Shown here piece after piece: positions 1 through 58,525 of a DNA stretch of 58,525 bases. The notes beneath the pieces are model-generated. The model was not told the DNA's origin. It saw only the letters and a program-made list of their open reading frames with translations, and made no database searches. The stretch's first letter is position 1. Every line of letters begins with the position of its first letter. A program made the position numbers and the translations under genes. The stretch spans positions 1-58,525 of the forward strand of contig JAIPHP010000005.1 of assembly GCA_021735165.1 (NCBI GenBank), read 5' to 3'. The DNA is from Candidatus Woesearchaeota archaeon (GTDB lineage Archaea > Nanobdellota > Nanobdellia > Woesearchaeales > 21-14-0-10-32-9).

Positions 1-152
1 ATTTGATTTGAAAAAACATTTCGTTATTAATTCTCCCACCCAAAAAATCAATTTTTACTCTGCGAAATTTTTTCACTTCGTGAAAAATCGTTGCACTATT
101 TCTTGTCCTCATTTCATTCGGATACCTTAACAGCGATTAAACTCAATCGAAT
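1..152. other. attC-like site 0 (partial), left edge of window
   Basis: Tail of a cassette-boundary linker. It contains a hairpin at 72-90 (TTTTTCAC, loop, GTGAAAAA), a GTTGCAC motif and the conserved core at 127-134 and beyond (TTAACAGCGATTAA), ending in AATCGAAT at 145-152. The next cassette starts at 147. The upstream partner box lies outside the window, so the array probably continues leftward. Confidence 0.55.
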
Positions 153-300
153 TTTCACTTTATGTTCTTTTAGAAAAAGAACCAAAAAAAGAGTTGGGGG
201 CTAGTCTTCCAGACATATACACTCACTACGCTCGAAAATTATCATTCAAGTTGAAGTGTAAGAAAACTTTATATACAATATGCTTTAAATAAAATATATA

Positions 301-1335
301 ATGAAAAACAATCTATCAATTATTACAACATATAGTATAGGTCATTTCTATGTTGATTTTATTTGTTCGTTTGTTTTATCATTAATAATATTTCAAAATA
401 CAAATAATGTTACATCAATTGCAAGTTTGGTCGTAATATATAATATAATTGCTTTTGGAACACAACCTTTTTTTGGATTCCTTATTGACCATTATAAAAA
501 ACCAAAAATAGGGGCAATTTCTGGATTATTAGTTTCAACTATTGGATTGGTTTTCTTTTTTAATCCTATTATCACTACAATTCTATTAGGAATCGGAAAT
601 GCAATTTATCATGTAGGTGGCGGAGTTGTTGCGCTAAATTTAGAACCTTCAAAAGCAAAATATCCTGGAATCTATGTAGCACCTGGTGCTTTAGGTTTAT
701 TTCTTGGAGGGTTATTAGGTTATTTTCAAATTCAATCATGGATATTTTTAGCTATTGGAATAATCCTAAGTATAGCACTCATTACATTAATCTACAAAAT
801 ACCTCTTCCAAAAACACCCAAATTCAAAGAGAAAAAGATTAACCTAATTAGTATTGTTTTATTGCTCCTTTTAGTTTCAGTTTGTATGCGTGCATTAATA
901 GGTTATTCTCTAAATTTAGAATGGAAATCTTTATTCATTTTAGGTCTAATATTAACTACTGCAATAGCTTCTGGTAAATTTTTTGGAGGTTTTTTAGCAG
1001 ATAAATATGGGTTCATGAAAGTAGGTATGGTTGGTTTAATTGTAGCAGCACCATTATTAGTCTTTTTTCAATCTATACCAATAATTGTGTTTATTGGAGC
1101 TTTTTGTTTTAACCTAGTTATGCCAATCACATTAACAGCGCTTGCAGAAGCAATTCCAAATTACAAAGGTTTCGCATTTGGACTAACAACATTATCATTA
1201 GTTATAGGATATTTATTATTCCTAAGTTTAAAGAATTATTTAGTTATTGGACAAATATTTACAGCAATAGTGATATTTATAAACATAGGAAGTCTATATT
1301 TAGGATTGAAAAAATATGAGGAGATGAAAACATGA
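301..1335 (+). CDS. MFS-type membrane transporter, short (344 aa)
   Basis: Polytopic membrane protein with two motif-A-like loops, GFLIDHYKKPKIG near residues 58-70 and GGFLADKYGFMKVG near 227-240, one per half, as in the major facilitator superfamily. It is shorter than the usual 400 residues, so one or two helices may be lost. The substrate cannot be read from the sequence. A TATA box at 268-275 lies about 29 nt before the ATG, suggesting a leaderless transcript. It overlaps the next gene by 4 nt (ATGA), so 301-1894 is one operon. It is carried by cassette 1 (147-2107). Confidence 0.8.
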   Translation: MKNNLSIITTYSIGHFYVDFICSFVLSLIIFQNTNNVTSIASLVVIYNIIAFGTQPFFGFLIDHYKKPKIGAISGLLVSTIGLVFFFNPIITTILLGIGNAIYHVGGGVVALNLEPSKAKYPGIYVAPGALGLFLGGLLGYFQIQSWIFLAIGIILSIALITLIYKIPLPKTPKFKEKKINLISIVLLLLLVSVCMRALIGYSLNLEWKSLFILGLILTTAIASGKFFGGFLADKYGFMKVGMVGLIVAAPLLVFFQSIPIIVFIGAFCFNLVMPITLTALAEAIPNYKGFAFGLTTLSLVIGYLLFLSLKNYLVIGQIFTAIVIFINIGSLYLGLKKYEEMKT

Positions 1336-1526
1336 AAAATTACAAAATAGGAATGGGATTAATTTTAGGAATTATGGCTACAACGCCTTTTGTTGCAGCA
1401 GACATTAAAGCAGGTCCAGAAATATACATCATACCAATTGTAGGTTTAGCATTAATTGGTGGATTTATAGTTGGAGCAGTATTTTTAATAAGATGGATTA
1501 TTAGAAAAATTAAGAATAAACAATGA
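1332..1526 (+). CDS. small two-helix membrane protein (64 aa)
   Basis: Unrecognised small protein. Residues about 5-23 are a hydrophobic segment ending in AAD, possibly a signal peptide or helix. Residues 31-57 are a second hydrophobic helix followed by a basic tail. ATGA overlaps on both sides join it to the MFS gene and the next membrane gene, so a role as partner of the transporter is an inference from context. Confidence 0.65.
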   Translation: MKNYKIGMGLILGIMATTPFVAADIKAGPEIYIIPIVGLALIGGFIVGAVFLIRWIIRKIKNKQ

Positions 1527-1894
1527 ATTCATTCATTTTAATATTTCAATCCATTATTATTCCGTTAATACTAACAATAGGAATTGAATTAGGTATCTGG
1601 AAAGTCATTCAATTGACATTTAAAAAATATAATTTTCATTATTTCTGGCTTTCTGTTATTGCAATAAACATAGCAACAAATCCAGCATTTAATGTAATTT
1701 CTTCAATTTTAGATCCTACAAGAACATTATTTATATTAGAAATGATTTTAGAAATATTAATAATATTTATTGAAGCAACCATACTATACATAATTTACAA
1801 AAAAGAATTTAGCAAATTTCTTATCCTTTCAAGTATAATAAATTTATTTTCTTATGGTTTAGGATTACTACTCTTTACACCATTATGGATTTAG
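1523..1894 (+). CDS. hypothetical membrane protein, about four helices (123 aa)
   Basis: No family recognised. Four hydrophobic stretches can be seen (about 4-25, 38-58, 70-90, 99-119). It is translationally coupled to the preceding gene by a 4-nt overlap. It is the last gene of cassette 1, followed by the inner inverted-repeat arm at 1904-1919 that matches 254-269. Confidence 0.65.
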   Translation: MNSFILIFQSIIIPLILTIGIELGIWKVIQLTFKKYNFHYFWLSVIAINIATNPAFNVISSILDPTRTLFILEMILEILIIFIEATILYIIYKKEFSKFLILSSIINLFSYGLGLLLFTPLWI

Positions 1895-2020
1895 TATGAT
1901 TACAAGTTTTCTTACACTTTATTCTTGTTCTTTATGGTACTTCGTACTTGATAGAACGCCCCCAACTCTTTAGTCCTTCGGACAATTACACTCGCTACGC
2001 TCGAAATTATATAAGTGAAA

Positions 2021-2113
2021 ATTCGACTTCTTCGGATTTCTTTGAAATCCTCGACCCACGCTGCGCTCTCACTTCGTTCGGGGGAGTTTAACAAGGATTA
2101 TAATCAATTCGAG
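2021..2113. other. attC-like site 1
   Basis: Linker of 93 bp. Box R'' is ATTCGAC (2021-2027), the end of arm AAGTGAAAATTCGA (2013-2026), which is complementary to the start of cassette 1 at 147-160. Inside are hairpin GGATTTC-ttt-GAAATCC and the conserved core TTTAACAAGGATTA, ending in AATTCGAG (2106-2113). The next cassette starts at 2108. Confidence 0.6.
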
Positions 2114-2121
2114 AGCCCGAG

Positions 2122-2823
2122 CTAAATATCTTCTTCAGAATTAGAATTATTCAGAATAAAAGTTTTGATGTCTCCACCGCAAAATTTTTGAACTAATTCA
2201 CTCAATTCCTCAATTATTTTTTCTACATCTTCTCTCGAAGTTGGCGGAAGTCCTTCAACAACTAAAGCGACATTTTTTGTTTCTTCCGTCATTTTTGACT
2301 TGTCGCATTCTCTCCAATTCCATCTTCTACATAGGACTTCCTTATCATCAACATAAACAACTTCTCCTTCTTTAGGATTCTTTGTTTCTTCGGAATTGAG
2401 CTCAGTAAAAGGTTCATCTCCTTGAGCAAATTTCAATGTGATATTTCCATCGATTTTGTCGGTGTCATCTCCGCCAACAGGAATTATATTTTTTATTGAA
2501 ATATAATTGTAGATATCTACAACTTTGTTAATGTGGCGGAGTTCTATTCCCTCCAAAATCATTCTGTATAAATTTTCCACAGAACACTTATATTTTTTTG
2601 GCTTGGCTCCAAATGAAGAATATGCTTTTCGCCAAGCATCTATTTTTGGGTTCTGTGATAATGTTTCTGTATTGAAATTTGCTTTTATTTCTTGAACCTT
2701 TTCCTTGATTAAATTAAGAATATCTTCATTGTTCCCTTTATTATCAATTCCTTTAGCTGTCACGATACCGATATTCAAATCTGGAAACTGTTCAAAAATT
2801 TTGCTATCAATTTTAAATTTCAT
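2122..2823 (-). CDS. B3/B4 tRNA-binding domain protein (PheT-like domain)
   Basis: The protein of 233 aa resembles free-standing B3/B4 domains, the editing domain of the phenylalanyl-tRNA synthetase beta chain. Characteristic stretches are KIDAWRKAYSSFGAKPKKYK (about 104-123), IIPVGGDDTDKIDG and LCRRWNWRECDKSKMTEET near 160-180. Stand-alone members are thought to act on aminoacyl-tRNA or to bind amino acids, but the substrate here is unknown. It is the only gene of cassette 2, read opposite to cassettes 1 and 3. The stop codon abuts the left cassette arm at 2108-2122. Confidence 0.75.
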   Translation of the reverse strand: MKFKIDSKIFEQFPDLNIGIVTAKGIDNKGNNEDILNLIKEKVQEIKANFNTETLSQNPKIDAWRKAYSSFGAKPKKYKCSVENLYRMILEGIELRHINKVVDIYNYISIKNIIPVGGDDTDKIDGNITLKFAQGDEPFTELNSEETKNPKEGEVVYVDDKEVLCRRWNWRECDKSKMTEETKNVALVVEGLPPTSREDVEKIIEELSELVQKFCGGDIKTFILNNSNSEEDI

Positions 2824-2877
2824 GATAATATTAAGAGTTAATCAAAACTTTATAAATATTGCTGAAACGCTCGGGCT

Positions 2878-2964
2878 CTCGAACTCTGAATTTTTCCCTT
2901 CGGGAACGTTGCACTAAAATTCAGCCCTAACGGGGATTATAACAAGGATTATACGCAATTGAAT
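2878..2964. other. attC-like site 2
   Basis: Linker of 87 bp. R'' is CTCGAAC (2878-2884), ending the arm at 2869-2883, which is the exact reverse complement of the cassette 2 start at 2108-2122 (15 bp). The interior has a stem CTGAATTTT/AAAATTCAG with nested CCC-ttc-GGG, then core TATAACAAGGATTATA, ending in AATTGAAT (2957-2964). Confidence 0.65.
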
Positions 2965-3006
2965 ATTTGCACAAAACTTTTATATTGTAACAATTTTACT
3001 AATTAT

Positions 3007-3378
3007 ATGATTGAAATCTCAAAATCTGTAATTCAAAAAGATGGAAAGTTTCTTCTTTTGAAAAGAGCTTCACATTCTAAAAGTTATCCTGACATGTGGT
3101 ATTTTGCAGGAGGCAAACATGATCCTGGTGAAACTCCAACTCAAGCAGTCATCAGAGAGACAAAAGAAGAAACTTCATTTGATATAGAACCTGGAAATGA
3201 AATCAGAACGGAAGAATATCATGATGAAAAACATGACTTATTATTTCATTATTTTACTCCAAAAGTACTTTCTGGAGAATTAACTTTAAGTCCTGACCAT
3301 TCTGATTTCAAATGGATATCTAAAGAAGAAATGAAAGATTTTGAATTACATCCGTCCGTAAAATTGTTCTTTGAATAA
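3007..3378 (+). CDS. Nudix hydrolase (cassette 3)
   Basis: Contains a full Nudix box, starting GGKHDPGETPTQAV and continuing RETKEETSF (GX5EX7REUXEE pattern), which binds Mg2+ for pyrophosphate hydrolysis of nucleotide derivatives. The substrate is unknown. The start at 3007 is chosen because a TATA box (2978-2985) lies about 26 nt upstream; an upstream in-frame start would fall inside the cassette arm. The gene is the only content of cassette 3, bounded by perfect 14-bp arms at 2959-2972 and 3379-3392. The stop codon directly abuts the right arm. Confidence 0.85.
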   Translation: MIEISKSVIQKDGKFLLLKRASHSKSYPDMWYFAGGKHDPGETPTQAVIRETKEETSFDIEPGNEIRTEEYHDEKHDLLFHYFTPKVLSGELTLSPDHSDFKWISKEEMKDFELHPSVKLFFE

Positions 3379-3386
3379 GTGCAAAT

Positions 3387-3454
3387 ATTCAACTGTGCCT
3401 TCGGCATTTTTTCTTGCAGAAAAAACGTATAACAGCGATTATACACAATTAAAT
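3387..3454. other. attC-like site 3
   Basis: Shortest linker (68 bp). R'' is ATTCAAC (3387-3393), a perfect RYYYAAC. Internal hairpins are TGCC-ttc-GGCA and TTTTTTC-ttgca-GAAAAAA, followed by core GTATAACAGCGATTATAC (a 6-bp inverted repeat). It ends in AATTAAAT (3447-3454). Confidence 0.65.
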
Positions 3455-3550
3455 TATCACTATTTTCTTTTTAGAAAAAAGAAACAAAAAAGGGAGTCCT
3501 AATAAAAAATGAGTAAATGTTATAAACTAATAAGTTGAAATATATTCTAA

Positions 3551-4819
3551 ATGCAAGAAACTATTTCAAAATCAAAAACTGAGGAAAACTTTGATAGGTC
3601 ATTAACTGCTTTAGGTTTGTCTATGGAGATGAAAACAAATCCTGAATTAATTGCTCAAATTTTACAAGAAATGAGACTTGATGAGTTTCAAACTAATTTT
3701 GAGCCAATGAACCTATTCTTTAGAAATGTACTTGATAAACCTCAAAGTTTAACTCCTATTTTTCAAAATATAGCTTCTTCTTTAGAACAAAAACACCCTG
3801 CAATTATTGAATTTGCAGATTTATGTTTGAAGAATAATTGGTTTAAAAAATCAGAACATGTAATATATTCAGTTAATGTCTTATACATTTTGGAAAAATT
3901 AACTTCTGCTATGTGTAATAATCATGATTTCTTTATGGAGATACATAACCATTACAGAACTCAAGAAAAAAAATTAGGTTTAGATACAATTCATCCAATT
4001 TCTACCTTTTTTAATGCACTAAAAATGTCTAGAGATTATTTTAAAATAGCTAAATCTTTTTCACTTGACCCATTGATGATATATTCCAAAATTTTGAGAG
4101 GTTTAGATAAATCTCGAATTTCAAAAAAGGAATTAAAAAATATGTTCAAAAACAAAGAACTTAACTATGTTGAATATAAATTACTTTCAAAAAATCATGA
4201 AAAACATGCAGCACATATTCTTGAATTAGTAGGAATTAATATTTATGAAGCAGGAATCACAGAATACAAAAATGGATTGAAAGTAAACTCTATTTCTGCA
4301 CATGAACTCTCGGAAGATTTAGTAAGTATTTGTCCAAAAACAATTTTCAAAAATAAAAATATTTATCCTGAAAATAACAAATCTTCTTTTTATACTTCTG
4401 TTTTTGACAGCAATAATTTATTTCCAACTGTTGAAGTAAGTCAAGAATGGGCTAGTCTTTACACTTCATGGAATATGGCATTTATTTTAGGCGATTTGAC
4501 AGATTTAGATATGATTTTCCCAAAACTTTTTTTACCTTCTTTATTAGATTCAAATCCTGAAGATTTTTTAGGAGTTAGATTTATTTCTTTATGGTTATCT
4601 ATCAATCATGTGATTTATAGAAAGGATTCTAAAAAAGAAATAACTGGTCCATCTAATAAAAGAGAAATGTCTCAAGCATGGGGGGAAATTAATAAGAAAT
4701 ATGCTTTTAAAATTGCAAAAAAAGAACTTCATGAAGATTCAAAAGTTTTGATGAAACATTATAATAAATTTTTTTCACATCCTTTTTTTAATTTACTAAA
4801 GTTGATTGTAAAATTTTGA
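3551..4819 (+). CDS. hypothetical protein, 422 aa (cassette 4)
   Basis: No recognised family. It looks soluble, largely helical and rich in K, E, N and F, with no signal peptide or clear transmembrane segment and no obvious catalytic motif. A TATA-like box near 3520-3527 precedes the ATG by about 27 nt. It is the sole gene of cassette 4, surrounded by outer arms (3449-3460, 4890-4901) and by an inner perfect 17-bp inverted repeat (3491-3507, 4829-4845). Confidence 0.7.
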   Translation: MQETISKSKTEENFDRSLTALGLSMEMKTNPELIAQILQEMRLDEFQTNFEPMNLFFRNVLDKPQSLTPIFQNIASSLEQKHPAIIEFADLCLKNNWFKKSEHVIYSVNVLYILEKLTSAMCNNHDFFMEIHNHYRTQEKKLGLDTIHPISTFFNALKMSRDYFKIAKSFSLDPLMIYSKILRGLDKSRISKKELKNMFKNKELNYVEYKLLSKNHEKHAAHILELVGINIYEAGITEYKNGLKVNSISAHELSEDLVSICPKTIFKNKNIYPENNKSSFYTSVFDSNNLFPTVEVSQEWASLYTSWNMAFILGDLTDLDMIFPKLFLPSLLDSNPEDFLGVRFISLWLSINHVIYRKDSKKEITGPSNKREMSQAWGEINKKYAFKIAKKELHEDSKVLMKHYNKFFSHPFFNLLKLIVKF

Positions 4820-4895
4820 TAGTTTATATTTTATTAGGACTCCCTAGTCCTTCGGACAATTTGTCTCGCCTTTGGCTCGGAATCTATTGGTGATA

Positions 4896-4999
4896 ATTTA
4901 ACTTCTCCGTTCCTCGACTTCGTCTGCGGTACTCGACCCCGCTGCGCTTTCCTCCTTTCAGTCGTCGGGAGACATAACAAGAATTATACGAAATTGCAA
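4896..4999. other. attC-like site 4
   Basis: Linker of 104 bp. R'' is ATTTAAC (4896-4902), a perfect RYYYAAC and the end of an arm complementary to 3449-3460. The interior contains GCTGCGC and CAGTCGTCGGGAGAC stretches shared with sites 6, 7 and 10, then core ATAACAAGAATTAT, ending in AATTGCAA (4992-4999). Confidence 0.65.
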
Positions 5000-5042
5000 A
5001 CCAGCCAAAAGAATTATAAAATCCGCCTCTTAACTAATTATT

Positions 5043-5351
5043 ATGAAATACAATAAACTTATCAGAGATAAAATCCCTGAAATAATCAGAAGTAAGGGAG
5101 CAGTTCCAATTACACATATTGCATCTGATGAAGAATATCAGCAAAAATTAAAAGCTAAACTTCAAGAAGAAGTTGATGAATTTTTAGAAGATAATAATGA
5201 AGAAGAACTTGCCGATATTCTTGAAGTAATTTATGCATTATGTGATTTATATAATTTTAATAAAGATAAATTGGAACAGCTCCGAATTGATAAAGCTGAA
5301 AAACGAGGCGGATTTAAAGATAAAATAATTCTTGATGAAACAAAAGAGTAG
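5043..5351 (+). CDS. MazG-like / PRA-PH family nucleotide pyrophosphohydrolase (102 aa)
   Basis: Small all-alpha NTP pyrophosphatase-like protein. It begins KYNKLIRDKIPEII, typical of the phosphoribosyl-ATP pyrophosphohydrolase-like subgroup, and has EEVDEF (about 41-46) and EELADILEV (53-61), matching the metal-binding EExxE and ExxD motifs. Likely house-cleaning of noncanonical nucleotides; the exact substrate is unknown. A TATA box at 5012-5019 gives a leaderless start. It fills cassette 5, whose arms (4994-5006, 5351-5363) hug the gene; the right arm starts on the last base of the stop codon. Confidence 0.8.
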   Translation: MKYNKLIRDKIPEIIRSKGAVPITHIASDEEYQQKLKAKLQEEVDEFLEDNNEEELADILEVIYALCDLYNFNKDKLEQLRIDKAEKRGGFKDKIILDETKE

Positions 5352-5357
5352 GCTGGT

Positions 5358-5435
5358 TTGCAACTCAAGGGGACGCTGCGCTTTCGTTGCTATCGCTCCT
5401 CACCCTCGTATAACAGGGCTTATGTCTAATTCAGA
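5358..5435. other. attC-like site 5
   Basis: Linker of 78 bp. R'' is TTGCAAC (5358-5364), ending an arm that is the reverse complement of 4994-5006. Core ATAACAGGGCTTAT is followed by AATTCAGA (5428-5435), where cassette 6 begins. Confidence 0.6.
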
Positions 5436-5474
5436 ATTCGGGCTAAAAGTGTTAAATATAGAAACCGAAAGATT

Positions 5475-5816
5475 TCACTTATTCATAGAACCAATTAAAT
5501 ATCCAATCCCGTATCCTACAGCAGTCGCTACTCCAGATTTCAAAGTATTTTTCCCTGTCTCTTTTACTACAACTTCATTAGAAAGTGATTCTTCAAGACT
5601 TGGAACATGCCTTTTTCCAAAATGTCTGGCTGTTAGCATAGCGATAGGAGTTATAGTTGTAGCAAAAGTAGTTGGAGCATAAGTTGCAATTTGCTCAGTT
5701 GTGCCAACATCTACTCCTTGAGCATTATTATACCCAACATAAGCTCCCGCAAGTAACGGAACAACTTCATAGGGTATTACTGCTTTATTATTTATTGATA
5801 AGATATTCAATTCCAT
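5475..5816 (-). CDS. hypothetical small membrane protein (113 aa, cassette 6)
   Basis: Unrecognised. Two hydrophobic, Gly/Ala/Thr-rich stretches (about 43-62 and 92-109) suggest membrane insertion; the C-terminal one has a GxxxG-like GYGIGYLIG. A TATA box on the minus strand near 5839-5848 lies about 27 nt before the ATG. It is the single gene of cassette 6 (arms 5430-5443 and 5888-5901). Confidence 0.6.
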   Translation of the reverse strand: MELNILSINNKAVIPYEVVPLLAGAYVGYNNAQGVDVGTTEQIATYAPTTFATTITPIAMLTARHFGKRHVPSLEESLSNEVVVKETGKNTLKSGVATAVGYGIGYLIGSMNK

Positions 5817-5895
5817 GATTATAGCAATTAATTGGTTCCTTATAAATCTTTCGGTTTTTTTACTACTCTTAAGTTAATATTGAATGCGCCCGAAT

Positions 5896-5985
5896 TCTGA
5901 ACTCAAAATCCTTTGAATTTTGCCCCGCTGCGCTCTCCTCCTTTCAGTCGTCGGGAGACATAACAGGAATTATGTGCAATCGGGC
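5896..5985. other. attC-like site 6
   Basis: Linker of 90 bp. R'' is TCTGAAC (5896-5902), ending the arm complementary to 5430-5443. Hairpin CAAAAT/AATTTTG, the shared GCTGCGCTCTCCTCC stretch and core ACATAACAGGAATTATGT (6-bp inverted repeat) follow, ending in AATCGGGC (5978-5985). Confidence 0.65.
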
Positions 5986-6037
5986 TACGGCGGGCTTTTG
6001 AAAACCTTTATTAATCTCTTTCAATTCAATGCTTATT

Positions 6038-6952
6038 ATGATAAGAGCAAGACTTCAATATTTTGTTAAAGATAGAAAATCGTTCGAGGATAAAGTATTG
6101 CCTTATGTTTTTGGTGGTGGAATATTCTATAAAGAAGTTGACGCAAAACCCACATTTGAACAAAATCAACTTTCTGTAGAAATTGAAACAAATACTCTTT
6201 CACAATTAGTGACTGTATCTACAGGAATGCTTCGATATAGTCCAAATTGTGTTTTGGAAAAAATAGATGTTCTCCATACGGATAAGATTGTCTCTAAAAC
6301 CTCTGGAAAATTTAATATTGAACGCGCTTTGCTTGGTATTATTATTAAACCTTCATTATCATTCAAATCAACAATAGCAAAGCAGCTTATCGAAGCATCA
6401 CAAAAAAAGAAAGTTGATTTTGTAAAAGATGATGATGCCAGCGAATACTCCAAAAAAGAAGCAGAAGAAATTTTAAAATTAGCGGGTAATGTTTCTTATC
6501 TTCAAAAAATCGTTGAGCCACAGAAAATAGTCAGTGATTTTTCTATGATTGTTCCTTGGGTTGATGGTTGGAAACTTCTTCAAGACATAAGTGAAAAATC
6601 TGTAACTGCCAGTCATTGCGCAGTTTTATCACCGCAAGTTTCATGGTATTCCCATATTATTTTTTCAAGACTTGCAGGTGCTTCTTTGGTTATTGTTCCA
6701 GATCCTGCTTTTGATGAAAAATTTAATCTGAAACTTGCTTTAGAAGCTGCATCAAAACAAATCAGCGGTGCTAATTCCACAAGATTAATTATTAGTGGTG
6801 GCATCAACCCAAGCAGAATAAAGAATTTATTGAAAGAAGCCGATAAGAAACATCACAAATATGTGGGTTTTGCTGTTGGTTCATGGGTGCTTTCTAACTC
6901 CAAAAACATAAGTGAAAATATTGAAGTCTTGAAGAAAGAGATAATGAAGTAA
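6038..6952 (+). CDS. short, divergent RuBisCO-like protein (304 aa, cassette 7)
   Basis: The order of motifs follows the RuBisCO large-chain barrel: GIIIKPSL (K104, where the IKPKLG lysine lies), FVKDDDAS (K130, D132, D133, where the carbamylated Lys and Asp/Glu metal ligands lie), SHCAVLS (H193, the HR site, but with Cys for Arg), ISGGINP (S253-G255, phosphate site) and AVGS (280-283). The loop-6 segment with its GK lysine is absent and the protein is about 130-150 residues shorter than RuBisCO, so it is at most a RuBisCO-like protein with another reaction or none. The start at 6038 is preferred over 6029 because a TATA-like box is centred near 6010. Call made by eye only. Confidence 0.55.
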   Translation: MIRARLQYFVKDRKSFEDKVLPYVFGGGIFYKEVDAKPTFEQNQLSVEIETNTLSQLVTVSTGMLRYSPNCVLEKIDVLHTDKIVSKTSGKFNIERALLGIIIKPSLSFKSTIAKQLIEASQKKKVDFVKDDDASEYSKKEAEEILKLAGNVSYLQKIVEPQKIVSDFSMIVPWVDGWKLLQDISEKSVTASHCAVLSPQVSWYSHIIFSRLAGASLVIVPDPAFDEKFNLKLALEAASKQISGANSTRLIISGGINPSRIKNLLKEADKKHHKYVGFAVGSWVLSNSKNISENIEVLKKEIMK

Positions 6953-6963
6953 CGCCCGCCTCC

Positions 6964-7058
6964 GCCCGACTTCTTCGCTCCTTTCAGTCACTCGACCACG
7001 CTGCGCTCTCCTCCTTTCACTCACCAGGACAAATAACAGCAATTATGTCTAATTTTAT
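6964..7058. other. attC-like site 7
   Basis: Linker of 95 bp. R'' is GCCCGAC (6964-6970), ending an arm (6954-6969) that matches the cassette 7 start (5980-5995) at 13 of 16 positions. Core ATAACAGCAATTAT is followed by AATTTTAT (7051-7058). Confidence 0.6.
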
Positions 7059-7082
7059 TTTAAGCCCTAAAAAAGCAAAATA

Positions 7083-7090
7083 TTTATATA
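7083..7090 (+). promoter_or_regulatory. TATA box of toxin-antitoxin operon
   Basis: TTTATATA centred about 27 nt before the antitoxin ATG at 7113. It supports that start over the in-frame ATG at 7092, which would lie between the TATA box and the expected transcription start. Confidence 0.6.
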
Positions 7091-7112
7091 TATGGTCACT
7101 TATATAGTTATT

Positions 7113-7331
7113 ATGGCAACAACAATATCGGTAAGTCAAGAATTACTCTCCAAATTAAAAGAGAGAAAGATGTATGACAAAGAATCCTACGAAGAAGTGA
7201 TATGGGATGCTTTAGAGGATTCCATGGAATTATCTGAAGAAACAAAAAAAAGAATCAAACTAGCTGAAGAAGATATAAAAGCAGGAAGAATTTATTCTCT
7301 TGAAGATGTTAAAAAGGAATTAGGAATATAA
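7113..7331 (+). CDS. VapB/RHH-type antitoxin (72 aa)
   Basis: Starts MATTISVSQELLSKLKERK, a ribbon-helix-helix-like N-terminus common in archaeal antitoxins, with an acidic helical C-terminus (EEDIKAGRIYSLEDVKKELG) of the kind that wraps a RelE/ParE toxin. It lies 57 nt upstream of the toxin start in the same cassette (8), as antitoxins usually do. It should bind its own promoter and neutralise the toxin. Confidence 0.8.
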   Translation: MATTISVSQELLSKLKERKMYDKESYEEVIWDALEDSMELSEETKKRIKLAEEDIKAGRIYSLEDVKKELGI

Positions 7332-7388
7332 AATGCACTTAAAAATTGAAAATTTTTGGTGCACAAAAAATCACGAGGTGATTTTTTA
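7331..7388 (+). promoter_or_regulatory. double hairpin and Shine-Dalgarno between antitoxin and toxin
   Basis: TGCACTT-AAAAATT-GA-AATTTTT-GGTGCA forms one hairpin (about 7334-7363). AAAAAATCAC-GAG-GTGATTTTTT forms a perfect 10-bp second one (7365-7387). The strong ribosome-binding site GAGGTG (7375-7380) is the loop and 3' arm of the second hairpin, so toxin translation could be masked by RNA folding. Confidence 0.6.
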
Positions 7389-7640
7389 GTGTTTGATATT
7401 TTTTTTACAGCCGAATCAAAGAAAGTTCTAAATAAGCTAAATAAAGAAGATTCTAAAAGAATTATTTCTACATTAGAAAGATGTAGAATCAGACCACATG
7501 CTCATGTTAAAAAATTAATTTCTTCCCCATATTTTAGATTACGAGTTGGAGACTATAGAGTAATTCTTGACATTAAAGCAGGTAAACTTTTAATTATTGT
7601 TGTTGAGATAGGACATAGAAAAAATATTTACAAATCATAA
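7389..7640 (+). CDS. RelE/ParE-family toxin (83 aa)
   Basis: The C-terminal core PYFRLRVGDYRVILDI followed by LLIIVVEIGHRKNIY is diagnostic of RelE/ParE fold toxins, many of which cleave ribosome-bound mRNA. The GTG start at 7389 is chosen because GAGGTG lies 8 nt upstream; an upstream TTG at 7356 would place that ribosome-binding site inside the gene. It is paired with the antitoxin at 7113. Toxin-antitoxin pairs are typical stabilising cargo of large integron arrays. Confidence 0.8.
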   Translation: MFDIFFTAESKKVLNKLNKEDSKRIISTLERCRIRPHAHVKKLISSPYFRLRVGDYRVILDIKAGKLLIIVVEIGHRKNIYKS

Positions 7641-7749
7641 AACTCTTTGATTTTTAGGATGCAAAGAAAAATCTTATTTTTCTTGCACAAAAAATGCAAA
7701 TCATTTTTCCGTGCCAAAAATATTTTATTTTTGAGCATAATGGGCCTAA
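7641..7749. repeat. tandem short hairpins downstream of toxin
   Basis: Several perfect short inverted repeats in a row: AAGAAAAAT/ATTTTTCTT, AAAAAATG/CATTTTT and AAAAATA/TATTTTT, joined by TGCAC-like linkers. They belong to the same style of repeat as the neighbouring insertion element. Confidence 0.55.
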
Positions 7750-7754
7750 AATAA

Positions 7755-7980
7755 TGAAAATCGCTGCTCCGAGTCTGCTAAGAAACTAAAAGTTTCTTGC
7801 ACACAGAAATCAAAAATGATTTCTTCGTGTATCTCCGCCCTAAATGCACAGAAACAAAGTTTCTAACACAACAAAAATGAACGAACATTTTTGTGCAGTT
7901 CGGAGTACGACAAAAGCAAAGCTTTTGTGTACAATAAATGCAAAGCATTTATTTGTATTAAACCCCCTTCGCTAGCGCGC
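7755..7980. mobile_element. hairpin-rich insertion element, copy A (226 bp)
   Basis: It shares its start (AAAATCGCTGCTCC) and end (CCCCCTTCGCTAGCGCGC) with copy B at 44797-45024, and is flanked by AATAA at 7750-7754 and 7981-7985. Removing the element and one AATAA rebuilds GGGCCTAAAATAAAAC, the expected right arm and AAC box of cassette 8. The interior is a string of hairpins with CAAAG-type loops (AGAAAC-aaa-GTTTCT, ACAAAAGC-aaa-GCTTTTGT, AATAAATGC-aaa-GCATTTATT). It has no gene, so it is non-autonomous. Confidence 0.7.
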
Positions 7981-7981
7981 A

Positions 7982-8077
7982 ATAAAACTCTGCAGGTTTC
8001 GACTTCGCCGACCATTGCACTAACTCTTGGTCGAAACAAGTTTCGACAGACATAACAAGTGGTAGACGTAATTGCAA
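7982..8077. other. attC-like site 8 (interrupted upstream)
   Basis: Linker of 96 bp after the element. R'' is ATAAAAC (7982-7988), then hairpins around TTGGTCGAAACAAGTTTCGAC, a degenerate core CATAACAAGTGGTAGAC, and AATTGCAA (8070-8077). The left arm of cassette 8 (7055-7067) pairs with 7742-7754 at 12 of 13 positions. Confidence 0.5.
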
Positions 8078-8154
8078 GACGGCACTAAAATACAAAAATA
8101 GTAAGAAGGCACTTCTAACCCCCAACCATCCGCCCCAACGCGGAAGAATCTGTT

Positions 8155-8634
8155 CTAATAATCTCCAGGCGGAATTCCTTTCCAAAAATCGGGATCTAAA
8201 CGTTCAATTCCAAGTTTTTCATCCCTATACTTTGCTAATTTACCATTAATTTCTAAAGCTGTTTTGTAAGGAATATCAAATCTTACGCGTCCTTTTTCAT
8301 CTTCAGATTCTCTCATTATCCCTTGCTGAAGTGAAGCGTATGGTCTTGTTTTTGGGATTACTTCTACCCAGACACCTAAATCGTTTGCATCTTCAGATAA
8401 TTCTCTTTTGATTCCAGCAATATCTGTAAATGTTTTGTAACTTACTCCGTATCTGCCATCGTTGAATCCTTGATATACAGCTATTTTTCTAATCTCTTGT
8501 TCCAAATGATCGGCAGACCTTCCATACATTTCATAGGTAGTATTTTTTGGAATTTCGGTTTTGTCACATCCAACTACCCCTAAAGCTAAAGCCACTACCA
8601 AAGCAATTCCACTAAGTGTTTTTTTGATTGTCAT
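8155..8634 (-). CDS. lipoprotein, unknown function (159 aa, cassette 9)
   Basis: N-terminal signal MTIKKTLSGIALVVALALG followed by lipobox VVGC (Cys23) and a soluble domain of unknown family with no recognised catalytic residues. The protein would be exported and lipid-anchored; a prolipoprotein diacylglyceryl transferase gene is present at 38074. A TATA-like box on the minus strand at about 8655-8664 gives a leaderless start. The base composition is less AT-rich than most neighbours, consistent with recent acquisition. Confidence 0.7.
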   Translation of the reverse strand: MTIKKTLSGIALVVALALGVVGCDKTEIPKNTTYEMYGRSADHLEQEIRKIAVYQGFNDGRYGVSYKTFTDIAGIKRELSEDANDLGVWVEVIPKTRPYASLQQGIMRESEDEKGRVRFDIPYKTALEINGKLAKYRDEKLGIERLDPDFWKGIPPGDY

Positions 8635-8748
8635 ACATCCGTTATATGCTGCGAGTATTTAAATCTTTCTATTGTTCACCACTTAGGAGAGACTACATAG
8701 AACCTGCCATCCAGAAGTACCCTCTCAAAAACATTAAAACGTTCCCTC

Positions 8749-8833
8749 TCACAACTCTGAAATTTTGCCTCGGCATCGTTGCACTAAATTTCAGCCCTAC
8801 GGAGAATACAACAGTAATTATGTCTAATTCAGA
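8749..8833. other. attC-like site 9
   Basis: Linker of 85 bp. R'' is TCACAAC (8749-8755), then stem CTGAAATTT/AAATTTCAG with nested TGCC/GGCA, degenerate core ACAACAGTAATTAT and AATTCAGA (8826-8833). No arm matching R'' is found at the start of cassette 9 (8072), so this cassette may be a fusion of two. Confidence 0.5.
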
Positions 8834-9197
8834 ATTCGGGCTTAAACGGATTTTGTATCAATCTTCCTCTGTAAACAGAATTTCCATTTACTCCTGCTCC
8901 GCAACCGCAAGTTTTTCTTCTATCTACAAAATCCTTTGGATCTAATCCATATTTAAGAACTTCATCTTGAAATTCTCTATCGCAACAATCCCTATTTTCA
9001 ACTTTGCTTAAACCATATTTTTGAGCGTTTTCCTCAAGCCAACCATCGCCGCCAGTAAACATAATATATGCTTCTGAATCATGACCCTCGCAACTATTTG
9101 TTGTTCTATAACAATGTTTCCATAGTTGACCAACTAGCCCTCTTATTCCTTCATCTATTTCTAACCCATCCATAGTTGCGAGCATATTTCTTTTCAT
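8829..9197 (-). CDS. Cys-rich hypothetical protein (122 aa, cassette 10)
   Basis: Unrecognised family. Conserved-looking features are HCYRTTNSCEGHD (about 28-40), a CC pair (71-72) and CGCG (97-100), which could bind a metal. A TATA-like box near 9219-9228 on the minus strand supports the ATG at 9197. The last codons (PEF, stop) are encoded by the cassette arm itself. Confidence 0.65.
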   Translation of the reverse strand: MKRNMLATMDGLEIDEGIRGLVGQLWKHCYRTTNSCEGHDSEAYIMFTGGDGWLEENAQKYGLSKVENRDCCDREFQDEVLKYGLDPKDFVDRRKTCGCGAGVNGNSVYRGRLIQNPFKPEF

Positions 9198-9282
9198 ATA
9201 CTATTATGTTTACTCGACCACATATAAAGTTTTCGTATTGTTACTACTAATTAGTTGCTAGTTTTTAAGATGGAGCCCGAAT

Positions 9283-9372
9283 TCTGAACTCAAAATCCTT
9301 CAGATTTTACCCTGCTGTGCTCTCCTCCTTTCAGTCGTCAGGGGACTTAACAAGGATTAAATTCAATTCGGG
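9283..9372. other. attC-like site 10, right end of array
   Basis: Linker of 90 bp. R'' is TCTGAAC (9283-9289), ending an arm (9274-9288) that is the reverse complement of 8828-8842. Core TTAACAAGGATTAA is followed by AATTCGGG (9365-9372). No matching arm is found further right, so this is taken as the array end. From 9373 to 9486 I see nothing else. Confidence 0.6.
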
Positions 9373-9486
9373 GCTCACCCCCACAGAGGTTAAAACCAAA
9401 AATTCTAATGTTGTTAAATACAAAAAGAAATAAATCATATCCTAATAAAACGACATTGCGGCTCAATAGGCAGTAATTCTTATATA

Positions 9487-10521
9487 CTAAATTTTAATAA
9501 TATTTGTTAGTTCTTCTAGCCTATTCTTTATACTGAAGTCGTGAATACCACTTATTAATTCTTTAGCTTTCTCAACATGCTCATTATTCAAATCCTTTAC
9601 ATATACTGGAATTCCTGAATCCTTAATAATTTCAATAATCTCTTCTTTTCTTCTCGAATGATTTTCAGTTACAAATTTTCTGTAATTTTCTGGTAACCAA
9701 GTCAATGCTTCTTTTGTCATAAAAGCTCTGCTTTTTCCTTCTTCAATATCTTTTTGGAAATCTTCCCAATCATCTCTTATTTGAAAAGCTATCCCTAAAT
9801 TAAATCCCAACTCTTCGGCAGCGACTGTTTGCTCCTCGTTTAACATAGCATAAGTTGCACCAAGTTCAGCAGAGTATTTAACAAAATTAGCAGTCGTCTT
9901 TCCAATCATATGCAAATAATCTTTTTCAGAAATCGGACCAATGCCTGTGTATATTAAATCGATAGATTGCCCAACATAGATATCGCCTAATAGGTTATTC
10001 CATCCTTTTATAATTTTGAATTTTTTATCATTAGACAACTTAGAATTTTCTACTGTTTCATAAAAATCAGTTGTAACAATAGAATAAAGTATTCTTGAAT
10101 TTGTTGATCGTAAATCTAAATCATTATACTTTTCAGGATTATCTATTGCCTGATCTATTACTAGCGTTTCAAGTTCTAATCCTTGTAAAGCTTTCAAATT
10201 TTTCTCATGATTTATATCCGTCTTTATTTCTTTAGGTTCAAAAAAAGAGCAATACATTAAGCCCAATAATTGAACTGAACCTTCAAGTCTGTTTGAATAA
10301 TTTTTTTCCTTCTTTATTTGGTCTTCAAATATTTCAGTCAATCCGTTTATCATCCCTAAATTCTTCCCTTTTTCTCGTAATTCAATAGGGTTATAACAAA
10401 TCGAAAGTATTGATTTGCCATATTCTTTAAACACGTCAGGTAATTGTTCAAAATTATTTGAAGTATTAATCTGTTCTAAATCAAGAGATCCTAAAGTTCC
10501 TAATACGCCTAATACGCCCAT
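9487..10521 (-). CDS. polyprenyl (isoprenyl) diphosphate synthase family protein
   Basis: The second aspartate-rich motif is clear: GIAFQIRDDWEDF (about 244-256). Upstream, GQSIDL and a KTTANFV lysine region fit the E-type prenyl synthase fold, which makes geranylgeranyl-type chains for archaeal lipids. The first motif is altered: VIDQAIDNPEKYNDLDLR (about 122-139) has DxxxD where DDxxD is expected, so activity or chain length may differ. The start has a ribosome-binding site, AGGTGATAA, 2-3 nt before the ATG. It is the first gene right of the cassette array. Confidence 0.75.
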   Translation of the reverse strand: MGVLGVLGTLGSLDLEQINTSNNFEQLPDVFKEYGKSILSICYNPIELREKGKNLGMINGLTEIFEDQIKKEKNYSNRLEGSVQLLGLMYCSFFEPKEIKTDINHEKNLKALQGLELETLVIDQAIDNPEKYNDLDLRSTNSRILYSIVTTDFYETVENSKLSNDKKFKIIKGWNNLLGDIYVGQSIDLIYTGIGPISEKDYLHMIGKTTANFVKYSAELGATYAMLNEEQTVAAEELGFNLGIAFQIRDDWEDFQKDIEEGKSRAFMTKEALTWLPENYRKFVTENHSRRKEEIIEIIKDSGIPVYVKDLNNEHVEKAKELISGIHDFSIKNRLEELTNIIKI

Positions 10522-10596
10522 TTATTATCACCTTAAATTTGATACAAAAAGGAAATCAACTTAATAATTTAATATTTTTATCGGAATATTCCTATA

Positions 10597-11262
10597 TTAT
10601 TTATTTCGATTTTCAAAAACTTTTTGTTCTGCTTTTGCCAAATGAAACTGATATGTAGAAATAGAAACTCCCATTAGTTTTGCTAACATTTCAAGTTTAA
10701 TCTTTCTCGGATAACCAAAATACCCATTATCAATAGCCAAATCAAGAGCAACTTGTTGTTTATCAGTTAACTTTTTTAATGGCGAAATTATTCTTAACGT
10801 AGAAAATTTCTGTTTTTTAAGATGATGTAATTCAAATTCTACTGCAACCCATTTATGAGCTAAGCTAATCACATTTTCAAATTCTTTTCTATCAGGGCAA
10901 CTTATTTCCCAGTGCTCATAACCTTTTTTGTCCACAAAAGTCGGTTTTGTATAAATAAACTTAGGATTATAAGCCAATTTAATTGCTTGAGCTCTTTCAG
11001 ATTTTATAGGTTCAGAGTAAATGAAAATAAACATATTTCCATTAAATTCAAAATAATGAGTTTTTTTATCTTTACGAAGAGAAGTCATAAAGTTTTCAAC
11101 TCCTTTTTTATCTCCCTGAACTAACCCAACACTTGTAACAAATATTCTCTTGTTTTCAACATAATTATTCAAAGCATAATAAAAAATTTCAACATCAAAT
11201 TCAACTGTTCTCTTACAAAAAGGACCTTCTTTTTCTTTAACACTAGCTTTCAAATGCCACAT
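10597..11262 (-). CDS. Bat/HTH-10 family transcriptional regulator (221 aa)
   Basis: The C-terminal 55 residues (LTDKQQVALDLAIDNGYFGY, then KLEMLAKLMGVS, then YQFHLAKAEQK) match the archaeal bacterio-opsin-activator-type helix-turn-helix. The N-terminal 150 residues resemble the variable sensor part of these proteins. It probably regulates a nearby or metabolic target; none can be named. Confidence 0.75.
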   Translation of the reverse strand: MWHLKASVKEKEGPFCKRTVEFDVEIFYYALNNYVENKRIFVTSVGLVQGDKKGVENFMTSLRKDKKTHYFEFNGNMFIFIYSEPIKSERAQAIKLAYNPKFIYTKPTFVDKKGYEHWEISCPDRKEFENVISLAHKWVAVEFELHHLKKQKFSTLRIISPLKKLTDKQQVALDLAIDNGYFGYPRKIKLEMLAKLMGVSISTYQFHLAKAEQKVFENRNK

Positions 11263-11455
11263 ATATAATAATAGGAATAATCCGATATTTATACTTTGCG
11301 ATTGATTTTAAAAAAGGCGTAAATATTGTTGCCTACGAAGAATAAATCTAATAAAAAATAATTTATTAACATTAGAAAACAGTAGAAATAAATTTTAAAA
11401 ACTAAGGTGCCCCAAAGGAGCACCACATCCGAGTTCCATTAATAAAGAATAAAAA

Positions 11456-11596
11456 CGCCACGACCCGGATTTGAACCGGGAACTCCCGAAGGAACAAGCT
11501 CGCTGGTATTATTTTCTGTTAACCTAATATTAGGTTATTCCAGGCCTACGCTTCTTTTTCAAGAATTTGCGCAATACCAGATTATGCGATCGTGGC
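11456..11596 (-). tRNA. tRNA-Ser(GGA) with two introns
   Basis: Exons on the minus strand are 11596-11567, 11545-11538 and 11500-11456. Spliced, they give a complete 83-nt class II tRNA: acceptor GCCACGA/TCGTGGC, T-arm CCCGG-TTCAAAT-CCGGG, variable arm TTCC-ttc-GGGA, anticodon stem CAAGC/GCTTG and loop CTGGAAA with anticodon GGA. The discriminator base is G, as expected for serine. Intron 1 (21 nt, after position 29) and intron 2 (37 nt, after position 37) each fold into a bulge-helix-bulge with 4-bp central helices GCGC/GCGT and CTGG/CCAG. CCA is not encoded. Confidence 0.9.
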
Positions 11597-11747
11597 ACCA
11601 ATCTTTAAGAATATATTTTTCATTTATAAACCTAATGATTCTTTTCCATCTGTTTAGCGCTACTTTTTTATTTCTCTTAGAATAATTCATAAACTCTGGA
11701 ATTCTTTTTAAATACATAAATATTCTTATATTGCGCAACACCATAGA

Positions 11748-13844
11748 TTAAGTTTTGTCTTTGAATTGTACTTCTTGAACCAATAATGTTGCTTCTATTT
11801 CTGTTTCTTGTATTATCTGGCTTTTTTTGATTTCTATTCTTTTTTTGAAGAAAGGTGCGTCTAGAACAAGAGATTCATATTCACCCCCTTCTCCAGCTAT
11901 GTTGAAACCATTTTTCTTATTTAATAGTTTTAGCCGTTCCAAGTGGTTTTGTGTTATTTTTTCTCCGAGCCAACCAACATGTAAACCCTCTGCAGCAATT
12001 TTTATTATTCTGAAATCAAATCCTTTATTTATAAGGAGTTGAACTTCTTTTTCTTGATCCATGTGCCATAGCGGACTAAAACATTTTATTCCGAGTTCTT
12101 CACATATGTTTTCTATTCTTTTTCTTTGATAGTTACTATATAATGCGCCTGTTATTATGCCTTCTATTTTGTATTTTTGCATAGAGTTTTTTATTGCTTC
12201 TTTTAGTTCTTTTAGTTCTTTTTCTTTTTCTCCTTTAGTATCTTTTAGTATTATGGGAATATTTGCTGCTTCTGCTTGTATTATTGCTAAGTGCGTGTTA
12301 GGACCGTGATACATGTAGGAGTCTTTATTTTGGCTTTGTATTGTTATAAAGCATCGTATTTCATAGTTTTGATCCATCATTATTTGTGTTGCAAGAAGCG
12401 AGTCTTTTCCTGTGCTTAGTAGTACGCCTAGTTTTACGTTTCCTTCATTGTAAAATTGTTTTAGGTATTGTGCTTTTGTTTCTTTACTTTTATTTGCTAA
12501 TTTTTGTATTGCTTTATCAAAGTTAGATCCGTATTGTGCTGCTTTTTTCTTGCGTTCAGCATATTTTTCTGGGAGGCCTTGTTTTTTTGCTATTTTTCTT
12601 AATATAATCTTTTTTTGTTCGCTGTTTAATTTTAGGTTTTCAGGTATTGTTAACGCATATTTTACCAGTTGTTTGTCTAAGAATGGAAGTCTTAGTTCTA
12701 TTGTTTGACTCATTGTTATTACATCGTCTCTGTATAGATCTCGTTCGTAGATTTTTCTTAATCCTGCTAAGCATTCTTCATTTATGTCTTGTGAGTTTTC
12801 ATGTCTTTGATATCCTGCAAATATTTCTTCGCTTCCAAGACCCGAAAATAGTATTTTTACGCCATCTTCTTTTGCCATTTCTGAACTTAAAAAAAAAGGT
12901 AATGCAACTCCTGCTTTTACTACGTTGTTGTCCTCTATTAAGGGCAGTATTTTTTTTAGATATTCTGGAACTTCATCAAGTGGTATTTCTTTTATTTTTA
13001 GTTCGAATCCTAGTTCTTTTGCGGCTTTTTTCGCCCATTCTGTGTCTTCTGCGTTTTTTAGTCCAGGTTCTTTTAGTGCTGCTGTATAGCAAGTGAATGG
13101 AATCCCTAATTTTTTTAGTTTGTATGCTATGTACGTGGAATCTATTCCTCCTGAAAATAGTATTCCTATTTTTTTGTCTTTTATTATTCTTTTTTGTATT
13201 GCTTTTTCTATGAGTGTTTCTGTTTTTTGTACTATTTGTTCTTCTTGTGTTTCCGGGTTGCCTAAAACTTTGAAGTATTCTCTGTCGTATTCTTTTAGTT
13301 CTTTGTTTTGTATATCGTACATCAGTATTTTTCTTGGGTTTAGTTCTTTTATGTATGCTCTGTCTAATTCTTGAGAAAGTAGTGCTTTTCTTTCGCTTGC
13401 AAAAGCAAATTTGCCTTCGGGGTCATGGTAGTACCATAAGGGTTTTACTCCTATTATGTCTCTTGCTAGGAATACGTGCTGAATTTCTTTGTTCCATAAT
13501 GTGAGTGCATAAACTCCGTCGAGTTCTTCAAGTGAATTGTGGAGGTCATGACTATTTTTTAAAAAATTAAAAAGAACTTCAGCGTCGTTTTTTCCTTTTA
13601 ATTCATATTTTTCTTGTAATTCTTTCCAGTTGTATATTTCGCAGTTTGTTGCAAAGATAAATTTTTCATTTTCTAAGGGTTGAGGTATTTTGTCAATTAT
13701 TGCATGAAGGCAATGCCCTATACATCCATTTTGATTTTGAATAGTATTTGAAGAGTCTTTTCCTCTGTATTCTATTATTTTTATTCCTTCTTTCGTTTTG
13801 TTTTCGTTATCTTCAAAATTGAAGAACCCTATTATCCCACACAT
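11748..13844 (-). CDS. asparagine synthetase (glutamine-hydrolysing) fused to Dph6-like ATP-PP loop domain (698 aa)
   Basis: Starting at MCGIIGFF, Cys2 is the glutaminase nucleophile (class II amidotransferase, about 1-190). Residues 205-450 form the asparagine synthetase domain with PP-loop SGGIDS (231-236). Residues 470-698 form a second PP-loop domain with STGKDS (477-482), YMYHGPNTH, GALYSNYQR, PLWHMDQE and GEGGEYESLV, which match diphthine-ammonia ligase (Dph6). The longer upstream reading frame is rejected because Cys2 must follow the initiator Met. The fusion could supply ammonia from glutamine to the Dph6 domain; the target EF-2 gene lies at 20070. Confidence 0.85.
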   Translation of the reverse strand: MCGIIGFFNFEDNENKTKEGIKIIEYRGKDSSNTIQNQNGCIGHCLHAIIDKIPQPLENEKFIFATNCEIYNWKELQEKYELKGKNDAEVLFNFLKNSHDLHNSLEELDGVYALTLWNKEIQHVFLARDIIGVKPLWYYHDPEGKFAFASERKALLSQELDRAYIKELNPRKILMYDIQNKELKEYDREYFKVLGNPETQEEQIVQKTETLIEKAIQKRIIKDKKIGILFSGGIDSTYIAYKLKKLGIPFTCYTAALKEPGLKNAEDTEWAKKAAKELGFELKIKEIPLDEVPEYLKKILPLIEDNNVVKAGVALPFFLSSEMAKEDGVKILFSGLGSEEIFAGYQRHENSQDINEECLAGLRKIYERDLYRDDVITMSQTIELRLPFLDKQLVKYALTIPENLKLNSEQKKIILRKIAKKQGLPEKYAERKKKAAQYGSNFDKAIQKLANKSKETKAQYLKQFYNEGNVKLGVLLSTGKDSLLATQIMMDQNYEIRCFITIQSQNKDSYMYHGPNTHLAIIQAEAANIPIILKDTKGEKEKELKELKEAIKNSMQKYKIEGIITGALYSNYQRKRIENICEELGIKCFSPLWHMDQEKEVQLLINKGFDFRIIKIAAEGLHVGWLGEKITQNHLERLKLLNKKNGFNIAGEGGEYESLVLDAPFFKKRIEIKKSQIIQETEIEATLLVQEVQFKDKT

Positions 13845-13889
13845 ATTATTTAGAAAAGAAATTCTATTTATAAAGATATACAAATAATT

Positions 13890-14044
13890 GGGCTCTGTCC
13901 GAAAAGTTATTGCTAGCTTGAAGCAAAATTGAGATGAGCACATTGACAACGTCAATAACGCCGGTGCTCATCGGTAAAAATTCATACTGCAAAGCAGATG
14001 ATATATCTTTCCAGCGATAAATCAAAATATTCCAGACAGAGCCC
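13890..14044. mobile_element. MITE-like element, 155 bp
   Basis: Perfect 10-bp terminal inverted repeats GGGCTCTGTC (13890-13899) and GACAGAGCCC (14035-14044) are flanked by near-identical 8-bp direct repeats, AAATAATT (13882-13889) and AAGTAATT (14045-14052). An internal inverted repeat GATGAGCAC/GTGCTCATC lies in the centre. It is too short for a transposase, so probably mobilised in trans; the 8-bp duplication is what several DDE families, including IS6, produce. Confidence 0.75.
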
Positions 14045-14070
14045 AAGTAATTGATAAAACTTATTTAACT

Positions 14071-15486
14071 TCATTTAACATAAGAATATTTTTCAAATGA
14101 AAACATACCAAAATTTATTGGCGTTTCAATCATATATTTTGATGCTGATTCAAGCATTTCCTGTTTTGTTTCCAGTATTTCAGTAATGTTTGTTTTTGTT
14201 GTATATTTTATCATCAACTTCATTAATAAAGGATAGTCAAATTTTATTGCTTTGTTCAAATCCGCATTCTGTTCATCTTCATGCATTTTTAAATAGTATT
14301 TTTTGTAATCTTGAAGAATTTTTTCATTTTTTAGTAATTCGTCAAACAATTGTGCTCCTGGTGTCGGAACAACTATGTCTGCATATACTTTTGTCAAATA
14401 AGAATACCTTTTTGATGCTTCTTTGATAAATTCTTTGTTTTTATTTAATGATTCTGATGATTCATCTTTTGTCCCTAACAATATTGGTATGTAAAAATTT
14501 ATGCCTAATGATTCTAGAATATCATATTTTGAGAAAATATCGTTAAAATTGTCATAATTTATATCATATCTTTTTTTCATGTTTGTAAGTATTTTTTCAT
14601 CTACATTTTCCAGTCCTATAAAGAAGTCTCTTAAGTTCAGTTCTTTTAGAATTTCCATTCTTTTCTTAGTGACTGCATCAAGGTCTCCGTAAAATCTAAA
14701 ATAAACATTCTCAAGATGACTTGGTCTTTCACGGAGCACTTTTTGGGGATATTCTCCTATTAGGAAATCATCTCCTGTTTCAAAGAAATAATTGATTCCG
14801 TATTTGTTTAATGATTCGACCATTTTCCAGAAATTTTTTGGGCTCAATACTTTTACTGCATTGTAAGGTGTTGAGCAGAACATACATAAATCTTTTTTTA
14901 GTGCTTTTATACAGCCTCTTGTTGTGGATATTGGAAAAGGAGTTATTTTATCAATGTTATAGTCTTTTTGTCTTGAGTCCCATTGTTTGATGTATTTTTT
15001 GAATGTGTCAAAATTTAGTGTTGGAAGTTTATTTATATTATGTGGGATGTTTATTATTTTGTTTTTCTGATTAGTTTCTTTTAACAAACTAAGGAGTGCA
15101 GCTTCTCCGTATTGAGCAATTACATAGTCCACTAGTTTGTTTTTTAGAAGTTTCACTCCAAGTGCTTCCCCATTTACATTCCCTACCAAGATTTTGCTTT
15201 TTGGAGAGTTTTCTCTGGTAAATTGCACGTATTTTAGGGTGTTATTATGGTTAAAGAATAGATCTCCATATCCTACAAAATCATATTCTTTTTTTATTTC
15301 TTTTTTTATTTCTTCTGTGGTACTAAATCTTCCGTCAATTATTTTTATGTTTACGTCAGGCATTTCCTTTTTTACTATGTTTTCAAGTGTTGTTAGTCCT
15401 AGTGAAGGTGGTTCGTGTTTGTATCCTGAATCGAGTTTATTGTGTGGTGGATCGTGTTCGCTGTATATTAGAAGAACTGATTTCAT
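14071..15486 (-). CDS. radical SAM protein with N-terminal B12-binding-like domain (about 471 aa)
   Basis: Residues 1-130 resemble the cobalamin-binding Rossmann domain of B12-dependent radical SAM enzymes (HEPPSLGLTTLE, then VGYGDLFF). The radical SAM core follows with a wide-spaced cluster motif, RGCIKALKKDLCMFCS (CX8CX2C instead of CX3CX2C), and ETGDDFLI, then FIGLENVD. Specificity is unknown. It starts at ATG 15486, or at GTG 15495, two bases after the PanD stop; the two genes are therefore coupled. Confidence 0.75.
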   Translation of the reverse strand: MKSVLLIYSEHDPPHNKLDSGYKHEPPSLGLTTLENIVKKEMPDVNIKIIDGRFSTTEEIKKEIKKEYDFVGYGDLFFNHNNTLKYVQFTRENSPKSKILVGNVNGEALGVKLLKNKLVDYVIAQYGEAALLSLLKETNQKNKIINIPHNINKLPTLNFDTFKKYIKQWDSRQKDYNIDKITPFPISTTRGCIKALKKDLCMFCSTPYNAVKVLSPKNFWKMVESLNKYGINYFFETGDDFLIGEYPQKVLRERPSHLENVYFRFYGDLDAVTKKRMEILKELNLRDFFIGLENVDEKILTNMKKRYDINYDNFNDIFSKYDILESLGINFYIPILLGTKDESSESLNKNKEFIKEASKRYSYLTKVYADIVVPTPGAQLFDELLKNEKILQDYKKYYLKMHEDEQNADLNKAIKFDYPLLMKLMIKYTTKTNITEILETKQEMLESASKYMIETPINFGMFSFEKYSYVK

Positions 15487-15496
15487 TTCCAACACA

Positions 15497-15832
15497 TCAT
15501 TTAAAGAATTTTACGAACTTATTTTTATGGTCTACAAGGATATTTCTGGGTTTTATTTTTTTAGTTGACAATGCGAAAGCCATGATTATTATTTCATCTC
15601 CTGGTTTTATTAGATGTGCTGCTGCTCCATTCATGCAGATTTCTCCTTTATTTTTTTGTCCCGATATAACATATGTCCACAACCTATGACCGTTTGTATT
15701 GTCTACGACAAGCACTTGCTCACCTGACCACAGATCTACTTTATTCAGGAGTTCTTGATCTATTGTGATTGACCCCATGTACTTAATGTCTGCTTTTGTG
15801 ACTGTTGCTTTGTGTATCTTCGATTTCAACAT
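15497..15832 (-). CDS. panD: aspartate 1-decarboxylase precursor (PanD)
   Basis: 111 residues, the normal PanD size. It makes beta-alanine for pantothenate and CoA. The self-cleavage site is seen as YMGSITID (Gly20-Ser21), where the Ser becomes the pyruvoyl group. NGAAAHLIKPGDEIIIMAF matches the conserved C-terminal part. The upstream in-frame start is rejected because ATG 15832 gives the standard N-terminus MLKSKIHKATVT. This is a bacterial-type enzyme in an archaeal context. Confidence 0.85.
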   Translation of the reverse strand: MLKSKIHKATVTKADIKYMGSITIDQELLNKVDLWSGEQVLVVDNTNGHRLWTYVISGQKNKGEICMNGAAAHLIKPGDEIIIMAFALSTKKIKPRNILVDHKNKFVKFFK

Positions 15833-15957
15833 AATTCTCAAAAAAACCACCTTTTTATTATTTATTAGTGAATAAAAACCAATTATATAAATTTAATTGA
15901 TTGTTTATTTATTATTTTGGGAAAATTTATATATTATTTACAATTATGATAAATAAA

Positions 15958-16944
15958 ATGAATGAATTTGATTTAATAGATAAGAAAATTATGCTTGAAA
16001 TGGATATTGACGCAAGACAATCATATAATCAATTAGCTAAGAAAGTTAGAATAAGTCCTGAATTAGCAAGATACAGATTAAAAAAACTTATTGATGATAA
16101 AGTTATTCTTGGTTTTAACATAGTTATTGATATTGGAAAAATCGGGTTTTTTCATTATGAGGTCTACTTGCGTTTTCAGAAGATTAATGAAGAAAAAGAA
16201 AAAGAAATAATTAATTATCTTAAAACAGCTAACAACATTTTATGGCTTGCGAGTTGTTTAGGACACTACGATATAGTCTTTTCAGTTATAGCAAAAGACA
16301 ACATACAATTTTCTAAAGTTCTCTCAGATATTCTTGATAAATACGGAGAATTTATTTTTGAAAGAAATGTTCAGTCCACAATTAAGATACCTCATTTTAG
16401 CAGAAACTATCTTGTTCCAAATTCAAAGGTTCATGAATTTAGTTTTAGTAGCTCAAGAAACATGAATGTATCTATGGATCGCATAGATTTCACAATTCTT
16501 AGAATTTTGATGAATGATGCAAGAATGCATTTGACAAAGCTCTCAAAAAAAACAGGAATCAGTTTGGACATTGTTAATTATAGATTAAAACAATTAATAA
16601 AAAAAGGAGTCATTCAGCTTTTTAGAGCGCACATTGACAAGAGAAAATTAAATCGTATGCATTTTCAAATCTTGTTCAATTTCAAAAATCTAAATTCTGA
16701 ATTGAAATCGAAGTTTATTGAATTCTGTAGACAATTAGACAGTTCAACATATGTACTCGATACAATTGGAAAATATGATCTTATTCTAGAATTAGAACCT
16801 GAGAATCAAAAAGAGTTCAATAATATTCTCAAAAAAATAAGATATGAATTTTCAGATCAACTTATTGATTACGAGCCTTTAACAATAACAGAAGATATTA
16901 AGTATGATTATTTTAGACTTGATGAAAAAGAGTTCTTTAGATAG
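15958..16944 (+). CDS. Lrp/AsnC family regulator with two tandem modules (328 aa)
   Basis: Two similar halves, each with an AsnC-type helix-turn-helix: FDLIDKKIMLEMDIDARQSY with RISPELARYRLKKL (residues 3-50), and RIDFTILRILMNDARMHLTKL with GISLDIVNYRLKQL (about 178-225). Each is followed by a putative ligand-binding region. The ATG at 15958 is chosen because the TATA box (about 15926-15933) lies about 28 nt upstream; an ATG at 15946 is less well placed. It is divergent from panD, so it may regulate that pair. Confidence 0.75.
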   Translation: MNEFDLIDKKIMLEMDIDARQSYNQLAKKVRISPELARYRLKKLIDDKVILGFNIVIDIGKIGFFHYEVYLRFQKINEEKEKEIINYLKTANNILWLASCLGHYDIVFSVIAKDNIQFSKVLSDILDKYGEFIFERNVQSTIKIPHFSRNYLVPNSKVHEFSFSSSRNMNVSMDRIDFTILRILMNDARMHLTKLSKKTGISLDIVNYRLKQLIKKGVIQLFRAHIDKRKLNRMHFQILFNFKNLNSELKSKFIEFCRQLDSSTYVLDTIGKYDLILELEPENQKEFNNILKKIRYEFSDQLIDYEPLTITEDIKYDYFRLDEKEFFR

Positions 16945-16953
16945 AGTGCATGA

Positions 16954-17349
16954 TCACATCTTAGAGGACTTATAAACTTCAGGAATGTAACTTTTTATTC
17001 GAATAATCTTTGCAAGTATATTTCGTTTTTTAAGTTCTTCTTCTAATTTGTCTGTGAATGCTGTTTGGTCATATCCTAGACATATTACATCTGGTTTTAT
17101 TTCTTCTATTACTTTGTATTTATCTCCTTCTTCACCTATTCTAACCTCATCTACATCTTCGCATTCATAGACTGTAGCCATCCTTTTAGTCTGGTTGTTT
17201 CTAGGACTTCTTTCTTTGACTTTTAGAACTGTTGAATCCCTCGCTATAACTACATAGAGTCTATCGCCGTATTTTTTTGCCTCTGAAAGATAATATTCAT
17301 GTCCTTTGTGAAATTTGTCAAATGTACCGAATGTTAATACTTTTTTCAT
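16954..17349 (-). CDS. ribL: cytidylyltransferase-like protein, probable archaeal FAD synthetase (RibL)
   Basis: Small nucleotidyltransferase of 131 aa with FGTFDKFHKGH (7-17, the HxGH motif) and IKPDVICLGYDQ (about 89-100). In archaea this size and motif pattern is seen in FAD synthetases RibL and in glycerol-3-phosphate cytidylyltransferases. FAD synthesis from FMN and ATP is the more likely role. It lies 2 nt downstream of the membrane gene that starts at 17918. Confidence 0.65.
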   Translation of the reverse strand: MKKVLTFGTFDKFHKGHEYYLSEAKKYGDRLYVVIARDSTVLKVKERSPRNNQTKRMATVYECEDVDEVRIGEEGDKYKVIEEIKPDVICLGYDQTAFTDKLEEELKKRNILAKIIRIKSYIPEVYKSSKM

Positions 17350-17351
17350 TT

Positions 17352-17918
17352 TTAGGCTTGATCTTTTTTTGTTAGTATGTATATCACATAGCTTAATATT
17401 GATGCAAAGAAACCTGTTAGTAAATCATACATAGTGTCAAAATGAGGACTTTGCAAGTATCCTTGCTGATTTTTTACAAACACACCTTGCATTAATCCGT
17501 TTAGTACTTGATCTACAAAAAATTCTATAAATTCTAAGATGCAAGCACTACCTAGAATAATTAATATTGCTAAAAATTTGTATTTTTTTAAAATATTAAT
17601 ATCTAATAAAATATATGTGAATGTGAATGGTAATATGAAATGCAATATTTTGTCGTAAAATGGGTATATGTAGAATAAATCTAATAAATTATCTCCTAAT
17701 AGTGCTGCGTATAGTGAAAACAATATGATTGTATAGTGGTGTTCTTTCAGACCTATGTTTTTTTTGTGGTTATAGTGCTTGATAATTTTGTACGTTATAA
17801 ACACCACTAATAAAAATATATTTGAAGGAGTGTAGTTTATTATAAAACCTGTTGCGCCAAGAATTGTTATGATTAAAAATATGTATTCAAGCAAAATATT
17901 TGTTTGTTTAAGATTCAT
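17352..17918 (-). CDS. DUF2238-like integral membrane protein (188 aa)
   Basis: About six hydrophobic segments. Charged or polar residues typical of the YjdF/DUF2238 group are visible in the membrane part: FYDKILHFILPF, CILEFIEFFVDQV and DTMYDLLTGFFASI near the C-terminus. The function of the family is unknown. It probably forms an operon with the downstream RibL-like gene. Confidence 0.6.
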   Translation of the reverse strand: MNLKQTNILLEYIFLIITILGATGFIINYTPSNIFLLVVFITYKIIKHYNHKKNIGLKEHHYTIILFSLYAALLGDNLLDLFYIYPFYDKILHFILPFTFTYILLDINILKKYKFLAILIILGSACILEFIEFFVDQVLNGLMQGVFVKNQQGYLQSPHFDTMYDLLTGFFASILSYVIYILTKKDQA

Positions 17919-17972
17919 ATAGTATTATGAATTTTTGTTATTTAAGAATTTTTTGAAAAAAAAAATATTTTT

Positions 17973-18284
17973 TTATTCATCGATCATTTCTATTTCGATA
18001 TTTAATCCTTCAGGTATTGGAACTCGCATTATAAGTCTTAGAGCTCTCTCATCAACACCAAGATCAATAAGCCTTTTATGAACTCTCATTTCATATCTTT
18101 CCCATGTAGCTGTACCGTCGCCACAAGGGCTTTTTCTTGTGGTTACTTTGAGTTTTTTTGTTGGTAGGGGTATTGGTCCTTTTATTACTACTCCTGTCTT
18201 TTCTGCTATTCCTTTTATGTACTCACAAGTATCATTTACTTTATTTATATCAGTACTTGCTAATTTTACTCTTGCTCTCTGCAT
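17973..18284 (-). CDS. rps10: 30S ribosomal protein uS10
   Basis: Residues [40 protein letters not shown] and [10 protein letters not shown] are the archaeal uS10 signature (103 aa). Ribosome-binding site AGGTGA lies 3-4 nt before the ATG. It follows EF-1A with an 89-nt gap, the common archaeal order. Confidence 0.95.
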
Positions 18285-18373
18285 TTTTCACCTACCTTAT
18301 GAAAAAACGTTCGTTTCATCATAATTTGAATCATTATTAAATATAATTAATAAATGGAAAAAAGTTAGGCTTT

Positions 18374-19660
<1,287 letters not shown>

Positions 19661-20069
19661 TTTATTCCTCCAAATATATTTTTCTAAATATTAATCTCTT
19701 TTTTTGTTTTGTGGCACCCTCTCCCGATTATGCCTTTTTTATAGTTGTTTGGAATTAGTGGCTATTTATAAAGGTTTCTTTTATTTGTTGGCGACAAAAG
19801 TTTTAATTAAAGATTTTTGCTAGTTGATATTGTGAATGATAAAAAGTTGTACTCTTTACTTTTGATTTTGCAAAGCAAATATTTGAGAAACTTCTTTTTT
19901 TATTCTGAATTTATTTAATCTTTAACTTATTATTTAATTTATATTTGCAGAATTTAAGATTCTTGGTAATTTTTAGCATTTGTACTTGAAAATGTATTTT
20001 ATAAAAATTTGTTGGAAGTTAGCTTAATAGAACTTACGTTTAAAAAAATATTAAAAAAAGTTAATTGTT
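19661..20069. other. intergenic region between EF-2 and EF-1A (409 nt)
   Basis: Holds the EF-1A promoter (GAAACCTTTATAAATAG on the minus strand, 19762-19778). The rest is AT-rich sequence; I see no reading frame or clear structured RNA. Confidence 0.6.
19762..19778 (-). promoter_or_regulatory. BRE/TATA promoter of EF-1A
   Basis: GAAACCTTTATAAATAG on the minus strand. The same string occurs before uL11 (47493-47509) and a close variant before uS12 (58355-58367), marking it as a strong housekeeping promoter in this genome. Confidence 0.7.
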
Positions 20070-22244
20070 TTACTCTGAACTTTCTGTTTTGAGGCCTTTT
20101 CTTTCTCTTATTATTTTTAGAGTTCTCTGTTGCAATTCGTCTGGAAGTCTTTCAAAGTTTTGATCTACTAAAAATGAAGATCCTCTTCCACCTGTTGCAG
20201 ATCTCAAATCACTACTTAATCCAAACATTTCCGCTACTGGTAGTTTTCCTGTTACTTTAACTAGGTTTCCTTCTTGTTGCATATCTAATAATTGTCCTCT
20301 TTTGTTTTGTATTAGCTTGGATAATTCGCCCATGTATTCAGCAGGTGCTTCAAAACTCATTGTTTGTATTGGTTCAAAGATTATTGGGTTTGCTTGATCC
20401 ATTGCTCCCCTTATACCTTCTCTTACTGCAGGATATAATTGTGCTGGTCCTCTGTGAATTGCATCTTCGTGCAGTTTTACATCCATTAGTTTTACTTTTA
20501 CTCCGTAACACGGATCTCTAGCTAAAGGTCCTGCATTCATTACATCTTCGAACATGTCTAGAACCATTTCAATTATTTCACCTATGTGAACTATTCCTCT
20601 TGTTTCATCTAAAAACATGTTTCCATTAAAGATATCTTTTACATTTCTAGCAGTTTTTGCATCCATTCCTAAGCTTTGAAGGGTTTCCCAAAGTTCGGAG
20701 TCTTTTTTCTTTATTCTTCCGCTGGATAATTTTCCTTCTTTTATTGCTTGTTTGTATTCTTCTTCTAGTGGTTCTACAACAAAATATAGTTTGTTGTGTT
20801 TATTAGGAGATTTTCCTTCAAATTGTTCACCAGAATTTTTTGTTATTGTTTCTCTGTATACAACTATAGGAGGGCTTGTTTGAATTTCTACGCCTTTTTC
20901 TTTTTTAATTCTATTTTCTATTACTTCCAGGTGTAGTTCTCCCATTCCATGCATTAGATGTTCTCCAGTTTCTTGATTTATTTCTATTTTAATGCTCGGA
21001 TCTTCTTTTGATACTTGCATTAATACTTCTATTAGTTTTGGTAAGTCCCCTGGTTTTTTTGCTTCTATTGCTTTTGTCATTACGGGTTCGAATATGTGTG
21101 TTATTGCTTCAAAAGGATCTGCTTCCGCATCTTCCATGACTGTTTCTCCTGGATATGCATTTTTTAGGCCTGCAACGCCTATTATGTTTCCAGGAGGCAC
21201 ATTGTCAACTATTTCTTTTTTCGCTCCGTTATAGATGTATACTTGTTGTATTCTTAAGTCTACTTTTGCTTTTGCTAAGTGTACATTCATTCCTTTTTTC
21301 ATGGTTCCTGAGAACATTCTTCCTGCGCTTATTTCTCCTGCTTGCGGGTCTACTACTACTTTTGTTACTACAAACATTAAGTTTCCTTTTGGATCGCATG
21401 TTCTTAGTTGCTTTCCTATTTCACTGTTGTCATCTCCGTGCCATATTTTTGGAATTCTATATGCTTGTGCATCCACAGGATTTGGGTGGTGCTTGATGAC
21501 TGAATTTAGTATTACTTCATGTATTGGTGCTTTATCTCTTAGTTCTTTCCAAGTATCATTTGTGTATGCATCAATTATGTCTTTGAAGGTTATTCCTTTT
21601 TTTTGCATGTACGGAATTGAAAGTGCCCAATTGTGAAAAGCTGAGCCAAAACACACTGATCCATCTGCAACATTTACCTGCCATTTTTCTCCGTATTCTT
21701 CTTCTGCTATTTGTTTTATTAATTTGTTCACTGAAGTTATTACTTTTATGAATCGTTCTTGCATAGCTTCAGGCGTTAATTGCAATTCTTTGATTAGTCT
21801 GTCTACTTTATTTATGAAAAGTATAGGTTTTACTCGCTCTCTTAGAGCTTGTCTTAGCACAGTTTCTGTTTGCGGCATTATTCCTTCTACTGCGCAGCTT
21901 AGTACAATCGCTCCATCTACTGCTCTCATCGCTCTTGTTACGTCTCCTCCAAAATCTACGTGTCCTGGCGTGTCTATTAGGTTAATTAAATAGTCTTCTC
22001 CTTCTACTTTGTGCATCATGCTTACTGATGCAGAGTCTATTGTTATGCCTCGTTCTTGTTCATCTTCGTGAAAGTCCATTGCTCTTGCTTGTCCTGCTAA
22101 GTCAGCACTCATCATTCCTGCTCCTTGCAATAAGTTATCGGAAAATGTTGTTTTTCCGTGATCTATGTGTGCTGCGATTGCAATATTTCTTATTCTTTCA
22201 GGGTTTTTCATTCCTTCTAGTACCCTATCTACCATTTTTGCCAT
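20070..22244 (-). CDS. fusA: elongation factor 2 (aEF2)
   Basis: Translocation GTPase, 724 aa. G motifs AHIDHGKTT (25-33), DTPGH and NKVD are present. The diphthamide loop reads DAIHRGPAQ near residue 600, keeping the modified His but with PA where RGGGQ is usual. A Dph6-like domain fused to asparagine synthetase is encoded at 11748. Confidence 0.97.
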   Translation of the reverse strand: MAKMVDRVLEGMKNPERIRNIAIAAHIDHGKTTFSDNLLQGAGMMSADLAGQARAMDFHEDEQERGITIDSASVSMMHKVEGEDYLINLIDTPGHVDFGGDVTRAMRAVDGAIVLSCAVEGIMPQTETVLRQALRERVKPILFINKVDRLIKELQLTPEAMQERFIKVITSVNKLIKQIAEEEYGEKWQVNVADGSVCFGSAFHNWALSIPYMQKKGITFKDIIDAYTNDTWKELRDKAPIHEVILNSVIKHHPNPVDAQAYRIPKIWHGDDNSEIGKQLRTCDPKGNLMFVVTKVVVDPQAGEISAGRMFSGTMKKGMNVHLAKAKVDLRIQQVYIYNGAKKEIVDNVPPGNIIGVAGLKNAYPGETVMEDAEADPFEAITHIFEPVMTKAIEAKKPGDLPKLIEVLMQVSKEDPSIKIEINQETGEHLMHGMGELHLEVIENRIKKEKGVEIQTSPPIVVYRETITKNSGEQFEGKSPNKHNKLYFVVEPLEEEYKQAIKEGKLSSGRIKKKDSELWETLQSLGMDAKTARNVKDIFNGNMFLDETRGIVHIGEIIEMVLDMFEDVMNAGPLARDPCYGVKVKLMDVKLHEDAIHRGPAQLYPAVREGIRGAMDQANPIIFEPIQTMSFEAPAEYMGELSKLIQNKRGQLLDMQQEGNLVKVTGKLPVAEMFGLSSDLRSATGGRGSSFLVDQNFERLPDELQQRTLKIIRERKGLKTESSE

Positions 22245-22276
22245 TATAATCTACCTCGTTGTTCTTTTTTGTTTTT

Positions 22277-22855
22277 TCATTTGCCTGTTCTGTACAGTAA
22301 CTCTTCGTCTACTCGTTTCCATACGTGTAGCTCATTTTCGTTGAACCATAATTTTATCTCCCTTTCTGCTTCTTCTGTTTCTCCTGATGCGTGTATCAGG
22401 TTTTGTATTGGTCTTTTGCTTGTATCTGCTAATCCATATGTGTCAAAAGAATAGTCTCCTCTAATTGTTCCAGGCGTAGCATCTCCTGGGCTAGTGCTTC
22501 CTACTAATTTTCTTATATGTTTTACTGCATTATGTCCTTCAAATACGAATGCAACTACTGGGCTCATTGTTAGAAAATCTATTAGTTGTTGTCTTACTTC
22601 AAGACCTATTTCGCGTTCTTCTTTGTTTATTGTCAGCCCTTTTTTTGCGTACGCTTCTTTTTGTTTTGATCCTACTGTTTTAAGCCAATTTTCGTCAGCT
22701 ACATAGTGGTTTCCTGCCAGATTCTCGTTTGGGTAAACCATTTTCATCCCTATGATTTTTAATCCGCATTTTTCGAATCTAGTAAGTATTTCTCCTACTA
22801 ATCCTCTTTGTACTCCATCTGGTTTTATTAGTACTAATGATCTTTCAGTTGTCAT
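22277..22855 (-). CDS. ndk: nucleoside diphosphate kinase, long form (192 aa)
   Basis: Transfers phosphate between NTPs and NDPs. The N-terminus TERSLVLIKPDGVQRGLVGE, EGHNAVKHIRKLVG, TIRGDYS and the catalytic His in NLIHASGE are all present. It is about 40 residues longer than the 150-residue core because of an insert around residues 45-85 and a C-terminal extension, as in several archaea. Same operon as eL24, eS28 and eL8. Confidence 0.93.
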   Translation of the reverse strand: MTTERSLVLIKPDGVQRGLVGEILTRFEKCGLKIIGMKMVYPNENLAGNHYVADENWLKTVGSKQKEAYAKKGLTINKEEREIGLEVRQQLIDFLTMSPVVAFVFEGHNAVKHIRKLVGSTSPGDATPGTIRGDYSFDTYGLADTSKRPIQNLIHASGETEEAEREIKLWFNENELHVWKRVDEELLYRTGK

Positions 22856-22898
22856 TTTTTCCTCCTCTCATTTTGAAAATAAAAAAAGTTATTTTAGT

Positions 22899-23090
22899 TT
22901 ATTGTTTAGTTCCTTTTTTAACTGCGTGGTATTCTGTTGTCCAATGCGTGGTTCTTGGTTTTCTTCCTAGTTTTATTTGATTTTTTTCGCATTTTGTTGA
23001 ACAGTAATACATTGTTTTTCCGTCTTTTTTGACGTATAATTTTCCTGTTCCTGCAGTTATTTGTTTTCCGCAAAATTCACATTTAGCCAT
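22899..23090 (-). CDS. rpl24e: 50S ribosomal protein eL24
   Basis: 63 aa with a zinc-binding CEFCGKQI and [10 protein letters not shown] pair (C4, C7, C30, C34 approximately) and [11 protein letters not shown], the family signature. Confidence 0.93.
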
Positions 23091-23100
23091 TTTTTTGCAC

Positions 23101-23385
23101 CTAGTTATTTCCTCTTCCTGCTTTGTTTAGAGGTCTTGCTTCTATTTCTGTTTCTCTTAGCATTAGGATATCTCCGATTTGTACGGGGCCTTTCACGTTT
23201 CTTCTAACAATTTTATTTTTATCTCTGCCATCCATAATTTTGCATCTTATTTGTATTGCTTCTCCTCGTGTTCCTGTTCTTCCCACTATTTCTTCTACAC
23301 TTGCAGGGACTGCTGGAGAAAATGTTACTCCTCCTTTTGAGTCAGAAGTTTGGTTTTTTTTGCCGCCTTTTTTTTGTTCAGCCAT
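23101..23385 (-). CDS. rps28e: 30S ribosomal protein eS28
   Basis: 94 aa. [40 protein letters not shown] and the closing [10 protein letters not shown] are typical. The start at 23385 is fixed by ribosome-binding site AGGTGATAA; an upstream GTG lies inside that site. A 25-residue Lys/Gly-rich N-terminal extension is present. Confidence 0.92.
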
Positions 23386-23402
23386 AATTATCACCTATTT
23401 GT

Positions 23403-23738
23403 TTATTCAAGTTTTTCTGAACTTTCAGCTTCGGCATTTATTTCTCCTACGGTTTGTTTGCTTTCGCCTTCATCTATTATTGCTACTGCTCCTGTTGGAA
23501 CGCCCATTCCTGCTGCTGCGCCTAATTCTTCTCTACTTGGTACTTCAACGCATTGTATGTTTTTTTCTTTGCATAGTAAAGGTATGTGCATTATGATTTC
23601 TTTAGGGGATACGTCTGTTGCAATCACCACTAGTTTTGCTTTTCCTTTTTCTATCATTTTTGTTACTTCGTTTGTTCCTTTCTTTATTTTACCTGTTTTT
23701 TGTGCAAGTTCTATTGCTTCGTATGCTTTTTCTGACAT
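23403..23738 (-). CDS. rpl7ae: ribosomal protein eL8 (L7Ae), K-turn-binding
   Basis: 111 aa. KIKKGTNEVTKMIEKGKAKL and VVIATDVSPKEIIMHIPLLC are the RNA-binding signature. It is part of the 50S subunit, of box C/D and H/ACA RNPs and often of RNase P. Ribosome-binding site GGAGGT lies before the ATG. It heads the operon eL8-eS28-eL24-NDK. The leader contains a possible K-turn (23793-23829). Confidence 0.95.
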   Translation of the reverse strand: MSEKAYEAIELAQKTGKIKKGTNEVTKMIEKGKAKLVVIATDVSPKEIIMHIPLLCKEKNIQCVEVPSREELGAAAGMGVPTGAVAIIDEGESKQTVGEINAEAESSEKLE

Positions 23739-23792
23739 TTTTTTCTACCTCCTATTGGATTGAAATGTTTTTTGTAACAACTAGAATTGTTA

Positions 23793-23829
23793 CCTCATTC
23801 CACCACGTTGTGGTTTCATCAATCACGGG
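23793..23829 (-). promoter_or_regulatory. possible K-turn in the leader of the eL8 operon
   Basis: On the minus strand, TGATGAAACCAC-aac-GTGG-TGGAATGA puts a C-box-like TGATGA opposite a TGA on the far side of a short CCAC/GTGG stem. Next to it, GTAACAA/TTGTTAC forms a second hairpin before the ribosome-binding site. Archaeal L7Ae can repress its own mRNA through such a motif. Confidence 0.4.
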
Positions 23830-23935
23830 TTTTATTTTGAGAATGATATTTGCTTTTTAAATGTTGTTGTTTAGATTGTTTGTCGTTTTTGAATCATTTA
23901 TTGTCTTAGTTTATTTGTTGTTTTATTATTTCGTT

Positions 23936-24388
23936 TTAGAAAACGTAGAAGATGTTTAAAGTTATTAAGCACAATATCATTATTACTGTTGCTATTGCCA
24001 AATGCATTTTGTAATTTTTGTTTTTTAGGTAATTGTTTTGAATTGATATAAGTATTGTTAGTAGTAGTATCGGCGCAATTATTTGCGTAATGTTTGTTTT
24101 TATTATGTGAGCAATTAATATTGTAGGACCTATTAGATATAGTGGTATTTGAGGAAATTTATTAGTTATTATTAGAGTGATTATTGCAATTATTATTGCT
24201 ATATAAATTGTTTTTATTAGTAGTGTTAATATAAGAATTGCAGTTATTACTGCTATTGTTTTGTTTGTGTATTTTTTGATTTCTTTTTGTTCATATTTTA
24301 CATTTTTAGATATTAGTATTCCTGCAACATATGCTAGTATTATTGAAAATAGTGTGAATGTTGATTGTATTAGAATGTTAGTTCCCAT
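23936..24388 (-). CDS. hypothetical polytopic membrane protein (150 aa)
   Basis: Unrecognised, very rich in Ile, with about five hydrophobic helices and almost no soluble part. It overlaps the pilin-like gene at 24378 by 11 nt and may act with it at the cell surface; that link is by context only. Confidence 0.6.
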   Translation of the reverse strand: MGTNILIQSTFTLFSIILAYVAGILISKNVKYEQKEIKKYTNKTIAVITAILILTLLIKTIYIAIIIAIITLIITNKFPQIPLYLIGPTILIAHIIKTNITQIIAPILLLTILISIQNNYLKNKNYKMHLAIATVIMILCLITLNIFYVF

Positions 24389-24806
24389 TTTGACCGCATA
24401 TCACATTTTCGCCTATTGTCAGTTCGTCATTTTTGTTTCCAATGCTATTGTTTGAACCATACGTTTTTATTGCGCCTAGTTCATCAACAACAACTATGCA
24501 GAATTCTGTGTTTGCGGGAAGTCCTAATTTGGATCTTATTTCTTCGTAATTTGAAGAATATAGTAATGCTAAGTTTTCTTCTGTTATTTCTGATTCTTGT
24601 ATTACACTTGGAAGACCGTATGCTTGCGCGGTTGTTCTGTCTAGTTTTGATACTATATTATCTGCTTCTGTGTTTAGTTTTTCATTTTCTGTTGTGTTTG
24701 AATTTAGTACTGCGTACACAATAACTAGTATAAGGAGAAATATGACAACACCCACAACCATATCTATTGAGACAGCTTGTGCTTTTTTTGTGTTTATTTT
24801 TTTCAC
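24378..24806 (-). CDS. pilin-like protein with class III-type signal (142 aa)
   Basis: KKINTKKAQAVSIDMVVG followed by a long hydrophobic helix to residue 35 fits an archaeal prepilin peptidase substrate. The remainder is a soluble domain with two cysteines (FCIVVV and NVICGQ), possibly disulfide-linked. First gene of a two-gene operon. Confidence 0.65.
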   Translation of the reverse strand: MKKINTKKAQAVSIDMVVGVVIFLLILVIVYAVLNSNTTENEKLNTEADNIVSKLDRTTAQAYGLPSVIQESEITEENLALLYSSNYEEIRSKLGLPANTEFCIVVVDELGAIKTYGSNNSIGNKNDELTIGENVICGQNGN

Positions 24807-24899
24807 CCCTTAGTTTTTCAATTTAAAATCACTATAAAAATTTTTCGTTCATTTTTTTTATTAATTTTTTATATAAATCTTTTGATAATTAATAAATTT

Positions 24900-24920
24900 A
24901 GCGAAACATTTATATATTAG
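24900..24920 (+). promoter_or_regulatory. BRE/TATA promoter of TFB
   Basis: GCGAAACATTTATATATT contains a B-recognition-like GAAAC and TATA box. The expected start at about 24940 leaves a leader of about 90 nt, unusually long here. Confidence 0.55.
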
Positions 24921-25029
24921 AAACTTATTTTATTTATAAAACTATCACAAGACATAGTAATTACCAATTAATAACAAATTATATTGTGGTTTGTTTTTAT
25001 TATCATAAACTGACTTGGGGGTTAGAATT

Positions 25030-25953
25030 ATGTCAAAGTATGTAAAGAAGTGTCCAGAGTGTGGATCTGTAAATTTATTGTGGAATAAAGATAAAGGCGA
25101 AATCATTTGCAGAGATTGCGGTTTAGTTCTTGAAGAAAAAATGGTTGATTTCGATCAGGAATGGAGAGAAATGGATTCTGAGGCTGCAGCTAGAAGAAGA
25201 AGAACTGGCGCACCTATGTCATATACTCAATTTGATCAGGGATTAGGTACAGAAGTAGGCACTAAAGCTGATTTTTATAAGCTAGGTGGTAAGGAGAAAA
25301 ATAAGTTTTTTAGACTAAGAAAGTGGCAACAAAGAATAAGTACCGCTATAGAGCGAAATCTTAAATTAGCTTTGGCCGAACTTAAAAGAGTTTCTTCTTA
25401 TTTGAAACTTCCTAGCAGTGTTGAAGAAGAGGCTTCTAGAATTTATACTTTAGCAGTTCAGAAAGGACTTGTAAGAGGAAGAAGTATGGAAAGTGTCGTT
25501 GCAGGAGCTTTATATGCTGCTTGCAGAAGACATGATGTTCCTAGAACTCTTGATGAATTAAGCGAAGCTAGTTCTGTTGAAAAAAAGGAAATTGGAAGAA
25601 CATATAGGTTTATAACAAGAGAATTAGGCATTAAAATATTGCCGAGCAATCCTTCAGATTACATTGCAAGATTTGCGTCTTCTTTAAAGTTAAGTCCTGA
25701 GGCTCAAACTAAGAGTATTGAGATAATAGAGGAAGCTCAAGGTGTTGAGCTTACAAGTGGAAGAGGACCTACAGGCATTGCAGCAGCAGCATTATACGTT
25801 GCAGCTTTAATAAATGGAGAAAAAAGAACCCAAAGAGAAGTTGCTGATGTTGCAGGAGTTACTGAAGTTACAATTAGAAATAGATATAAAGAGCTTTTAG
25901 ATAAGCTTGATTTAGAAAAAGAGATTAAAAAAACTAAGAAAAGAAATGCTTAG
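25030..25953 (+). CDS. tfb: transcription initiation factor TFB
   Basis: 308 aa. N-terminal zinc ribbon CPECGSVNLLWNKDKGEIIC with RDCG, a B-finger region, then two cyclin repeats (about 110-200 and 205-300). It recruits RNA polymerase to TBP-bound promoters. The ATG at 25030 follows a GGGGGTTAG stretch. The HIT gene follows after 8 nt. Confidence 0.95.
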   Translation: MSKYVKKCPECGSVNLLWNKDKGEIICRDCGLVLEEKMVDFDQEWREMDSEAAARRRRTGAPMSYTQFDQGLGTEVGTKADFYKLGGKEKNKFFRLRKWQQRISTAIERNLKLALAELKRVSSYLKLPSSVEEEASRIYTLAVQKGLVRGRSMESVVAGALYAACRRHDVPRTLDELSEASSVEKKEIGRTYRFITRELGIKILPSNPSDYIARFASSLKLSPEAQTKSIEIIEEAQGVELTSGRGPTGIAAAALYVAALINGEKRTQREVADVAGVTEVTIRNRYKELLDKLDLEKEIKKTKKRNA

Positions 25954-25961
25954 GGATATAT

Positions 25962-26468
25962 ATGGCCGATTACAAATCAGAAGATGATCAAGGCAACTGT
26001 ATTTTCTGTAAAATTGCTTCTGGCGAAATAAAGCCAAGAGGCAACGGAATTATTTTTGAAAATAATAATTATTTAGCTTGGCTTTCTCCGTTTCCAAACA
26101 CGAAAGGTTTTTCGGTTGTTATTCCTAAAAAACACTTTGATAGCGATGTTCTTAAAATGCCAAAAGAAGACCTAAATGAATTTATTAGTGTTTCAAAAAA
26201 AGTTGCAAGTATATTAGAAAACTATTTTGATGATGTCGGCAGAGTTGGATTAATCATGGAGGGAACAGGTGTTAACCATGCACATATTAAGTTGTTTCCT
26301 ATGCATGGAACTGAGTATATGAAGAGGGGCGAGTGGAAACAGTTTCATAGCAATAATGATTCTTATTTTGAAAAGTATGAAGGTTTTATTAGTTCTAATG
26401 ATGGTCCGCAGGCTGATTTTAATAAAATTGAAGATTTAGCTGAAAAGATTAGAAAAATCAATTCTTGA
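25962..26468 (+). CDS. HIT family hydrolase (168 aa)
   Basis: CIFCKIASGEIKPRG (13-27) and GVNHAHIKLFPMHG near residue 105 (HxHxx triad variant) define a histidine-triad nucleotide hydrolase acting on adenosine phosphoramidates or dinucleoside polyphosphates. Substrate unknown. Cotranscribed with TFB. Confidence 0.85.
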   Translation: MADYKSEDDQGNCIFCKIASGEIKPRGNGIIFENNNYLAWLSPFPNTKGFSVVIPKKHFDSDVLKMPKEDLNEFISVSKKVASILENYFDDVGRVGLIMEGTGVNHAHIKLFPMHGTEYMKRGEWKQFHSNNDSYFEKYEGFISSNDGPQADFNKIEDLAEKIRKINS

Positions 26469-26524
26469 TAGTTTATAGATATATTTAAATATTTCACTGA
26501 ATAATGTTGATTAAGGTGATTTAA

Positions 26525-26884
26525 ATGGGTTTATTTGGGCAAGGTTTTGCTAATGAAATGCAAATAAAAATCTCAGCGTTAAAAAAATCTTCGGATTCTG
26601 ATAAAATAAAGATTTTAAGGGACATAAAAACTTTTGCTTTTGAAGCTAAAAGAACTCTAGAGCGTGAGTTTTTATTGAATGAAGAGATACAAAAACTCTT
26701 ATTTAAGTATAGCAATAATTTAAAGTACATATCAGAAACAACTCAAGGTCCTGTGACAAATAGAGTTCAATTAAATGATGATGAATTAAGAAATGTTACT
26801 GATTATGTTAAAGCTTTAAGTTCTATAGAAATTGATTTAATTGATAAGATTGAAGAATTTGATAAGAATTCTAAACATCTTTAA
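26525..26884 (+). CDS. hypothetical helical protein (119 aa)
   Basis: Unrecognised. Almost entirely charged helix, no membrane segment. Ribosome-binding site AGGTGAT lies before the ATG. Its 3' end overlaps the convergent kinase-like gene by 14 nt. Confidence 0.65.
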   Translation: MGLFGQGFANEMQIKISALKKSSDSDKIKILRDIKTFAFEAKRTLEREFLLNEEIQKLLFKYSNNLKYISETTQGPVTNRVQLNDDELRNVTDYVKALSSIEIDLIDKIEEFDKNSKHL

Positions 26885-27518
26885 GGTATTTTTTTATTTC
26901 TTTGAATTTGTTTTTATCGTAATTGTTTTGTTTGTATTCTGTCGCGAGTTTTAGAAGTTTTTCTGAATTTATTTTTATTCCTAGTTCTTTTAGTTTGAAG
27001 TAAAATTTTCCGTTTGCTATGAATTGGCAGAATTGGTTAACATTTTTTGGTTTTTCTGTTTGTTTGCATCTTTCAAAGTCTATCATTACAGGATTATTTT
27101 TTTTTGTTATTAATATGTCTTTATGAGGTCTTGTTAGTTCTAATTTGTTTATTCCTGTTTCATCTAGTTTTCTTGTTTGTTCTAATATGTTCAGAATTAT
27201 TTTTTTTAGTTTTTTCTTAATATTGCTATCTTTATTTTCTTTTATCAAGTCGTAGATATCTGTTCCTTCTACATATTCTCTTATTAGATATTTGTTGTTA
27301 GGATCTTTGTAATAGAATTTTGGACCGATTCCTATTTTATTTAGTTCTTTGTTGGAGCGTGATTCATTTTCTATAGTCCCTTCCGCAGTGCTGTCAGGAT
27401 TTTTTTCTTTGATTATGTATTTTTTATCTTTATATTGTGATATGTAAATGTATCCTCTTTTTCCTTTTGCAAAGTATTCTTTAATTGCATGGATTTGTTT
27501 TGCTATTTCTTGTCTCAC
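26871..27518 (-). CDS. predicted serine/threonine protein kinase, small archaeal type (215 aa)
   Basis: Kinase fold with GKRGYIYISQYKDKKYIIKE (Gly-rich loop and ATP-binding Lys), LIREYVEG (hinge), RPHKDILI (catalytic loop, with HKD in place of HRD) and VMIDFERC (metal-binding Asp). It lacks a large C-lobe, like the COG2112 group of RIO/Bud32-like kinases. Starts with GTG. Confidence 0.7.
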   Translation of the reverse strand: MRQEIAKQIHAIKEYFAKGKRGYIYISQYKDKKYIIKEKNPDSTAEGTIENESRSNKELNKIGIGPKFYYKDPNNKYLIREYVEGTDIYDLIKENKDSNIKKKLKKIILNILEQTRKLDETGINKLELTRPHKDILITKKNNPVMIDFERCKQTEKPKNVNQFCQFIANGKFYFKLKELGIKINSEKLLKLATEYKQNNYDKNKFKEIKKYLKDV

Positions 27519-27589
27519 TCATATTCAAATATTTGTTATAATATTAAATGTTTCGAAAGAATTATATTTATCTTGATCTAAATAAATTT

Positions 27590-27817
27590 ATGGAGGAATT
27601 AAAAATTGGAAAATATAAACATTTCAAAGGGGAGATCGTTGAAGTTTTATATGTTGCGCATCATAGTGAGACTTTAGAAGATTTTGTTGTGTATAAGACT
27701 TTATATGAAAATAAAGCTTTTGGCAAAGGTTCTATTTGGATTCGTCCTAAAAAAATGTTTTTGGAATCTATTGAAAGAGATGGAAAAGTTATGAAGCGTT
27801 TTGAATTCCTTAAATAA
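27590..27817 (+). CDS. DUF1653 family protein (75 aa)
   Basis: KYKHFKGEIVEVLYVAHHSE and VVYKTLYENKAFGKGSIWIR match this small family of unknown function. The ATG at 27590 is preferred because a TATA-like ATTATATTTAT lies about 26 nt upstream. Its end overlaps the convergent methyltransferase by 8 nt. Confidence 0.8.
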   Translation: MEELKIGKYKHFKGEIVEVLYVAHHSETLEDFVVYKTLYENKAFGKGSIWIRPKKMFLESIERDGKVMKRFEFLK

Positions 27818-28346
27818 GTTTTGCTTCATATACCATTATGTCTTCAAAGAAAATGTGTTGTTTTTTTAGTTCTTTAAATCCATATTTTAGTTTTTTCATT
27901 GTTTTTTCTAAGAGTTCTATTTCTGCGTGGGAACTCGCTATAAAAAGTATTGTTCCATTTTTTGATAAGTATTCTTTTGCTTGTTTTAGAAATTTGATTG
28001 TGGTGTTTAGTCCTGTTTTTCCGCTTGTTAGTTCTTTGTCTTCAGGATAGTCTCCTTTTGGCAGATATGGAGGATTGAATGTTATTACATCAAATTTTTG
28101 CTTTGGTATGTTTTCAAATAAGTCTGAGTGTATTAGTTTTATTTTTTTGTTGAGTTTATTTTTTATTTTTTTTATTGTGTCTAAATCTAGTTCTATAGCC
28201 ACAACTTTTTCGCTATGTTTTGCTAGTTCTTCTGCTATTATTCCTGTTCCAGTACCAATATCTAAAGAAGATTTTATTTTATTTTTTTTGCAGTGTTGCT
28301 TTGTTGTTTCTTTCAAAAGATAGGAGTCTTCTGCGGGTTCGTACAT
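27810..28346 (-). CDS. HemK/Mtq2-like protein-glutamine methyltransferase
   Basis: 178 aa, starting YEPAEDSYLL. SAM-binding DIGTGTGIIAEELA (29-42) and FNPPYLP (NPPY catalytic motif, about 89-95) identify a glutamine N5-methyltransferase without the N-terminal PrmC domain, like archaeal enzymes that act on the GGQ motif of release factor aRF1. Confidence 0.85.
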   Translation of the reverse strand: MYEPAEDSYLLKETTKQHCKKNKIKSSLDIGTGTGIIAEELAKHSEKVVAIELDLDTIKKIKNKLNKKIKLIHSDLFENIPKQKFDVITFNPPYLPKGDYPEDKELTSGKTGLNTTIKFLKQAKEYLSKNGTILFIASSHAEIELLEKTMKKLKYGFKELKKQHIFFEDIMVYEAKLI

Positions 28347-28359
28347 TTTATTCTTTATT

Positions 28360-28854
28360 TTACTCTTGTTTTTTTTCTTCTCTTGTTTCTAAGAATTCAG
28401 CATCTATAGCATTTATGTATTCTTTTACTCTGCTTAGGATTGATTGTAAGTAGTATTTTTCTATTTTTTCTTCAAATATGTATTTTATTTTTGCATTTTC
28501 ATTTATACTGTAGTAGTTACCATTTTTTTGCACTATAAATAAGTCTCTTAACCTAAGTATTTGACGTCTTATGTTACTTGGAGCTACTCCTAGTTGTTTA
28601 AGTTCATATTTTTCTCTGTTTTCCATAGTCATTCTTTCTATTTCTGTGCTTGTGTATGCTTGATTATTTTTGCAGTTTTCTAGTATTACTTGTAGTACAT
28701 CCACAATTACATCTCTTGAGTCTCCTGGTTGTAATAATCCTAAAGACAAACAAAGTTTTCTTACTAGTTCTCTTTTTTCAAGGTTTAGAGGCAAGCCGTA
28801 TTTTCTTAGAATTATTTCTGCTAGGGGAGTATCCCTAGAAATTGTTTTTGCCAT
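28360..28854 (-). CDS. conserved archaeal winged-helix-like hypothetical protein (164 aa)
   Basis: Starts AKTISRDTPLAEIILRKYG. The middle part, TSTEIERMTMEN then LGVAPSNIRRQILRLRDL, looks like a winged helix, followed by a short beta wing (NGNYYSIN). No family name is recalled with certainty. It ends 13 nt before the HemK-like gene starts, so they are probably one operon. Confidence 0.65.
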   Translation of the reverse strand: MAKTISRDTPLAEIILRKYGLPLNLEKRELVRKLCLSLGLLQPGDSRDVIVDVLQVILENCKNNQAYTSTEIERMTMENREKYELKQLGVAPSNIRRQILRLRDLFIVQKNGNYYSINENAKIKYIFEEKIEKYYLQSILSRVKEYINAIDAEFLETREEKKQE

Positions 28855-29190
28855 AAAAATATTAGCAATTCATAGTTTATTTAAACTTTTCTAAAAATTA
28901 GATGTTGTTTCAAAACAAAGATTTAAGATGAATTTTAAAAAGTTATTTTTTAATAACTGGGTTTAACGTTTTGTCTTTTACAATTATTAAGAAACAGTGT
29001 TTTAAAAAAAAAGAAAATGTTGCCGCTTGGGTATACGACAACTAATAAAACCACGGACTTTTCTTTTTTTACCCAACCCCCATGTTATTTTGAGAACTGA
29101 TACTATTTAAAGTTTATTTTTTCTAGTTTAGTTATTTGTATACAAGTATTTTTTATTGTGCCTTTTTTGGTCTTTTTGATGTATTTAGAA
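28855..29190 (-). terminator. IleRS downstream region with hairpin and T-tract
   Basis: In this 336-nt gap the minus strand has a long-loop stem TTGGGTA/TACCCAA (29027-29033 and 29070-29076) followed by a T-rich tract (about 29004-29018). This looks like a terminator or the end of a small RNA downstream of IleRS. I see no gene. Confidence 0.45.
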
Positions 29191-32100
29191 TCACATATTT
29201 TTTGCAGTTATTATTATTTCTTTTCCCTTGATTTTGTCTATTAATATGTCTTTTGTTTGTTGTATTTGATCTGAGAATTCTATTTGAATAGTTCCTGTTT
29301 TTTCTTTTATTTGATCTTCATATTTTTTTATATGTTCTTGTAATTCTTTGTCTGTTTGAATTTTTAGTGTGATTTTATCTTGTTTTTTTAGTTCCATGTT
29401 TTTTCTTAAAACTTGTATTCTTCTCATCGTTTCTCTTGCGTAGCCTTCAGGCATCATTTCTTTATCTAGTTCTTTTTTTAGATACGTTAACACGTATTTT
29501 GATTCTCCTAACACATATTCTGTTGCAGGTTTTATTGTTATTGTAAAGTGCGTTTTCTTCAGTTCGTATTTACCTAGAATTATAGTATCTTTACCTTCTA
29601 TTAATTGATGGTTTATTTTGTCTTGGTTTTGTTTTATTTGTACAGCGACATCCCCTGTTTCTTGTCCGTAGTCTTCGCCTAATGCTTTAAAATTTGTTTT
29701 TATTTCGTATTCTTTTGGGCCTTCTTTTTCTATTATTTGTTTTGTATTCGTCGCTCTTTTTATCACTGAGTTTAGCTCTTTTAGTGCTTTTTTGTGAAGT
29801 TCACTTTTTGTTTCTATAATTATTTCTTTTATAGGCCATCTTATACCTATGTTTGCTTGATCTCTTGCGGCCAATATTGTTCCTATTATTTCGTTTGCTG
29901 CATCAAATATTTCTTCTAAGTGTTCATTAGCATAATTATTTAGTTCTGTTTTTTCTTCTTCTATAATTCCTGGAATTTTTTCTAAGTGTACTGAGTCTTT
30001 TAGTTCTAAATCTAAATTTTGCAATTCGTCTTTTATGTTTTTATATATCGCGTCAGATATATGAGGGCTTATTGGCGCAATTATCCTTATTATTAGGTTT
30101 GTTGCTCTGTATAATATTGAAAGGGGAAGCTTATCATCTTCTAGTCTTTCTCTTATAAGCTGTATGTATGTTCTGCTTAAATCGTTTATTATTAATTTAT
30201 TCAGAGCTCTTCCTGCTAAGTGTAGTTTGAATTGTTCATAATAATCTTTTAATTCTTGTATTGTACTTGCGATTCTTGAGAGTATCCATTGGTCTTCCTG
30301 TAATAAATTTTCTTTTTCTAAATTAGCATTTAACTGGTAGTTTGGGTTTAATTCTTTTTCTGCTTGTATTTGAGTAATTAATAATTTGTGTAAATTCCAT
30401 AATATGCTGTGCACTTTGCTTGTTTCTCTTTGCACAGTCTCAGGATTGAATTTTGCAAGACTTGCTGGGTCTATGTCTGAACAATAGTAGAATCTTATGT
30501 TGTCTGCGCCGTAATCATCTATTCCTTCTTCTGCAGATATAAAATTTCCTAGTGATTTTGATAGTTTTTCACCATCTTTATCTACCACCCATGCAGGCAT
30601 ACTTATTGTTTTATATGGTGCTTTATCAAAGGTTGCTACACCACAAAACATTAAAGAGTAAAACCAACCTCTAACTTGATCTTGTGACTCATTTATTCTA
30701 TTTACAGGATAGTGTTTTTCAAATAATTCTTTGTTTTCAAATGGGTAGTGAAATGCTGCAAATGGAGCTGAACCTGAATCAAACCATACATCAAATATGT
30801 CTCCTATAAGACTTAGTTCTTTTCCTTCTTTAGATTTTATTTTTATTTCTGATACAGTATGTAAATCATAGTTTTCAGGCAATTTTTTTCCTAGTTCTTC
30901 TTCTAATTCTTGTTTGGAGCCGATTACTTTTAGATATCCATCTTCTGATTTCCATATGGGTATTGGTATTCCCCAAAATCTTTGTCTTGAAAAGTTCCAG
31001 TCTTCCGCATTAGCAACCCATGAATAGAATCTTTCTCCTGCAAAGTCTGGTTGCCAGCGCACATTTTCATTTGCATCTAACATTTTTTGTTTTATCAAAT
31101 CTACTTTTAGAAACCATTGGTTGCTCATTCTAAATATTAAAGGCGATTTACATCTCCAACATAATGGGTATGAGTGCGATATTTTATGATTGTACAACAT
31201 CTTTCCGCTGATTTTTAAATCTTCTATTATTTGGTCGTCGGCGTCTTTAACAAATTTTCCTTGATATATTCCTGCATCTTCTGTGAATTTGCATTGATCA
31301 TCTAATGGGCTTATCTCTGGTAAATTATAGTGTTGTCCAATGATATTATCCGTTTTCCCATGGCCTGGTGCGCAGTGCACTATTCCAGTTCCTTCATCTA
31401 CGCTTACAAATTCTTCGAATATTTCGCCTGCTTTTTTCCCTAGTTTAGCTGCGAGTTTAGCATTTAGTCTTTCTTTTAATATTGGAATAGACATGTACAC
31501 TTTTAATGCATTAGGGTTTTTTTGTAATTCTTTTTGCGTTGGCACATCCAGCAAGGGTTCATATTCTAGACCTTCTAGTTTTTTTCCTTTAAAGGTTTCT
31601 ATTATGTTGTAATTTATTTTTAGATCATCTAATAATTTTACTAGATTTTTTGCAATTATTAAATTTCCTTGTTGTGTTTTTACTTTAACATATTCCGCGT
31701 CAGGTTTTGCTACTAAAACTACATTTGCAGGTAATGTCCACGGCGTTGTTGTGAATACGAGCAAATGATCATTTTCCATATTTTTTACTTTAAATTTCAC
31801 TATTATTAATGGGTCTTCTTTATCTGCGTATGAATCTGTTGTTTCGTATCCTGCAAGTGCAGTTTCACATTTAGGACACCAAAACACTGGTTTTTTTCCT
31901 TCGTAAACCATTCCTTTTTCCCACATTTTCTTAAAAGACCACCAAACGCTCTCTAAATAATTATTATCATACGTAATATATGGTGTTTTCCAAGAATACC
32001 AGGAGCCCAACTTATCATATGTTCTTATCCACACATCTTTGTATTCTGTTGCAACTTCTTTACAACTATTACAAAAGTTTTTTATTCCTAATTCTTTAAT

Positions 32101-32409
32101 ATCTTTTTTTGACTTTAGTTCTAATTTTTTTTCTACAACATTTTCTATTGGTAAACCATGAGTGTCAAAACCTGGTTGAAATAATACTTTTTGACCTTTC
32201 ATAAATGCAAGTCTTATGTAAAAGTCTTTGTATACAGTGTTTCTTATATGTCCTATATGAGGAACATTATTTGCGTAAGGCGGGCCATCTAATAAAAAAT
32301 AGGGTTCTCCTTTCGCGTTTTGTTCATTAAGTTTTTGAAGCAAACCTATTTTTTTCCAGTATTCCCTAATTTGTTTTTCAATTTCTTTATGTTCGTATTT
32401 TCCGATCAA
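29191..32409 (-). CDS. ileS: isoleucyl-tRNA synthetase
   Basis: 1072 aa class I synthetase. PHIGHIRN (HIGH motif, about 50-57), CP1 editing domain with TTTPWTLPAN and GTGIVHCAPGHG, WFDSGSAPFAAFHYP, GEKLSKSLGN (KMSKS) and a C-terminal archaeal anticodon-binding part. Start codon is TTG with upstream GGTG ribosome-binding site; no alternative ATG fits the N-terminus. Confidence 0.96.
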   Translation of the reverse strand: MIGKYEHKEIEKQIREYWKKIGLLQKLNEQNAKGEPYFLLDGPPYANNVPHIGHIRNTVYKDFYIRLAFMKGQKVLFQPGFDTHGLPIENVVEKKLELKSKKDIKELGIKNFCNSCKEVATEYKDVWIRTYDKLGSWYSWKTPYITYDNNYLESVWWSFKKMWEKGMVYEGKKPVFWCPKCETALAGYETTDSYADKEDPLIIVKFKVKNMENDHLLVFTTTPWTLPANVVLVAKPDAEYVKVKTQQGNLIIAKNLVKLLDDLKINYNIIETFKGKKLEGLEYEPLLDVPTQKELQKNPNALKVYMSIPILKERLNAKLAAKLGKKAGEIFEEFVSVDEGTGIVHCAPGHGKTDNIIGQHYNLPEISPLDDQCKFTEDAGIYQGKFVKDADDQIIEDLKISGKMLYNHKISHSYPLCWRCKSPLIFRMSNQWFLKVDLIKQKMLDANENVRWQPDFAGERFYSWVANAEDWNFSRQRFWGIPIPIWKSEDGYLKVIGSKQELEEELGKKLPENYDLHTVSEIKIKSKEGKELSLIGDIFDVWFDSGSAPFAAFHYPFENKELFEKHYPVNRINESQDQVRGWFYSLMFCGVATFDKAPYKTISMPAWVVDKDGEKLSKSLGNFISAEEGIDDYGADNIRFYYCSDIDPASLAKFNPETVQRETSKVHSILWNLHKLLITQIQAEKELNPNYQLNANLEKENLLQEDQWILSRIASTIQELKDYYEQFKLHLAGRALNKLIINDLSRTYIQLIRERLEDDKLPLSILYRATNLIIRIIAPISPHISDAIYKNIKDELQNLDLELKDSVHLEKIPGIIEEEKTELNNYANEHLEEIFDAANEIIGTILAARDQANIGIRWPIKEIIIETKSELHKKALKELNSVIKRATNTKQIIEKEGPKEYEIKTNFKALGEDYGQETGDVAVQIKQNQDKINHQLIEGKDTIILGKYELKKTHFTITIKPATEYVLGESKYVLTYLKKELDKEMMPEGYARETMRRIQVLRKNMELKKQDKITLKIQTDKELQEHIKKYEDQIKEKTGTIQIEFSDQIQQTKDILIDKIKGKEIIITAKNM

Positions 32410-32469
32410 ATTTACACCTTATCCATCATGATTTTTCAATCATTTATAAGAATTTCTCTTAAAATTGAC

Positions 32470-32937
32470 TTAGTTTGTGTCTTCATATAATTCTTTTGCC
32501 GTTGCAACTACTGAGCCTTGAACTACTTTTGGAAGAGTTTCTCCGCTACCAGTAGCAATATAAGTTACAACAATATCAATTTTAACTTTATCTCCTTTCT
32601 TAAAATCACTAGAAAATCCGCAACTGATTTCTTCAGTATTTCCGGCAGGAATTAAAGTTTTATCTTCATTCACAATTTCTTCATTATCAGAAATACATTT
32701 CATTTGAACAATTAGCAAAGATGAACCCAAAGCGCTTTCTAAAGACAAATCAAGACTACTCTCCATTACTTGCGCATCCCTACAAATAATAGCTTCCGAA
32801 AAAGTGCAAGTATTAGGAACCACATCTGTTGGAGAAACAATAAAAATATAAGACAAATAACCTATAACGCCGACAAATACCATAAAAGCCCAACCATACG
32901 TAGTTAAGAATTCGAGAGCTGCCTGCGCTTTTTTCAT
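32470..32937 (-). CDS. pilin-like protein with class III signal (155 aa)
   Basis: KKAQAALEFLTTYGWAFMVF is the archaeal type IV pilin-like signal: basic stretch, cleavage before AALEFL and hydrophobic helix. The rest is a soluble beta-rich domain with three cysteines. First of three related genes; it is the most divergent. Confidence 0.75.
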   Translation of the reverse strand: MKKAQAALEFLTTYGWAFMVFVGVIGYLSYIFIVSPTDVVPNTCTFSEAIICRDAQVMESSLDLSLESALGSSLLIVQMKCISDNEEIVNEDKTLIPAGNTEEISCGFSSDFKKGDKVKIDIVVTYIATGSGETLPKVVQGSVVATAKELYEDTN

Positions 32938-32994
32938 ATTTTAACACCTAAGTTTCAAAAAAAAATTATTAAAAAAAGTAAAAAAATAAAATAT

Positions 32995-33567
32995 TTATTC
33001 TGCAATTGTTTGAGTTATTGTTCCTGTAGCGCTATGATCGAATCTTCCAGAAGCTTTACTATAAATTAATTCAAAGCCCAATTTTTCTTTACTTCCTTCT
33101 GAGAAGCCAGCTGCAGCAGTATTTATTTTAGCTCCTAAAGTAAAAGAGTTTCCATCTGGAACAGCTTCATCTCCTGAACAACTACACGTTTCTCCTATTG
33201 CAGTTGCAGGTCTAGCACCAACCTCATACTCAGTTCCAGATATGTTAATCCACGTATCTGCATCATTAGTCTTGTTTAATATTGATCCTGCTGACTGCTT
33301 AACTTCAAATCCTACGACGTAAATTGGCTCTCCCATATTATTAACTGCACTTATCATTATTGATTCATTAGACACAAATGTATCTCTACAGCTAAAACCA
33401 CTAGTAATAGCACACTGATCAGGAATCAGATTCTGAGGATTCAGCACCCCAAAATAAGCCAGTGCACCAATCATAACCAAAATCACCATAAAAGCCCAAC
33501 CATACGTTGTCAAGAATTCAAGGGCAGCTTGCCCTTTTCTTCTTAAATTTAAGGTTTTTCTTATCAT
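32995..33567 (-). CDS. pilin-like protein with class III signal (190 aa)
   Basis: RRKGQAALEFLTTYGWAFMV signal, followed by a soluble domain with a TCSCSGD cysteine cluster. Its first 60 residues are almost identical to those of the next gene, at the DNA level too (158 bp). It lies 2 nt downstream of that gene. Confidence 0.75.
   Translation of the reverse strand: MIRKTLNLRRKGQAALEFLTTYGWAFMVILVMIGALAYFGVLNPQNLIPDQCAITSGFSCRDTFVSNESIMISAVNNMGEPIYVVGFEVKQSAGSILNKTNDADTWINISGTEYEVGARPATAIGETCSCSGDEAVPDGNSFTLGAKINTAAAGFSEGSKEKLGFELIYSKASGRFDHSATGTITQTIAE
33377..33534. repeat. near-identical 158-bp repeat, copy 1
   Basis: Only a few bases differ from 33853-34010 (spacing 476 bp). It covers the signal and first domain part of two tandem pilin-like genes and points to recent duplication or gene conversion. 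Confidence 0.85.
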
Positions 33568-33569
33568 TT

Positions 33570-34031
33570 TTATTGCACCGTCTGAGTTATTGTTCCGGTT
33601 GCCTTATGAGGGAATTCTCCTGATGATTTTACATATGTGATTTCAAATCCCAACTTTTCTTTTGAACCAGATGTAAGAACTGCAGTAACTGGCGCTGTTA
33701 TCGTAAATTCATTACCATCATTAACAGTACCAGTTGGAAGTGTTGGCGTATCTATGATGGTTCCTGTTGATTGAGATGCATCAAAACCTGTAATGCTTAT
33801 AGTTTCGCCCATGTTATTAACCACCAATAAGCTAATAGTTGTTGTATTCAATAATGTATCTCTACAGCTAAAACCACTAGTAATAGCACACTGATCAGGA
33901 ATCAGGTTCTGAGGATTCAGCACCCCAAAATAAGCCAGTGCACCAATCATAACCAAAATCACCATAAAAGCCCAACCATACGTTGTCAAGAATTCTAAGG
34001 CAGCTTGCCCTCTTTTCATTTTTTTAAACAT
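33570..34031 (-). CDS. pilin-like protein with class III signal (153 aa)
   Basis: MFKKMKRGQAALEFLTTYGW signal and soluble domain. Start set at ATG 34031 because AGAGGTGA is the ribosome-binding site; the GTG further up lies inside it. First gene of the three-gene pilin cluster by transcription. Confidence 0.75.
   Translation of the reverse strand: MFKKMKRGQAALEFLTTYGWAFMVILVMIGALAYFGVLNPQNLIPDQCAITSGFSCRDTLLNTTTISLLVVNNMGETISITGFDASQSTGTIIDTPTLPTGTVNDGNEFTITAPVTAVLTSGSKEKLGFEITYVKSSGEFPHKATGTITQTVQ
33853..34010. repeat. near-identical 158-bp repeat, copy 2
   Basis: Partner of 33377-33534. Both start AATGTATCTCTACAGC and end in GCAGCTTGCCC. Confidence 0.85.
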
Positions 34032-34201
34032 TGTCCGTTTCACCTCTCAAACATACATGTATATGAGTATACAATCCAAAATCCTATTCTGCATTATTTA
34101 AATCTTTCGAATTTTTTTGTTGTTTGAAGTTCTTAGTATTTATTTGTTTAGCAAATTTTTTAAGTAATAGTTGATTCTGTAGTGGATTTGGAGGTCGTAT
34201 T

Positions 34202-35137
34202 ATGAGTTTTGAATTTGAAAAAAGTATTGTTGAAAAAAATTTTGAAGGTGTTCTTGGTCAAATTGAAGTTAAAAAACAGTTAAAGGCCAGTATTTTGATG
34301 AGACGCCACACTCTAATTGTAGGTCCGCCTGGAATTGGCAAGACCACGTTAGTTAAGAGTTTAGCTAAAATGTTACCTGAAATTAATAAAGATGGAAGTC
34401 ATATGCCTGCTCCATTTATTAGAGTTCAAGGAAGCCCAGATCTTACTGCAGAAGATTTAATAGGAGATATTGACCCTATAAAAGCCATTGAATTTGGACC
34501 TTTGAGTCCTCAGGCATTTAGTCCTGGTAAGATTTTTAAGGCTGATAAAGGAATATTGTTTTTTGACGAAGTTAATAGGTGTTCTGAAAAGTTACAGAAT
34601 GCTCTACTTCAGGCTTTAGAAGAAAGAAAAGTAACTATTGGTAGTTATGATGTTGATTTAGATGCAGATTTTGTTTTTATTGGAACTATGAATCCTGAAG
34701 AGTCAAGTACTGAACCTTTAAGCGACGTTTTTCTTGATAGGTTTGATCTTATTTATATGAAGCCTCCTGAGTCTCAAGAGCTAGAAGAAGAAATTGTTTC
34801 TTTGAAAGGTCAAAAGCTCATCCATGTGAATCCTCAAATTGTTAGGGCATTAGTTCATTTTATCAGATTGCTGAGAAATTCTAAAGATTTGGAAAAACAT
34901 CCTAGTGTCAGAGCAACTCTAGGGGTTTATGAGAGATCTCAAAGTTTAGCATTTTTAAATAAACAAACAGAAGTTACTATAAAGAATATTCAAGAAGCAT
35001 TGATTAATGTTTTAAGCCATAGAATTAGATTAAAACCTTCTATTAAATATTTGAAGTCTAATTCTGATTTTATTTCCGAGAGGTTCGCTGAGTTTTGTGA
35101 TCAGTATCATGTATCGCAAGACGGAGGAAGTCCCTAA
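34202..35137 (+). CDS. MoxR-family AAA+ ATPase
   Basis: 311 aa. Walker A GPPGIGKTT (about 41-49), Walker B ILFFDEVNR (about 119-127) and sensor FIGTMNPEE. MoxR ATPases act as chaperones with VWA proteins, and one is encoded next to it (overlap 29 nt). Ribosome-binding site GGAGG upstream. Confidence 0.92.
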   Translation: MSFEFEKSIVEKNFEGVLGQIEVKKQLKASILMRRHTLIVGPPGIGKTTLVKSLAKMLPEINKDGSHMPAPFIRVQGSPDLTAEDLIGDIDPIKAIEFGPLSPQAFSPGKIFKADKGILFFDEVNRCSEKLQNALLQALEERKVTIGSYDVDLDADFVFIGTMNPEESSTEPLSDVFLDRFDLIYMKPPESQELEEEIVSLKGQKLIHVNPQIVRALVHFIRLLRNSKDLEKHPSVRATLGVYERSQSLAFLNKQTEVTIKNIQEALINVLSHRIRLKPSIKYLKSNSDFISERFAEFCDQYHVSQDGGSP

Positions 35138-36365
35138 TAGGAATCATGAAGACATAGACGAGCAGTCTTTAAGTGAAGATAGCGCGGATACATCTGTAAC
35201 TAAAAAAGAAAAAGAGGATGAATTGCAAGGCAAATTAAGCAAGGATAATCGTGATGATAAATTATTACATAGTAAATTAAATGTTGATAAACAAAAAATT
35301 GATGAAGCTCGTGTTTTAACAGACGCTTTGAATAATAATATTAGTTCTTTTACACCTGATTTGGCCTATGAAAAAATGGTGAATAATTATAATAATGCTA
35401 AACAATTGTTTGGACCTACATTAATTCGTGAATTAAGCGGATACGACCCTAATTATGTTGAGAAAAATATTAACATTCCTGAATTTCAAAGAGAATTGAA
35501 AGACAGGATTAAAAATAACATTGATAAATTAAAAAAAGATGGTTTGCTAAATAAAGAAGGAGATATTTCTGAGGAAGGATATGAATTTGCTGCTCTTTCA
35601 ATTTTGAATGAATATTTAGATAATCTTGAAACTCAAGGATATTATGGAAAAAAAGAAAGTAAGAAACTTAATATGTTTGGAGAACGCGAAGATTTTAGAG
35701 AATATAAGCAAGGAGATAGGTATAAAGATTTAGCGTTAAAACAAACTCTTAAAAGAACGATTAGACGAAAACATAAAGAAATTTTGAAAAAAGATGTTGT
35801 TATTAATGATCGTAAAGCTACTGGCAAATTAGATATTGTTTATTTGATTGATGCTTCTGGAAGTATGAAGGGAGATAAGATAAAAGTTGCAAAAAAAGCA
35901 GGCATTGCTCTTGCTTATTCTGCTATAAAAAATAAAGATTCTGTGGGATTAGTTGTTTTTGGAAGTGAAATTGATGAAGAGCTTCCTTTAGGAAATGATT
36001 TTTTGCTTTTTGCAAAAAGTTTGAATAAGATTAGAACAAAAGGAGAAACAGATATTGCGCAAGGGATTAAGCACAGCTTGAAACTATTTTCTTCTAATAA
36101 AACGACCAAGCACGTTGTTGTTTTAAGTGATGCTTTGCAAACTACAGGTAAAAAGCCCGAAAAAGAAGTGATGGAAGCAGTTTCTATGTTAACAAACAGC
36201 AATATTTCTGTTAGTTTAGTGGGTATTAGTTTAAATGAAAAAGGAGAGATTATGGCTAAAAATATTGTTGATTTAAGTGGTGGAAGATTGTATTTAGTCA
36301 AAACCTTAGATACTGTTGATCAAATTGTTCTAGAAGATTATTATTCGACAAAAAGTCAATTCTGA
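35109..36365 (+). CDS. VWA-domain protein, MoxR partner (418 aa)
   Basis: Residues 1-230 are charged and acidic at the N-terminus. A von Willebrand A domain follows with MIDAS motif DASGSMKG (about 247-254) and a threonine in GETDIAQG. CoxE-like partners of MoxR are thought to load metals or assemble complexes; no target is evident here. The 3' end overlaps the convergent C39-like gene by 10 nt. Confidence 0.85.
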   Translation: MYRKTEEVPNRNHEDIDEQSLSEDSADTSVTKKEKEDELQGKLSKDNRDDKLLHSKLNVDKQKIDEARVLTDALNNNISSFTPDLAYEKMVNNYNNAKQLFGPTLIRELSGYDPNYVEKNINIPEFQRELKDRIKNNIDKLKKDGLLNKEGDISEEGYEFAALSILNEYLDNLETQGYYGKKESKKLNMFGEREDFREYKQGDRYKDLALKQTLKRTIRRKHKEILKKDVVINDRKATGKLDIVYLIDASGSMKGDKIKVAKKAGIALAYSAIKNKDSVGLVVFGSEIDEELPLGNDFLLFAKSLNKIRTKGETDIAQGIKHSLKLFSSNKTTKHVVVLSDALQTTGKKPEKEVMEAVSMLTNSNISVSLVGISLNEKGEIMAKNIVDLSGGRLYLVKTLDTVDQIVLEDYYSTKSQF

Positions 36366-36958
36366 TCAAATATTATTATTTTCGAATCTCTTTTTTTCTT
36401 TGAATGTAAAGTGTCAAGACAAACTTCTAGATCTTCATAAGATATTTCGTGAAGCCCTGTTAGAGGATCCATTATTTTTATTGAGTTTTCCTGAAGTCCA
36501 TATAAAACTACGTATTGAGAGTTACTAGCAGACTTTCTGAATACTCCTGCATTTAAACGGGCGATAAGTAATTTATTTTGCTTTAGTAAATTTATTATTG
36601 TTTTTGAGTCTATTTGTTTTTCTTCTATTTCTATTCCTTGATTTATTGCTTTTGTGTAGAATATTTTTGATAATTTTTCCGCAGTTTCTATTTCTATTTT
36701 TTTATATCCTTTAAATCTATAATCTGGATAATCAAAGCTTTTGCTACTAACAATTATTTTTGGAAAAAATCCTTTTTGTTTCGAGTATAATGCTAGGCCA
36801 TATATACTGCTTGCTCTTGTTGGCAAATTAGCAGAAGAAGCCCAGATTTCTAATTCATGTTCTTCAGAGAGTTCATAATCAGAATTTAATTTGTGAAGAA
36901 CCATTAACAAGCTTGATGCTGCACACGTATATTCAGTAGTTTGTTTGTAATACTTCAT
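36356..36958 (-). CDS. peptidase C39-like (papain-fold) protein (200 aa)
   Basis: QTTEYTCAASSLLMVL (6-21) holds the catalytic Cys12 of the C39-like family, and YVVLYGLQENSIKIMDPLTG is the second conserved block. However, NSQYVVLYG has Gln-Tyr where the catalytic His (usually xHxVVL) is expected, so it may be inactive. There is no transporter domain. Confidence 0.7.
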   Translation of the reverse strand: MKYYKQTTEYTCAASSLLMVLHKLNSDYELSEEHELEIWASSANLPTRASSIYGLALYSKQKGFFPKIIVSSKSFDYPDYRFKGYKKIEIETAEKLSKIFYTKAINQGIEIEEKQIDSKTIINLLKQNKLLIARLNAGVFRKSASNSQYVVLYGLQENSIKIMDPLTGLHEISYEDLEVCLDTLHSKKKRDSKIIIFDQN

Positions 36959-37033
36959 TTTGGTTCTTAATAGATTCTAGTTTATATAGTTTTAGCAAAA
37001 AAATTTTTAAATTAGCGATTTCATTAATTTTTA

Positions 37034-37513
37034 ATGGATAAAAAAGGTGGCGCCGGAGCAGTAATATTTACTATTATTGTTTTGGTTATTCTTTTATTTT
37101 TAGGAGCTTATGGTTATAAGTGGCTTATTCATGGTTCTGAAGTTATGGATTCTGGCATAACAACTGAATCTGCGCTTCAAAGAGCAAATCAAAATAATCC
37201 GTTTACCGCTCCTGAAAAAATTCAAATAAATTCTGGTGGTGAAAAACAAGTAGCCATAGGAATTTTTAATGAGCAAATGATGATATTAAATAGTGTTAAT
37301 TTTAGAATTGTTGGTTGTGAAGCATTCAATCCCAGTTTAAGCTATGTTGCTCAACCAGTCAATGGCAGGGAATCCGCAGGTTTTGTTTCTACATTAACAA
37401 TTTCTGAATATGAACTTGGCGAGTATTCTTGTAAATTAGAAGCGTTGACTTTGGGAGTTGATAATTCTGAGAAAATTCTTCATTCTAAAGATATAATCAT
37501 TGCAATAGCATGA
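37034..37513 (+). CDS. membrane-anchored hypothetical protein (159 aa)
   Basis: Short GGAGAV start and single helix (about 9-30), then an extracellular-looking beta-rich domain with cysteines at GCEAF and SCKLE. Resembles the pilin-like and surface proteins nearby. No family recognised. Confidence 0.6.
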   Translation: MDKKGGAGAVIFTIIVLVILLFLGAYGYKWLIHGSEVMDSGITTESALQRANQNNPFTAPEKIQINSGGEKQVAIGIFNEQMMILNSVNFRIVGCEAFNPSLSYVAQPVNGRESAGFVSTLTISEYELGEYSCKLEALTLGVDNSEKILHSKDIIIAIA

Positions 37514-37763
37514 TAAAAGAACATTGAATTAAATAGTATGATTTGAATTAAAAAGAGCACTATGAAGTCTTCTAAGTTTTTTGTTGGAAAATATGTTTTT
37601 GTTTGTGACAAACAGATTTACTAAAAATGCAGAGTTTTGATAGTTATGCTTCAAGTCGTGTTTCTTTTGATTTTCTTAAAATTGACAATTAAAGTTTACA
37701 TAATGATCTTAAAAAGAGAAAATTATAAAAAATAATCATTATTTTTGTTATGAGGGTGAACTT

Positions 37764-38072
37764 ATGAAAGAATTAAATGCAGAAAATTTTAAAGATTTTG
37801 TTAAAGAAGGAAATGTCATCGTTGATTTTTGGGCTGAATGGTGCGGTCCTTGTAGAATGCTAGGACCCATATTTGAAGAATTAAGTAAAGAAATTAAAAA
37901 TGTTAAATTTGCGAAATTAAATGTTGATGAAGCTGGAGAAATAAGTGCTTCAGCAGGCGTTAGAGGAATTCCGACAATGATTTTATTCAAAGATGGTAAT
38001 GAAATTGATAGAATTGTTGGGGCTTTGTCCAAAGATGCTTTGAAAAGCAAGTTAACTTCTGCATTTAACTAA
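37764..38072 (+). CDS. trx: thioredoxin
   Basis: 102 aa with active site WCGPC (29-33) and the cis-Pro loop GIPTMILF. Reduces protein disulfides. Ribosome-binding site GAGGGTGA upstream. The lgt gene begins 2 nt after its stop. Confidence 0.93.
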   Translation: MKELNAENFKDFVKEGNVIVDFWAEWCGPCRMLGPIFEELSKEIKNVKFAKLNVDEAGEISASAGVRGIPTMILFKDGNEIDRIVGALSKDALKSKLTSAFN

Positions 38073-38073
38073 A

Positions 38074-38856
38074 ATGTGGATACACAACATAAATCCCGTA
38101 TTGCTTCAGATAGGCTTTTTAGAAATTAGGTATTATGGCCTTGTTTATGCTCTGGGTTTTTTATTTGCTTATTTTTATATAAGATATTTAGCTGTGCATA
38201 ACAAAATAAAAAATTTGAATAAAGAAAACACGGACACATTCATTATATATATAATCATAGGCAGCATTCTAGGAGCTAGGCTTCTTGATTTTGTCTTTTT
38301 TTATCCTCACATCATCATTCAGGATCCTTTTGAATTGTTTCGCATATGGAACGGTGGAATGAGTATTCATGGAGGTATAATAGGCGCCATGATTTCTGGG
38401 TACTTTTTTTGTAGAAAACACAAGGTAAGTTTTTTTAGAATGGCAGATGTTTCTATGATTCCTTTAATGCTGACTCTTGGTTTTGGAAGACTTGCTAATT
38501 TTATTAATGGCGAATTGTGGGGCAGAGTGTCTAATTCGAATATTTGTGTTAATTATGAATCTTCTCAATACATTGTTAATCCTCCGAATGGTTGCAGGCA
38601 CCCTTATCAAATATATGCTAGTTTAAAAAATTTTTTTGTGTTTGGAATAACTTATTGGATGAGTCTGTTTGATAAACTTAAAGAAGGAACTGTATTTTTC
38701 TCATCTATAATTTTTTATAGTGTGGGTAGATTTATTTTAGATTTTTACCGTGATGATCCATTGATTTTACTAGGGTTGACAATGGGGCAAATTCTGTGCG
38801 TGATTTTTTTTATTGTATCGGTCTTTGCTTTGTTAAGAATTTATAAAAAGATTTAA
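38074..38856 (+). CDS. lgt: prolipoprotein diacylglyceryl transferase (Lgt)
   Basis: 260 aa, seven-helix protein. GGMSIHGGIIGAM, GRLANFINGELWGR (Lgt signature, about 148-161) and HPYQIYASLKN (about 178) are conserved. It attaches a lipid to the lipobox Cys of exported proteins, for which the lipoprotein at 8155 is a candidate. Bacterial-type Lgt is patchily distributed in archaea. Confidence 0.92.
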   Translation: MWIHNINPVLLQIGFLEIRYYGLVYALGFLFAYFYIRYLAVHNKIKNLNKENTDTFIIYIIIGSILGARLLDFVFFYPHIIIQDPFELFRIWNGGMSIHGGIIGAMISGYFFCRKHKVSFFRMADVSMIPLMLTLGFGRLANFINGELWGRVSNSNICVNYESSQYIVNPPNGCRHPYQIYASLKNFFVFGITYWMSLFDKLKEGTVFFSSIIFYSVGRFILDFYRDDPLILLGLTMGQILCVIFFIVSVFALLRIYKKI

Positions 38857-38893
38857 AAATAAGAAGTGCGCATTTAATTTTAGAGGTGAAGAA

Positions 38894-39577
38894 TTGTTAA
38901 ATAGACTTCTTAGAGATGGACCAGTTTTAATAATTAATTTAAAAACTTATGACAAAGGGACTTCAATTGATGCACTTAAAGTAGCTGTTGCAGCAGAAAG
39001 AGCTGCAGAAAAAACTGGAAAAAAAGTTATTTTAGCAGCTCAACCAACAGACATTTTATTGATAACTAACAAAACTAAAATTCCTGTTATTGCTCAGCAT
39101 ATTGATTGTTTTGAACAAGGAGCACATACAGGAAGCATTTCTGCTGAAGCCGTGTTAAGAGCAGGAGCTATAGGTACTTTACTTAATCATTCTGAAAAAC
39201 AAATTTCTAAAGAGGATATTGCTAAAACAATGAAAATTTGTAAGAGTCATGGTTTATTCGTTGTTCTTTGTGCAGATACTCCCGAACATGCATATGAATT
39301 ATCCAAGAACACCCCTAATTTTATTGCTATTGAACCTCCTGAATTAATTGGAACTGGAAAAAGCATTAGTGAAGTTGAGCCGGAGTTGATTGATAAAACT
39401 ATTCGTTTAGTTAGTAAAAATTGTGATTCTCCTGTGATTTGTGGTGCGGGAGTAAGCACTAAAAAAGATGTTATTGAGGCATTTAAGCATGGAGTAAAAG
39501 GCATATTGGTTTCTAGTGCTGTCGTTAAAAGCGATAATCCTTACAATACAATTTTAGAATTATTAGCTGGTTTTTAG
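38894..39577 (+). CDS. tpiA: triosephosphate isomerase, archaeal short form
   Basis: 227 aa. LIINLKTYDKG (Lys catalytic), LLNHSEK (His) and AIEPPELIGTG (Glu) are all in order. A TTG start is used; GAGGTGAA lies 4-5 nt upstream and there is no ATG at the expected N-terminus. Confidence 0.93.
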   Translation: MLNRLLRDGPVLIINLKTYDKGTSIDALKVAVAAERAAEKTGKKVILAAQPTDILLITNKTKIPVIAQHIDCFEQGAHTGSISAEAVLRAGAIGTLLNHSEKQISKEDIAKTMKICKSHGLFVVLCADTPEHAYELSKNTPNFIAIEPPELIGTGKSISEVEPELIDKTIRLVSKNCDSPVICGAGVSTKKDVIEAFKHGVKGILVSSAVVKSDNPYNTILELLAGF

Positions 39578-39580
39578 TCA

Positions 39581-40105
39581 TTATTTTTTTGTTATGTATA
39601 TTAGAGAATTTTTTTCTAGTAAAGAGTCTCTTGTTTCAAAATCAAAATATTCTGCCGTAACTTTTATTGTGCTTTGTCCTAAAGGAAATTCTTTTAAATT
39701 TAACATTATGGGTCTAGAAATTGCGTTTTTTGAATCTACAGTTATATTTTCTAAGTTTAGTCCCGCCGTATAGTTTCCTTCAAAATCAATTTCTCCAGAA
39801 TACATTATTTTATTCGCAGTTATTGAAACATTTACTTTTTTATTTAAAATATTTCTCACACCAACATACACGATCTCGTGTTCTTCTCCTCTTATAATTA
39901 TACTTGCAGGAGATACAAATAGAGGAGTTCCGTCATCTGCTGCAAGTCTTACTTTTTCTTCTAAATCTTTATCAATTTTTTCTAACCAGTCGCCGCCCTT
40001 TGAAGTTATACTTTTAAATATTCCAATTCCTGCTCCAAACACTAATATCGCCAGAACTATTGCAACTATTGCATTTATTGACATTTCAATTGCTTTTTTA
40101 TTCAT
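39581..40105 (-). CDS. pilin/flagellin-like surface protein (174 aa)
   Basis: NKKAIEMSINAIVAIVLAIL is a class III-like signal. The soluble part looks like an immunoglobulin-like beta domain (ASIIIRGEEHEIVYVGVRNI). Start at 40105 because AGGTGTTA precedes it. Probably cotranscribed with the next two genes upstream. Confidence 0.65.
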   Translation of the reverse strand: MNKKAIEMSINAIVAIVLAILVFGAGIGIFKSITSKGGDWLEKIDKDLEEKVRLAADDGTPLFVSPASIIIRGEEHEIVYVGVRNILNKKVNVSITANKIMYSGEIDFEGNYTAGLNLENITVDSKNAISRPIMLNLKEFPLGQSTIKVTAEYFDFETRDSLLEKNSLIYITKK

Positions 40106-40133
40106 AGAAAATAACACCTAAAAAAAAACAGTT

Positions 40134-40376
40134 TTAGTATTTTTTAAAAGCCAAATTTTTTGATACTATGCTTGTTATTAATGTAAAAAACAAGCCACCC
40201 ACTAGGGTTAATATTAAGCCTAACAATATCTCTTGATTTTTGTCAAACAACAAGTATATTCCAATCAGTGTTGCAATTGTACCTATCCATAGGAATTTGT
40301 CAAATACTAGTTTAAATAATTCGAATTCTTCTTCTTTTGTGAGTTGTCTTTTTTGTTTATGAATTTTTACTACCAT
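40134..40376 (-). CDS. small two-helix membrane protein (80 aa)
   Basis: Charged N-terminus then two helices (about 29-47 and 51-68). No family recognised. It lies between two pilin-like genes. Confidence 0.6.
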   Translation of the reverse strand: MVVKIHKQKRQLTKEEEFELFKLVFDKFLWIGTIATLIGIYLLFDKNQEILLGLILTLVGGLFFTLITSIVSKNLAFKKY

Positions 40377-40385
40377 TTTTTCACC

Positions 40386-40877
40386 TTAGTTCATTATTTC
40401 TACTTCAATTTGTTCAGTCTCTAAAATCCCCTTTAATCCTTCCGCTTTTATTTCACATACATATACTCCTTCACTTGCTTTCATAAAAACTGTTACTGTA
40501 AACCCTGCTTTTTGCCCATTTGTCACATCTTGAGGTAAACTTTGAATGGTAAAATTTTCTACTCCAACTGCAGGCACACAATTACCCGCGGTTATTGTAA
40601 CATTTTCTTCTGGACTATCTTTAGCATTATAGAATCCTACAGGCACATTAGTGCTTTTTCCACTTTTTATTCTTAATACGCCTTCTTCAAGCACTAAGGG
40701 GTCAAGTCTTGTTGGTTGTTTTCCAAAATCTTCAATATCAAATGCACCTATAAGTTTGTTTTCTCCTTCATTAAAGAATGTTCTTATAAAACTTACTCCG
40801 GCACCTATTAAAACCATTGCTATAACTAGAACAACAATTGTGCTTATACCTAGTTGTAAAGCTGCTTTTTTATTCAT
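40386..40877 (-). CDS. pilin/flagellin-like surface protein (163 aa)
   Basis: NKKAALQLGISTIVVLVIAM followed by a beta-rich domain (DPLVLEEGVLRIKSGKSTNV) with two cysteines. Similar in plan to the gene at 39581. Start at ATG 40877 with ribosome-binding site AGGTG upstream. Confidence 0.65.
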   Translation of the reverse strand: MNKKAALQLGISTIVVLVIAMVLIGAGVSFIRTFFNEGENKLIGAFDIEDFGKQPTRLDPLVLEEGVLRIKSGKSTNVPVGFYNAKDSPEENVTITAGNCVPAVGVENFTIQSLPQDVTNGQKAGFTVTVFMKASEGVYVCEIKAEGLKGILETEQIEVEIMN

Positions 40878-41066
40878 GTGTGAAACACCTCTTTTTGTAA
40901 TTCTGATTATCATAAATCGATATCTTTCTTTATAAATGTTTTTATAATTTAGTCGAGGACGTAAGCAAATTGAGTTGTTTTTTAATGACTATTTACAAAA
41001 GACAAAGCAAAACACAAGATATTTTTATTTTTTGAAGCTTTATAATCTATTTCTTATCCTTTAGTC

Positions 41067-41270
41067 TTATTCTTTAAAAGTTTTGTTTTTTATTCTTTTT
41101 TTTATTATTGGATTATCTGTCATTACGTGATTGACTATTTTATTTTTTTTGACTAAATCTTTGTAGTCAAATAAAAGCATACAGTTTTCACAGTGGTATT
41201 TGTATTTAAAGTTCCCACTAACAGTTCCATTACATATCGGACAAGCCTCTTCGTATTTTTTTATATACAT
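41067..41270 (-). CDS. zinc-ribbon-like small protein (67 aa)
   Basis: CPIC (10-13) and CENC (32-35) form a probable zinc ribbon; the C-terminus is basic. Nucleic-acid binding is possible; function unknown. Confidence 0.6.
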   Translation of the reverse strand: MYIKKYEEACPICNGTVSGNFKYKYHCENCMLLFDYKDLVKKNKIVNHVMTDNPIIKKRIKNKTFKE

Positions 41271-41602
41271 TTGTTGTTTTAAGATGTTTTCTTTTTTAAA
41301 TATTGTGTGATTATCTGATGTGTCCCAAATATCTATATTACCTAGAGTTCAATTGAGAAAAATACAATGTAAAACACGTTAAAGATCTTTGTTTCTTAGT
41401 AAAAAACTTAAGACTGCAAAGCAGCTAACAATACTTTGCAATACGAAAATTAAAGACATAGAACACAACCCGTGATTATCAGTAGGGTTTTGTTCTAAGT
41501 TATTTTGCATCCTGACCAAGTTTAAAAACCCATATTGCAAGAACAAAACATAAACTATATAAATAAAAAGAAACAGGTTGTATTATTTCAGGGGGTTTTT
41601 AC
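41271..41602. other. intergenic region (332 nt) with hairpin
   Basis: A strong inverted repeat AGAACACAACCC / GGGTTTTGTTCT (41460-41471, 41485-41496) and a TATA box at 41556-41563 for the downstream gene. No reading frame seen. Confidence 0.45.
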
Positions 41603-41917
41603 ATGGAAGAAGATATGCAGTTAGGAGGGAACATAAGATTGTCTGGTTTTAATGTTCTTGAAAAGCCGGAAGTTGTTGTAGTGAAAAAGATAGTTGGAAG
41701 TTATGCAAGAAAATTCTCAGATAATTTGCAAGGTTATGAAGCTTTGGAATTACATTTAAAAGAGGTTCATAAAACTGAAGGTTCAGAAAAATACGAGTTA
41801 CATGGAAAAGTTGTTTTTGAAGGAAAAGTTGAAGCGACAGAAATAACCGAGAGAAATATATTTGTGGCAGTGGATACTGTACTTAAAAAGCTAGAAACCA
41901 TTTTGTTAAAGAATTAA
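41603..41917 (+). CDS. HPF/RaiA-like small protein (104 aa), putative ribosome hibernation factor
   Basis: The sequence LSGFNVLEKPEVVVVKKIVG, YARKFSDN, and a C-terminal helix VAVDTVLKKLETI resembles the S30EA/HPF alpha-beta fold in plan. Similarity is weak and judged by eye. A leader with GGGGG lies before the ATG. Confidence 0.45.
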   Translation: MEEDMQLGGNIRLSGFNVLEKPEVVVVKKIVGSYARKFSDNLQGYEALELHLKEVHKTEGSEKYELHGKVVFEGKVEATEITERNIFVAVDTVLKKLETILLKN

Positions 41918-42229
41918 AGGATTAATCAAAAAACACGACATTTAACGATATTTAAGTGGATTCTTTGAAATTTTGAAGCGCATTTTGAGTTAAAAGTGCA
42001 TTTTTGTGTTTAAACACATATTAGTTGACTTATAGAAAAAAGAAAAAAAATTAATGAAACACTAATGAAAACTGTAATAAAAATTTGCTGAAATAATCTC
42101 TATCTTCATATTAAAAGGTGAAGTTTTAACGATTGTTTCTTAATCACAAATTTTTGAACATACGAAGCAAAACACCATTTATATCGATCTTGAATGACAG
42201 ATAATCCAATAAAAAAAAGAATAAAAAAT
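41918..42229. other. intergenic region (312 nt)
   Basis: AT-rich sequence between convergent genes. I see no gene, tRNA or strong hairpin in it. Confidence 0.5.
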
Positions 42230-42751
42230 TTAATTTTTGCTTTTAGAAGTTTCTAAAGGTTCTTTGGGAGTAGTTTCTGTTTTAGTTTCTTTTGGTTCTG
42301 TTTTTTCAAGTGTTGGTTTTGAATTTTCTTTCGGCTCTGTTTTAGTTTTTTCGTCAGTCTTTTTTTCCGTAGATTTTTCTTTTATTTCTTTTTCTTCGGA
42401 TTTAGGACTTTTTTCTTTTTTGTCTATTTTCGCCTCAAGTTTATCTTTCAAAGTTTTTGGTTCTTCTTTTTTGGTTTGAACTTTTTCAACTTTGTATTCA
42501 AATCCTTCTAGTTCTACTAAAACACTATTATCTTTCTTTTTTGCTTTAACAGTTACTTTCCCAGGCGGATTTTTAATTCCATTAGCCCATATTTTCTCAT
42601 TTAGCATAGGTCCTATTTTGACATCTTCTAACTTAGTGTGCTTAATGATGTATGCTTTTAGTGCATGTATCGCCCTTTTTGCTCTTCTGTGACGTGGAAC
42701 CTTGACAAATTCTCTTCTTAAGGGAATTGTATATGTTGCTTCATCTTTCAT
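42230..42751 (-). CDS. rpl31e: 50S ribosomal protein eL31 with long charged tail
   Basis: Residues 1-90 are eL31 (YTIPLRREFVKVPRHRRAKR, IIKHTKLEDVKIGPMLNEKI). Residues 91-173 are a low-complexity Lys/Glu/Thr/Pro extension not seen in the usual family. Downstream of eL39 and eS19 in one operon. Confidence 0.92.
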   Translation of the reverse strand: MKDEATYTIPLRREFVKVPRHRRAKRAIHALKAYIIKHTKLEDVKIGPMLNEKIWANGIKNPPGKVTVKAKKKDNSVLVELEGFEYKVEKVQTKKEEPKTLKDKLEAKIDKKEKSPKSEEKEIKEKSTEKKTDEKTKTEPKENSKPTLEKTEPKETKTETTPKEPLETSKSKN

Positions 42752-42762
42752 ATTTAATCACC

Positions 42763-42936
42763 TTAAACTCTTAGCTTGGTTCTTCGCCAGCTTCTTTTTG
42801 TTTCTGTGTGTCTTCCTGGATGAACTCTTCTTCCCGTACCATATATTTTTGGGACAGTCCAAAAAGGCGCCCATCTTGTTCTTCTATTAGCAGCAATTAG
42901 TCTTAATTTTCTTGCAATATGTATGAATTTTGCCAT
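42763..42936 (-). CDS. rpl39e: 50S ribosomal protein eL39 (57 aa)
   Basis: Very small and basic: starts MAKFIHIARKLRLIAANRRT, then APFWTVPKIYGTGRRVHPGR and ends KRSWRRTKLRV. It fits the eL39 length and its WRR-KL end, and sits between eS19 and eL31 as usual in archaea. Confidence 0.88.
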   Translation of the reverse strand: MAKFIHIARKLRLIAANRRTRWAPFWTVPKIYGTGRRVHPGRHTETKRSWRRTKLRV

Positions 42937-42938
42937 TT

Positions 42939-43358
42939 TCAAGCATCCTCCTTTTTAACATCTTTGGAAGCATTAATAACCAATTTGATGCCGTTTTTCG
43001 TAATTTTTCTGCCTTTGTGAACTCCTACGCTTGTTTGTTCTATTAATTTTGAGAATTCAAGCTGTTGTAGAATCTTTCTAATGATATTTCCAGAAGCAAC
43101 AACGAATTTTTCGGGTTTAACACCTCTATTTTTTCGACTTCCATATTTTACTCTTAGTTTTGATACTCCAACTGGTCCAAGTTCTTGAACCTTTAGTAAA
43201 ATGCTTGCAGCTCTAATCTGCCACCAATCATCCCTTAATGGAGGTCTTTGTTTTGCATTTCCTGTTTTTACAAATTTTGCCCATTCTGGGGGCTGACATG
43301 TTTCTTTTAGCTCCTTTGCTAGAGCTTCAACCAATTTATAGTGATTGACATCTTTCAT
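42939..43358 (-). CDS. rps19e: 30S ribosomal protein eS19
   Basis: 139 aa. RPPLRDDWWQIRAASILLKV, LRVKYGSRKNRGVKP, and IRKILQQLE are diagnostic. Head of the eS19-eL39-eL31 operon; stop codon is 2 nt from the eL39 start. Confidence 0.95.
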   Translation of the reverse strand: MKDVNHYKLVEALAKELKETCQPPEWAKFVKTGNAKQRPPLRDDWWQIRAASILLKVQELGPVGVSKLRVKYGSRKNRGVKPEKFVVASGNIIRKILQQLEFSKLIEQTSVGVHKGRKITKNGIKLVINASKDVKKEDA

Positions 43359-43694
43359 AGTTATCGCTCCGTTTGTATATATAACTCTTTTAATCCTCTA
43401 AACCAATATAAAGAAAAGACGGGCCCTTTAAAAAAATTATGTTTTTGAAAATGGAGTATTAAGTTCAATTAATTTTAAAAATCGGACTAATATTCTTTGT
43501 TTATAACGCTTAGGAAGGTATTTTGTTGGCAATGACACCTCAATTTATTTCCAGCATTTACCTTCCTTTTTTCTTTTTGTTAATAAAAAGATAAATCTTT
43601 ATAAATGAAAGGTTATTCTGTATTTATATTGATTGGTTGATGTGGCGAGTTTCTTCGCTGAAAACCTGAAAATGATAAGAATGGAGGATGTATT
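43359..43694. other. divergent promoter region eS19/eL15 (336 nt)
   Basis: Contains a stem AGGAAGGTA/TACCTTCCT (43512-43520, 43559-43567) followed by a T-rich tract on the plus strand, a possible small RNA. Ribosome-binding site GGAGGAT for eL15 is near 43684-43690. Confidence 0.4.
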
Positions 43695-44264
43695 ATGGGA
43701 TATCTAAAATACGTTAAGAAGTTATGGAATGAAAAGTCTGATGAGTTTAATGCTTTGATGAAGGAACGAAAAATCCTTTGGAGAAAAGAACCTACTACTA
43801 TAAGAATTGAGAGACCTACTAGAATTGATAGAGCTAGAAGTCTTGGTTGGAAGCCTAAAAAGGGTTTTTTAGTTGTTAGACAAAAAGTTCTTAGAGGAGG
43901 TAGACAAAGACCTCATGATTTGGGCGGACGAAAAACTGCTAATAGTGGTATGAAAAAAGTAGTTTCTAAGTCATATCAAGTTGTAGCTGAAGAGAGAGCT
44001 TCTTCTAAATATCCTAATTGCGAAGTTCTGAATAGTTATTTTGTTGCAAAAGATGGTAAAAATGCTTGGTACGAAGTAATTTTGGTTGATAGATCTAGTC
44101 CTGACGTGTTTTTGAATAGGAATACTGCTTGGGCAAGAGATACTTTTGGTAGGGTTCAGCGTGGTTTGACAAGTGCTGGAAGAAAAAGTAGAGGTCTGCG
44201 GAAGAAAGGCATGGGTTCTGAAAAAACTAGGCCTAGTTCTAAAGCTAATAAAGGAAGACATTAA
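43695..44264 (+). CDS. rpl15e: 50S ribosomal protein eL15
   Basis: 189 aa. IRIERPTRIDRARSLGWKPK, RGGRQRPHDLGGRK and a C-terminal RGLRKKGMGSEKTRPSSKA are typical. Ribosome-binding site GGAGGAT lies upstream. Confidence 0.95.
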   Translation: MGYLKYVKKLWNEKSDEFNALMKERKILWRKEPTTIRIERPTRIDRARSLGWKPKKGFLVVRQKVLRGGRQRPHDLGGRKTANSGMKKVVSKSYQVVAEERASSKYPNCEVLNSYFVAKDGKNAWYEVILVDRSSPDVFLNRNTAWARDTFGRVQRGLTSAGRKSRGLRKKGMGSEKTRPSSKANKGRH

Positions 44265-44356
44265 TTTTTGTTACAAAAATACAAAAGGCAAGGCTTTTTT
44301 ATACATTATTTTTGTATTTTACTAATTTTTATATATTTCTTATTATTTCTCTTTTT

Positions 44357-45151
44357 ATGATTGAAAACGCTATTAAATCTGTTTTGAATGATGTTAATGC
44401 ATTAGTTTTAGTTGATATTAGTGATGGTTTTGGATATTGCCGGGATAAACATAGCACTAATATGTATTTTTTGCAAGAATTGTCGAATGTGGCTGATGAG
44501 TTAAATATTAAAATATATTCAAATAATAGACGTTCACATCCTGTAAATTATAAAGACACGGTTAATATGCTTAGAGTTTCTAAAAATTGGGTTAATATAG
44601 AAGATCATAATTTTGAAAAAAATTGGCGAGTTGATTGAAATTCATTCTAAAATAAACAGAGAAAATATGACGCTTGGCTTTGGAGGAAGTGTGTACAATG
44701 GTTGTGTTAGGAGGCATTTATATGCTACGTGTGATGAAAAAATAGAATTTTTAGATTCTGATTATTATGAAAATATAGAAAAGATTAGAATAATAAAAAT
44801 CGCTGCTCCAAGTCTATCTCCGCCCTAAATGCACAGAAACAAAGTTTCTGGCATGCCAAAAATCAAAGATTTTTGAGCAGGACGGAGTATTACGACTCAG
44901 TCGCTTATCGCGATTTTCAGATTGCGTACTATCGACCTAAATGCACAGAAACAAAGTTTCTGGCATGCCAAAAATCAAAGATTTTTGTGCAGGTCGGGGT
45001 ATTAAACCCCCTTCGCTAGCGCGCAATAAATAAATTGTTTAAAAAAGGCATATTATTAGATGAATTAACTAATAGAGTAACGAGCAGTTTTGCATTTAAT
45101 AATCACTTTCAAAAAGAGCTAGTGAATAAATACAATATTGTTTTTGATTAG
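44357..45151 (+). pseudogene. broken gene: one frameshift and one 228-bp insertion
   Basis: A reading frame starting MIENAIKSVLNDVN (TATA at 44328-44335) shifts frame at a run of seven A (44616-44622) and continues to 44796. The insertion element (44797-45024) follows. After removing the element and one AATAA, the frame continues exactly (IRIINKLFKKGILLDELTNR) to a TAG at 45149-45151. VLVDISDGFGY and NGCVRRHL vaguely recall isochorismatase-like hydrolases, but I do not identify the family. Confidence 0.7.
44797..45024. mobile_element. hairpin-rich insertion element, copy B (228 bp)
   Basis: Start and end shared with copy A (7755-7980), flanked by AATAA at 44792-44796 and 45025-45029. It contains two near-identical modules. 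Each has an outer stem (CTCCGCCCT/AGGACGGAG or CGACCT/AGGTCG), then TGCAC/GTGCA or a variant, then hairpins AGAAAC-aaa-GTTTCT and AAAAATC-aaa-GATTTTT separated by GGCATGCC. It disrupts a chromosomal gene. Confidence 0.75.
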
Positions 45152-45264
45152 TTTTCTTCTTTTATCATTTCGTTTTCTGAATTGTAAATTACTTCTCTGT
45201 ATCTTGTTATTTCGGTTCCGTTTGGCCTTACAGTTTTAAACCTATGAACTAGTATGTCATACAT
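45148..45264 (-). CDS. possible small protein (38 aa)
   Basis: MYDILVHRFKTVRPNGTEIT and a charged end. It is preceded by a GGGGGTAATAAT ribosome-binding-like stretch and lies in the 283-nt gap before the DUF655 gene. No homolog recognised, so it may be chance. Confidence 0.4.
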   Translation of the reverse strand: MYDILVHRFKTVRPNGTEITRYREVIYNSENEMIKEEN

Positions 45265-45434
45265 ATTATTACCCCCTAACAACAGTTTATTGGTGTTTGG
45301 GATTTATATGTTTAATTGAAGAAAAAAAGGTTTTTTGTTAAAAGTTTATTTTCGTAAAGATTGTTAATGTTGTTTATTAGTTTTTTATTTGCACTTTTTT
45401 TTATTTTTTTATTTGTTTAACACTTTTAGCGTTT

Positions 45435-46016
45435 TTAGAATTCTCTATTTAATTTTGGTGGTTGTACAAATAAGTAGTGTTTTTCTAGTCCTTCTAGTTC
45501 TTGAACTATTCTTTTTGCTATGACTTTTTCAGGATCAGGCATTAGTTTTACTCTTTTTTTGATATCTTCAAAGCTTTCAAAATCTTTTTCTTCTCTTTGT
45601 TCAACTATTTCTTTCATGTGTTTTTTTCCTACTCCTGGCAACAATTCAAAGGTGTGTATTCTTGTATTTATAGGATTTGCTGTGTTGAAGAATTTTACAA
45701 ACCTTTGTTCTTCTTTTTTTATTATTTTGTTCACTGTTGTTTCTAGCTCTGCTCTTCCTGTGCTTGTCAATTTTTGAAAATCTAATTTTCCATTTATATG
45801 ATGTATTTTTTCTCTTTTATCTTGTCCTATGTATACTTCTTCATGGGGTTGTAAGAATACGCCTTTTTTTGGTACTAGTTCTAATAATGTGAAGTGGTTT
45901 GTGCCTATAGCTTGCGCTATACTTGTTTTTAGATGTATTGGTTTTCTGTCAGATGCATATCCGTTTAAAAGAAAGTCTAGCACTATTGCTGTTTCTTCTC
46001 TTTTTCTATCAATCAT
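45435..46016 (-). CDS. DUF655 family protein (193 aa)
   Basis: N-terminal OB-like part and a C-terminal helix-hairpin-helix LLPGVGKKHMKEIVEQREEK (about 128-147). DUF655 proteins are archaeal, probably nucleic-acid-binding, and are usually found next to rpl21e and rpoF, as here. Confidence 0.85.
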   Translation of the reverse strand: MIDRKREETAIVLDFLLNGYASDRKPIHLKTSIAQAIGTNHFTLLELVPKKGVFLQPHEEVYIGQDKREKIHHINGKLDFQKLTSTGRAELETTVNKIIKKEEQRFVKFFNTANPINTRIHTFELLPGVGKKHMKEIVEQREEKDFESFEDIKKRVKLMPDPEKVIAKRIVQELEGLEKHYLFVQPPKLNREF

Positions 46017-46085
46017 TTTTCCCCCAAATTTTATTCATTTAAATGTTTTTTAGTTAAATATCGAGTTTCAAGTATTTAAACTTTG

Positions 46086-46439
46086 TTATTTTTCGTTTAA
46101 GAATTCTTTTACTGCATCTATTATTTTTGATTTGTTCTCTTTTGTCACTGTTAGTGTATATCCTTGAAGTAAGACGTCTAGTTCTGGCACTGACTTTGGT
46201 AAGAAGTCTAATACTTTGATTATGTGTTCTGGTTTGAATCTTGGTATATTTAGATTTTCTAGGTTCTTTTTTAATTCATCGTGTTTTTTTTTGGAAAGTG
46301 TAGAAAATTGGTTCGTGTATTCTAGTGTTTTGTTGCCCCTATAGTTTAGTTCTCCATCTCTTTTGTGTGCAGTTTCTAGTTCTTTTTTTGTTTCCAAAAT
46401 AGTTATCGGGGTTTTTTCTATTATTTGTGCTTTGCTCAT
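46086..46439 (-). CDS. rpoF: RNA polymerase subunit Rpo4 (RpoF)
   Basis: 117 aa. Matches the RPB4-like family in length and its C-terminal HRDC-like helices (LNIPRFKPEHIIKVLDFLPK, SVPELDVLL). It forms the stalk with Rpo7. It starts 1 nt after the eL21 stop. Confidence 0.85.
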   Translation of the reverse strand: MSKAQIIEKTPITILETKKELETAHKRDGELNYRGNKTLEYTNQFSTLSKKKHDELKKNLENLNIPRFKPEHIIKVLDFLPKSVPELDVLLQGYTLTVTKENKSKIIDAVKEFLNEK

Positions 46440-46440
46440 T

Positions 46441-46734
46441 TTAGTTGCCTTTTATTTCTAGATGTATTGGGTGAACTATTAGTGTTTTCTGTTTATCCAT
46501 ATCTGTTATTTTAACTTCGTAACATTCACCTTTTTTGCTTATTATAGTTCCTGTTTTTCCTGCGAATCTTGGGTGGTATAGTCCTTTTAGCATAGATGGT
46601 TCTATTAGTAAATTAACTTTTTGTCCTTCTTTGTATTCTGTAAGTATTTTTCTTATGCTTGTTTTTCCTTTGTCTCTTGAGGATTTAGTAAATATTGTTC
46701 TTTTACTTCTTCTTGATCCACCTTTTCTAGCCAT
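46441..46734 (-). CDS. rpl21e: 50S ribosomal protein eL21
   Basis: 97 aa. GGSRRSKRTIFTKSSRDKGK, MLKGLYHPRFAGKTGTI and HPIHLEIKG are the family marks. Confidence 0.93.
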   Translation of the reverse strand: MARKGGSRRSKRTIFTKSSRDKGKTSIRKILTEYKEGQKVNLLIEPSMLKGLYHPRFAGKTGTIISKKGECYEVKITDMDKQKTLIVHPIHLEIKGN

Positions 46735-46743
46735 ATTTACACC

Positions 46744-47454
46744 TTATTTTTTCTTTTTATCGTCTTTTGGAACTAGTTTGTTTATTATTTCTTCAGGTAA
46801 TTTTGCTTCTGCTAATGCTTTTCTTTTTTCTTCTGAAGTTTTATCTTTTAGTTCTTCTATGATTTTTTTAGCTTGTATTTCAAATTGTGTTCTTTTTGCT
46901 TCTAGTTCTGCTTGCATTGTTTTCTTTTCATCTTCTAGTTGTTTCTTTTCTTCTGCAGTCAGATCTGTTTTTTCTGATGTTATTTCTTGATCATATTTTC
47001 CTTCGTTGATTTGCTTTATTGCATCTATTGCAGGAACTCCTTCTATTTTTACACCCATTGATGCGCAGGTTCCTGCTATTTCTTTTACTCGTTCTTTCAT
47101 GGTTTTGCCAGTTAATGCATCTTCTTTCATTTTTGCAATTTTGATTATTTGTTCGATTGCAAGATCTGCTACAAAGTCAACCATTGGTTTTCCTGAGCCT
47201 TTTTGTATGCCAGATTCTTGTTTTATTAGTGCTGATGCTGGTGGTGTTCCAACAGTTATTTTGTATTCTTTTGTATCTAAATCAGCTATTACTTTTACGG
47301 GTACTTGCATTCCTTTGAATTCTGCTGTTTTTTTGTTTATATCTACTACTACTTGGCCTACATTTAGTCCTGTTGGTCCTAAAGCTGGTCCTAGTGGAGG
47401 TGCTGCTGTTGCTTTTCCCCCTTCTATTAATACTTCAACTGTTGTGCTTGCCAT
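46744..47454 (-). CDS. rpl11: 50S ribosomal protein uL11 with C-terminal extension
   Basis: Residues 1-155 are uL11 (EGGKATAAPPLGPALGPTGL, VTVGTPPASALIKQESGIQK, GTCASMGVKIEG). Residues 160-236 are a charged coiled-coil-like tail absent in normal uL11. Start at ATG 47454 (MASTTVEVLIEGG) with GTGATAAT upstream. Its usual neighbour Spt5 is 3.4 kb away, beyond the restriction island. Confidence 0.92.
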   Translation of the reverse strand: MASTTVEVLIEGGKATAAPPLGPALGPTGLNVGQVVVDINKKTAEFKGMQVPVKVIADLDTKEYKITVGTPPASALIKQESGIQKGSGKPMVDFVADLAIEQIIKIAKMKEDALTGKTMKERVKEIAGTCASMGVKIEGVPAIDAIKQINEGKYDQEITSEKTDLTAEEKKQLEDEKKTMQAELEAKRTQFEIQAKKIIEELKDKTSEEKRKALAEAKLPEEIINKLVPKDDKKKK

Positions 47455-47492
47455 AATTATCACTTAAGATTATGTAATTGTGGAAATGATGT

Positions 47493-47509
47493 CTATTTAT
47501 AAAGGTTTC
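47493..47509 (-). promoter_or_regulatory. BRE/TATA promoter of uL11
   Basis: GAAACCTTTATAAATAG on the minus strand, identical to the EF-1A promoter string. The expected start lies about 20 nt before the ATG at 47454. Confidence 0.65.
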
Positions 47510-48207
47510 TAGTGATGTTTGTATAGAATATCTCTTATTTGTTTCCAATTATGCACTGTTTTTATGTTATTTGGAAGAGTTGATTCATTTGAATGGATAT
47601 TAAATAAATAAAATCTTGTATTTTTGAGTTCTGGAATTATTTTAGAACAAGCAGAATCTTCATAAAGTTCTGTTATTTTTGATAAGGAGTCATCAACATA
47701 AATTAGTGGTTTTATTTTTTTAAGCACATCTTTTTTTGATTTATTATTTGTGTTTATTAGAGCTTCAATTTTTATTTCATTTTCTTTTAAATATTCTAAT
47801 GCAGCTTTAATTTCAGGTCTTTGAACATCATCATATCTTGAGGTTACAATGTAAATATTGTGACCATTAGAATTCATCTCATTTATTGTTTCTTTCACGT
47901 ATTCGAACAATGGAATTTCGTTCATTTTTTCTATATATAAAGATACAATCATTTCATCATATTCTTTATTTGCTTGTTGTTCTGATAGTTTCTTTTGATT
48001 TTGCATTTCAGAAATTATATCTTTCTTTGTTATTGTTTTTTTAGAAATTGAATATCCTTTATTTGTTAAATATTCTTTTTTTAAAGAGAAAGGATTTGTT
48101 ATAACCCCATCAAAATCTAATGCTATGTTATTTTTTGTATTTAGTTCAATATTTTTAAATTCAAATTCGAAATCTTTATTTTGTATCCAGGCATCTAATG
48201 TATCCAT
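47509..48207 (-). CDS. HAD-superfamily protein (232 aa)
   Basis: Motif I is LDFDGVITN (about 31-39), motif II VTSRYDD (near 122) and motif III/IV LIYVDDSLSKI. Likely a phosphatase or nucleotidase; substrate unknown. The ATG is about 26 nt from the palindromic TATA box at 48228-48239. It borders the restriction island. Confidence 0.75.
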   Translation of the reverse strand: MDTLDAWIQNKDFEFEFKNIELNTKNNIALDFDGVITNPFSLKKEYLTNKGYSISKKTITKKDIISEMQNQKKLSEQQANKEYDEMIVSLYIEKMNEIPLFEYVKETINEMNSNGHNIYIVTSRYDDVQRPEIKAALEYLKENEIKIEALINTNNKSKKDVLKKIKPLIYVDDSLSKITELYEDSACSKIIPELKNTRFYLFNIHSNESTLPNNIKTVHNWKQIRDILYKHH

Positions 48208-48227
48208 ATCAAGCTATTAGCCTTTAT

Positions 48228-48239
48228 CATTTATAAATG
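48228..48239. promoter_or_regulatory. palindromic TATA box, possibly bidirectional
   Basis: CATTTATAAATG is its own reverse complement. It sits about 26 nt from the HAD start codon at 48207 on one side and 26 nt from the expected start of a structured RNA near 48260 on the other. Confidence 0.55.
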
Positions 48240-48259
48240 TTTCGCTACTAAGTAGTAGT

Positions 48260-48523
48260 TATAGCGCATTTTCTAATTTCCGCTATTAGATAACTTGGCA
48301 GTAAAGAAACCTGAAAACACCAAAAACAAGCATTTCAGGAGCTAAAACGCCAATTTATCTCTTGGGCAGATAAACCCTTTTGCACTTGACAAAGGAGCAA
48401 GAACGGATTAGAGAATGCGCAAAAAACACACTTAGAACGTGACAAAAACGTTCGCATCCTAAGGCGTAAACTTAGGGTGTGGCAGGCAAAAAAGGAGCGA
48501 AGTAACGACTCGCCTTTTTTTAT
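48260..48523 (+). ncRNA. putative structured RNA, about 264 nt, left flank of restriction island
   Basis: A 14-bp stem (48264-48277 with 48407-48420, one wobble) closes a domain with hairpins CCTGAAA/TTTCAGG, TTATCT/AGATAA and CCTTT/AAAGG. A second domain has GAACGT/ACGTTC and CCTAAG/CTTAGG hairpins. It ends with a GCGA/TCGC-type hairpin and T7 (about 48487-48523), a plausible terminator. No coding frame of note. It does not match SRP RNA or RNase P RNA as far as I can see. Confidence 0.55.
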
Positions 48524-48550
48524 TTTTTACTAGCCACTGGACAGCTTCCA

Positions 48551-48566
48551 GAAACATTTAAATATC
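48551..48566 (+). promoter_or_regulatory. promoter of the methyltransferase-endonuclease operon
   Basis: AGAAACATTTAAATAT gives a BRE-like GAAAC and TATA box centred 28 nt before the ATG at 48588, so the transcript is probably leaderless. Confidence 0.6.
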
Positions 48567-48587
48567 TGTTCAATATATTTTAGCTCA

Positions 48588-49820
48588 ATGGCTAAAAAAA
48601 AGAGAGTATATAAAGTAGTAAGTTTATTTTCGGGATGCGGAGGACTAGATTTAGGATTCATTAATGCAGGTTTTGAAGTGGTTTGGGCTAATGATTTTTT
48701 TCCTGATGCAGTTAATACTTACAAAAAAAATATAGGTGAACATATAGTTCTTGGTGATATTACAAAAATTCCTAGTTCAGAAATTCCTGACGATTTTGAT
48801 ATTCTCTTAGGCGGATTCCCTTGTCAAGGATTTTCAATTGCAAATAAAAAACGTAGTATGGAAGATGAAAGAAATTTTTTATACAAAGAAATGCTCAGAA
48901 TAGTCAAAGATAAGAAACCAGCTTTTTTTCTTGCAGAAAATGTAAAAGGATTACTTTCTATGCATAACGGAAAAGTGGTTGAGATGATTATAAATGATTT
49001 TAAAGAAATAGGTTATAATGTTGATTATAAAATCTTAAATGCTGCTGATTATGGTGTGCCTCAACAAAGAGAAAGAATTTTAATCATTGGAAACAGATTA
49101 GGTGCAAAGAATAAATTCCCTGAACCAACTCATCAAAATATATCAATTAATCAACAACAGCTTGTAGATAAAAAATTAAAACCTCATGTTACTGTAAAAG
49201 AAGCTACAGAACATTTAGCTGATTTATGGATTAGTTATAATCCAATTATTAAAGATGGAAGAAAAATACTTAATCATATTGCTAGGACAAATGTTCATGA
49301 TAAATTTTGGGGAAGAAAACACAAGGTTGATCAACACGAAATTTGTGATTACTTAAAATATTGGAGAAACAAAAAGGGCATTTCAACAAAAAAAGTTGAT
49401 GAATATTTTGGTTATAAACATACTGCAGGACATTGGTTTAGAAAAGATAATAATTCTGGTAGTATCCCTAATCCTGATGATTGGTGGAAATTAAAAGAAT
49501 TATTGGGATTTGATAATAAATATGACAAGCAAGTAACCGAATTAGAATTAAAAGAAATTAAATTTGAACAATCTTTAAGAATTAATAACTGGGATAGACC
49601 TTCAGATACTATTACTGCAACAGGTCCTGAAATTCATCCTAACAAAAAAAGAAGAATGTCTGTGAGAGAATGTGCAATAATTCAAACATTTCCAGATAAT
49701 TTTGTATTTGAAGGTAGTTTAGGAAATATGTACAAACAAATAGGAAATGCAGTTCCAGTTCTTTTAGGTGAAAAAGTAGCTCAAGTTATTAAAGAAATTT
49801 TGGTGGAAAATGGCAACTGA
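48588..49820 (+). CDS. DNA (cytosine-5) methyltransferase
   Basis: 410 aa. FSGCGGLDLGF (14-24, SAM binding), GGFPCQGFS (catalytic Cys79), AENV (116-119) and the C-terminal QIGNAVPV are the standard motifs. Between motif VIII and the C-terminal motifs lies a large variable region (about 200-345) with target recognition and a helical insert (QHEICDYLKYWRNKKGISTK). It modifies cytosine in the site cut by the neighbouring nuclease. Confidence 0.95.
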   Translation: MAKKKRVYKVVSLFSGCGGLDLGFINAGFEVVWANDFFPDAVNTYKKNIGEHIVLGDITKIPSSEIPDDFDILLGGFPCQGFSIANKKRSMEDERNFLYKEMLRIVKDKKPAFFLAENVKGLLSMHNGKVVEMIINDFKEIGYNVDYKILNAADYGVPQQRERILIIGNRLGAKNKFPEPTHQNISINQQQLVDKKLKPHVTVKEATEHLADLWISYNPIIKDGRKILNHIARTNVHDKFWGRKHKVDQHEICDYLKYWRNKKGISTKKVDEYFGYKHTAGHWFRKDNNSGSIPNPDDWWKLKELLGFDNKYDKQVTELELKEIKFEQSLRINNWDRPSDTITATGPEIHPNKKRRMSVRECAIIQTFPDNFVFEGSLGNMYKQIGNAVPVLLGEKVAQVIKEILVENGN

Positions 49821-50559
49821 ACAAGAAATGAAAAAAATTGAAGACATGGAATATAAATACTTAAATAAATTCTACCATTTTCTTAAATATGTTGAAGATG
49901 AGATGCTTTTTGGGTTTAATACAAAAGAAAAAATAAAAGACGATTGGTTTGAAAAGTATGCTTCTGGAATTTCTAGTTTTGCAGTTGGTGCAGAACGAAT
50001 TGTTTATTCTTTATTCAACGGAAAAGGAATTGGACAACCAAACTCCGCACCCGTTGGTTCTGATATTTTTTTTGAAACAGAAGATGCGTTTATTCACATT
50101 GATCTAAAAACAGTTCAAACGAGAAATATTGGAGATTATACTACGAGTATTTTTGTTGGAAGAAATCAAAATAGTTATACTGGAAAAATGTTAGTTAATG
50201 GCAGTCAAGAAAGAGATTATGAAAGTGCATTACCTTCATTTTACAAGAATCAAGGAAATAAAAAAATATGCTTAACATATTTTATTACAATTTTATATGA
50301 AGAAGAAAACTTGAAAATTCTTAATATAAATATTGTGTGTATGCCAAATGGAGCTTTAGAACCGCATTATAAGGCAAGAGTTTTAAAAGCAGGTAAAAAT
50401 CCAGATAAAACTAGATTTAATTTTTCGCAGGTTCCTAATTTTGAATTTTTAGATGGGGAGAAAAAAAGAATAAAAGTGGTTTATTATGATGAGTCCACTT
50501 TAGATAAATCTGAAAAGAAAAAAATGAATTTTATTAAATCCATATATGAAAACCAGTAA
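49810..50559 (+). CDS. putative type II restriction endonuclease (249 aa)
   Basis: A PD-(D/E)XK-like core is seen at APVGSDIFFETEDAFIHIDLKT (D about 79, then DLK about 93-95). It overlaps the methyltransferase by 11 nt, so expression is coupled. Recognition site unknown. Confidence 0.75.
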   Translation: MATEQEMKKIEDMEYKYLNKFYHFLKYVEDEMLFGFNTKEKIKDDWFEKYASGISSFAVGAERIVYSLFNGKGIGQPNSAPVGSDIFFETEDAFIHIDLKTVQTRNIGDYTTSIFVGRNQNSYTGKMLVNGSQERDYESALPSFYKNQGNKKICLTYFITILYEEENLKILNINIVCMPNGALEPHYKARVLKAGKNPDKTRFNFSQVPNFEFLDGEKKRIKVVYYDESTLDKSEKKKMNFIKSIYENQ

Positions 50560-50570
50560 TTTTTCTATTC

Positions 50571-50581
50571 ACTTTTTTTTG
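50571..50581 (+). terminator. T-tract after the restriction gene
   Basis: CACTTTTTTTTGACAG, an eight-T run about 15 nt downstream of the stop, is enough for archaeal intrinsic termination. Confidence 0.5.
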
Positions 50582-50629
50582 ACAGCATTACCTTAGTTTT
50601 GCCTTTTCTGTCGATATCTGTTTTTTCCG

Positions 50630-50758
50630 CTTAAAAAATTCACTAAGTAGTGAACCTTGATAAGAGCGATTTTGGGAAATTCGCTATTAAGTTATAGCGC
50701 TTAATTATGGCGAATTCTTAGGAATTGCTTAAAAACGCAGAATTCTCTGCTTTTACGG
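50630..50758 (-). ncRNA. putative small RNA, right flank of restriction island
   Basis: Promoter CGAAACATTTATAATC (minus strand, about 50779-50794) predicts a start near 50758. Hairpins GCAGA-gaat-TCTGC and CGCTAT-aactta-ATAGCG follow. It ends in TTCACTACTTAGTGAA followed by TTTTTT, a terminator. It shares the 10-mers ACTAAGTAGT and GTTATAGCGC (plus strand) with the left-flank RNA region. No family recognised. Confidence 0.5.
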
Positions 50759-50841
50759 GCTAGTAATACAATGACACGATTATAAATGTTTCGTATTTTA
50801 ACTACGGAATAGTAATAAAAAATAAGAAAAATTAAAGAGAC

Positions 50842-51414
50842 TTATTCTTCATCTCTTCGTATTACTTTAATAGCGTCCAATTTTAGAGTTATTGGTATTG
50901 GTACTGCTGCTTCCAGCAATTCTACAACAACTTCTTCTTTTGCTTTGTCTACTCTTGTTATTTTTGCTTTTTCTCTTTTGAAAGGTCCTGAGATTATTTC
51001 TGCAACATCGTTTTTCCTGATGTCTACTTCTTTTTTTGCTTGTTCAAGCATATGTTCTATTTCACTATAAGGTATTTCTCCTCCAAGTATGCCTCGAGAA
51101 TATGGAACGCCGTACGCTGCTTGTTCTGCGTCGCTTTTGGTTTCTGCTTCTAAGAATATGTATCCTCTCATCCCATGAGGTCTGATTACTGAATATACAT
51201 CTAGTTTTTTTCTTTGCACATTACTCGATATAAAGCTCATTACTTGGTCTTCTCTATTTGCTGTAACTCTAACTGCAAAAATGTGGGTTGTTATTGTTCC
51301 TTTTTCCGTTTTTTTTTCGGATTTTTCTGACTCTCCCATTTCTTTGTCTAGTTCTTTTATTCTTTCTAATTCCACCGCATCTGGCACGTTTTTCTTTAGT
51401 ATATTTTCTTCCAT
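50842..51414 (-). CDS. spt5: transcription elongation factor Spt5 (NusG family)
   Basis: 190 aa: NGN domain (about 45-125, with THIFAVRVTANREDQVMSFI and RGYIFLEAET) and KOW domain (GPFKREKAKITRVD). About 40 charged residues extend the N-terminus. Same operon as SecE. Confidence 0.92.
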   Translation of the reverse strand: MEENILKKNVPDAVELERIKELDKEMGESEKSEKKTEKGTITTHIFAVRVTANREDQVMSFISSNVQRKKLDVYSVIRPHGMRGYIFLEAETKSDAEQAAYGVPYSRGILGGEIPYSEIEHMLEQAKKEVDIRKNDVAEIISGPFKREKAKITRVDKAKEEVVVELLEAAVPIPITLKLDAIKVIRRDEE

Positions 51415-51424
51415 GATTATCCCT

Positions 51425-51667
51425 TTATTGTTTTTTTCTACCCCACAACATTAGCACTATTATCGCAATTACTGCAATTATTATTGCCCATTGAAGTCCT
51501 AATACTTGTTTGTTGCTTATTATTGTTAGTATTGCCCCTATCAGGCCTATAACTAGTATTCCTAATCCAGATATTAATGCGATTGATTTATATTCTTCTT
51601 TTGTCGGTTTTTTTGTTATTCTAAATACTCTTTTGCATTCTTGTATGAATTCCGATGCTTTGCTCAT
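51425..51667 (-). CDS. secE: protein translocase subunit SecE/Sec61-gamma
   Basis: 80 aa. FIQECKRVFRITKKPTKEEY, then a helix, is typical. A second hydrophobic helix at the C-terminus (about 58-75) makes it longer than the 60-residue family norm. Confidence 0.85.
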   Translation of the reverse strand: MSKASEFIQECKRVFRITKKPTKEEYKSIALISGLGILVIGLIGAILTIISNKQVLGLQWAIIIAVIAIIVLMLWGRKKQ

Positions 51668-51692
51668 TTTTTATTCTCCTTTTATTAATAGT

Positions 51693-52814
51693 TTAGTCTA
51701 CAAATTCTATGCCTAGTTCTGATTCTGATGTTTTTTTTCTTTGTTCTTTGCTTTCCTTGTATGAACCCATTATTTGGCTGCTTTTTACTCCAGTCACAAC
51801 AAGCATAACTTTTATGGTTCCTTCAAGGTCATCATTTATTTGTGCTCCCCATATCATCCTTGCTTCTGCATCCAGTCTTTCAGATACTATTTCTACAACT
51901 TTTCTTGCTTCTTCTAAAGTCATATCTGGTCCGCCGACTACATTTATTAGCGCTCCATTTGCACCTTGTATATCAACATCTAACAAAGGGTTGTTAATGG
52001 CCTTTTCTACTGCTTCTGTTGCTCTGTTATCAGAATCTGATTCTCCAACGCCTATTAGTGCTACGCCTCCATCTCCCATTACAGTTCTTATGTCTGCAAA
52101 GTCCAGATTTACTAGTCCTGCTTTTGTTACTAGTTCTGCTACTCCTTTTACTGCGTTTGTTAGTAGCTCATCTGCTATTTTAAATGCTGTGTGTAAAGGA
52201 AGGTCTGGTGCTAGTTCTAGTAATTTGTCGTTTGGTATCACTATTAGGGTGTCTACATTTTTTCTTAGTGAATCAAGCCCCATCATTGCATTTTCGTATC
52301 TTCTTTGTCCTTCCATTCTAAAAGGTATGGTCACTATTCCAACAGTTAGGGCTCCTGAATTTTTGCTTAGTTCTGCAACTATTGGTGCTGAGCCTGTTCC
52401 AGTTCCACCACCAAGACCACAGGTTATGAAAATCATATCTGCGCCAGCCATCGTTTGTTTTATTTCATGGCTTTGCTCTCTTGCTGCTTCTTCACCTATT
52501 TTTGGTATGCTTCCTGCTCCGAGTCCTTTAGTTAAGTCTCGTCCTATGAGAATTTTCTTATCTGCAGAAGTATATAGTAAGTCTTGTGCGTCTGTGTTGA
52601 TAGCTATTGTTTCTGCTCCGTGAATTCCTATTTCTGTTATTCTATTTATTGTGTTGTTTCCACCGCCTCCACATCCGAAAACTTTTATTTTTGCTTTTTG
52701 TTGGGATAATAATCGTTCTAGTTCTTCGTCTAGTTCGTTTGATTTTCTTTCTATGTTTGTTTGTTTTACGCTTCGGATATCTTCTCGGTATCCTGTGTTG
52801 ATTTGTTGATCCAT
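51693..52814 (-). CDS. ftsZ: cell division protein FtsZ
   Basis: 373 aa. Tubulin signature [17 protein letters not shown] (about 135), [14 protein letters not shown] at the N-terminus and [15 protein letters not shown]. The start at 52814 is fixed by ribosome-binding site GGAGGTG. Order ftsZ-secE-spt5 is standard in archaea. Confidence 0.96.
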
Positions 52815-52874
52815 TAAGTGCACCTCCCGTTGAATTTGATATATTATGGTTTTTCTTTAATTTCGTATTTAAAT

Positions 52875-53564
52875 TTATTGTTTGTTTGCGTCTGTTTTTT
52901 GGGATTTTGTAATTTCTGTTTCTATATTTGTTAATTTTTTGATTTCTTCTTTTAGTTTTTGAGTGTATTCAGGAGGTAGTTCAATTGGTATTTCTATAGT
53001 TGCTTTTTTCTCTTTTAGTTCTATTTTTGTTGGTTTTATTCCTACTAGGTCCAGTATTGCTTGTATTTGTTCTTTGGGGTCTTCTATTTTTTTCTTTATT
53101 TCTACTTCATATGTTAAGTCTTTTCCTGCTAATGGGTGGTTGAAATCTACTATTGTTCTTCCCGCACTTATGCTTCTAACTATACCTATTTGCCCATCTA
53201 TGTTTAGTTCTAAACCTACAAATGGTTTGATATTTTGTTGTTTGAATAGTTTCATCGGCATTATTTTTAGAAGTTTTGGATTTTTTTTGCCGAATGCTTT
53301 TTCTGTCGGCACATTTATTGTGTGTTTTCCTATATTTTTTCCTTCTATTTCTTCATCCAGTCCAGGAAGTAGGTGTTTTTCTCCTACACAAATTGTTATT
53401 GGGTGATATTTGTCTGTGTGATCATGATTATCGTTTGGTCCGTGTTTATGTAGCAGTCCTGCTTCTTCTGCTATTTTTTGTACTGATGTATCAAAGATGG
53501 TTGCGTCTTCTGTTATTTTTCCTGTGTATTCTAGTTGTATAAAATCTCCTTTTTTGATTGTCAT
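52875..53564 (-). CDS. FKBP-type peptidyl-prolyl isomerase, SlyD-like
   Basis: 229 aa. KKGDFIQLEYTGKI, VGEKHLLPGLDEEIEGKNIG and VDFNHPLAGKDLTYEVEI show an FKBP core with an inserted chaperone flap. A His-rich HGPNDNHDHTDKYH loop (about 40-53) may bind metal. Confidence 0.92.
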   Translation of the reverse strand: MTIKKGDFIQLEYTGKITEDATIFDTSVQKIAEEAGLLHKHGPNDNHDHTDKYHPITICVGEKHLLPGLDEEIEGKNIGKHTINVPTEKAFGKKNPKLLKIMPMKLFKQQNIKPFVGLELNIDGQIGIVRSISAGRTIVDFNHPLAGKDLTYEVEIKKKIEDPKEQIQAILDLVGIKPTKIELKEKKATIEIPIELPPEYTQKLKEEIKKLTNIETEITKSQKTDANKQ

Positions 53565-53947
53565 TTTATGATTTTCCTCCTAGGTGTTCCTTCTAGCTCC
53601 GGTTTCGGTTTTTATTAGAAGAATACAGAAAAAGAACAGATATTTATTTATAAATGTTCCGTTATTAATTTTGAATAATTGTGTTAGATTGTGAATTAAT
53701 AGAAAAGAATTGTGATTTGGAGATTTATCTGTTAAATGTTGTGTTCGTATTGTGCTAGACTTTGTTTTTTTGTTTTTGTTAGATTTTTGCATCACATTTA
53801 TCAGTTATATGTATGTTATTACTTGTGTATTTGTTAAACATTTTTTTGCTTGTGTTTTTTAGCAGTGTTGTTTGTCAAAGCATAATCTCTGTTGAAGATG
53901 AATTTTAAATTGATAAATTTAAAAAGAACAAATCGATTCTGTTTTGT
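53565..53947. other. intergenic region (383 nt)
   Basis: Divergent promoter area. A minus-strand GGAACATTTATAAA near 53648-53661 serves FKBP, and AATTTAAAAA near 53915 serves the methyltransferase. No gene or RNA seen. Confidence 0.5.
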
Positions 53948-54925
53948 ATGGATTCGGATAATGAAAAAGAAAGAAGTCATTTCGATAAATGGGTTGATTT
54001 GAAGCCTGAATTTATTAAAAGATATACTGATTTGCTTGGAGAGGAAGGTTTTAATTGTTTTAATGATTATTCTAATCGTTATATTAGAAAAAGTATTCGC
54101 GTTAATACTTTGAAAATTAGTGTTAAGGATTTGAAGAAGCGTCTTGAACCTGAATGGAACTTGGAGCAGATTCCTTGGTGCAAGGAAGGTTTTTGGATTA
54201 CTTATAGGCAAGGTAAGCGTTTTGATATTGGTAATTTGCCGGAGCATCAGCTTGGTTATATTTATGTCCAGGATGCGGCAAGTATGTTACCTCCAGTCGT
54301 CTTAAAACCTGAACCTGGAGCGTTGCTGTTAGATACTTGCGCAGCTCCAGGGAGTAAAACGAGTCAAGCTGCAGCATATATGAAAAATACTGGTTTGATT
54401 ATCGCTAATGATATGCAAGGTAAAAGATTGAGCAGTTTAGGGATTAATTTGCAGAGGTGCGGCGTTCATAATACAATTATTACTAAAATGGATGGAACTA
54501 GGATTTTGAAGCAAGGAGAGGGTTTTGATTTTGTCATGGTTGATGCTCCTTGTTCTGGTACTGGCACTATTAGAAGAAATCCTAAAATTTCTAGTATGTG
54601 GAGTCCAGGTCTTGTTAAAAGGATGGTCAGAGATCAAAGAAAACTTGCTTTTCATGGATTTAAATTGTTGAAACCAGGAGGCGTCATGGTTTATAGCACT
54701 TGCACTTTAGAGCCTGAAGAGAATGAAGGGATTGTTTCTGATTTGTTAGATATGTTTGAGAATGCTGAGCTTTTGGATATTACTTTGGACATTAATAGAA
54801 GTCCTGTCGTTGTTGAGTTTGATGGCAGAGTTTACAATTCTGAAGTTTATAAATGTCTTAGAATTTATCCTCAGGATAATGATAGTGAAGGTTTTTTTGT
54901 TGCTAAGATTAGAAAAAAAATATGA
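53948..54925 (+). CDS. NOL1/NOP2/Sun family RNA m5C methyltransferase
   Basis: 325 aa. LDTCAAPGSKTSQAA (about 128-142), VDAPCSGTGTIRRNP and YSTCTLEPEENE with two catalytic-type cysteines. Acts on rRNA or tRNA; no PUA domain is visible. Confidence 0.9.
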   Translation: MDSDNEKERSHFDKWVDLKPEFIKRYTDLLGEEGFNCFNDYSNRYIRKSIRVNTLKISVKDLKKRLEPEWNLEQIPWCKEGFWITYRQGKRFDIGNLPEHQLGYIYVQDAASMLPPVVLKPEPGALLLDTCAAPGSKTSQAAAYMKNTGLIIANDMQGKRLSSLGINLQRCGVHNTIITKMDGTRILKQGEGFDFVMVDAPCSGTGTIRRNPKISSMWSPGLVKRMVRDQRKLAFHGFKLLKPGGVMVYSTCTLEPEENEGIVSDLLDMFENAELLDITLDINRSPVVVEFDGRVYNSEVYKCLRIYPQDNDSEGFFVAKIRKKI

Positions 54926-54949
54926 ATGTTGTTTTGTTAGAGAAGAAAA

Positions 54950-55609
54950 ATGTTTAAGTTGATTGTTTTTGATTGTGATGGTGTCTTGTTTGAAGATGTT
55001 AAAATTTGGATGCAGATTCATAACATTTATGGCACTTTGAAAGAAGGTGAAATTCTTACAAAGAGATATTTGGATGTGGATTATGAAACTCTTGTTAAGA
55101 AAGTAGTTTCTACTCTTTGGAAAGGTAAAGATGCTTCGAAGTATTATGAATTAATTGACAATGTTAATTATATGATTGGCATTTCTGATTTAATGAGTTA
55201 TGTTGATAAAAATTTTAAAACAAAAGCAATTATTAGTGCGGGAAGTCTTGATTTGGTTAAGAGAGCTCAAAGAGATTTCGGCTTTAATTATATTTTTGCT
55301 AATGAACTTGTTATTAAAGAAAATATTATTACAGGAGATTTTGTTGCTACTATAAAAAACGGCGATCAATATAAATCAGAAGTTTTGCATTCTTTGTGTA
55401 AAGAATTGAACATTACATTAAATGAGGTCATCTATATTGGCGATACGCATAGAGATAGCCATATTTTTCAAGAAGTTGGTTTGCCTATTGCTTTTAATTG
55501 TAATGATGAGCATTTGTTAAAGTATGCTAAAGAGGTTGTTAATAGTGCTGATTTGAGGGATCTTATTCCTGTTCTTGAGAAATATTTAGTTGTGAGAGGA
55601 TTATGTTAA
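54950..55609 (+). CDS. HAD-superfamily phosphatase (219 aa), SerB-like
   Basis: Motif I FDCDGVLFE (5-13), motif II AIISAGS (near 95), motif III lysine region DQYKSEVLHSL and motif IV YIGDTHRDSHIF. Substrate unknown. It may be cotranscribed with the methyltransferase 24 nt upstream. Confidence 0.8.
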   Translation: MFKLIVFDCDGVLFEDVKIWMQIHNIYGTLKEGEILTKRYLDVDYETLVKKVVSTLWKGKDASKYYELIDNVNYMIGISDLMSYVDKNFKTKAIISAGSLDLVKRAQRDFGFNYIFANELVIKENIITGDFVATIKNGDQYKSEVLHSLCKELNITLNEVIYIGDTHRDSHIFQEVGLPIAFNCNDEHLLKYAKEVVNSADLRDLIPVLEKYLVVRGLC

Positions 55610-55615
55610 AATAGT

Positions 55616-56026
55616 TTATTTTATTCCATAATTTTTTTCAAGGTCTTTTATGTATTGGTGTTTTTTTGTGTCGTATATTATCCCTGGTGGTGAATTGTAA
55701 GGTTTTATTTTTAGGAGTGCTTGTATTCCTGGAATTGTTTGTATTATTTTTTTTGTTTCTATTGCAGTTGGCACTATTAAGATTCCTAGCCTATTTTCGT
55801 CTTCGTTGAGTATTTGTCTTATTTTTCTGTAAATGCCCTCTGCTGGTTTTTGTATGTCTGTAAGTAAGCAGCCCCCATTACCTGTAAAGCTTGTTAGTGT
55901 ATAGAGTGTTTGGTTGACAAAGTAGAGATTTCCATTTAGATTTGGTATGTTTTCTAATAGTTTTTTATTGTATATATCCCTATATCCTCTGAGAATGTTT
56001 TCTTCTTCATATATTGGTTTTTTCAT
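55616..56026 (-). CDS. hypothetical protein (136 aa)
   Basis: Unrecognised alpha/beta-looking protein with no motif I can name. Overlaps the upstream gene's stop by 4 nt (ATGA), so the two are coupled. Confidence 0.6.
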   Translation of the reverse strand: MKKPIYEEENILRGYRDIYNKKLLENIPNLNGNLYFVNQTLYTLTSFTGNGGCLLTDIQKPAEGIYRKIRQILNEDENRLGILIVPTAIETKKIIQTIPGIQALLKIKPYNSPPGIIYDTKKHQYIKDLEKNYGIK

Positions 56027-56655
56027 TTTTCAAATATATCTTGCATTTTTTGTTTGTTTATTAATGATTCTAAATCTTTGAATCCTAGGTATATCGGTTT
56101 GACGTTAATTGAGATGTTTTCTTTTATTGTTTTCACCATAAGTTCTGAGAAGTATTCTTTTGCATCATTTACTAAAGCAATTGCATTTTTGTAGTCTTTT
56201 TGTTCGTATAAGTCCTTTATTAGTGCGTGTCCTTTGTTGAAGTAAATGGTGTCTTTTATGGTGAATGTTAGTTGTTCTTTTATTTGTTCTTTGGTTTGGG
56301 AGTTTCCATTTTCTTTAATATATTTTTTTTCGTTTAATTCTGTTAAATCATCTCTTATTTTCTTGTTGAAATATGTTTTGAGTTGGTCCATCGCGTCATA
56401 GAAGTTTGATGAGTTTTGTTCTTTTTGTAATTCTTGTTTTGTTTTTATTTTTGTTATTATTGCTCTTTGTGTTTTGTAATCTCCCGGAATTATTGTATAT
56501 TCTGCGAGAAGTCCTTTTTGTAGTTGTGGGAATTGGTATGCGTTAATCATTAGTTGTAAACCTTCAGGTTTTATGTAATCTGCAGGTTGTTTTATTTTTG
56601 GTCTGGCGACAAATAAGTTACTTTTTTTGCCTTTTCCTATGATTTCTCCTATCAT
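56023..56655 (-). CDS. hypothetical protein (210 aa)
   Basis: Unrecognised, soluble, charged and helical. The promoter CGAAACATTTATATAC lies near 56680-56695 on the minus strand, about 27-30 nt before the ATG. First gene of a two-gene operon. Confidence 0.6.
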   Translation of the reverse strand: MIGEIIGKGKKSNLFVARPKIKQPADYIKPEGLQLMINAYQFPQLQKGLLAEYTIIPGDYKTQRAIITKIKTKQELQKEQNSSNFYDAMDQLKTYFNKKIRDDLTELNEKKYIKENGNSQTKEQIKEQLTFTIKDTIYFNKGHALIKDLYEQKDYKNAIALVNDAKEYFSELMVKTIKENISINVKPIYLGFKDLESLINKQKMQDIFEK

Positions 56656-56960
56656 TTTTTATTGATTTACTTACCAGTATATAAATGTTTCGTCATTATA
56701 AAGTAGTCATAAGTTATTTTTTTAATATTTTTATATTTATATCAACAGTTATTTTTGTGTTGTGTGTTTTGCGTCATCTTGATGTTTCATTTTTTTATGA
56801 TGAAGAGTGTTGTTAACAAATTTGTTTTATAAATTTTTGCTGAGAATTTTAGTATTAAAATGTTCACATTTTTATTTTTTGAAAATATTTCAAAGCAAAA
56901 CATTATTTTAAGAATATTTGTCTAGTAATTAAGTAATTTTCTTATGCTGTAAGAAAATTT
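56656..56960. other. intergenic region (305 nt)
   Basis: Promoter of the gene pair at its left end, then AT-rich sequence with no gene or structured RNA seen. Confidence 0.5.
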
Positions 56961-57383
56961 TTATACTTTTTGGATTAGTTCTTTTGTAAATTCTAAGAAT
57001 AATTTTTCTTTTGGCATTTTTAGTATTTCTTCTTTTGTCAGCCAATGTATCTTTGAAAAATGTTCTAGTTCTCCAATTTTTACTTTCTTTTCTGCTTCTT
57101 TTTTTATTTTCGCGCTAAATATCACAGAGTATCGAGGATATTCATTAAATGTTTTTTTTAAGAAAAATGGTTTTATTTCCTGTAAATCGTTTTTGTTTAG
57201 TGAAATTTCTTCTTTTAATTCTCTTAGCAAACTAGCGCCTGCTTCATCTTCAAAATCACTTCTTCCACCAGGCAAATGAAGTTTATTTTTGAACTTAGTA
57301 TAACTTGCCCATTCAAGAAATAAAAATTTATTTTCATGGTTTTGTATTAATACATATTCTCCTATTAAACCTAAAAAGTGCAT
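56961..57383 (-). CDS. Nudix hydrolase (140 aa)
   Basis: Nudix box GGRSDFEDEAGASLLRELKE then EISL (about 50-73). The ATG at 57383 is chosen because TATA TTTATATATC lies about 26 nt upstream; a longer reading frame starts before the promoter. Substrate unknown. Confidence 0.82.
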   Translation of the reverse strand: MHFLGLIGEYVLIQNHENKFLFLEWASYTKFKNKLHLPGGRSDFEDEAGASLLRELKEEISLNKNDLQEIKPFFLKKTFNEYPRYSVIFSAKIKKEAEKKVKIGELEHFSKIHWLTKEEILKMPKEKLFLEFTKELIQKV

Positions 57384-57557
57384 ATATATACTATGTCTTA
57401 AAGATATATAAACTTTTGCGATAAATTGTCGTAATTTTTCCGATTTCAATCTTGTTAAAGGAGTTTTATTAATTTTATAAATAAAAAATAAAAGAGTTTG
57501 TTTGTGAAAAGTTTGTTGCTTTTGTTGATCCAGTTATGTTGAAATTGAGAAAATTCT

Positions 57558-57788
57558 TTAAAATTTTCTATGTTTTTGAAAACAATCTCTGCAATATACT
57601 GGTTTTCCTTCTGTTGGTTTGAATGGTACATCACATTCGTTTCCACAATCAGCACATGTTGCTTTATGCATTTCTCTTGGACCATCATTAAATCTTCTTG
57701 GACCATCATTAAATCTTTTTGGTCCGCCTCTATTTCCACTAGGTCTTTTGTTTCCAAAATTTCTTCTTCCGCCGTTAAAGTCTGACAT
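57558..57788 (-). CDS. small zinc-binding protein with Gly/Arg/Asn-rich N-terminus (76 aa)
   Basis: N-terminal 35 residues are repeats of the type GPRRFNDGPR and GGRRNFGNKRP, RNA-binding-like. The C-terminus has CADCGNECDVPFKP and PVYCRDCFQKH, a four-cysteine zinc site. Ribosome-binding site GGAGG before ATG 57788. The pattern is common in small bacterial and DPANN proteins of unknown role. Confidence 0.75.
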   Translation of the reverse strand: MSDFNGGRRNFGNKRPSGNRGGPKRFNDGPRRFNDGPREMHKATCADCGNECDVPFKPTEGKPVYCRDCFQKHRKF

Positions 57789-57894
57789 TTTTTTTAGCCT
57801 CCTATATTTTTTACACATAGACATATTCAAAAGCTAGGCTTCATAATATGTCAGTTTGTGAATAGAAAAAGTGTTTTTTGCAAGATGTGACTAT

Positions 57895-58332
57895 TTATTT
57901 TCTTGCTTTATCTATTTTTCCTCTTAGTAATGCATTGAGGGATTGGTCATTTACTTTTATTACTTGCCATCTTACTCCTGGGATGTCTCCTTTACTTCTG
58001 CCCATTGAGCCTCCCATGCATTCTATTACTACTTCGTCGTGTTCATCTACTAATTTTTGTGCTCCATCGCCAGGCAGAAAAGCAGTTACTTGTTTACCGT
58101 TTTTTACTAGTTGTACTCTTACACATTTTCTCATTGCTGAATTTGGTTGTTTTGCTTCTCTTTGTACTTTTTCCAGCACTATTCCTGATGCTTGGCTTGA
58201 TCCTGTTAGAGGATCTGATTTATCTTTTAGACCTAGAACTTTCTTAGCATACCATTTATATTGTTTTCTGCTTGTTGCTCTTCTTTTTTGAAGTTTTGAT
58301 GCTGAATTTATTCCTGATGCTTTTTTACTCAT
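57895..58332 (-). CDS. rps12: 30S ribosomal protein uS12
   Basis: 145 aa, archaeal long form. [31 protein letters not shown] and [14 protein letters not shown] are the signature. Promoter CTATTTATAAAGG (58355-58367 on the plus strand) lies about 28 nt upstream. Confidence 0.95.
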
Positions 58333-58431
58333 AGTAGTATCTTGGAATTATTATCTATTTATAAAGGTAGTGATTTTGGAGGCTCTTGTGTTATCCCAAA
58401 ACTATTTCCCTACGGTGAGTTAAATCAATGT

Positions 58432-58525
58432 ATGAAACTCACAAGAGGGAAACTCATGGAAACAATTAGGCGAAAAAACGAGGGTGAAACTACTTATCAA
58501 GTTCGTAAAATTGCTGGCGTGAGTA
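58432..58525 (+). CDS. partial reading frame, possible transposase N-terminus
   Basis: Starts MKLTRGKLMETIRRKNEGET and runs off the window end (31 residues, ending YQVRKIAGVS). This looks like the helix-turn-helix start of an IS481-like transposase. Upstream, CTCTTGTG / CACAAGAG and GTGAGTT / AACTCAC inverted repeats (58383-58450) could belong to its end. Weak evidence. Confidence 0.35.
   Translation, partial: MKLTRGKLMETIRRKNEGETTYQVRKIAGVS

What the first reader, a model, noticed from the sequence alone, without database searches (positions are those of the whole stretch)
6038..6952. A very short RuBisCO-like protein carried as a cassette
Motif order (IKPSL, KDDD, SHC, SGG, VGS) follows RuBisCO, with the metal-binding Lys/Asp sites retained but the HR arginine replaced by Cys, Glu by Asp, and loop 6 missing. 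Known RuBisCO-like proteins without loop-6 Lys catalyse enolisations, but at 304 residues this would be unusually small, and its mobility is unusual.
Basis: partly seen in the sequence, partly recalled or inferred. Interest (0 to 1): 0.75.

Follow-up and report, generated by a model that had tools for sequence, protein, structure and literature searches.

The report
Smallest RuBisCO-like protein, on mobile cassette
A Woesearchaeal archaeon that has no RuBisCO of its own carries, inside an integron-like row of swappable one-gene cassettes, an intact gene for an unusually small and very divergent relative of RuBisCO that keeps the metal-binding core but has lost the residues needed to fix CO2.

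Summary
Window 6038-6952 (or 6029-6952) is an intact coding gene of 304-307 codons. It is a RuBisCO-superfamily member: profile alignment E 3.7e-8, score 62 against at most 27 for 200 shuffles. An AlphaFold model built on 38 related sequences shows an N-domain plus an eight-stranded barrel (pLDDT 74, pTM 0.76), and its best PDB matches are RuBisCO-like proteins. That model is partly circular; sequence tests made without it agree.

It keeps Lys175, Lys201 and Asp203 equivalents and the SGG motif. Glu204 is Asp. It lacks the partner-domain residues, the loop-6 GxxGK and helix alpha-3. It is shorter than every complete relative seen (next 385 aa in its order, 378 in the PDB) and falls in no known form.

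No intact relative was found in 353 genomes of its order. Two other families hold relics, one ending exactly where this protein ends, so compactness is a family trait. The genome lacks RuBisCO, R15P isomerase and AMP phosphorylase.

The cassette claim is also right. Eleven dif-like sites delimit ten cassettes whose two ends match each other. A second array in the same genus behaves identically, beside a XerA-like recombinase. Most likely function: a metal-dependent enolase or isomerase, substrate unknown.

The parts
6029..6952 (+). compact RuBisCO-like protein gene (307 aa; alternative start 6038, 304 aa)
6041..6277 (+). N-domain, about residues 5-83, ferredoxin-like strand-helix-strand pattern
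   Evidence: the single-sequence model also matches ferredoxin-like folds
6335..6871 (+). eight-stranded barrel, residues 103-281 (strands 103-106, 131-134, 156-160, 171-174, 191-194, 220-223, 252-256, 277-281); helix alpha-3 missing
6344..6358 (+). IKPSL motif; Lys107 is the Lys175 equivalent, Ser109 replaces Lys177
6425..6436 (+). KDDD motif, residues 133-136; Lys201, Asp202, Asp203 equivalents, Asp in place of Glu204
6611..6619 (+). SHC, residues 195-197; His294/Arg295 position (Arg to Cys) or, on another alignment, His298
6794..6802 (+). SGG, residues 256-258; Ser379-Gly380-Gly381 equivalents
5956..5977 (+). left cassette site: arm AGACATAA (end of previous cassette), spacer CAGGAA, arm TTATGTGC (start of RLP cassette)
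5981..5995 (+). left arm of cassette-specific inverted repeat CGGGCTACGGCGGGC
6954..6968 (+). right arm of cassette-specific inverted repeat GCCCGCCTCCGCCCG (13 of 15 complementary to the left arm)
6970..7064 (+). conserved cassette-end element
   Evidence: model R1, E 5e-18
7029..7050 (+). right cassette site: arm ACAAATAA (end of RLP cassette), spacer CAGCAA, arm TTATGTCT (start of next cassette)
69..9378 (+). cassette array: 11 sites delimiting 10 cassettes (MFS, B3/4, NUDIX, unknown, PRA-PH/MazG-like, unknown, RLP, antitoxin-like plus ParE toxin, unknown, unknown)
6007..6014 (+). TATA-like box of the cassette's own promoter (read by eye)
   Evidence: sequence

Best explanation
The gene encodes a compact, highly divergent RuBisCO-like protein with a shortened N-domain, an eight-stranded barrel without helix alpha-3 and no C-terminal extension. 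SHOWN: the homology, the coding status, the intact frame, the retained core residues, the lost RuBisCO residues, the absence of RuBisCO and of the AMP pathway from the genome, and the cassette boundaries. INFERRED: Lys133, probably carbamylated, with Asp135 and Asp136 binds Mg2+; Lys107 or another base takes a proton from the carbon next to a carbonyl of a small sugar or sugar-phosphate-like substrate; the enediolate is then reprotonated elsewhere (isomerase or tautomerase/enolase) without ever meeting CO2. The gene moves as a single-gene cassette: a XerA-like tyrosine recombinase excises and inserts it at dif-like sites (8 bp, 6 bp, 8 bp) whose two arms, together with a longer inverted repeat, belong to the same cassette.
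For: Homology. Structure: pLDDT 74, pTM 0.76, best PDB hits 3qfw, 1tel and 2qyg, all RuBisCO-like proteins; independent low-confidence single-sequence model with a ferredoxin-like N-terminus. Real gene: (synonymous 0.49 against non-synonymous 0.20 differences per site versus the two relics). Family trait: the relic in G619 ends at the same residue. No RuBP pathway. Cassette: own-end arms match better than shuffled pairings, p about 0.001 here and 0.0002 in G098; longer stems of 13-17 bp in seven of the ten window cassettes; recombinases next to arrays. Known RLPs catalyse enolisation or isomerisation (PMC5893883).
Against: No intact homologue was found, so conservation of the active site cannot be tested. 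The RuBisCO phosphate-site residues are mostly lost. The model was built on a RuBisCO alignment, so its fold is not independent. Glu204 to Asp and a disordered 160-170 stretch could mean decay. No neighbouring metabolic gene suggests a substrate. Recombination was not observed.
Confidence: 0.6

Rival explanations
1. A catalytically dead or decaying RuBisCO-like protein: the frame is still open, but trimming (alpha-3, loop 6, N-domain loops, C-terminus) has removed function, or it has a binding role only.
For: Loss of phosphate-site and N-domain residues; very long branch; low confidence at 28-40 and 164-168; two relics elsewhere show the gene is dispensable.
Against: No stop or frameshift; normal codon composition; past purifying selection against both relics; core Lys/Asp residues kept; the relic shows that the compact C-terminus is ancestral, not a fresh truncation.
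Confidence: 0.25
2. A TIM-barrel protein of another family that resembles RuBisCO only at the KPS..KDDD stretch.
For: The Pfam hit is sub-threshold and local; the N-domain alone does not align significantly.
Against: Similarity persists with that stretch masked (score 39.9 against at most 26.8 for shuffles); collinear second segment at SGG; no other Pfam family matches; N-domain pattern aligns in order.
Confidence: 0.06
3. A working CO2-fixing RuBisCO of minimal size.
For: Lys175, Lys201 and Asp203 equivalents kept.
Against: No GxxGK loop 6, no Glu60/Thr65/Trp66/Asn123 equivalents, His327 position is Ile (spinach numbering from general knowledge); no R15P isomerase or AMP phosphorylase in a 98% complete genome.
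Confidence: 0.02
4. The spacers are ordinary dispersed repeats (not recombination sites) and the gene is simply resident.
For: Movement not observed; two cassettes (4 and 9) do not show matching arms.
Against: Arms and stems match within, not between, cassettes in two genomes; similar elements in 19 of 30 related genomes; two arrays found next to XerA-like recombinases; cargo typical of cassettes (NUDIX, toxin-antitoxin).
Confidence: 0.08

Closest known systems
DeepYkr-clade RuBisCO-like protein RLP1 (5-methylthioribulose-1-P 1,3-isomerase; PDB 3qfw is an R. palustris RLP, probably this one)
   Same: Best structural match (Foldseek E 4.9e-12, TM 0.63 on query length); small for the superfamily (378-residue PDB chain); barrel and core motifs.
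   Different: Only 15% identity; about 70 residues shorter; no methionine-salvage gene seen nearby (not searched genome-wide).
Form IV-Photo RuBisCO-like proteins (C. tepidum 1tel/1ykw, R. palustris RLP2 2qyg)
   Same: Next-best structural matches; a Woesearchaeal member, L038, shares IKPSL and similar beta-6 and beta-8 wording.
   Different: Single-sequence comparison with L038 is insignificant; the tree gives no grouping.
Form III-type RuBisCO of Woesearchaeota (AMP pathway)
   Same: Same fold; best profile match; 53 of 193 sampled genomes of the order have a RuBisCO-family protein.
   Different: 420-480 aa with the full motif set; pathway absent here.
Integron gene cassettes (bacterial; archaeal ones in PMC9668308)
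   Same: Single-gene units, structured sites made of the cassette's own ends, toxin-antitoxin cargo, recombinase diverging from the array.
   Different: Core is arm-CARNRA-arm (8-6-8) rather than RYYYAAC/GTTRRRY; arrays mix gene orientations; recombinase is XerA-like without the IntI insertion (read by eye, and the gap in the TIGR02249 match).
Archaeal Xer/dif
   Same: Inverted arms around a 6-bp spacer (dif: 11-6-11, PMC2958812); XerA-type recombinase (NF040815).
   Different: Many sites per genome, arms differ between cassettes but match within one, extra long stem.

Membership tests
RuBisCO superfamily (any form) | N-domain plus (beta-alpha)8 barrel | tested here: met
   (alpha-3 missing; model partly depends on a RuBisCO alignment)
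RuBisCO superfamily (any form) | significant profile similarity over the barrel | tested here: met
   E 3.7e-8, all 200 shuffles lower; but below the Pfam curated cut-off
RuBisCO superfamily (any form) | carbamylatable Lys201 and Asp203/Glu204 metal ligands | tested here: met
   Lys133, Asp135, Asp136 (Glu to Asp)
Bona fide RuBisCO (forms I-III) | loop-6 Lys334 in GxxGK | tested here: not met
   no GxxGK after beta-6; Lys231 only a possible stand-in
Bona fide RuBisCO (forms I-III) | Glu60, Thr65, Trp66, Asn123 from the N-domain | tested here: not met
   segment absent; Asn123 column is Met67
Bona fide RuBisCO (forms I-III) | pathway supplying RuBP | tested here: not met
   no R15P isomerase or AMP phosphorylase; phosphoribulokinase not searched
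Bona fide RuBisCO (forms I-III) | carboxylase activity | not testable with these tools
   needs an assay
Known RLP equivalogs (MtnW, OiaX) | NCBIfam curated score | tested here: not met
   OiaX 16 bits of 700; no MtnW hit
Known form IV clade | supported placement in a tree | tested here: inconclusive
   branch length about 10, no supported grouping
Integron gene cassette | attC with RYYYAAC/GTTRRRY boxes | tested here: not met
   sites read WTAACARNRNTTAW with an arm-6-arm core; no attC covariance model was available
Integron gene cassette | integron integrase IntI with its extra patch | tested here: not met
   TIGR02249 below cut-off, matches broken between about 180 and 240; proteins hit XerA_Arch best
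Xer/dif-type site | inverted arms around a 6-bp spacer with a XerA-type recombinase | tested here: met
   8-6-8 arms; recombinases
Xer/dif-type site | recombination at the site | not testable with these tools
   needs reads or experiment

The most novel reading that the evidence does not exclude
This is the founding intact member of a minimal RuBisCO-like family whose active site sits within one polypeptide, without partner-domain residues or loop 6. It would have a reaction not yet known for the superfamily, and would be spread among DPANN archaea as a gene cassette by a distinct XerA-driven integron-like system with cassette-specific complementary ends.
Probability: 0.3. Interest if true: 0.82.

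Novelty: new variant of a known kind. Interest (0 to 1): 0.64.

Why it matters
It lowers the size at which a RuBisCO-fold protein is seen from about 380 to about 305 residues. It shows which parts of the fold can be dropped: loop 6, alpha-3, partner-domain residues and the C-terminal extension. That bears on what the ancestral, non-fixing members of the superfamily may have looked like. It also makes testable whether an active site without partner-domain residues can still enolise a substrate. The cassette context suggests that DPANN archaea exchange metabolic genes through an integron-like system built on Xer-type recombination, which would be a route of gene flow not described in the papers found here.

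Tried and rejected
Single-sequence AlphaFold: pLDDT 37.6, unusable for the barrel, only the N-terminal ferredoxin-like pattern is suggestive. Peptide-pattern searches of GTDB contigs and IMG/VR found no intact relative; the YSPxxVLEKID pattern recovered only the known relic contig JACPID010000025.1. tblastn of phages and plasmids: none. Weak hits in G351, G390 and G349 rejected: the first looks like RNase HII, the others contain stops. My own first reading that a whole beta-alpha unit was deleted was dropped after the model showed eight strands. A tree of forms was built but the branch is too long to place. PADLOC and PHROGs gave nothing for the protein. A standard attC reading of the sites was tried and dropped because the arms pair within a cassette across the 6-bp spacer. 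The relics do not lie in detectable arrays.

Full report
WHAT IS THERE. Codon-position GC of 0.45/0.33/0.22 and a codon score of +0.12 in frame, against negative scores in all other frames, match neighbouring genes. The genome (G000, 1.10 Mb, 31 contigs, 97.9% complete, 0.4% contamination) belongs to the same order as JACPID010000025.1, recorded as a Woesearchaeota MAG.

IS IT A RUBISCO RELATIVE. Pfam finds only RuBisCO_large, E 0.0013 over residues 97-137 and below the curated cut-off. NCBIfam gives only sub-threshold hits, OiaX and RuBisCO first, and phmmer finds no PDB chain. I therefore built a profile from 38 RuBisCO and RuBisCO-like sequences of the same order. hhalign gives E 3.7e-8 and score 62.4 over residues 98-269. 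The reversed sequence scores 14.2 and the best of 200 shuffles 26.8. With residues 97-137 masked the score is still 39.9, and residues 138-307 alone score 39.0. The N-domain alone is not significant, although its strand-helix pattern aligns in order.

STRUCTURE. AlphaFold without an alignment failed (pLDDT 37.6), but its N-terminal part resembles ferredoxin-like folds in the PDB (E about 0.003-0.04), the topology I recall for the RuBisCO N-domain. With the 38-sequence alignment the model reaches pLDDT 74 and pTM 0.76. It has an N-domain and eight barrel strands with all helices except alpha-3; residues 28-40 and 164-168 are uncertain. Foldseek against the PDB returns RuBisCO-like proteins first (3qfw E 4.9e-12, 1tel, 2qyg), then form III RuBisCOs and MtnW. 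This is partly circular because the alignment consists of RuBisCOs, so I treat it as consistency, not proof.

ACTIVE SITE (spinach numbering is general knowledge; columns, positions). Kept: Lys107 (Lys175), Lys133 (Lys201), Asp135 (Asp203) and Ser256-Gly257-Gly258 (379-381). Changed: Asp136 for Glu204, Ser109 for Lys177, Ile for His327. Absent: GxxGK of loop 6 and the N-domain Glu60/Thr65/Trp66 segment; the Asn123 column is Met67. His196-Cys197 is either His294-Arg295, which keeps strand beta-5 as modelled at 191-194, or, by MAFFT and hhalign, His298 and the next residue. The first is structurally more sensible, but I cannot settle it. Lys231 could stand in for the loop-6 lysine; this is also unsettled.

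SIZE AND FAMILY. Among RuBisCO-family ORFs of the order the shortest not cut by a contig end are 385, 389 and 399 aa; the shortest chain in the PDB list inspected is 378. A tree of 40 sequences gives this protein a branch of about 10 substitutions per site and no supported place. It therefore belongs to no known form on present evidence.

RELATIVES. P0001 was searched in all 353 held genomes of the order passing the completeness filter and in class and phylum samples of 378 and 371. No intact copy was found outside G000. Two relics were found. G230 keeps residues 52-90 at 64% identity. G619 keeps residues 269-306 at 60% and ends KNIPENIEALRRAMFI-stop where this protein ends KNISENIEVLKKEIMK-stop. 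The compact C-terminus is therefore a shared trait, not a local truncation. Over both relics the differences are 0.49 per synonymous and 0.20 per non-synonymous site, so the lineage has been under purifying selection, although the relics themselves are dead.

PATHWAY CONTEXT. DPANN RuBisCOs are thought to act in AMP metabolism next to AMP phosphorylase (PMC8407392). This genome has no RuBisCO over threshold, no ribose-1,5-bisphosphate isomerase and no AMP phosphorylase. Neighbouring cassettes (MFS, B3/4 domain, NUDIX, PRA-PH/MazG-like, antitoxin-like plus ParE, unknowns) suggest no substrate.

THE CASSETTE. Window 69-9378 holds eleven copies of a conserved element (model R1, E 8e-20 to 1e-11). 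Each has the core arm8-CARNRA-arm8. The arms of one site match each other poorly. The start arm of each cassette matches the end arm of the same cassette: in the window 8, 8, 7, 4, 8, 8, 6, 8, 2 and 6 of 10 positions (permutation p about 0.001), and in the array of a same-genus genome, G098, 8, 8, 8, 7, 8, 7, 8, 7 and 7 (p about 0.0002). Inside these arms a second inverted repeat flanks the gene, with longest exact stems of 13-17 bp in seven of ten window cassettes against a median of 7 for mismatched pairs. The RLP cassette has arms TTATGTGC and ACAAATAA (6 of 7 innermost positions) and an imperfect 15-bp stem, 13 of 15 paired. So the unit runs from within 5964-5969 to within 7037-7042, about 1073 bp. 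Similar elements occur in 19 of 30 related genomes. In G098 the array begins beside a divergently oriented tyrosine recombinase gene (L110:15185-16000), and in G000 another array at contig C1 lies near one at C1:5579-6418. Both score best with the archaeal XerA model and below the IntI cut-off. Archaeal dif is two 11-bp arms around a 6-bp spacer (PMC2958812). Archaeal integrons with attC sites are described in 75 MAGs including Nanoarchaeota (PMC9668308). Whether those attCs include this element I could not test, and no paper found joins Woesearchaeota and integrons.

MECHANISM. Shown: homology, coding status, residues kept and lost, missing pathway, cassette borders. Inferred: Mg2+ at Lys133/Asp135/Asp136, general-base enolisation, no carboxylation, and recombination in the 6-bp spacer. 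I put homology at about 0.93, an active enolase/isomerase-type enzyme at about 0.6, and mobility by site-specific recombination at about 0.85.

VERDICT. The protein is a new, minimal variant of a known superfamily; the cassette system is integron-like in behaviour but does not meet the sequence criteria of integrons tested here.

Noticed in passing
window 69-9378; G098 C29:76135-86204; G000 C1:8179-12318 and C2:69602-72822: A widespread integron-like cassette system in Woesearchaeales: dif-like 8-6-8 cores, arms and stems complementary within each cassette, XerA-like recombinase next to arrays. Deserves its own study.
   Followed up: partly
L112 (G000 C13:1614-2411): Another tyrosine recombinase gene in the genome with the best IntI-model score for its first half (E 5e-37) but a stop codon in the second half, with a weak cassette-site hit nearby.
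   Followed up: no
L040:5267-6421 and L041:5093-6289: Two other short, divergent RuBisCO-like proteins (385 and 399 aa) in Woesearchaeales in which the KPK and KDDE motifs, including the carbamylated lysine, are replaced.
   Followed up: no
L043:2017-8811: A divergent RuBisCO-like protein (485 aa) in a run of genes that look by eye like sugar-phosphate enzymes, so possibly an undescribed carbohydrate pathway.
   Followed up: no
window 11748-13955 (-): By eye, an asparagine-synthetase-like protein fused to a diphthine-ammonia-ligase-like (Dph6) domain, 735 aa; not checked.
   Followed up: no
window 69-9378: Most cassettes seem to carry their own TATA-like box a little before the start codon, unlike most bacterial integron cassettes; read by eye only.
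   Followed up: no
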